Shown here piece by piece: positions 1 through 26,907 of a stretch of 26,907 nt of DNA. This DNA is from a virus. Location of the stretch: positions 1-26,907 of the IMG/VR virus record IMGVR_UViG_3300037346_000191. One strand, 5' to 3'. The notes under the pieces are model-generated. The model was not told where the DNA came from. It worked only from the letters and a program-made list of their open reading frames with translations, and ran no database searches. Each line of letters starts with the position of its first letter. Position 1 is the stretch's first letter. Both the position numbers and the translations under genes were made by a program.

Positions 1-757
1 CAGTAGAGATAACGTTAAATACGTTAATTCCAGGCTTAATAGTGTCGTTAGCAAAATCAAAATCAACAAGGTCGGTAACTAGCTCTACTATTAAGTCCTT
101 AGCAAAGTTATAGGTGTCTTGACGTACTTCTACGCTGGCAAGACCATCTAACACTAAGTCTGGCACTGTCCTGACGTCTCCTGTAGCGTCTACAAACTCC
201 GCTACTACTGTAAATACCGATCGTAGATCTGCGGTTAAGGTGGGGGTACCTGTAACAGCGTAAGTGCCGTTGTATATGGCCATGTCATCACCCCAACTTA
301 TTGCCACCGGCTCACCGGATTCGAAACCGTATTGGCCAAAGTCAAGAGTGACCGTTGCTACGCCACCTGCCACAATAATGGATGCCTGATAAGCATTAGA
401 CCATGTTTTCCAGAGTACTCGGTGGTGCAAGTAGCTAGTAAACTCCGCACCTGAGACGCTTAGGACTTTTCCTACAATGTCATATGTTCTTGACCATATA
501 ATTCCGCCCCAAACGCAAACACCGTCCCTAGTTATATAAAGTGCCGTTTTAGCCGGGAGGGTGTTCTCATACAGCGATAGATTATAAGTGTCCTCAGTTA
601 CTGCAATATCCCCAGAAAATACCCCAGCTTCGTTCAGTGACCTGCTGTAAGATACGGATTTAAATGGGAGCTCTACAAGAAGTTCATTGGTCATTAGATC
701 ACAGGCGAAGTATCGGTAATCTACCGATCCGCTAGATTGTGAAGTTGTTACTGGCAT
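1..757 (-). CDS. Minor tail protein, Gp37-like (3' end outside window)
   Basis: The frame is open from an ATG at 755-757 to the window edge, giving 252 codons without a stop; the C-terminus is missing. AAGGA lies 8 nt before the ATG, which supports this start. The N-terminal half contains the stretch WGGIIWSRTYD followed by LSVSGAEFTSYL. This resembles the Gp37-like minor tail proteins of actinobacteriophages, which are encoded after the distal tail protein and usually contribute to the baseplate or tail tip. The gene starts 38 bp after the distal tail gene, where such a protein is expected. The family call is from recalled sequence pattern; host-recognition function cannot be shown here. Confidence 0.75.
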   Translation of the reverse strand, partial: MPVTTSQSSGSVDYRYFACDLMTNELLVELPFKSVSYSRSLNEAGVFSGDIAVTEDTYNLSLYENTLPAKTALYITRDGVCVWGGIIWSRTYDIVGKVLSVSGAEFTSYLHHRVLWKTWSNAYQASIIVAGGVATVTLDFGQYGFESGEPVAISWGDDMAIYNGTYAVTGTPTLTADLRSVFTVVAEFVDATGDVRTVPDLVLDGLASVEVRQDTYNFAKDLIVELVTDLVDFDFANDTIKPGINVFNVIST

Positions 758-795
758 CGATCTGTCCTTGTGTCGTCTTTATAGTAGTCTAGCAG

Positions 796-1776
796 CTAGC
801 CGATCCAACCAGAACGGTAGTAGAATGTGCAAGTAGCTCCAGCTGAAAATCCCGCAACTGTTATAACATTGTTTCCGGGCTGTAGGTATATCCAGTCCAG
901 GAGTGTAGCTGCCTTAGCCCTGCCATTTGCAACGTTTACTACGGTTGAGCCAGAGTATTGAACCTCCAAGACTTCCCTATTGTAGGTGTCTATTTCTAGT
1001 CTATTTGTGCTAGAAGTGCCCGAAAGAATTACCATCTCTTGGTCAGTCTCAGTGTTGGTTATTGAGGTAGGGGTGCCTCCAGGTATAGTAAAACCGAGGG
1101 ACAATTCCATGTTAATTGAAACTGGCACGTTCCCTGAGTTGTTCAGCGTAACACTGCCCGTTCCGGCTCCATTTGCAGTCAGAACAGTCGAGCTGTATCC
1201 GTCGCCATCGGAATCTATAAATTCATACTTAATTGGGTCAACAGCTTTTAGTCCAATAGCAAAATCATGACGGCCACGCGCGTTTACGCTAGTAATGAGA
1301 GGGGCGCCGCTTAGACGTACGTAAGTCCCCCGTGGGTTTATGCTATATCCGCCTGAGTCAGACACCCCATCTTCGTAGACCTTCAACCATCCTCCCTCTT
1401 TTATCAAGGTCACAGCTGAAATTAGAGTATTCCTAGCAGCAGCTGCGTCTTCAGGCTTCTGAGGGAGAAAAGATCCAGAAAGTGTTATAAGTCTATTTGC
1501 CCAACGCCCGGCTGCATCATACGATCCATCTCCCCAACCTCGTGGTAGGTCTGGAAGCTCAGAGTCTGGTAGAGTCCACCATCCGTCGATGTCAGATACT
1601 ACCCAGACGACATTATTCTCATCGATTGTGTTCAATGTTAGGCCGTTTATTATCACATCGGCTTTAAGCTTTAAGCCAGATAGGTAGGGGATAGGCTGAG
1701 CAGTTAATGCAAGATTAACTACTTTGTTTTCTTCAGCCTGTATATCCGTTGCTGGCGTCTCCTCATAATACGTCAT
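796..1776 (-). CDS. Distal tail / minor tail protein (Dit-like, 326 aa)
   Basis: This is a 326-residue protein directly after the tape measure; its ATG overlaps the tape-measure stop as TAATG, indicating coupled translation. Residues 40-110 carry the pattern of siphophage tail-component N-terminal domains: an aspartate/tryptophan-rich stretch ending LPRGWGDGSYD, then RLITLSGSF. Residues 160-190 (GRHDFAIGLKAVDPIKYEF) match the second half of that fold. The C-terminal part is beta-rich and ends in a YYRSGWIG-type strand, like the galectin-like or jelly-roll domain of Dit proteins. Dit forms the hexameric hub joining tail tube to tip complex. Position and fold pattern agree; the exact family assignment is inferred. 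Confidence 0.78.
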   Translation of the reverse strand: MTYYEETPATDIQAEENKVVNLALTAQPIPYLSGLKLKADVIINGLTLNTIDENNVVWVVSDIDGWWTLPDSELPDLPRGWGDGSYDAAGRWANRLITLSGSFLPQKPEDAAAARNTLISAVTLIKEGGWLKVYEDGVSDSGGYSINPRGTYVRLSGAPLITSVNARGRHDFAIGLKAVDPIKYEFIDSDGDGYSSTVLTANGAGTGSVTLNNSGNVPVSINMELSLGFTIPGGTPTSITNTETDQEMVILSGTSSTNRLEIDTYNREVLEVQYSGSTVVNVANGRAKAATLLDWIYLQPGNNVITVAGFSAGATCTFYYRSGWIG

Positions 1777-4700
1777 TACATGGTTCCCGTCTTAATTGAA
1801 TAGGCAATTCTTCTAGAGACCATTGCAGCAAGCTCTTTCTCGTCCATCCCTGGTGCAGCATTTACTACAATATTTATTGCTGGAGTAGCAGCCCTTGCGG
1901 ATACGGACCCTCCGCTTGCATAGCCATTGCCTTCTCTGTTAAGTTTCTCCAGTAGCCCACGATACTTATTGGTGGACTTGGCGTTCACTACGTACTCGCC
2001 GTTTGACAGCATAGCGGGAATCATATCAGAGCGTGGCCCTCCTGGACCAGAGACAAAGCCGCCATACGCCAATTTAGGGATGCCGCCTCTACCATTAGAT
2101 CCACTCGAGTTTGTTGTTTGGGGGAGCATACTAGAAGGGCGCTTTAGGGCGTCAGGTATTTTATTGGTTATTTCGGTAAATAGACGTGAAATACCATTTG
2201 AATCTACCCCTACCTTTAAGGTTAGATTTCCTTTGGCATTAAGTGCATTCTGCAGCTCATTACGTACTATATCGAGAGCTCCACCTGATTTCGCAGCTGC
2301 AATTGCATCTTTTTTAAGTTTATTGCCAAGATCGGGCACGATGGTGTTATTAGCTACAGCTGTTTCGATGTCGGTAATGAGTGTACTCATCTGATCCCCG
2401 CTGAATGCTATGCCTTTAGCGAATTCCGCATTTATCTCATCTACTTGTCCAGTTGTTGCAAGCGCTAGGCCGGCCGCAATCGCGGCACCTTGCTCTCCAG
2501 TTGCCTCGATACTTGCAATGAAGAGGTCACTAAAGCCTTTTTCCTGGAGAATCACTAGATTGGTTGCGTAGGTTGCAGCCGCAGCTAGAGAAGTCTTCAT
2601 GTTCTCAAGTAATTTGTCTATGCTGAAGACATCTGCTTCTTCACCTGATTTGTCTTTTATTTTGATGAAAGCATTAGAGAGGGCGTCGCCAAAACCACTG
2701 GAGTCAAGTATTCCCTGTTGTAACTTTTGATTCAAGTCAATCTGCTGATCGCGAAGAGCCGCCGCAGCATCCGCTGCAGCCTGAGTTGCCGCAGCTTGTA
2801 CTCTAGCGGCGTACTCGCCTTCTCCGAGAGCCAAGTTAAGGAGTTTCTGAGAGTCTGTAGTACCATCTAGGTTCCGCACACTAATACCGAGCTGATCAGC
2901 TTGATCTACAAGTGCTTTCTTAAACTCATCCATCTCATCGATGGCGGTGAGCATCTCTTCGTTATTTAGGCTTAGTTCTCCAGTAAACTTTTTAAATGAC
3001 TTTTGCGCATCTGGGAGATCTGTCACGGCCAAGTTGGCTAAGGACCTACCGACGGCTCCAAAAGCATCAGCAAGTACAGTAGTTCCACCTGAGGCTTTAA
3101 AGAAATTGTCCTGAGCGTCTGATAGCTCAGCCATTTGATCCTTAAATGCGCCGACGCTCTCAAACATAAATGTAGTGTCGAAGATTCCGTCAATCTGATC
3201 TACAGCACCCTTAAAGGCCTCTAGGCTACTAGTGCCCTCATCAAAAGCTACGGTCATCCCCGCTGTGGCCTTATCCATGTTTGCACCATGGATACCGGCA
3301 ATTGCAGTAGCAAGCCCAACTAGGGCAGCAATTGCCAGAACAGCCCACCCAATAGGATTAGAAGCTAGCAGTGATTTGCTGGCAACATCTAAGGCTTTGG
3401 TAGCTACAATCTGGCCGTTAGTTACTGTTATCTGCAAAGTCTGCGATGCGATAGTTGCACCAGTTACACCAAGAAATGTCCCCATGCCTGCGACAGCGCT
3501 AGCAATAAATGATCCAAATATCAGTGCAACTTTTGTAGTCATTGCACCGATTAGAGCTATTGCGCTAACAACTGCTAGTACCGGTCCAACAACGTCCAAT
3601 ATGGGCTTTAGTGCTCGTAGTAGCTCGCTCAGGCCGCCGGCAAAGTAATTTAGTGTTTCGAAAAATGCAACACCGGCTCCAGCATCGGAGAACACGGCAA
3701 TAATTTCAGTAACTGAAGCGATAAGAAGACCAAGAGGTACCTGGACTTTTAGGGCCTCTCGGACTATCATGTCAAATGCAAAACTACCGGAGTCTAAGGC
3801 GTCAAAGAACTGCTTTATCTCAGGAGACGATCCTAATCTTGTTAGGGTGTCTAGTGCGCCGCCCAATGCATCTCCCATGGCCATGACGTTATCGGCTACG
3901 CCTTGGAAGTAGTTGTCCATTCCAATTATGTCTTTATTAGCAAAACCTTGTGCAGCGTCGGCAAGCCAGGTTATGAGACGCGATCCTCCAGAGCCTTCTC
4001 CAAAATTAGCCTCAATGATCTTACCAAAGCCTCCGAACAATCCACCAAACAATCTCCCAAACTCAGCAGCAAGGTCTCCAGATCTGTTAAAGAAAGTCTC
4101 TAGCTCACCCGTGGCGTCTTTAACATCTAGAAAATTAGCAAAAGCACCACTCTTAGACTCTAAAAATGAGACAAATCTTCTAGTTATCGGGTCAGCTGAT
4201 TCTAGTATGCTCAATAGTGAGTCAAACACATTGCCAAATATTGTACCAAATGTGGGCAAGACCTCGGCGATATCGCCTAATACGTCATTTAAGTCTTTCA
4301 GATTGTCAGAATTCACCAATGAGTCTGTGAAGTTTTTCACTGCCAGTCCAGCACCCTGACCTATGTCAAAGAATCTAGTTTCTAGTATCCCAAGCATGGG
4401 AGATTCGAGTAAGCGTTCAATCTGAGATTGCAGTAGGGGTAGGAAGCCGGCTGCTGCAGCCTCCTTAAGGTCCTTAAAAGTACCCTGAATTGAGATTAAG
4501 TACTCAGCAAAAGCTTTCTGAGAGGGAGTTAAGTTTGCAAAAGGGTCCCCAGCGCCGCCGCCGGCCCTGTCTGGTTTTAGTCCGTCCTTCAGGTCAGCTT
4601 GAGTGTCCTTTGCACGTCTGTAGGCAAGCTCTGCCTCACGGAACGCTAACTCAGCGTCTCGCCTAATTAAGTTATTAGGTGCAAGGTCCTGAGTCCGCAG

Positions 4701-5303
4701 CATATTCTGACGAGCTTTTTCAAGTGTTAATCCAGCTCTATCAACAGAGAGAGCAGCACCATCTTGATCAAAACGAAGCTGCTGTAGCTTCTCCCTGAGA
4801 TCTTCTACCGACTCACTGTACCCACCAGTAGTTTTTGTGGCTGCCTTTACCGCAGCCCCGATTCCGCTTAATGCATACTTTGCAACCTGCAGGCCTACAC
4901 CAGCAGTTATTGCGGCACCACCAACTGCAACTAGTGCTGCAGCAGCCCCACCGGCTGCGCCTATAACCGCACCCAGGCCGCCAATCAAAGCCCCGATTGT
5001 ACCCGCAAGTGCTCCAAGAGCACCTTGTAGTAAGTATCCGACCCTCATTGCGTTAACAAAAACCTTGCGTAGAGTGTCAGCTTCCGGATGTAGCTTTCTA
5101 AAGGAGTCCGCTGCCCTAGTTAGAGAGTTGTCAACATCCTTCATGCCAGAAGTTAGACCCCTAACAAGGGAGTTTCCAATCCTTCTACCGGACTTCTCAG
5201 CGCTGCCAGATATGCGAGAGCCGCTAAAGCCTTTTTCAATATCTTTAGCGACGCTATCAGTTATCGCACGTACTACAACATACGCGTGGCCGACTACTGC
5301 CAT
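1776..5303 (-). CDS. Tape measure protein (1175 aa)
   Basis: This is the longest tail gene and sits directly after the tail assembly chaperones. The start is an ATG with AAGGAGG 7 nt upstream. Residues 88-155 are a long Ala/Gly-rich hydrophobic stretch, residues 163-240 look like charged coiled coil, and residues 566-620 and 645-673 are further hydrophobic segments; the segment at 645 includes the motif SNPIGW. From residue 1078 the typical tape-measure C-terminal signature appears: GGFVSGPGGPRSDMIPA followed by LSNGEYVVNA. Tape measures set tail length and are ejected with the DNA. At the usual 0.15 nm per residue, 1175 residues imply a tail of about 175 nm. No lysozyme or peptidase domain was recognised. 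Confidence 0.95.
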   Translation of the reverse strand: MAVVGHAYVVVRAITDSVAKDIEKGFSGSRISGSAEKSGRRIGNSLVRGLTSGMKDVDNSLTRAADSFRKLHPEADTLRKVFVNAMRVGYLLQGALGALAGTIGALIGGLGAVIGAAGGAAAALVAVGGAAITAGVGLQVAKYALSGIGAAVKAATKTTGGYSESVEDLREKLQQLRFDQDGAALSVDRAGLTLEKARQNMLRTQDLAPNNLIRRDAELAFREAELAYRRAKDTQADLKDGLKPDRAGGGAGDPFANLTPSQKAFAEYLISIQGTFKDLKEAAAAGFLPLLQSQIERLLESPMLGILETRFFDIGQGAGLAVKNFTDSLVNSDNLKDLNDVLGDIAEVLPTFGTIFGNVFDSLLSILESADPITRRFVSFLESKSGAFANFLDVKDATGELETFFNRSGDLAAEFGRLFGGLFGGFGKIIEANFGEGSGGSRLITWLADAAQGFANKDIIGMDNYFQGVADNVMAMGDALGGALDTLTRLGSSPEIKQFFDALDSGSFAFDMIVREALKVQVPLGLLIASVTEIIAVFSDAGAGVAFFETLNYFAGGLSELLRALKPILDVVGPVLAVVSAIALIGAMTTKVALIFGSFIASAVAGMGTFLGVTGATIASQTLQITVTNGQIVATKALDVASKSLLASNPIGWAVLAIAALVGLATAIAGIHGANMDKATAGMTVAFDEGTSSLEAFKGAVDQIDGIFDTTFMFESVGAFKDQMAELSDAQDNFFKASGGTTVLADAFGAVGRSLANLAVTDLPDAQKSFKKFTGELSLNNEEMLTAIDEMDEFKKALVDQADQLGISVRNLDGTTDSQKLLNLALGEGEYAARVQAAATQAAADAAAALRDQQIDLNQKLQQGILDSSGFGDALSNAFIKIKDKSGEEADVFSIDKLLENMKTSLAAAATYATNLVILQEKGFSDLFIASIEATGEQGAAIAAGLALATTGQVDEINAEFAKGIAFSGDQMSTLITDIETAVANNTIVPDLGNKLKKDAIAAAKSGGALDIVRNELQNALNAKGNLTLKVGVDSNGISRLFTEITNKIPDALKRPSSMLPQTTNSSGSNGRGGIPKLAYGGFVSGPGGPRSDMIPAMLSNGEYVVNAKSTNKYRGLLEKLNREGNGYASGGSVSARAATPAINIVVNAAPGMDEKELAAMVSRRIAYSIKTGTM

Positions 5304-5322
5304 AGTGCAGCCTCCTTAAAGG

Positions 5323-6005
5323 CTAGCCAATGGGGACGTCTAGGACGCCCCCGAACGGGTTGGCCGAGTCTGGGTTAAACTCGGTTGCTGGCATGTAGGG
5401 TTTAATTTCTAAACCTTCTTCACCTTTTGTATCTCTAACTCTGTTCTGTCCAAGCCCGTATAGGTAGTCGTACCCGTACATTGAGCCAAAAAGTTGCTCG
5501 CGTACACTAGAGTGCAGTTGAGCCCCTTCAGTTGAGCCGTAACGCATATCTTCGTCGAAGTAGTAGTGAATCACATCTAACATCCTGGAGGCTTCCATTT
5601 CTGTTAGATCCAATCCCTGTACTATCGCTTTCCCATTTACGTATGGCCAGAGGTTTATTGCCCAGTCGATCAGTCCTCTGGCAGCGGATTTGGGCGGTCA
5701 CTGTACTCACTGATGAGCCAAGCAACAATCTCGCTAAGAGTTTCGACCTGAACGATTTTCTCCTGGTGGTGTAGCAAGACCTCAAAGCGGTCTAAGCTCT
5801 CCTTCACTAGGACGTGACCAAAGAATTCAGTCATAATGATTGCGGAGTCGGCAGCATTGTCACTTGCGGACTTGGCAATTAGATCTAAAAGAACTCTTCC
5901 CTGTAGGTGCTTTACGCAGTGGAATTCTTCTTCATGTAGTTTAAAAGATAGAGGCTCTCTGTCTTCAAGAGCTTTACCTGCTCCAAAATCCTTGAATCTT
6001 GTCAT
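5323..6005 (-). CDS. Tail assembly chaperone, long form by -1 frameshift (227 aa)
   Basis: The second chaperone frame has no good independent start: its first start-like codon is a TTG at 5611-5613 without a clear ribosome site, yet the frame is open well upstream. Switching to the -1 frame at the CCCAAAT heptamer (5688-5694) joins the first 106 residues of the upstream chaperone to 121 residues beginning SAARGLIDWAINLWPYVNG. The C-terminal part, with LTEMEASRMLDVIHYYF, resembles the T part of G/GT-type chaperones. These proteins coat the tape measure and recruit tail-tube subunits. The frame runs to 19 bp before the tape measure gene. Confidence 0.87.
5646..5694 (-). promoter_or_regulatory. 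-1 frameshift signal of the tail chaperones
   Basis: The heptamer C CCA AAT (5688-5694) fits X XXY YYZ in the zero frame and permits re-pairing to CCC AAA. After a 5-nt spacer (5683-5687) an 8-bp perfect stem follows, GCCAGAGG (5675-5682) with CCTCTGGC (5646-5653), around a 21-nt loop. Heptamer, short spacer and stem form the canonical arrangement for -1 frameshifting. The -1 frame is open through the whole junction. Confidence 0.85.
5670..6005 (-). CDS. Tail assembly chaperone, short form (111 aa)
   Basis: This is the zero-frame product ending at a TGA at 5670-5672. The ATG at 6003-6005 has AGGAAAG about 9 nt upstream. The protein is small, helical and acidic at its C-terminus (ending RPNPLPED). 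It lies between the neck genes and the tape measure, as G-type tail chaperones do. It should be made in large excess over the frameshifted form. The family is poorly conserved in sequence, so the call rests on position, size and the overlapping frameshift arrangement. Confidence 0.85.
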   Translation of the reverse strand: MTRFKDFGAGKALEDREPLSFKLHEEEFHCVKHLQGRVLLDLIAKSASDNAADSAIIMTEFFGHVLVKESLDRFEVLLHHQEKIVQVETLSEIVAWLISEYSDRPNPLPED

Positions 6006-6065
6006 CTTATATGTCTTTCCTGTATCGTCAATTAGTAAGTCGCGTTATGCAACATTTCTATTTTA

Positions 6066-6581
6066 CTACCTAATGTGACGTCTAAGTTGGGACCCCAGGT
6101 ATCGATTTGGTTTGGTCCCCGGATGCATAACTGTAGACGCGTGGACCACACCACCTTTTCTAGAAGTAAACCTAAGAACTCCGGGTGGTTTAGCCGCAAT
6201 AATGTGGGGTCTAGTGCCTTCGTGGTGCATAAACGCATAACTAACCGAAGATCCTACTTTTACATACTGCTTACCGCTAGACATACCCTGACTAACGTGT
6301 ATTGAAGCACGCAGTAGGCCAGTTCTAACTCCTACCCTGGCTTGAGCGCCAACCTTAATCTTATTTCCCAGCTTGCCCATATAACGACCGACCATGCCGG
6401 CAGGAACATTTAGCTCATAGTGAAGTACTGGCTTGTATAAAACTAATCCCTTAAAGGTTATAAGAACTTTGGTATTGGCAGACCCCCTGCCACCACTACC
6501 CCCACCGCGCCTCAGTGTCCTAGAAGCCTTACCACCATAATAAAATAGGGGGCTATCTGGGATTAACCCAAAAGCTGGCAT
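6066..6581 (-). CDS. HK97 gp10-like neck / head-tail connector protein (171 aa)
   Basis: A basic protein that starts 1 bp after the stop of the preceding gene. The N-terminal 40 residues are Gly/Arg/Ser-rich and probably disordered. Residues 85-165 carry the pattern of gp10-like proteins: VRTGLLRASI, then YAFMHHEGTRPHII, LRFTSRKGG and a C-terminal HPGTKPNRYL. Proteins of this family act at the head-tail joining interface or in tail completion. A 60-bp gap follows before the tail chaperones; it holds only the chaperone ribosome site. The family assignment is from motif recall. Confidence 0.8.
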   Translation of the reverse strand: MPAFGLIPDSPLFYYGGKASRTLRRGGGSGGRGSANTKVLITFKGLVLYKPVLHYELNVPAGMVGRYMGKLGNKIKVGAQARVGVRTGLLRASIHVSQGMSSGKQYVKVGSSVSYAFMHHEGTRPHIIAAKPPGVLRFTSRKGGVVHASTVMHPGTKPNRYLGSQLRRHIR

Positions 6582-6582
6582 T

Positions 6583-7092
6583 TTATGGTACCGCCATTGT
6601 AATATTCATTGTTGTGACCTGGAAACCGCCCTCGGGTGGTGAACTCTCCAAGGTAGCAATGACACCAACTCCATAACCGGTCTCATCCCACTGGTCGAGC
6701 TGATTCACGGATTCCATAAGGATCCAAGCGTCAAGAGCCATTATTGAAGACGCCGCTTCGATCGCTTGCCCGCTAGGTGGTCTACCATTCTGACCAACAA
6801 TAGGGGTGGCCCTAGCAATACTTATGGCTAAGGTTGCACTCCGGGGAACATGACATCTTTGAGGGTCGCCAACTTCAGCCCCGGGAGGGCCTAAATACAT
6901 CTGCTGGAAATAGACAACTAGCTGCTCACAGTCGATTGCGGGTGTAGACATGGTCCAGTACCTGCGACTAGGTAATTCCATGTTGTATGACTGAAAAAAA
7001 GCCTGAACTCTCCCTAGGACGCCACTCATCAAATCTCTAAGATGCGTGGCATCCTCGGAGACGCCCGTAAGGTCTAGCTCTCCCCTTGACAT
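6583..7092 (-). CDS. Putative tail terminator / head-tail connector (169 aa)
   Basis: This protein begins 2 bp after the preceding small gene. It contains LPSRRYWTMSTPAIDCEQLVV followed by YLGPPG and PQRCHVPRSATL, then SGQAIEAAS and a C-terminal EGGFQVTTMNITMAVP. This pattern is familiar from actinobacteriophage neck genes usually annotated as tail terminator or head-to-tail connector. Its place between the adaptor and the gp10-like gene fits. A tail terminator caps the tail tube and joins the head. The specific choice of terminator over stopper is inference. Confidence 0.68.
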   Translation of the reverse strand: MSRGELDLTGVSEDATHLRDLMSGVLGRVQAFFQSYNMELPSRRYWTMSTPAIDCEQLVVYFQQMYLGPPGAEVGDPQRCHVPRSATLAISIARATPIVGQNGRPPSGQAIEAASSIMALDAWILMESVNQLDQWDETGYGVGVIATLESSPPEGGFQVTTMNITMAVP

Positions 7093-7094
7093 GA

Positions 7095-7295
7095 TTAGTT
7101 ATCTTCTGAAGCTGGGGCATCCTCTGCAACAACTTCTTCTTCTACTACATCTTCTACTTTAGCTGGAGCAACTTCGATGACTGGCTCTGGCTTTGGCTTT
7201 GGTGTAGGAGCAACGTACTTAGGGGTTGCTTTTTTTACTTCTGGCTTCTTTGCGCCTGGCATGTCCTGGGCGCGGAAGTTAGTTTGAACTGACAT
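7095..7295 (-). CDS. Small K/P/E-rich hypothetical protein (66 aa)
   Basis: The preferred start is the ATG at 7293-7295, with an AAAGAAG stretch 6 nt upstream and 13 bp after the adaptor stop. The frame extends further upstream to 7349, but that would overlap the adaptor gene and lacks better initiation signals. The product is almost wholly low complexity: a short N-terminus (SVQTNFRAQDMPG), a Lys/Pro/Ala-rich middle, then a Glu/Val/Asp-rich acidic tail. No domain is recognisable. Its charge segregation suggests a disordered protein, possibly a virion accessory or assembly factor. Function is unknown. Confidence 0.7.
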   Translation of the reverse strand: MSVQTNFRAQDMPGAKKPEVKKATPKYVAPTPKPKPEPVIEVAPAKVEDVVEEEVVAEDAPASEDN

Positions 7296-7308
7296 AATAT
7301 CTTCTTTC

Positions 7309-8421
7309 TTAGTACATCTTGATCTGGAGGTTTCCAGAAGCAAGTTCAACCAGGCTTTCCATCTCGCTCACTGTTTGCGTGGCGTAGAGTGTCCAGGTTC
7401 CTGGATCAACCATACCTAAAGCAGCTTGCGCTTCCGTATAGGTAATGGTGAAATCTAGAGTTTCATTGACTGTATTAAGCACAAAAGCACCTGATATATT
7501 TGCAGACTTTGTTCCATCATAGTTACGAATGGTTACCACAGGGTTCCAACCACTTGCTGGGAAGAAGTTGCTTAGGTTTGTACCACTGTCAGTTGAAGAC
7601 CAGCTAACTAAAGCGGTCTGCGCAGTCGCGCTCATTGTCAGATCGAACTCAGCGTCAACAGCCTGCTTTAGAGGTTTAGCCACATATTTGCGCGCACGTG
7701 GCTGATCAGGGGAAAACACCTTTGCCTTACGACGAGCATTATCTGGGTTAACGACCTTTAGGAACAGGTCAATCTCGTACAGTCCCGTACGAAGCTCATC
7801 AATGAACTCCTGGTTGTCCAAAATTGTATAAGAAACGCCCTGACGCGACACAGACGTAACACGTTGGGGTAGCTCACAATTCTCGTCGCCAGACCAAAGT
7901 CGAGCAAATTCAATCGCTAATTTACGCGCCGCCATCTTGCCTGCAGTAGGTACGGGAATACCGTAAGCGTATGTAATCTCAACATTGCATGGCGTCCAAG
8001 GAGTTCCAGCTTTAATATGGATTGTCGAGTGGTCCACTAAATAATAACTCGAGGGGTCCAAGATAGTCCCCGTCCTGTTACGCATGGAGATAATTCTAGT
8101 CACAGGTCGGCCGCGTAATCTGACACGAGAATCCGGTGACATACCGTCTGCAGTCAACTCTGAGTATTCGTCGTAGTCACTAGACGGGATGTTATAGACA
8201 TTTCCACCGAATAATATAGGGCTATTAGTTTTAGTGGAAGGTCCCATTCGGTTGTTTCTAAGAATACAAGTGTACCGCTCAGTTACAATTGTCTCGCCCA
8301 TGTACTTGCGACCGGACATTGCCCAGAGTAGGTTCGACGCGGTCTGAGCTGCTTCTAGCGTATACTCAGTATAAGAGTAATCTCCCATGTCTTCTGGGAG
8401 TACCCAAAGGTTGCTTGCCAT
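7309..8421 (-). CDS. Head-to-tail adaptor with extra C-terminal beta domain (370 aa)
   Basis: GAGG about 9 nt before the ATG supports the start. Residues 15-245 look like the connector family that docks under the portal: helices at 15-38 (EAAQTASNLLWAMSGRKY), a beta region with RLRGRPVTRI and SSYYLVDHSTIHI, then EITYAYGIPVP and the conserved helix AARKLAIEFARLWSG, followed by QRVTSVSRQGVSYTI. Residues 256-370 form an additional beta-rich domain containing TIRNYDGT and DPGTWTLYATQ, reminiscent of an Ig-like or BppU-type sandwich. The adaptor core is clear, but the protein is longer than simple adaptors because of this extension. Whether it decorates the neck is not known. Confidence 0.82.
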   Translation of the reverse strand: MASNLWVLPEDMGDYSYTEYTLEAAQTASNLLWAMSGRKYMGETIVTERYTCILRNNRMGPSTKTNSPILFGGNVYNIPSSDYDEYSELTADGMSPDSRVRLRGRPVTRIISMRNRTGTILDPSSYYLVDHSTIHIKAGTPWTPCNVEITYAYGIPVPTAGKMAARKLAIEFARLWSGDENCELPQRVTSVSRQGVSYTILDNQEFIDELRTGLYEIDLFLKVVNPDNARRKAKVFSPDQPRARKYVAKPLKQAVDAEFDLTMSATAQTALVSWSSTDSGTNLSNFFPASGWNPVVTIRNYDGTKSANISGAFVLNTVNETLDFTITYTEAQAALGMVDPGTWTLYATQTVSEMESLVELASGNLQIKMY

Positions 8422-8446
8422 ATTTATTACCTCTTAGATAAAGTTT

Positions 8447-8490
8447 AACGGGTGGTAGCCTAAGCTAGTTTGCTCAAGCCACCACCCGTT
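8447..8490 (-). terminator. Long hairpin after the major tail protein gene
   Basis: The minus-strand RNA can form a stem of about 19 bp. AACGGGTGGTGGC pairs with GCTACCACCCGTT (one G-U pair), continued by an inner TTGAGC/GCTTAG stem, around a 6-nt loop AAACTA. It sits in the 83-bp gap between the major tail protein stop and the adaptor start. No continuous U tract follows, so it may be a partial terminator, a processing site or an mRNA-stabilising hairpin rather than a classical intrinsic terminator. Confidence 0.5.
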
Positions 8491-8504
8491 CTTGTTAACT
8501 ATGT

Positions 8505-9617
8505 TTAGCTAGGGTTCTCGTTTGATGCAATGACGTTATCAATAGTCAGATCATCGTTATAGCCAATTGCTCCTGGTACGTTATAGCCAGCTCCGCCAGT
8601 TTCGATGCTAGTAGTTGGGACTGGGTATGGGAAGCTTTCGGTAACTGAATTTACAGCAGTTACACGAGCGCCACGCGTTACAGGCGTGCTTAGGATATCT
8701 TGAGTAATTGAGGCGTTTAGGTAGCTAACAACGTTACCAACTACACCCGAAACAATCTTCTCACCGTTGAACAACGAACCAATGTTCTGAACCGAAATAA
8801 CGTCGCCAACCTCTAGTAGAGGAGGAGCGCTAAAGGTCAGGCTTGCAGTTGTGTCAGTTAGTGTTGCAAGGAAGCTGTCAACTGTGATGGCGCTTGGTGA
8901 AGTAGCAGCAGCCGAGGTGAATACTACCTGGTCAGTTGCGTTGTCAGTCCAAGTGTAGAACCCATTTAGACCATTAGGTGCCCAGTCGGAGCGAGCATAC
9001 GCGTATGGACGCTCTGCAGCAACTGGGAATTCCCAGCGGCCGTCAATACCTGACTTGAAGTTCTCGTTGCCCAGGCCATAGCCTTCGAAGGTGTTAGCCA
9101 TTAGACCGTTTTCAATAACACGGTCGCCAGACTGACGCATCTTGACGTACGGGAACACCCAGTAGAAGTAAGGAAGAACGCCAGCGCGCTTTCCGCTCTT
9201 CACTGCGTGGGACCATGCTTCAATGGCAACACCGTTGCCGGCAGGGTCATCGCCAACACCAGGAGCGGCCCAGCCAACAGACTTGTTGTTTGGGTCGGCT
9301 ACTGTGCCTAGGTTCTTGCGCAACAGTAGTCCACCAGAAATCAGAGCCGAAAGCTCTGGGTCTGGCTCGCAGATAGCAAGCTCCATAGTAATTCGTTTTA
9401 GAGTGTCCGGAGCCTTGTAGGTCACGCAAACGACGCCATTAGCGCCCTTTTCTGTGATCTCATCGCCCTCTTCATACTCGGGGGTAAAGGAAACTCTCAT
9501 GAAGGCGGAGGTAGTGTAGCTATCCTGATTGCCAGTCATAAGGTTTCCAGCAGCATCTAGGCGTGTGACACGGATTGACACACCCTGAATGCTGGCTGCA
9601 TATTCTTGAGTAGCCAT
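8505..9617 (-). CDS. Major tail protein (tail tube, 370 aa)
   Basis: The ATG has AAGGAG at good spacing. The N-terminal part contains GVSIRVTRLDAAGN, FTPEYEEGDEI and YKAPDTLKRITMEL followed by a CEPDPEL motif. This is a pattern I associate with actinobacteriophage major tail proteins. Residues 150-215 (WVFPYVKM, then EGYGLGN and WEFPVAAERPYAYA) continue the tube-forming fold. Residues 230-340 are Ser/Thr/Val-rich and may be an added beta domain on the tube surface. The tube protein is normally among the most abundant virion proteins, in line with the strong hairpin behind the gene. It lies upstream of the neck genes rather than next to the chaperones. Confidence 0.8.
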   Translation of the reverse strand: MATQEYAASIQGVSIRVTRLDAAGNLMTGNQDSYTTSAFMRVSFTPEYEEGDEITEKGANGVVCVTYKAPDTLKRITMELAICEPDPELSALISGGLLLRKNLGTVADPNNKSVGWAAPGVGDDPAGNGVAIEAWSHAVKSGKRAGVLPYFYWVFPYVKMRQSGDRVIENGLMANTFEGYGLGNENFKSGIDGRWEFPVAAERPYAYARSDWAPNGLNGFYTWTDNATDQVVFTSAAATSPSAITVDSFLATLTDTTASLTFSAPPLLEVGDVISVQNIGSLFNGEKIVSGVVGNVVSYLNASITQDILSTPVTRGARVTAVNSVTESFPYPVPTTSIETGGAGYNVPGAIGYNDDLTIDNVIASNENPS

Positions 9618-9640
9618 AAGCTATTCTCCTTATTTCTTGA

Positions 9641-10504
9641 TTAAGCTGTTAGATCGACTCGAACAGCGAGGTGGATGGATGTGTCAAAGTAAGCTGCCGC
9701 AGGGCGGATTGCCTTGATCCTCATGTCATTTTTATTGCCCGACACATCGTAAGCTTGCGCTAGATTGTCGTTTACGACATCAACGTCACCAAGGTAAACC
9801 TTGACAGCGCCTGTGCCATAAATCCATTTGTTGATGGCTGATGCAGCAGCACCAGTTACACCAGTTGGGCCATTACCTGAATAGCCAGCGCCCACAATTA
9901 CGGGGGTGCCAATCCTAGTGACAAGAGTTCCGTCTTTTGACTTCTCTAACCTAGTATTTAGAAGTGAAGCTACATCGCTAGTCATGTGGATTACCCCAGT
10001 CTCGCCTGCGTCTGATGCGACTGCAATTGAGCGCTCTAGCTCAGCAAGTGCAAGTGTGGCACCAAGAGCGGTTCCGCTGTTAACCAAAGTAGTTCCAGCA
10101 TCAGATAGGGCTTTATTGTCGTGACTCTCGCCCTTTCGAACCGCACCGTCCCAAAGCTCTGTCTCTATAGATTTCTGGCTCATGCCTTCAATCTGACGAG
10201 ATAGTCGAGCAATTCGGTCAATAGCGTTAAAACTTAGTCCCGAGCGTGTCTCGGTCAGTTCAATGAAGAAGGGCTTGATGTCATCGTAATAATTGACAAC
10301 TCCGCCAGTAACTACAGATCCGTTAGTATTGTCTGTGTCATCCCAGTTTTTGAGCTCCTGCACGGTGGTTTCCCATTCTTGGGCAAAACCTCGGACCCAC
10401 TGGTCCTCTCCTGGAGCGTTCTCTGGCTTAACAACAGCAAGTAGACCAAAGGCGGACGGCACGATTGCAGGTGCCGATACTACGCCTGTCTTTGAGAAAG
10501 CCAT
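9641..10504 (-). CDS. Second HK97-fold-like capsid protein (287 aa)
   Basis: The ATG is preceded by AAGGA. Residues 55-120 contain an acidic loop (NWDDTDNTNGS) and a helix (IDRIARLSRQIEGMSQKSIE) like a spine helix. Residues 165-215 read IHMTSDVASLLNTRLEKS then VTRIGTPVIVGAGYSGNGP. That is the axial-domain pattern of HK97-like head proteins, followed by IYGTGAVKVYLGDV and a beta-rich end. No delta domain or protease site is obvious. Next to the scaffold-capsid fusion, it could be a second shell subunit, such as a separate pentamer or hexamer protein as annotated in some actinobacteriophages, or a decoration protein. The fold call is moderate; the role is inferred. Confidence 0.58.
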   Translation of the reverse strand: MAFSKTGVVSAPAIVPSAFGLLAVVKPENAPGEDQWVRGFAQEWETTVQELKNWDDTDNTNGSVVTGGVVNYYDDIKPFFIELTETRSGLSFNAIDRIARLSRQIEGMSQKSIETELWDGAVRKGESHDNKALSDAGTTLVNSGTALGATLALAELERSIAVASDAGETGVIHMTSDVASLLNTRLEKSKDGTLVTRIGTPVIVGAGYSGNGPTGVTGAAASAINKWIYGTGAVKVYLGDVDVVNDNLAQAYDVSGNKNDMRIKAIRPAAAYFDTSIHLAVRVDLTA

Positions 10505-10541
10505 TTAAAATCCTTAATTTAAAATTATTTAGGGGGTGGGA

Positions 10542-10567
10542 GCCCCCCGAGCCGAAGCCCGGGGAGC
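10542..10567 (-). terminator. GC-rich UUCG-tetraloop hairpin between capsid genes
   Basis: GCTCCCCGGGC and GCTCGGGGGGC pair over 11 bp (two G-U pairs) around a C(UUCG)G tetraloop, an exceptionally stable motif. It lies in the 81-bp gap between the scaffold-capsid gene and the next capsid-like gene. The downstream RNA is A/U-rich but has no immediate U run. It could attenuate transcription or protect the capsid mRNA 3' end and so set the ratio of the two proteins. Confidence 0.55.
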
Positions 10568-10585
10568 CGCCCTATTTAGTTATAT

Positions 10586-12712
10586 TTAGAGCTCGATGGT
10601 TGATGCAGCTACGCCACCTAGGGTGTCGCGCAATGCAGCAGCCGAACCGTTAATGTTAACGGTCTGAGTGATCTTTAGAGATTCGATACCAACCTTGGCA
10701 ATGCCCTCGAAGGTCTCAACGAACATCTTGTAATCGTTGGTTCCAACTAGTGACGAGTCACGGATAATACCTAGGTCCAGCGATCCACCGTCTAGGAACA
10801 AGAATGTTCCTTCGGCGAATAGGAACCAGTCAAAGGCATCTGGGAACTCAAGAAGTGCAGCTGCACCCTGAGCACCAAAGTAAGTCATGTCAGGTGAACC
10901 GACTAGAGTTACGTTTGAACCAGATAGGTAGCCTTCGATCTCTGCACGGCCAACAGCTAGGGTGCTGTCTCCGGGCATTGAAACTGCAAGGTCAGAAGCC
11001 ATAGCATCGTATACCCAGTCTGGGATAAGAGCCTTTAGTGTAGTGGTCTGAGCAATGCGGTGACGTGAACGGTAAGCAACAGCTGCCTTACGTACTGATA
11101 CCAAGAAGTCGCGACCAAAACCAAGGATGGTTCCGGAAGTAACTGCAGTTGATGCTGCAGCAATCTTGGTTAGTAGGTCAACTTCACCTGCACGAGCGTG
11201 TGCAACTAGAGCTAGCTCATTGTGACGAGCAATCAACTCTGGGTACGCACGGGTCATTAGGTTACCGAACTGTAGCTGTAGTGTTACAGCGTCAGTTACT
11301 GCGGTGTTTTCTGCAGCAGCAACAACCGTTAGGCTCTCCTTTGTTGCGCCAGCTGGGGTAGCGTCAACAGCAGCAGTCCATACACCAACAGCGTCAGCGT
11401 AGTCACCCGATGCAAAGCTCGGAGCAGTTACGAAGCGGATACCGCCACGGTCTGCCTGGAACTTTGGAAGTGAGTCACGTACTGGACGTACAGTGGTTGA
11501 ACCTAGGCCGAAGATGTCATACTTGGTCTCAACTGGAGCACCATGTCCACCAGAAGCAACAAGTGCCTGGGCTGATAGTGATTCAATCTTGGCCGAGTTA
11601 GCCTCAGCATCGGTACCGAGGAAGCGGTCCTCAGCATATGTGGTTGAGAAAGACGCAACAATGTGCTGCTCTCCGTCGCCACCGTTTACACGGCGAAGAG
11701 AGTGAAGTCTCTTTTCCATGGCCTGAGATAGCTCAGACATATCGTTAATGGTGCTTCCCGCGGTGTACCCAGGGATATCAGCGCCAGCAGTAATTGCTAC
11801 TACAGGTGCCAGAGATTCCTGAACTACAGGTTGACGGTCGGCTGGGGCCTCGAAAGGCTGTTCAGCTGCAGCGGTCACTGCCTGCTCCTTCTGCTCTTCT
11901 ACAAGAGCTGTTGATGTTTCAATAGTTTCGTCTGAAGAGAGCTCAGTGGCTTCTTCAGTTGTGGTTGATAGTTCAGAACCGTCTACCTGATCGGTTGATG
12001 CTTGAATTGTGGCGTCTTCGGCAACTACTTCAGTAGTAACTTCAGCACCCGCAGAAAGCTCTGCAGCAGCTTCGGTTACAACTTCAGCTAGTTCCTCGGC
12101 AGCAGCCTCAGTCTCAACTGGAGTCTCGACGACTTCCTCTTCTGCTGCGGCTACTACCTCATCGGTAGAAAGCTCAGCTTCAGTGGTAACCTCTTCGACT
12201 ACTTCTTCTGCAGAAAGTTCTGCAACTTCGGTAATCTCGACAGCAGTGTCAATAGCAACTTCGTTAGAAGCGAGCTCATCGGAAGCGGATGCCTGAATTG
12301 ACATTTCCTCTTCTTCCTTCTCTTCTTCTTCCTCGGCTGGCATTTCTTCTGCCTCTACCTCTTCGGTCTCGTCTACAGCAGGAGTTTCCTCTGCTGGAGC
12401 TTCGTCCATAGGCATGTCTTCTTCGGTCATAGCCATTTCCTCTCCTTCGTCGTCAGCCATACCCTTAACACGGGCAGTAGCTTCTGCTGCACGGGTTGCA
12501 AGTTCTGCAGCCTGTGCTTCGCGGTTTGAAAGTTCCCCGCGTACCATATCTAGAGAGTCGGCAAGCGACGTCATAGCATCAACTGTCTCAGAAGTTGGTT
12601 CTTCAGTCTCAACCATTTCAAACTGCGAGATGATCTCTGCCTGAAGCTCGGCGACTTGGTCGTCACCTAGCTCAGCGAGTGAATCTAGCTGAGTTTTAAT
12701 TTGGTCGTACAC
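10586..12712 (-). CDS. Scaffold-major capsid protein fusion (708 aa)
   Basis: The start is a GTG with AGGAGG 4 nt upstream. Residues 1-85 are a charged helical region, likely coiled coil. Residues 86-275 are strongly acidic Glu/Ala/Val/Thr low complexity with repeated ELSxxE units, resembling a built-in scaffold. From about residue 300 the capsid part begins (ITAGADIPGYTAGS), followed by an HK97-like body. That body includes residues 405-445 (STTVRPVRDSLPKFQADRGG), a helix around 490-530, and a C-terminal axial/peripheral domain ending LFLDGGSLDLGIIRDSSL and KMFVETFEGIAKVG. The scaffold part is presumably removed by the prohead protease encoded just upstream. The capsid assignment is by fold pattern and gene order. 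Confidence 0.82.
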   Translation of the reverse strand: MYDQIKTQLDSLAELGDDQVAELQAEIISQFEMVETEEPTSETVDAMTSLADSLDMVRGELSNREAQAAELATRAAEATARVKGMADDEGEEMAMTEEDMPMDEAPAEETPAVDETEEVEAEEMPAEEEEEKEEEEMSIQASASDELASNEVAIDTAVEITEVAELSAEEVVEEVTTEAELSTDEVVAAAEEEVVETPVETEAAAEELAEVVTEAAAELSAGAEVTTEVVAEDATIQASTDQVDGSELSTTTEEATELSSDETIETSTALVEEQKEQAVTAAAEQPFEAPADRQPVVQESLAPVVAITAGADIPGYTAGSTINDMSELSQAMEKRLHSLRRVNGGDGEQHIVASFSTTYAEDRFLGTDAEANSAKIESLSAQALVASGGHGAPVETKYDIFGLGSTTVRPVRDSLPKFQADRGGIRFVTAPSFASGDYADAVGVWTAAVDATPAGATKESLTVVAAAENTAVTDAVTLQLQFGNLMTRAYPELIARHNELALVAHARAGEVDLLTKIAAASTAVTSGTILGFGRDFLVSVRKAAVAYRSRHRIAQTTTLKALIPDWVYDAMASDLAVSMPGDSTLAVGRAEIEGYLSGSNVTLVGSPDMTYFGAQGAAALLEFPDAFDWFLFAEGTFLFLDGGSLDLGIIRDSSLVGTNDYKMFVETFEGIAKVGIESLKITQTVNINGSAAALRDTLGGVAASTIEL

Positions 12713-12729
12713 TGTACCTCCTAGGCCAG

Positions 12730-12807
12730 TTAGTTTTGGGTGGTTGTTCCACCCACTGATTTACAGTCAAGGCCGAGGGACTTACGCATACACGCAAGGC
12801 GCTCCAC
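12730..12807 (-). CDS. Possible very short ORF (25 aa), unsupported
   Basis: In the 119-bp gap between the protease polyprotein and the capsid gene, a GTG at 12805-12807 opens a 25-codon frame. It contains RLACMRKSLGLDCKS and ends GGTTTQN before TAA. There is no good ribosome site, and its end overlaps a hairpin. It has two cysteines and a basic helix-like stretch that look protein-like, but so short a frame can easily arise by chance. It is listed because it is the only coding candidate in this gap. Confidence 0.2.
   Translation of the reverse strand: MERLACMRKSLGLDCKSVGGTTTQN
12738..12754 (-). promoter_or_regulatory. Short GC hairpin upstream of capsid gene
   Basis: GGGTGG and CCACCC form a perfect 6-bp stem around the 5-nt loop AACAA, about 20 nt before the AGGAGG ribosome site of the scaffold-capsid gene. 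The same GGGTGG...CCACCC core occurs in the longer hairpin at 8447-8490. No U tract follows. It may stabilise the 5' end of a processed capsid mRNA. Confidence 0.35.
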
Positions 12808-12831
12808 CTAGGGATAATTTTACCTTACTTT

Positions 12832-15800
12832 TTAGGTAAGGAGTCGGAGCAGGGTACTCATCTCAGATTGAACTTCACTTTGAGAGTACAGATCTGCACC
12901 CGACATGTAGGATCTCAGACTTTGCGTAGCAATATCTGCATCCTTTTTACCGATTTTTGCCTCGACACGAGTAATCATCTGATCGATGAGGTCCTTCAGT
13001 CCAGACGGTAGATCGCTAAATTTCAATTTTTCTGCATCTTGACCAAAAGGCAAGGGGAGGTTGGCGATTACAGTCCCAAGCTCTCCAGCAGTAGCACGAA
13101 CGTTTTCAAGAGCTTGTGGGTTCAAGGCATTTGAATCAATTCGGTCAATCATACCCAACAATTGATCACTTGCTCCAGCTGATGCTGCATAGTCTCCAGC
13201 AAAATCTAGATTCTCAGCTTCTTGAGCTTTTAGAAGGGCTTTAGATAGACCCGCTACGCCTAAATTCTGCTTTAAACGAGCCAAAACTGTCCGGTACTTA
13301 CCTTTTGCATCACGCGGCTGATTTACACCAGAAACAAATTTAGGCTCGCCGGTATCCGGATCGATAGTGCTATCAGGACTCTGTGACTTTCCTTTATTTG
13401 CCTTAACATCTTTAGCTGCCTTAATTTCTTCCTCAGTTTGCTTGTCTGCTTCAGACTTTGCGTCCTTCAACTTTTCCAAGTCAGAGTCAGAAATTTCCTT
13501 AGCAGCTTCAGCGAATTCAGAGTAAGCAGCAGCGGTTATTGCTGCACGCATAGTTGCAACATTGGAAGCTGCTTCCATAGAGTTTGCATTTTTCCACTGC
13601 TGGGGGACTAGGTACGAGCACTTAAGTGATCGCGCTCGAGCAATTATATGAACTCGAGTCGCTCTACGCTCAGATGGTTTCGCACGACCGTACGACTGAA
13701 TAGCGTTGCTAAGATCCTTCTTGTTGCGGATCGGGTACGCGCCGTCTTGCATTGCGTGACCCTTCTTGGCTAGTTCCATTCTCTCTTCGACCGGGATTTG
13801 GGAAAGTTCGGCAACAGCAGCTGCAACTAAAGCACTTTCACGCATCGCATACGCGCTGGCAGTTAGAGATTGTATGTTCATCTCGCGGAGTGACTTCTTT
13901 GCTTCCCTGACACGGATTCTTAGGTTTGGCGCAGTGGCCGCTAGCTGGCCAAGAGTAACAGCCTTGTGAGCTAGTGTCTGAACTGCTTCGCTCTTTAGGA
14001 CAGCCATATGGCTAGCCCCAGCGGCGACTAACGCAAGCATCTTTCCGCCTGCGATCATTGCACGAGCAGTTGGGAATCCTGGTACATTTACCTGGCAGAC
14101 AGCAACCAATTCCAATGAACCCTCAATTGGGCGCCAGTCTCCGGAAGGAGCAGATGCGCGAAGTGCACGAACCTGCATCTCATCTACGTTTGGTCGCAAG
14201 CAGCCGGCCACCCAGATACCGTACTGGTCTTCACCAGCGTGAACATCTGCAATGGCAGAAGCAGTGTCATCGTAATGCTTTGCTGCATCGGCAGCACTGG
14301 CATTAAGTGGAGCGTGGCCACCAGCTAAGGTCAACTGACCAACTGTAGCATCGGTCCCCTCTGCAGTGTGGACTACTCCAGTGTTAAAGTATGCGTACTT
14401 GCTACGAGAGCGAGGAGGCTTAGTTGAGCGCGGCAGTCCGATGTGGCTGACATTCCATGCGGCAATGTGGCCGTATACACGACCATCCTTGTCGACAGTT
14501 AGTGGCGTTGCTCGGGTAAGGGCGGGGTCTTGGAACCACAACGATGGCGGAGCCATAGGAATCTCTGACTCTAGGTATCCAGACGCCATAATTGGGTTGA
14601 GGTCGCAAAGACCATCCACGCACTCTTCGTAAACACCATCTTCTGGAATCACGTAGTCCTCCTGGTCCCCCGAGTTAGAAATAATTATGCTACATTCCTG
14701 GAATGCAGGCTTAGCTACAATTGTAGCAGCCATAATACGGGCTTTGTTTATAGTGAGCTTGTCCTTGCCCATCTCTTCACCAGCTTCATCCTCGGATCCT
14801 TCAGTTGCTGATTTTTTAGGGTGTTTCTCTTCTTTTGCCTCAAACTTGTCAAGGTCTACGGAAACTCCTCGTAGGAACCCATACTCTACTAATCTTTGGG
14901 CTTCACGACCATACGGTCCTGTGTCAAAAACACCAGTTGCGTTACCTAAACCGCCCGGGATACGCTCAACAGAGTCAATACGACCAACCACTACTGACCC
15001 ATCGTGGCCAGCACCAGTCTTAATCTGCCAAAGTAACGGGAGCGGAAGATCACGAAGTGTGATTGCACCATCTACAAACTTACGTCCGTCACCAGATTCT
15101 AATTCCTCAGGTACAAGCATAGGTATTGTGAAGTACGCACCCTTTTGAGGATTAACAGAGGCAATTAAGGCAACTTTTTCACGAGCATCTGAGGCCTTGG
15201 CACTCAGCTCTGACCTTGATAGTACTAATTGCTCAAACTCTTCTTGCGAAGTGAATAGCATCTCATTAGTGCTCATGCCTTTATTGCGCCCTGCATTCTT
15301 TTTACTGCCTGTGTATACGCCAGTTACTTCCTTGTGACGCAGCTGGCAGTAGCCCTTTGCGCGCGGGCCCATGTACTTGGAGAGATTACGCACGCAGCGG
15401 GTCCAGTCGCCGGGAGTTCCCCAACGAATTTTTGCTGCACCCTTGCCCTTAGTCCAATAACGACGAAGCCCCTCTGCATTGCCACGATTACGGTCAGCTC
15501 CTCCAGCTGCAAGCAGCGGATCTACTACCTTCTCCCAGAATATAGAAAAATCAAAGGCTGACGCCTGGATGGGAGGAGATGCTTTATCTGCCTGCTTTAA
15601 GACATCATTTAGTACGTCTTGATCGTCTAGTTCAACAACTGGTGGCGGTGTGGATGATTTAAGATCCATTAGGATTTGGTCATCTCTCTCCCACTTGCCT
15701 TCGCCTCTAGCGTAAGTTACTGGTTCTGTGGAAGTCTTAGACGCTGGTACAATTGCAATTACATCCATAACTGACTCTAAGTCATCAGGGGATAGTACAG

Positions 15801-17160
15801 CTAGGTACTTAGCGGGGACATCAGATTCTTTAGGGGAATTAATTAAGTCAGATTCTTTTGCAGCTGCAGCGTTGAGAGGCTTGAACGAGCTACGCTGTTT
15901 TGCAACCCAGGCTGGCCAATCGTTCATCAATGACTTGATCTCGGAATTTGTAAGAGGAGGAAGAGTCCCTGGCAAATGAGCCTTGGGTTGATTAATCGGA
16001 GTTCTTGGCTCTCCTAGTATCCCAGAAAGATCCAAGGGACCGTCAGATGTTGGAACTCTACGTGGTCCGGTTGTTGGAGCATCGGCTTCTGCGCGAGTAA
16101 ACTTGGCGTCAACACTTACAGTTCTGCCATCATCTAATTTAACATCTACTAACCCAGTGGTAGCGTCTACGCTTTCAATCACGCCGGAGCCGCGATCTCG
16201 GTCTCCTGATATCACAACACGTCCACCAGCTTTTGAAAATAGCCCTCCAGCGTCTCTAACTTGATTTGAAGCTTTCGCTGAGCGCTCTTCAGGGGTGTAG
16301 TTCCCATCTTGATTTGTAGGAGCTGATGACTTGGGTGCTGCAGCACTAACAAGTGGTATGCCTGCGGCACTTAACACTCGGTCGACCATATCAAAGTCTT
16401 CATCTGGCAATCCTTCTGCCATCAAATAAGTCTCTTCTGGGTCAATCTCATGCAGCATAACTGCAGAATGCGGACGCTCCTGCATAAAAGCCGAAATAAT
16501 GACAGCAGAGGACGGGTCAATCATGACATAATCCTTCTGGCAAGTATCAGAAGAGTCGTCTAGTGCTTTATCGTATGAGTAAAGATCTGCATCGACGTGT
16601 CCCATGTCGTCCCACTTGCAGTCGTCCCATACAAGAACTTGTCCATCGATTTCGATTTTGTATAGTCGATCTATGCCAGAGTTATCCATACGTATTCGAG
16701 CCATAAACTCTGGACCAACCTCTGGATCTAAGTTGTGGGCAGTCTGAAAATCGTTAAGTTCAGGGACATAATGCGGTATAACTCCATACTCTGAGTCTGC
16801 ATCATTAGATCCGTAGCCTCCAGCAGCTATAGCTTTTTTGTTCTCTCGTTCAACCACTGCAGAGGCCCACCTTTGCGCAGCATCTCCACCCCAAAGTCCC
16901 CAAGCGATACGGCCGTTAGATGGGAATCCATCCTCTCCGCGCTCGTAGCCTTTTGCCTTCTTGTCAACTTCGTGACGAGGAAAATACTTAGCGATGTGGC
17001 GAATCTTCTCTATGCCAATCTGCCCACCGGCAGCAAGGGTGCGAGCGCTGTTTACGCCAACGGGTGTGCCACCACGATTGTACTCTTTACGCCAATTTAA
17101 AGCCTTCTTAGCTTCATTTTGGACCCCACCGGGGATGGTGTACATGCGACTAGTGCTCAT
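12832..17160 (-). CDS. Multidomain head protein with central prohead protease (1442 aa)
   Basis: The ATG has GGAG 4 nt upstream and lies 9 bp after the preceding gene. Domains in order: residues 8-100, a phage-specific helical module (GGTPVGVNSARTLAAGG, RHIAKYFPRH, GRIAWGLWGGDA); 310-353, a small KOW/SH3-like beta unit; 538-625, a WTKGKGAAKIRWGTPGDWTR module; 664-825, the prohead maturation protease, with candidate catalytic His719 in GAGHDGSVVVGRID and Ser767 in LRGVSVDL; 868-1045, a beta-rich module (WFQDPALTRATPL, GDWRPIEGSLELVAVC); 1128-1190, a DGAYPIRNKKDLSNAI / GRAKPSERRA module; then a charged tail with QPRDAKGKY. Prohead proteases cleave scaffold and capsid during maturation. The protease is clear; the flanking modules are recurrent phage domains of unknown role, so this looks like a self-processed polyprotein. 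Confidence 0.85.
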   Translation of the reverse strand: MSTSRMYTIPGGVQNEAKKALNWRKEYNRGGTPVGVNSARTLAAGGQIGIEKIRHIAKYFPRHEVDKKAKGYERGEDGFPSNGRIAWGLWGGDAAQRWASAVVERENKKAIAAGGYGSNDADSEYGVIPHYVPELNDFQTAHNLDPEVGPEFMARIRMDNSGIDRLYKIEIDGQVLVWDDCKWDDMGHVDADLYSYDKALDDSSDTCQKDYVMIDPSSAVIISAFMQERPHSAVMLHEIDPEETYLMAEGLPDEDFDMVDRVLSAAGIPLVSAAAPKSSAPTNQDGNYTPEERSAKASNQVRDAGGLFSKAGGRVVISGDRDRGSGVIESVDATTGLVDVKLDDGRTVSVDAKFTRAEADAPTTGPRRVPTSDGPLDLSGILGEPRTPINQPKAHLPGTLPPLTNSEIKSLMNDWPAWVAKQRSSFKPLNAAAAKESDLINSPKESDVPAKYLAVLSPDDLESVMDVIAIVPASKTSTEPVTYARGEGKWERDDQILMDLKSSTPPPVVELDDQDVLNDVLKQADKASPPIQASAFDFSIFWEKVVDPLLAAGGADRNRGNAEGLRRYWTKGKGAAKIRWGTPGDWTRCVRNLSKYMGPRAKGYCQLRHKEVTGVYTGSKKNAGRNKGMSTNEMLFTSQEEFEQLVLSRSELSAKASDAREKVALIASVNPQKGAYFTIPMLVPEELESGDGRKFVDGAITLRDLPLPLLWQIKTGAGHDGSVVVGRIDSVERIPGGLGNATGVFDTGPYGREAQRLVEYGFLRGVSVDLDKFEAKEEKHPKKSATEGSEDEAGEEMGKDKLTINKARIMAATIVAKPAFQECSIIISNSGDQEDYVIPEDGVYEECVDGLCDLNPIMASGYLESEIPMAPPSLWFQDPALTRATPLTVDKDGRVYGHIAAWNVSHIGLPRSTKPPRSRSKYAYFNTGVVHTAEGTDATVGQLTLAGGHAPLNASAADAAKHYDDTASAIADVHAGEDQYGIWVAGCLRPNVDEMQVRALRASAPSGDWRPIEGSLELVAVCQVNVPGFPTARAMIAGGKMLALVAAGASHMAVLKSEAVQTLAHKAVTLGQLAATAPNLRIRVREAKKSLREMNIQSLTASAYAMRESALVAAAVAELSQIPVEERMELAKKGHAMQDGAYPIRNKKDLSNAIQSYGRAKPSERRATRVHIIARARSLKCSYLVPQQWKNANSMEAASNVATMRAAITAAAYSEFAEAAKEISDSDLEKLKDAKSEADKQTEEEIKAAKDVKANKGKSQSPDSTIDPDTGEPKFVSGVNQPRDAKGKYRTVLARLKQNLGVAGLSKALLKAQEAENLDFAGDYAASAGASDQLLGMIDRIDSNALNPQALENVRATAGELGTVIANLPLPFGQDAEKLKFSDLPSGLKDLIDQMITRVEAKIGKKDADIATQSLRSYMSGADLYSQSEVQSEMSTLLRLLT

Positions 17161-17169
17161 TATGCTCCG

Positions 17170-17562
17170 TTAGTTGGGTTCAACTTCAGATGGATCTACA
17201 GTCTCCCCAGGAGATATCATCCTGCTGAAGGGTAGAATGTCGTCTTTGGATAGATCTTCTCCACGTCCCCAAGCTTTGATTAACTCTGGATTCCACTCTT
17301 CGTCATCGTCTGGGTCAGAGTCTTTTGCGAGCAAAATGTCAGTGCTCCAGTCAAAAGAGTAAATGTCATACTTTTCTGGCGATGTTATATAGCTATTTAG
17401 AGGCTCCTCTTTACGAGAGGCAACATCCCAATCTTCGCCTTTTGGTCGGCCCATAATCCCAAACATGCTAAACATGTAGATGCCATCTACTTGGTCAGTG
17501 TCTTTGTCTACGTAAAAGTAGATGGTTGGGTCACCAGAAAGTTCGAACTGTGGTTCAGCCAT
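17170..17562 (-). CDS. Hypothetical acidic protein (130 aa)
   Basis: The ATG is preceded by AGGA about 9 nt upstream and is the first gene after the promoter candidate at 17612-17639. The protein starts AEPQFELSGDPTIYFYVD and is strongly acidic, with a DPDDDEEW cluster around residues 83-90. An aromatic-rich centre (GIYMFSMFGIMG, YDIYSFDWSTDILL) suggests a compact beta fold. I do not recognise the family. Its stop is 9 bp before the protease polyprotein, so the two are cotranscribed and it may be a head-assembly factor. Confidence 0.75.
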   Translation of the reverse strand: MAEPQFELSGDPTIYFYVDKDTDQVDGIYMFSMFGIMGRPKGEDWDVASRKEEPLNSYITSPEKYDIYSFDWSTDILLAKDSDPDDDEEWNPELIKAWGRGEDLSKDDILPFSRMISPGETVDPSEVEPN

Positions 17563-17584
17563 AATTTTGATCCTAATCTTTCGG

Positions 17585-17604
17585 TAGCTAGTTGGATCTA
17601 GCTA
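17585..17604. repeat. Inverted repeat in leader region
   Basis: TAGCTAG and CTAGCTA form a perfect 7-bp inverted repeat around a 6-nt centre. It begins at about the predicted transcription start of the promoter candidate and lies 23 bp before the ATG of the 130-residue gene. It could be a 5' mRNA hairpin or a regulator operator. Confidence 0.45.
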
Positions 17605-17611
17605 TAATCTT

Positions 17612-17639
17612 ATCATACAATACTTACTATTTATGTGAA
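17612..17639 (-). promoter_or_regulatory. Candidate sigma70-type promoter for the capsid module
   Basis: On the minus strand TTCACA (17634-17639; 5 of 6 match to TTGACA) and TATGAT (17612-17617; 5 of 6 match to TATAAT) are separated by 16 bp. They sit in the largest non-coding gap of the window, about 50 bp upstream of the first gene of the capsid/protease module. Spacing and boxes fit a housekeeping promoter; activity is unproven. Confidence 0.5.
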
Positions 17640-17690
17640 GGCTGTCACCGAAGCCTAGCTAGAAGCATCTTTTTACTTATATCGTACCAG

Positions 17691-17714
17691 TATACCCTTT
17701 TGCAGTAAGGTATA
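17691..17714 (-). repeat. Hairpin after the GNAT-like frame
   Basis: TATACC and GGTATA form a 6-bp inverted repeat around a 12-nt loop, starting about 10 bp after the stop of the upstream gene. It is A/T-rich and weak, and no U tract follows. It could mark a 3' mRNA end before the promoter candidate, but the support is limited. Confidence 0.25.
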
Positions 17715-17724
17715 AGAGCTCTTG

Positions 17725-18516
17725 TCAAGAGGAATTGCCTTTTTTGGTAGCGTTTTCTAATTTCTTATCTCTAGCAGCTATGGCCTCGTCGTAGTCGTCA
17801 AAGACTTCTCCCTCTTTAGGATCGTACTTAGATCCAATGCGATCTTCATCATATGCCATAATCACTACATCTGGCTCACCGTTATTAAATTTACTGTAGG
17901 TCTCTTTATCCCAGCCGCCCGGTGCGAACTCATCGTTCCATCGCACTCTAGCTACCGGCTTGAATCCTGCCATAGCGTAGATTTCTGGAAGCACAGTATC
18001 ATATGCATCTAGCCTGTCACCGCCTCGGTCTACCATTTGGGACAGCATCGATGATACAGCTCCCTTGTGCGGAGAATCTCCATAAACAAAACCAGAGACA
18101 ATGTCACCATTGGACTTCAGTGCAATTCCTGCCGTACCGTCCTCCGTAGAGAATAGTCGCATGGCTTGGTATTCCTCAAGGTCATAGACATACACGGATG
18201 CTGCCCATTTATTATTCTGCTTCAGTAGCTCTATTGATGCACGAAAATCTTCAGCATCTTTTACTGAATCAAGCTCAAATAAGTCAGGAGTTGCAAGACC
18301 CCTGTCTCGGAGTTCTTGGGCGCGAGCTGTCTCGGGTAGCTTACTCTCTACAGAAAACCTAGTGCTTTCGCTTCCTGGATCTTCTCCTCGGTCCACTCCA
18401 CGTCCGGGAATGCTTTCGCCGCTCTGTCTCGATCTTCCTGAGTTACTGGTTGTTCCTGATCCTGATCCATCGTTGTCCTCTTCTGGGCTGTTGCCCCCTT
18501 GGTCAGGGGCTAGTCT
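17725..18516 (-). CDS. GNAT-like C-terminal extension reached by -1 frameshift (263 aa)
   Basis: This frame is open without a stop from the slippery heptamer at 18516-18522 to its TAA at 17725, adding 263 residues to the first 885 of the upstream protein (1148 in total). The first 45 residues are a Gly/Ser/Asp-rich linker. If made separately, translation could start at a GTG at 18394-18396 (223 aa), which has only a weak GGA upstream. Counting from that GTG, residues 44-183 resemble a GNAT acetyltransferase-like fold: AGIALKSNGDIVSGFVY, then GGDRLDAYDTVLPEIYAMAGFKPVAR and NNGEPDVVIMAYD. No classical acetyl-CoA loop is obvious. The domain is familiar from phage polyvalent head proteins; its activity is unknown. 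Confidence 0.72.
   Translation of the reverse strand, partial: RLAPDQGGNSPEEDNDGSGSGTTSNSGRSRQSGESIPGRGVDRGEDPGSESTRFSVESKLPETARAQELRDRGLATPDLFELDSVKDAEDFRASIELLKQNNKWAASVYVYDLEEYQAMRLFSTEDGTAGIALKSNGDIVSGFVYGDSPHKGAVSSMLSQMVDRGGDRLDAYDTVLPEIYAMAGFKPVARVRWNDEFAPGGWDKETYSKFNNGEPDVVIMAYDEDRIGSKYDPKEGEVFDDYDEAIAARDKKLENATKKGNSS
18348..18470 (-). CDS. Possible nested 40-codon ORF
   Basis: An ATG at 18468-18470, preceded by GAGG about 7 nt upstream, opens a 40-codon frame within the linker region of the frameshift extension but in the zero frame. The peptide is charged and plausibly helical (QEDRDRAAKAFPDVEWTEEK), ending EAKALGFL. It has more protein-like composition than the Gly/Ser-rich -1 frame over the same bases. 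It could be a small overlapping gene, or its presence may be coincidental. No family was recognised. Confidence 0.35.
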   Translation of the reverse strand: MDQDQEQPVTQEDRDRAAKAFPDVEWTEEKIQEAKALGFL

Positions 18517-18536
18517 TTTTTTGGTATCTCTTCTCC
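18493..18536 (-). promoter_or_regulatory. Candidate -1 frameshift signal (dnaX-like)
   Basis: Elements in order on the minus strand: GGAG (18533-18536), a 10-nt spacer, the heptamer A AAA AAA in the zero frame (18516-18522), a 5-nt spacer containing most of the zero-frame TAG, and a hairpin GCCCCT/GGGGGC (18505-18510 with 18493-18498) around a 6-nt loop. The bacterial dnaX site has the same three elements with the same upstream spacing. The -1 frame leads directly into the GNAT-like domain. Confidence 0.75.
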
Positions 18537-21170
18537 AAGAGCATAGAACACTACCTTAGTAGAACCATCAGCAGCTAATGCTGTAAAGGAAATTCCCTCT
18601 ACACCATCAGCATTCTTGGCAAATCTTGAAGAGACTATCTCGCCAATCATACCACCACCATTTAAGTCAGGCAACATCTCGCCAGGGTCTAGATCATCTA
18701 TGACGTCTGGTAACGGGGCATCGAGCTCTCCTGCAATAGTATCGATTGCCGCAGGGTTATTCACTATGCTATCCCCCGAGACTCCGTAAAGCCCCAGCTC
18801 CTGACGCCTATCACGCAGCGCCTTACCTCTAAGGTTAGGTTCGTATTCGGTTAGGGGCTCTGACTGGTTTTTTAGAATTCTAAGCTTTATGGAGTTAATG
18901 CGATAGGTGGTACCGGTCTCGTCTTTAACATAGACGTAGTCAGCGTAATCATAGCCCTCACCATTGGGGTTTACATTCAGACCGGGCGCATACCCTGTAA
19001 CCAAAAGGACCATTTTGTCTTGTCCGTTATTTATGTACTCTACAGTCTGACCAGGCTCGATCGGGGTTACTCTATTCTTTGAAGCGTAGGGGTTTGCACG
19101 CACTTCGGGATCGGTAACATCATATGTCTTGTTCCTAGCAACTCTAGACGCGTTAGTTATCATTGCGCCCATGCTTCGAGCGTTCTCGCCGGGGAAGCGG
19201 TTCTTGAACTCTAGTCTTAGCTGCTTCCTAGCTGCCTTATGCGATGCGGCATCCATAGGTAGACGACCAAAAACACCAAGAAGCCCGTGAGCTATGATAT
19301 CTCTAAGTTCAGGGTCACTGGGGTCATCCATAAAGTCAGGATAGGCTTCCCAGATGCTCAATACTTCTTGATTTTTAAGCGTCCCAGTTTGTTTATGGAA
19401 TATGTTTCCTCGGCCGTTACCGTAGAAAGTTGCAATTTCTGCTGGAGTAAACATCTTCTGCTTCTGCTTATACCACTCAGCACGATCTCTTAGGGACGCT
19501 TCACCAAACCCAGGTATGGCTTTGGGATTCTTCCCTAGCTTTAGGGGCTCAACACTTAACAGTCTCGCTAATAAGGCGTCTGAAGAGTTATCTTTCCTGA
19601 AGACTGATGTTATAGAGTGACGCTTATCATAGTGAACTAGGGTCTCAATTTCCCCAGTCTCTGGGTCAGTCCAGTTCATGGAGTAGACCAAGGCCTTGGA
19701 GCCGGTGTTAGAGGCTCTAAGTTCAAAAATCCTGCCGTCTTTGTCTATCCTTCGATCAAGAATTAACGCATCACCATCGGGGGTAAATTTAGCATTAGGG
19801 TAGGCTTCAGCTAAAGAGTTAAGTAGCTCAAATGGATCGGCAGCTTGCTTTCTCTTACCGTTGTTGTCGAAGTATTCCAAGATTCTACCCAACTTGGTTA
19901 TGAAGGCGGGTACTTTCTTTCTAACTGCCTCAGCTCGCTGGTCGTCAGTTAGAGGTTCGTGAACAATATCGCCACCATCATCAATCCTATCCGCAGGGAT
20001 GGCCTCTTGAACTGTTGGGGTTATCGAGTCAGCAATATCCGGAACTGATTCTGGCTCAGATGCGGCTTCAGGTGATTCTGCATCTATAGGGGTTACTGGA
20101 GCTTCGGCAGTGTTAGCTGGAGTGGATTCTGGTCTTGCTGGTCTGGCCGGCTTGACTGGCTTAGCTGAATCCTTATTTCCTTGTACAACTTTGTACTCTC
20201 CATTGGTCTTCACTGCAATTCTCTTTGGCCTTAGTTTTTTGCCCTGAGGATCATTTGGATCTACCTCGGCAAGAATCTTGCCGTCAGGTCCTTTAAGCGT
20301 CATTCTTCCAGTTTCTAGATCTATCGAGTCTATTTCATAGATCTTGCCGTCATCACCTAATATCCGGTCACCCTTGTCTAGGTTTAATGCCTTGGTTGCC
20401 TTGGTCTTTGGCGCGCCTTTAGGGCCGTCAATTAGCTCGTCTAAGGTAACTTGACGTGCCTCTGGGTTAAATGCATCTAGATACGCTTCATTAACCGAGT
20501 TTCTTCCGCTGACTGGTTCAGGTAGGTCAACAATATCCTTTTTAGGGGCTACCGTACTGGGCGTGGCTACGTCTGAAGCTTCAACTAATTTATTTACGTC
20601 TTCACCCTTTAGAGCCTTCTCGGCCAGAACTGGTGGAAGTTTTGCTAGAGGCTCCTTGTCGCGCTCTGCGCGGAAGTCCTTGTCTTCGTCGTCGGTTAGG
20701 CCACCGGTAGCCAGTTCAATGTCTAATTCATCTGCAGGCTGGACGTTCAGACTTGCCAGATCTTGAGGTTGCTCGGCTACTGACTTTGGCAGAGTGTGGG
20801 CTAGATCTGGATCTACGCCTCTTGACTTCAGGAAATCTTTGTCAATCTTTATCTTAGAGCTGACTTCTGCGTTTTTAGGAGTTACCTCTACTACGCTGTT
20901 CTCGGGAATGCCATACTGCTCGTAGCCCTTGCCTACCAGCATACGGATGTTGTTTACTTCATTCAGCTCGGTGGCGGTTCCACCAATTGCACTACCCTTT
21001 AGTTTTACTATACCCCTACCGTCACCAAGACTAAAAGCGGCTAGTAGTGCGGCTCCTGTAACTACCCAACGGCCTTTTTTATCTCTAGGCTGTTTCTTTA
21101 CACGCGCTTTACGTGCAGCACTAGAGTTACCGCCTGCTGCGATTAGGGCATTAAGAGTTAATTTGGACAT
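18510..21170 (-). CDS. Large head-module protein, zero-frame form (886 aa)
   Basis: The ATG is preceded by AAGGA. The N-terminus is basic (residues 17-35, with QPRDKKGRWV), followed by a hydrophobic stretch at 37-48. Residues 130-260 are charged low complexity. Residues 264-305 form a small KOW/SH3-like unit (LDKGDRILGDDGKIYEI). Residues 335-400 are Pro/Ala/Glu-rich linker. Residues 415-670 are the main globular part, including EYFDNNGKRKQAADPFELL and IPGFGEASLRDRAEWY. Residues 700-768 are another beta unit. The protein ends EEIPKKD at a TAG that directly follows a slippery A7 run, so a fraction of ribosomes may continue into the GNAT-like frame. The family is not firmly recognised; position suggests an internal virion or head-assembly polyprotein. 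Confidence 0.75.
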   Translation of the reverse strand: MSKLTLNALIAAGGNSSAARKARVKKQPRDKKGRWVVTGAALLAAFSLGDGRGIVKLKGSAIGGTATELNEVNNIRMLVGKGYEQYGIPENSVVEVTPKNAEVSSKIKIDKDFLKSRGVDPDLAHTLPKSVAEQPQDLASLNVQPADELDIELATGGLTDDEDKDFRAERDKEPLAKLPPVLAEKALKGEDVNKLVEASDVATPSTVAPKKDIVDLPEPVSGRNSVNEAYLDAFNPEARQVTLDELIDGPKGAPKTKATKALNLDKGDRILGDDGKIYEIDSIDLETGRMTLKGPDGKILAEVDPNDPQGKKLRPKRIAVKTNGEYKVVQGNKDSAKPVKPARPARPESTPANTAEAPVTPIDAESPEAASEPESVPDIADSITPTVQEAIPADRIDDGGDIVHEPLTDDQRAEAVRKKVPAFITKLGRILEYFDNNGKRKQAADPFELLNSLAEAYPNAKFTPDGDALILDRRIDKDGRIFELRASNTGSKALVYSMNWTDPETGEIETLVHYDKRHSITSVFRKDNSSDALLARLLSVEPLKLGKNPKAIPGFGEASLRDRAEWYKQKQKMFTPAEIATFYGNGRGNIFHKQTGTLKNQEVLSIWEAYPDFMDDPSDPELRDIIAHGLLGVFGRLPMDAASHKAARKQLRLEFKNRFPGENARSMGAMITNASRVARNKTYDVTDPEVRANPYASKNRVTPIEPGQTVEYINNGQDKMVLLVTGYAPGLNVNPNGEGYDYADYVYVKDETGTTYRINSIKLRILKNQSEPLTEYEPNLRGKALRDRRQELGLYGVSGDSIVNNPAAIDTIAGELDAPLPDVIDDLDPGEMLPDLNGGGMIGEIVSSRFAKNADGVEGISFTALAADGSTKVVFYALGEEIPKKD

Positions 21171-21238
21171 AGAGGTAATCCTTTATATAGTAATAGAACT
21201 AGTTAAAATTTTACCCTACTTAGAAGTTAGTTAGTGGG

Positions 21239-22099
21239 TTAATTTTCCTGAGCTGATTTCTTAGCCAATTTATCTAGGTACGACAGAGTACTTTCCCGGA
21301 TCACGCCGGAAGATTCCAAAGCTTTTAATCTATTAGTTGCGTGTAATACTTGAACATAGTTATATTTATCAGCATACAATTGTGGGATTGCAGACCTAGA
21401 AGAGTCGTCAAACTCAGACGCTCCCGAAATCCAAGCTGCAGATGATATTACAGTTGATACAGTATCGGGATGTCCTTCTGGAAGTAGCCCAGCATATTCA
21501 GCCATCTCATCTGAATCTTCTGAGCTACCGTTAGTAGCATACTCTACGTAACTAAAAACTTCCCAAAGGATCGCAGATGTTAGATCTTCGGTGTCGCCAA
21601 GGTAGCTATACTTGCTACAAGCTTTTCTGGCTACAGCGTAAGCATCCTCAACTGAGACCTGCCTGCTAGACCCAAATTCGGAGTTTATACTATAAACAAT
21701 CTCATCTATCGATGCAGAAGAAGGCACGCAGTTAGGGACTTCTCTACCGTTTTTATCCTTCATACCTACCTGAACATATCCCTTCCAGCAAGGGTCATCA
21801 GAGTCTTTCTCTAAAGCTGCTGCAGTGATACCATCTGCGGATTGGTCGATTGGCACGCAGTTAGGGACTTCCTTACCATCCTTACCTTTTTTTGTGCCAA
21901 GTTGTACGTAACCCTTCCAGCACGGGTCATCAGACTCTTTCTCTAAAGACGCGGCTTCATGAGCTGAATCCTTCATTAACTCGCCGTCTGGCATGTAATG
22001 GTAACCCTCAGGGGCTTCTTTCTTGCTGTCATCTATAATCTCTTCAGGGTCTCCGTAGCGTCCAGATGCTTTTAGAACTCTATTTAAGTACTCAGACAT
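21239..22099 (-). CDS. Head-module protein with two Cys/Trp repeats (286 aa)
   Basis: The ATG directly follows the stop of the Dps-like gene (TAAATG), with AGGAG upstream. Residues 31-48 contain EGYHYMPDGELMKDS, a motif recurring in phage structural polyproteins. Residues 52-83 and 96-126 are two copies of a unit built around SDDPCWKGYVQ and VPNCVP, each with two cysteines and a tryptophan. The C-terminal 150 residues are helical and acidic, with SVEDAYAVARKACSKY and YNYVQVLHATNRLKALESSG. The Cys/Trp unit is known to me from phage proteins but has no assigned function; metal binding by the paired cysteines is possible. A 68-bp A/T-rich gap follows before the large protein. Confidence 0.72.
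   Translation of the reverse strand: MSEYLNRVLKASGRYGDPEEIIDDSKKEAPEGYHYMPDGELMKDSAHEAASLEKESDDPCWKGYVQLGTKKGKDGKEVPNCVPIDQSADGITAAALEKDSDDPCWKGYVQVGMKDKNGREVPNCVPSSASIDEIVYSINSEFGSSRQVSVEDAYAVARKACSKYSYLGDTEDLTSAILWEVFSYVEYATNGSSEDSDEMAEYAGLLPEGHPDTVSTVISSAAWISGASEFDDSSRSAIPQLYADKYNYVQVLHATNRLKALESSGVIRESTLSYLDKLAKKSAQEN
21722..21946 (-). repeat. Tandem domain repeat (two units)
   Basis: Two units of about 93-96 bp (21851-21946 and 21722-21814) encode near-identical peptides starting LEK(E/D)SDDPCWKGYVQ and ending VPNCVP. They are separated by 12 codons. Both share the cysteines, tryptophan and glycine, indicating an internal duplication kept under selection. Confidence 0.85.
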
Positions 22100-22558
22100 T
22101 TAGCGAACTCCTAGGAATGATTTGATCTGCCAGTTGAATGTTTTATGTGTATCAATACGGCCTGCAAGAAAATCCATCAGGCCTTGCTCGTTGCAATTCT
22201 GTGCTTCTTTGAAGGTGTCTAGTAGTGAGTGCATTAACTCATCGTTTATTCTTTTAGCAGATTGCAGTAAGAAGGCAGGAGATGACCCATCTAGGCGATC
22301 CTCTTTTATACGAGACATCTCTGCATAATCAGTCAAAAAATATGGGGCAGGAAATCCGGCTTTAAGGATATTCTCACCCAACGGGTCAATCGAACTATCC
22401 ACGTCTTTATACAGGGTTTTAAAGAACTTGTGGTATTCCCCGAAGTCCGGTCCTAGGACGTTCCAGTGATATCCATGAAAAATAAACTTGGCTGCCACAG
22501 TGTCCGAGAGTAGGTGAGCTAGCTTTCTCGCTAGTTCTGTGTTCTGATCTGAATGCAT
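22100..22558 (-). CDS. Dps-like ferritin-family protein (152 aa)
   Basis: The length and the motif FHGYHWNVLGPDF match Dps (DNA protection during starvation) proteins. The expected ferroxidase ligands are present with the exact family spacing: His31, His43, Asp58 and Glu62 (12, 15 and 4 residues apart, as between His51, His63, Asp78 and Glu82 of E. coli Dps). Dps dodecamers oxidise and store iron and can shield DNA. The N-terminus is short and lacks the lysine-rich tail used by E. coli Dps for DNA binding, so an iron or peroxide role is more likely. The gene starts 1 bp after the portal stop, with GAGG upstream, inside the head operon. A virion or assembly role is possible but unproven. Confidence 0.86.
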   Translation of the reverse strand: MHSDQNTELARKLAHLLSDTVAAKFIFHGYHWNVLGPDFGEYHKFFKTLYKDVDSSIDPLGENILKAGFPAPYFLTDYAEMSRIKEDRLDGSSPAFLLQSAKRINDELMHSLLDTFKEAQNCNEQGLMDFLAGRIDTHKTFNWQIKSFLGVR

Positions 22559-22559
22559 G

Positions 22560-24317
22560 TTAGGCCTCTGGCTCTGCTAATGGTGGTGTGGTAGTTGTCG
22601 CCGGAGCTTCAGGTACCTCTGGCGTGGCTGCGTCTGCTACGGGAATATCGCCTTGCAGCAATGCGTCAATTTCTGGAGGTATTGCTGCTCCCGTAGCTTC
22701 TGAAGCAGTTGCGCGAACTTGTTCCATAATTTCTGGTGCAATAGCAGTCAGCATAGCTTCAGTTAATTCTGGAGTCACCATACCCTTGTTGATTACCAAG
22801 CGAAGGGCTAGCTCTTTTGGATCTGGAGCATCAGACCTCGAGAATCCGTGTGCACGACGCCAGGTATCGTATGAGATTGCAAGTTTATCAAATCCAGCGT
22901 CAGCATCAGCTGCGCGGTCATTACGTGTGGCAACCAAAGACGGGTCGTACCAAATGCAAACATTTTTGACTTCTTCAGCGGGATACCCATTAGCAATGAG
23001 ATATGGACGCAGATACACGACAGTGAGAGCGTCAACGATAAGTAGCATCAAAGGCTCTATGTGAGCCTTATATAGACTCTCATCGATTTGGAGAGCGTTA
23101 GAGTACTTTACGTTCGCGAGTCCCGTAACTATGTCTTTGGGGACGTCTAGGCCCTGCATAATACGCTCTAGTACACGGTCGGAGCGCTCAGCTAGTGCTG
23201 GGTCGAACGAACGTTCGAATTTAAACTGCTTGATCTTGTCACCAAGCTCTGCTGGACCACGGATAATCAAAGGTACGATAGCAGACGCAGAGTCTTCATC
23301 TTTGATCGGGGTGGTCATTGCATCGATTAGTTGATCTTCGAAGTCGTCTGCGGCCTCTTCGGGGTTAAACTGCTCGTTATAGTTGCCTTCTTCATCATAC
23401 GGGTAGTCGGGGTCAGGCGATGCAGCGACCGATAGACCATCAGGTAGGTAAAGAGCACCAGCGTTGAGACGAGATCTTGCAGTCGCACGGAAAGTCCTAT
23501 TCAGTAGTAGTAGTTCGGCACAAAGGTCTAGCAGACTGCGCAATGAAGAGTCAGATTCTTGACTATACCTTGGGTGGGTTCGCCAAATACGACCAACAAA
23601 TGCAGTTTTTGGTAGAAGAATGGCGTCTAGGTTACCTTGTGTCATCATTGATGGTACTCCTCCGCCAACATCACGACGGGGGTTAATTATGTAGTTACCT
23701 CTTTGGTCAACTTGAAGTTCGTCTGTAGACCGGATGTCCCATGACTCTGGTAGGCCTGACCCTAAACGCTCAGGGACCTGAACCAGGTAGCATTCTCCGG
23801 TAACTTGAAGATTTAGGGCGGCATCCTTCAGCAATCCAGGCTGACCACCATAAGCAGAGCTTAAACGGTCAAGGGCACGAGTTGCTGCAGCAGCAAGTTT
23901 AGGACCAACTGATGGAACTAAGTCAATTGGAGAGGGTGTCTCCTCCGGATTAGGGATTGCTGCTGAGTAGAGTCGGATTCTTGAGACAACAGACGCAACT
24001 AAGTTGAAAGCGTATTTAATTTCGCCAATTGCGTCGTAGTACTCCCAAGCTTCTGACTGCCAAGCTGTAGAGGCTGACTGCCTACGGGACTTGAAGCGCT
24101 CAGCTTCACTCTTATCGTCTAACTTAACCTGGGCGGCAGCAGCTGTTATTGCCCGCGGTGAGTTGAAGACCTGGGGTTCAGCGTAAACAATACCAAACGA
24201 GTCAATAGAGACTCCAGGAGCTACCCGCGTTGAGTTTTTTGGCGCAGAAGCGCGAATATTCGACTCAGTAGCCCATGATTGCTGAGACTTTACTGGTTCT
24301 TTCTTAAAAATACCCAA
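22560..24317 (-). CDS. Portal protein (585 aa)
   Basis: The start is a TTG at 24315-24317 with AGGGAG 6 nt upstream; no better ATG is nearby. The sequence follows the actinobacteriophage portal pattern: a disordered N-terminal 75 residues, SEAWEYYDAIGEIKYAFN at about 88-105, LNLQVTGECYLV, a long helical stem region (LRSLLDLCAELLLLNRTFRATARSRL), a crown segment with ELGDKIKQFKFERSFD, and LDVPKDIVTGLANVKYSNA. The last 40 residues are Pro/Ala/Thr-rich. The portal forms the dodecameric ring through which the terminase pumps DNA. Its position after the terminase and before the protease agrees. Confidence 0.92.
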   Translation of the reverse strand: MGIFKKEPVKSQQSWATESNIRASAPKNSTRVAPGVSIDSFGIVYAEPQVFNSPRAITAAAAQVKLDDKSEAERFKSRRQSASTAWQSEAWEYYDAIGEIKYAFNLVASVVSRIRLYSAAIPNPEETPSPIDLVPSVGPKLAAAATRALDRLSSAYGGQPGLLKDAALNLQVTGECYLVQVPERLGSGLPESWDIRSTDELQVDQRGNYIINPRRDVGGGVPSMMTQGNLDAILLPKTAFVGRIWRTHPRYSQESDSSLRSLLDLCAELLLLNRTFRATARSRLNAGALYLPDGLSVAASPDPDYPYDEEGNYNEQFNPEEAADDFEDQLIDAMTTPIKDEDSASAIVPLIIRGPAELGDKIKQFKFERSFDPALAERSDRVLERIMQGLDVPKDIVTGLANVKYSNALQIDESLYKAHIEPLMLLIVDALTVVYLRPYLIANGYPAEEVKNVCIWYDPSLVATRNDRAADADAGFDKLAISYDTWRRAHGFSRSDAPDPKELALRLVINKGMVTPELTEAMLTAIAPEIMEQVRATASEATGAAIPPEIDALLQGDIPVADAATPEVPEAPATTTTPPLAEPEA

Positions 24318-24335
24318 GACGGGCTCCCTGTCTGT

Positions 24336-24626
24336 TTAGCGTTCTATCCAAGCGGAAATAATTCCAATCATGGCGGATATAGCCAAGATTAATGATACCA
24401 CAAACGTAAGTTGAGGTAAAATTGATGCTCCGACGACAAAAATACCTGCCATCCAGAACCCTGTACACCAGTTACAAGTGATTAAGTACCCGATTTTAGT
24501 GGTTGGTGGGAACTTTGACCAAACCTTATTGCGAAATCCATCCGCAATGGCGTCAGTTGTGATCAAATGAGTTGCACGGTACGCTCCAAGAGCGAGGATT
24601 ACAAAAGTAAACGCATCTATAGTCAT
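24336..24626 (-). CDS. DUF1360-like membrane protein (96 aa)
   Basis: The ATG overlaps the stop of the preceding gene as TAATG, with GGAGG 4 nt upstream. The sequence has LGAYRATHLITTDAIAD, KIGYLITCNWCTGFW and a hydrophobic C-terminal half (residues 55-93), a pattern I assign to DUF1360 proteins. It has about two to three membrane segments and a CxxC pair (CNWC). Members are common in actinobacteriophages between the terminase and portal genes, but no function has been established. It may sit in the host membrane. Confidence 0.85.
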   Translation of the reverse strand: MTIDAFTFVILALGAYRATHLITTDAIADGFRNKVWSKFPPTTKIGYLITCNWCTGFWMAGIFVVGASILPQLTFVVSLILAISAMIGIISAWIER

Positions 24627-25015
24627 TAGTCCTCCATCGAATTAATTGTATTGTATGGATTCCAGCCACGAAGGCGAGAACCGCATCCGCAGCCTGTATC
24701 TTTCTTAAATGCTAGCATCTTTCCGGATGATGTGACAACAAAAGAATCTTTTTTAGTGTCTTCTGACGCATAGAACTCGTCATATCTCTCCCTAAACACT
24801 ATTTGGGGCCCTTGGGGTGCGTCTTTTGCGATGAAAACGTGATCCTCTGTAACAATAACTCTTGTCACCTCTAGATAGGTCGAACCTTTAGTCGGTTCAA
24901 AGCTTCTTATGGTGGTCACATCGCCGACTATACCAGCCGGCATAGCAGCTAGGTGGCAAGGAAACTTGTCGAATAGGATTTTCAAGCTACCTAACCCTAA
25001 ATACGCGACCAACAT
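24626..25015 (-). CDS. Small phage protein with C-terminal CxCG motif (129 aa)
   Basis: The longest frame starts at an ATG at 25013-25015 and overlaps the terminase end by 29 bp. A TTG at 24983-24985, 1 bp after the terminase stop and preceded by TTAGG, is an alternative start giving KILFDKFPCHLAAMPAGIVG. Homologues I recall begin close to that point. The middle is beta-rich (STYLEVTRVIVTEDHVFIAKD), and the C-terminus holds TGCGCGSRLRGWNPY, possibly a metal-binding or disulfide element. Proteins of this type are recurrent near actinobacteriophage terminases, but their function is unknown. Confidence 0.78.
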   Translation of the reverse strand: MLVAYLGLGSLKILFDKFPCHLAAMPAGIVGDVTTIRSFEPTKGSTYLEVTRVIVTEDHVFIAKDAPQGPQIVFRERYDEFYASEDTKKDSFVVTSSGKMLAFKKDTGCGCGSRLRGWNPYNTINSMED

Positions 25016-26907
25016 TGCCAGTATTTGGCCTAGTTACACCCATTTTTCGGTCTGCGAGGCTTTTTGCGCGTAATTTACCACCAGAAAAGCCTGGTGGTGG
25101 TTTAATTAGTAGAGCAGTCATAGCGTGAACCATTGCATCGATGCGGTCAGGGGATTTACCCTCTCCTGGGATCCAAGAGTACATCTGAGATTCTAGTTCT
25201 GGAAGGTAATTAACGTGGTGAACTCGTCCTTGCTCGTATGCAAGAAGAATTGGCTCTGCTCTTAGCTGTTTTCCGTACTTAGAGTGGACCTCTAGAACTT
25301 TGACGCTGGGGTCAATAGAGTTAATTGCGTTTCGTACGAGTGCACCACCTTGATTAACTTCGGCAACAACGGGACAACCCCACTTGCGAGCCATTTCCAC
25401 AACTTTGCGGGCCCAGGTGTCTGGGGAACCATGAATTGAAGCGTCTTCAAGAACCCAAGCATTGCGCTTATAGAGGTCGTGCTCTGCAGTTGACGCACAG
25501 ACGACAATACCGCACTCGTCGCGGGGGTTCTCAGCGACCGAAGGGTCAACGCCGATAACACGTAACGGAGTAGACGCAGGGTAATTAGTGTGTCTAGCTG
25601 CTTCAACTAGCTCTTCGTTCCACATTGCGCCTTCTAGGTCGTCAAGCATCTCTCCATAGAGCTCTTGTCGAGCTAGAGATGTGCCTTCGTAGACGCCCAT
25701 AATAGTCTCAAGATATGCGCCGGAGAGGTTTCCAGCGTTATCCATTGTGGAACCTTTTGTGACAACTACCTTTGCGGCAGTCGCCCTATCTGTGCGAGAT
25801 TCTTCAATAAGTTTGTAGAGAAGCGGAGTACGCTTAGGGGTGGTGGTCGCCAATATCTGTGGGTTCTTACCAAGACGAGTACCGACTCGTAAGTTGTCAA
25901 AAGCAGTCATGCCCGCAGCGTCTGGGGTCTGCCGCCAAGCGGCAACTTCGTCGCCCCATGCGTGACTATTGGACGTCGGGATCAGACCTTCACCTGCAAG
26001 ATAGAGGTGACTTGCAGAGTCAACGGTTATACATCTCATGAATTTTGGAGTGGTTGGGTCGATAGACACAATAGAGTGCTGAGTAGACTGATACTTCCAC
26101 TCATACTTAGCTTTAGCTAACTTACGTGGATTACGCACGAGGGGGAAGGTGGAGTTAACTTGGACGTACCAAGCCTCTTTACTATAGACTCCGGCCCGCT
26201 CCCTAGGTTTCCGATAGTAGACCTTAGGTACCAGACCTAAACTCCTAGCAAGTTCTATGTATCCATCGATTAGTACCTTATTTGTGTTATAGAACCTGAA
26301 AGCACCATTTGGCTCAACGCCGCCGTCAGAGTCAGTCAGTCCCTGTAGTAGAGAGAGGCGATCTTCTGCTGACGCCCTTAAGTAGATCTCGGGAACATGC
26401 TTGTTGTTGTGCAGACCCAACTCCCTCCAAGGAGCTATCAAGTCAGCAGCCCAAACGTGATCTTTATTCATGTCTCTACTGGCTAAGCCTGAACGCCCTA
26501 ACTCCTCTAAAAGCCATGATTTGTCATCTGTGTGGGTAGCAATGTAACTAGGAGCAGCGCTCGCGCCATCTCCTAGAACTAGTCCAAGCACCCAAGGGTC
26601 GATTGGTAGAGGCTCAGTGGATACTACATACTCTACCGCTTTTGTTGCAGGGATGTACAAGCGTCTTTTGGTATTTGCACGTAGCTGGTTAGTGTCTTTT
26701 ACTTGATGATTAGTGGACTCTCTGCCAAACCGGTCAGTTGCCCATGTCTCAGGGATAACCCCATCAAAGTGAGTGGTAACGTAGCGAAGGTCGGTGTTTG
26801 TGAGAACCTTCCACCTGTGCTTGCCGTCTGCGTCAATGTGCGTTCCGTTTGAGAAGTTCAACCTGTAGCTGTCTAGGGACAGCTCAATCTCGTGGACTGC
26901 CGTCACA
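24987..26907 (-). CDS. Terminase large subunit with intein (5' end outside window)
   Basis: The frame runs off the right edge, so the N-terminal ATPase part (Walker A) is missing. Numbering from the first residue after the edge, residues 1-313 are intein. The terminase resumes at Ser314: SHAWGDEVAAW carries the Walker B acidic pair (Asp319-Glu320), and ILATTTPKRTP is the ATPase coupling motif. The nuclease domain follows, with Asp454 in IGVDPSV, Glu516 in VVAEVNQGG and Asp587/Asp590 in SPDRIDAMVHA as candidate metal ligands. The enzyme cuts concatemeric DNA and pumps it through the portal. The C-terminal tail (residues 603-639) is basic. The enzyme should be active only after protein splicing. 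Confidence 0.92.
   Translation of the reverse strand, partial: VTAVHEIELSLDSYRLNFSNGTHIDADGKHRWKVLTNTDLRYVTTHFDGVIPETWATDRFGRESTNHQVKDTNQLRANTKRRLYIPATKAVEYVVSTEPLPIDPWVLGLVLGDGASAAPSYIATHTDDKSWLLEELGRSGLASRDMNKDHVWAADLIAPWRELGLHNNKHVPEIYLRASAEDRLSLLQGLTDSDGGVEPNGAFRFYNTNKVLIDGYIELARSLGLVPKVYYRKPRERAGVYSKEAWYVQVNSTFPLVRNPRKLAKAKYEWKYQSTQHSIVSIDPTTPKFMRCITVDSASHLYLAGEGLIPTSNSHAWGDEVAAWRQTPDAAGMTAFDNLRVGTRLGKNPQILATTTPKRTPLLYKLIEESRTDRATAAKVVVTKGSTMDNAGNLSGAYLETIMGVYEGTSLARQELYGEMLDDLEGAMWNEELVEAARHTNYPASTPLRVIGVDPSVAENPRDECGIVVCASTAEHDLYKRNAWVLEDASIHGSPDTWARKVVEMARKWGCPVVAEVNQGGALVRNAINSIDPSVKVLEVHSKYGKQLRAEPILLAYEQGRVHHVNYLPELESQMYSWIPGEGKSPDRIDAMVHAMTALLIKPPPGFSGGKLRAKSLADRKMGVTRPNTGNVGRVFRVR
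25968..26907 (-). mobile_element. Intein with LAGLIDADG homing endonuclease (partial)
   Basis: The 313 residues before the terminase Walker B segment are an in-frame intein whose N-terminal end is outside the window. An intein block-B-like segment (HIDADGKHRWKV) is followed by two LAGLIDADG motifs, LGLVLGDG (residues 107-114; Asp113) and LLQGLTDSDG (186-195; Asp194). Both acidic residues are intact, so the endonuclease may be active. The C-terminal splicing block reads CITVDSASHLYLAGEGLIP then TSN, with Ser as the +1 residue of the terminase. The usual penultimate histidine is replaced by serine, which still permits splicing in some inteins. Confidence 0.9.

What the first reader, a model, noticed from the sequence alone, without database searches (positions are those of the whole stretch)
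18493..18536. Likely undescribed programmed -1 frameshift that adds a GNAT-like domain to a large head-module protein
The zero-frame 886-residue protein ends just after A AAA AAA. A GGAG element lies exactly 10 nt upstream, and a GCCCCT/GGGGGC hairpin starts 5 nt downstream, as at bacterial dnaX. The -1 frame is stop-free from the heptamer through a Gly/Ser linker into the GNAT-like domain, predicting an 1148-residue minor form. Frameshifting is standard for tail chaperones but not, to my knowledge, for this kind of head protein. It would give a fixed low stoichiometry of a putative enzyme domain in the virion.
Basis: partly seen in the sequence, partly recalled or inferred. Interest (0 to 1): 0.85.

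Follow-up and report, generated by a model that had tools for sequence, protein, structure and literature searches.

The report
Frameshift adds enzyme to phage head-gene protein
A family of uncultured phages carries a conserved -1 ribosomal frameshift signal predicted to make a minority of a large head-region protein with an extra enzyme domain on its end (much as retroviruses attach polymerase to their coat protein), probably to load a few enzyme copies into each particle.

Summary
Twenty distinct contigs encode the same protein with a slippery heptamer (A AAA AAA or C CCA AAA) 0-3 nt before the zero-frame stop, a hairpin a few nt downstream, and an open -1 frame of 261-893 codons. Hairpin sequences differ but pairing is kept. 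Differences between relatives switch codon phase at the site. Other relatives carry the same kind of extension domain fused in frame. The window's extension is a GNAT-like fold; other extensions carry HExxH zincin-like domains. The stretch from the frameshift site to the extension's end has been exchanged between phages as a unit. It looks like a programmed -1 frameshift adding interchangeable effector-type domains to a minority of a portal-proximal protein. Virion packaging and injection are inferred from gene position and precedent. No frameshift product has been measured. A nested 40-codon ORF overlaps the -1 linker. Frameshifted phage capsid proteins and polyvalent effectors are each known; I found no report of the combination.

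The parts
18510..21170 (-). zero-frame ORF, 886 aa, large portal-proximal head-module protein (stop TAG 18512-18510)
   Evidence: gene order terminase, portal, Dps-like, 286 aa, this, then protease-like and MCP-like ORFs; family profile hits all 20 split homologues
18533..18536 (-). GGAG, internal Shine-Dalgarno-like element 10 nt upstream of the heptamer
   Evidence: anti-SD duplex -6.6 kcal/mol; comparable elements in 8 of 11 loci scored
18516..18522 (-). slippery heptamer A AAA AAA
   Evidence: replaced by C CCA AAA in other homologues
18493..18510 (-). stimulatory hairpin GCCCCU-GACCAA-GGGGGC, 5 nt after the heptamer
   Evidence: equivalents with other sequences in the homologues
17725..18516 (-). 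-1 frame extension after the slip (R-L-A-P-D-Q...), 263 aa, ending at TGA 17727-17725
   Evidence: GNAT part pN/pS 0.10-0.15 in the -1 frame
18352..18513 (-). Gly/Ser-rich linker encoded in the -1 frame, poorly conserved in sequence
   Evidence: pN/pS about 1.1 in the -1 frame over the stretch shared with the 40-codon ORF, window against L012
17842..18291 (-). GNAT-fold core (structural match region of the model)
   Evidence: model pLDDT 89.6, pTM 0.87; Foldseek best hit 2fiw E 4.9e-5; Z about 10 to many GNATs including RimI
18348..18470 (-). nested 40-codon ORF in the zero frame after the stop (MDQDQEQPVTQEDRDRAAKAFPDVEWTEEKIQEAKALGFL), overprinting the linker; function unknown
   Evidence: present in all four GNAT-cassette contigs; pN/pS 0.28 in this frame against 1.11 in the -1 frame over the same stretch; SD energy similar to the window's other genes

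Best explanation
This is a programmed -1 ribosomal frameshift site. Most ribosomes end at TAG 18512-18510 and make the 886-aa protein. A fraction slips at A AAA AAA, helped by the upstream GGAG and the downstream hairpin, and makes an 1148-aa form carrying a Gly/Ser linker and a GNAT-like domain. The same strategy, with a different heptamer and differently sequenced hairpins, is kept across the family, where the -1 extension is an exchangeable cassette (GNAT-like, HExxH zincin-like, possibly ADP-ribosyltransferase-like). I infer that the common protein is a head-associated, portal-proximal virion component, and that the frameshifted form loads a few enzyme-bearing copies into each head, to be delivered to the host or to act during assembly. 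Shown here: signal conservation, coding of both frames, in-frame fusions in relatives, cassette exchange. Inferred: actual frameshifting, its efficiency, packaging, injection, enzymatic activity. The stated confidence is for the frameshift itself; for packaging and delivery of the extended form it is about 0.6.
For: Heptamer, stop, hairpin and open -1 frame in 20 distinct homologous contigs. A search seeded only with the zincin domain, independent of the upstream protein, recovered further loci: every zincin ORF not fused in frame was joined to a family protein through a heptamer 0-3 nt before the stop (homology E <= 1e-96). Two heptamers (A AAA AAA, C CCA AAA); the second has no long A-run, which favours ribosomal over transcriptional slippage. 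Hairpins of unrelated sequence at similar spacing; arms swapped between stem types pair at only 44% of positions. Phase switch: substitutions sit at zero-frame codon position 3 before the site and at -1 position 3 after it, e.g. L111/L112 25,19,112 then 7,108,21. In-frame fusions of the same zincin in L017, L031, L019, L128, L134, with no heptamer at the junction in the three checked (L017, L031, L019). In L018, L030 and L100 no start codon lies within about 100 codons after the heptamer, although alignable extension sequence begins earlier. Cassette exchange at the site: window and L015 are about 92% identical over the extension protein but about 76% in DNA outside it, while L015 and L012 are 92-96% identical outside and about 71% over the extension protein. 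The window's tail-chaperone pair has its own classical heptamer CCCAAAT.
Against: No product has been observed and every split homologue is an uncultured contig. In the window alone, a GTG 42 codons after the heptamer (18396), with a weak SD, could start a separate GNAT protein; the L012/L002 equivalent has a stronger SD. The upstream SD-like element is weak in L012, L002 and L030, and the hairpin regions of L013 and L015 are not exceptional against dinucleotide shuffles. Many group-B hairpins share outer-stem sequence, so the covariation rests on about 10 stem types, and for the window, L015 and L018 the automatic hairpin choice picked longer alternative folds. Virion location rests on gene order only.
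Confidence: 0.9

Rival explanations
1. The GNAT-like ORF is a separate downstream gene started at GTG 18396 (or by coupling with the nested 40-codon ORF), and the heptamer is coincidental.
For: A GTG lies in frame ahead of the GNAT core, with a good SD in L012/L002; the nested ORF looks translated.
Against: Its SD is weak in the window and L015. Heptamer and hairpin are kept in 20 homologues, several with no usable start for over 100 codons. Relatives have in-frame fusions.
Confidence: 0.06
2. The frame change is made by RNA polymerase slippage on the A7 run, giving mixed transcripts, not by the ribosome.
For: A7 is a homopolymer run.
Against: Homologues use C CCA AAA with only four A's and keep the hairpin at ribosomal spacing.
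Confidence: 0.03
3. The split is a sequencing or assembly indel, or a decayed in-frame fusion.
For: Homopolymers are error-prone and some relatives are fused in frame.
Against: The same structure is found in many separate assemblies with two heptamers, a stop directly after, and purifying selection in both frames.
Confidence: 0.01

Closest known systems
Frameshifted phage capsid proteins (T3/T7 gene 10A/10B, Lactobacillus phage A2, Listeria phages A118/A500; PSA is +1) (PMC5009743)
   Same: Frameshift near the end of a head-protein gene adds a C-terminal domain to a minority of copies.
   Different: Those are major coat proteins, several gaining Ig-like domains; here the protein is a large portal-proximal one and gains GNAT-like or zincin-like domains.
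Phage tail assembly chaperone frameshift (lambda gpG/gpGT type)
   Same: Canonical -1 slippery heptamer near the stop; this window has one too, CCCAAAT at 5694-5688.
   Different: Different gene, position and product; [quoted passage not shown]
Polyvalent proteins (Iyer et al. 2017, PMC5512222)
   Same: Phage multidomain proteins, many thought to be packaged and injected, combining RimI-like GNATs, zincin-like metallopeptidases, ARTs and kinases.
   Different: Described as single polypeptides; the paper's text does not use the word frameshift. Here the domains sit behind a frameshift.
MuF polymorphic toxins and MuF-VIP2 fusions (PMC5576092, PMC7302621)
   Same: Portal-adjacent minor capsid protein with exchangeable C-terminal enzyme domains. 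The PRFect authors name MuF-like and VIP2 ART genes among their unannotated frameshift predictions (PMC10885494).
   Different: No MuF domain detected in the window protein; the published cases are in-frame fusions.
Retroviral Gag-Pol
   Same: Works alike in principle: structural protein plus a minority frameshifted fusion that brings enzymes into the particle.
   Different: No homology; analogy only.
E. coli dnaX frameshift signal
   Same: SD about 10 nt upstream, A-rich heptamer, hairpin about 5 nt downstream.
   Different: From general knowledge: the dnaX heptamer is A AAA AAG and its shift shortens the product, while here it lengthens it.

Membership tests
Programmed -1 ribosomal frameshift site | X XXY YYZ heptamer in the zero frame | tested here: met
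   A AAA AAA at 18522-18516; 20 loci carry A AAA AAA or C CCA AAA
Programmed -1 ribosomal frameshift site | downstream stimulatory structure at suitable spacing | tested here: met
   hairpin at +5 in the window; hairpins of different sequence in homologues
Programmed -1 ribosomal frameshift site | both frames under coding selection, switching at the site | tested here: met
Programmed -1 ribosomal frameshift site | trans-frame product exists | not testable with these tools
   needs a reporter assay or mass spectrometry
Tail assembly chaperone (gpG/gpGT) | located just upstream of the tape measure gene | tested here: not met
   the element lies between the portal and protease-like genes; the chaperone-like pair is at 6005-5323
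GNAT acetyltransferase | GNAT fold | tested here: met
GNAT acetyltransferase | Q/R-x-x-G-x-G/A acetyl-CoA loop and activity | tested here: inconclusive
   the corresponding stretch reads GDSPHKGAVSSML by eye, degenerate against the canonical signature; activity not testable here
Phage polyvalent protein | two or more disparate effector domains in one polypeptide | tested here: inconclusive
   relatives L012 and L002 have GNAT plus zincin; in the window only a GNAT domain is recognised beside uncharacterised domains
Phage polyvalent protein | packaged and injected | not testable with these tools
   only head-module gene position supports it
MuF minor capsid / MuF toxin | MuF domain | tested here: inconclusive
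   no MuF hit in Pfam or PHROGs; model of the 886-aa protein is of low confidence

The most novel reading that the evidence does not exclude
A Gag-Pol-like strategy in tailed phages: a portal-proximal head protein whose terminal frameshift site is also the exchange point for interchangeable effector cassettes, so any cassette acquired in the -1 frame is made and packaged at a low, set copy number. In the GNAT cassette a nested 40-codon gene overprints the linker and might encode an inhibitor or chaperone of the enzyme domain.
Probability: 0.5. Interest if true: 0.88.

Novelty: new variant of a known kind. Interest (0 to 1): 0.78.

Why it matters
It would add a conserved class of programmed frameshift in DNA phages, outside tail chaperones and major capsid proteins, and show a way for a virus to ration enzyme domains in its particle. 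Gene callers would report the extension as a truncated separate gene or miss its start, so effector domains behind frameshifts may be overlooked in other phages. Distant in-frame relatives in cultured Microbacterium phages (Pumpernickel gp82, Cece gp68; N-terminal homology only) give a tractable comparison.

Tried and rejected
Rfam search of the window: no hit at gathering scores. Direct nucleotide and tblastn searches of GenBank phages with the 886-aa protein: none; cultured relatives appear only through distant homologues. GTDB genome contigs: no relatives. Independent gene start for the extension, transcriptional slippage and indel artefact: considered and rejected as above. Structure of the 886-aa protein: mean pLDDT 61, fold matches not interpretable beyond a small Tudor/SH3-like barrel at 700-770 with Z below 7. 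Homologues of the nested ORF outside the GNAT cassette: none found. Lethal-factor-family Pfam hits to the zincin extensions are below the curated cut-off and are not evidence of toxicity; they suggest only a zincin-type fold. The ART-like call for L022-type extensions is by eye and was not confirmed by Pfam.

Full report
Observation. On the minus strand the 886-aa ORF 21170-18510 ends ...ATA CCA AAA AAA GAC TAG. In 16 loci, 396 ORFs of at least 100 codons include 12 that end within 12 nt of an in-frame X XXY YYZ and continue at least 100 codons in the -1 frame; 11 are this junction.

Context. The window is a 26.9-kb viral contig with a head module like that of large actinobacteriophages: terminase, portal, Dps-like gene, 286-aa gene, the 886-aa gene, a 1442-aa protease-like gene related to that of Actinomycetia phage DSL-LC01 and Microbacterium phages Pumpernickel and Cece, then MCP-like and tail genes. 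In cultured relatives the slot between portal and protease holds large single proteins: Pumpernickel gp82 (2235 aa, kinase-like C-terminus), Cece gp68, Sixama gp75 (annotated ADP-ribosyltransferase), Mimi gp77 (annotated helicase). Homology to the family was shown only for the N-termini of the Microbacterium proteins; for Sixama and Mimi only the position is shared.

Homologues. Searches with the 886-aa protein and its profile gave relatives whose zero-frame ORF ends immediately after a heptamer. One group has A AAA AAA followed by one codon and a stop (window, L012/L002, L015, L013/L014). A second group has C CCA AAA followed directly by TAA or TAG (L018/L004, L022, L025, L026, L030, L100). 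A later search used only the zincin domain found in several extensions. It returned further loci (L108-L112, L114, L122, L124, L126, L127) in which the zincin ORF is again joined to a family protein by a heptamer 0-3 nt before the stop. All 20 zero-frame ORFs match the family profile at E <= 1e-96. This is the strongest evidence, because the second query held none of the first protein.

Hairpins. The stems differ in sequence (GCCCCC/GGGGGC, GGCCCU/GGGGCU, AGGGGCUG/CAGCCCCU, GGGCUGUAGC/GCUGCAGCCC, GGGCCG/CGGCCC, CCCCGA/UCGGGG and others) and begin 3-8 nt after the heptamer in the automatic search, 4-7 nt for the hairpins just listed. Pairing the 5' arm of one stem type with the 3' arm of another satisfies only 44% of positions. 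The automatic search chose longer alternative folds for the window, L015 and L018; in the window the energies are close. The upstream SD-like element is good in 8 of 11 loci scored and weak in L012/L002 and L030.

Coding. Between related pairs, differences fall on zero-frame codon position 3 before the site and on -1 position 3 after it, for example 25,19,112 then 7,108,21 for L111/L112 and 75,63,173 then 21,105,31 for the window and L012. One more divergent pair (L122/L127), aligned without gaps for codons, shows the switch only weakly. The GNAT region has pN/pS of 0.10-0.15 in the -1 frame. In L018, L030 and L100 no ATG, GTG or TTG occurs for about 100 codons or more after the heptamer, although alignable extension sequence begins earlier in L018. 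In the window a GTG at 18396 with a weak SD is the only alternative start ahead of the GNAT core.

In-frame relatives. L017, L031 and L019 encode 1211-1226-aa proteins in which the same HExxH...E zincin is fused in frame after the same RGPK motif, with no slippery heptamer at the junction. L128 and L134 are likewise in frame. These show that the fusion is a real protein architecture. A tree of N-terminal regions mixes the two heptamer types and in-frame forms, which points to repeated change by mutation or recombination.

Cassette exchange. Window and L015 differ at about 15-30 of 60 nt up to the site, at 0-7 of 60 nt over the following 720 nt, and then diverge again. L015 and L012 are 92-96% identical on both sides but about 71% over the extension protein. 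The exchanged unit starts at about the frameshift signal and ends with the GNAT domain. L012 and L002 carry an additional zincin downstream of their GNAT.

The extension. The window's GNAT domain was modelled at pLDDT 89.6 and matches GNAT acetyltransferases, Z about 10, including RimI and Naa enzymes. Its sequence relatives include the C-terminus of the Microbacterium phage Caron minor capsid protein and inner parts of giant phage proteins. The acetyl-CoA loop signature looks degenerate, so catalysis is uncertain.

Nested ORF. After the zero-frame stop a 40-codon ORF with an SD (18470-18348) is present in all four GNAT-cassette contigs. Over this stretch the window and L012 show pN/pS 0.28 in that frame and 1.11 in the -1 frame. 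The codon-position counts lean the same way but are not significant alone (8,11,19; p 0.08). I regard it as probably translated; its function is unknown.

Mechanism. Shown: conserved signal, dual coding, in-frame counterparts, cassette exchange. Inferred: that ribosomes shift there, at what rate, that both forms enter the head, and that the enzyme domain acts in the host or in assembly. Polyvalent and MuF proteins provide the precedent for packaging and injection (PMC5512222, PMC5576092). Programmed frameshifts on phage capsid proteins are established (PMC5009743). The PRFect authors mention MuF-like and VIP2 ART genes among unannotated predictions (PMC10885494). I found no paper describing a frameshift that appends such domains, within an open-access library only.

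Noticed in passing
window 18470-18348 (-): Nested 40-codon ORF in the zero frame after the stop, with its own SD, overprinting the -1 linker; apparently under selection and found only with the GNAT cassette.
   Followed up: partly
window 5694-5688 (-): Tail-chaperone-like ORF pair (6005-5670 and on to 5323) is joined by a classical CCCAAAT heptamer with an open -1 frame: a second likely frameshift in the same genome.
   Followed up: partly
window 22558-22100 (-): Dps/ferritin-like gene (PF00210, E 8.6e-11) lies inside the head module, directly after the portal gene.
   Followed up: no
L022, L025, L026, L030 -1 extensions, C-terminal 250 aa: Sequence resembles ADP-ribosyltransferases by eye (FRG ... 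YGxGIYGDGQY); Pfam gave no hit.
   Followed up: partly
L013/L014 -1 extension, C-terminus: By eye, a second and different GNAT-like sequence follows the zincin domain.
   Followed up: no
L041 (PQ492659.1): Limnohabitans phage DC33 is filed under Inoviridae although its record is 39 kb with a 9.4-kb gene carrying this GNAT domain; the taxonomy looks wrong.
   Followed up: no
L015 916-1224: Another ORF ends 3 nt after AAAAAAG with 198 open -1 codons; may be chance.
   Followed up: no
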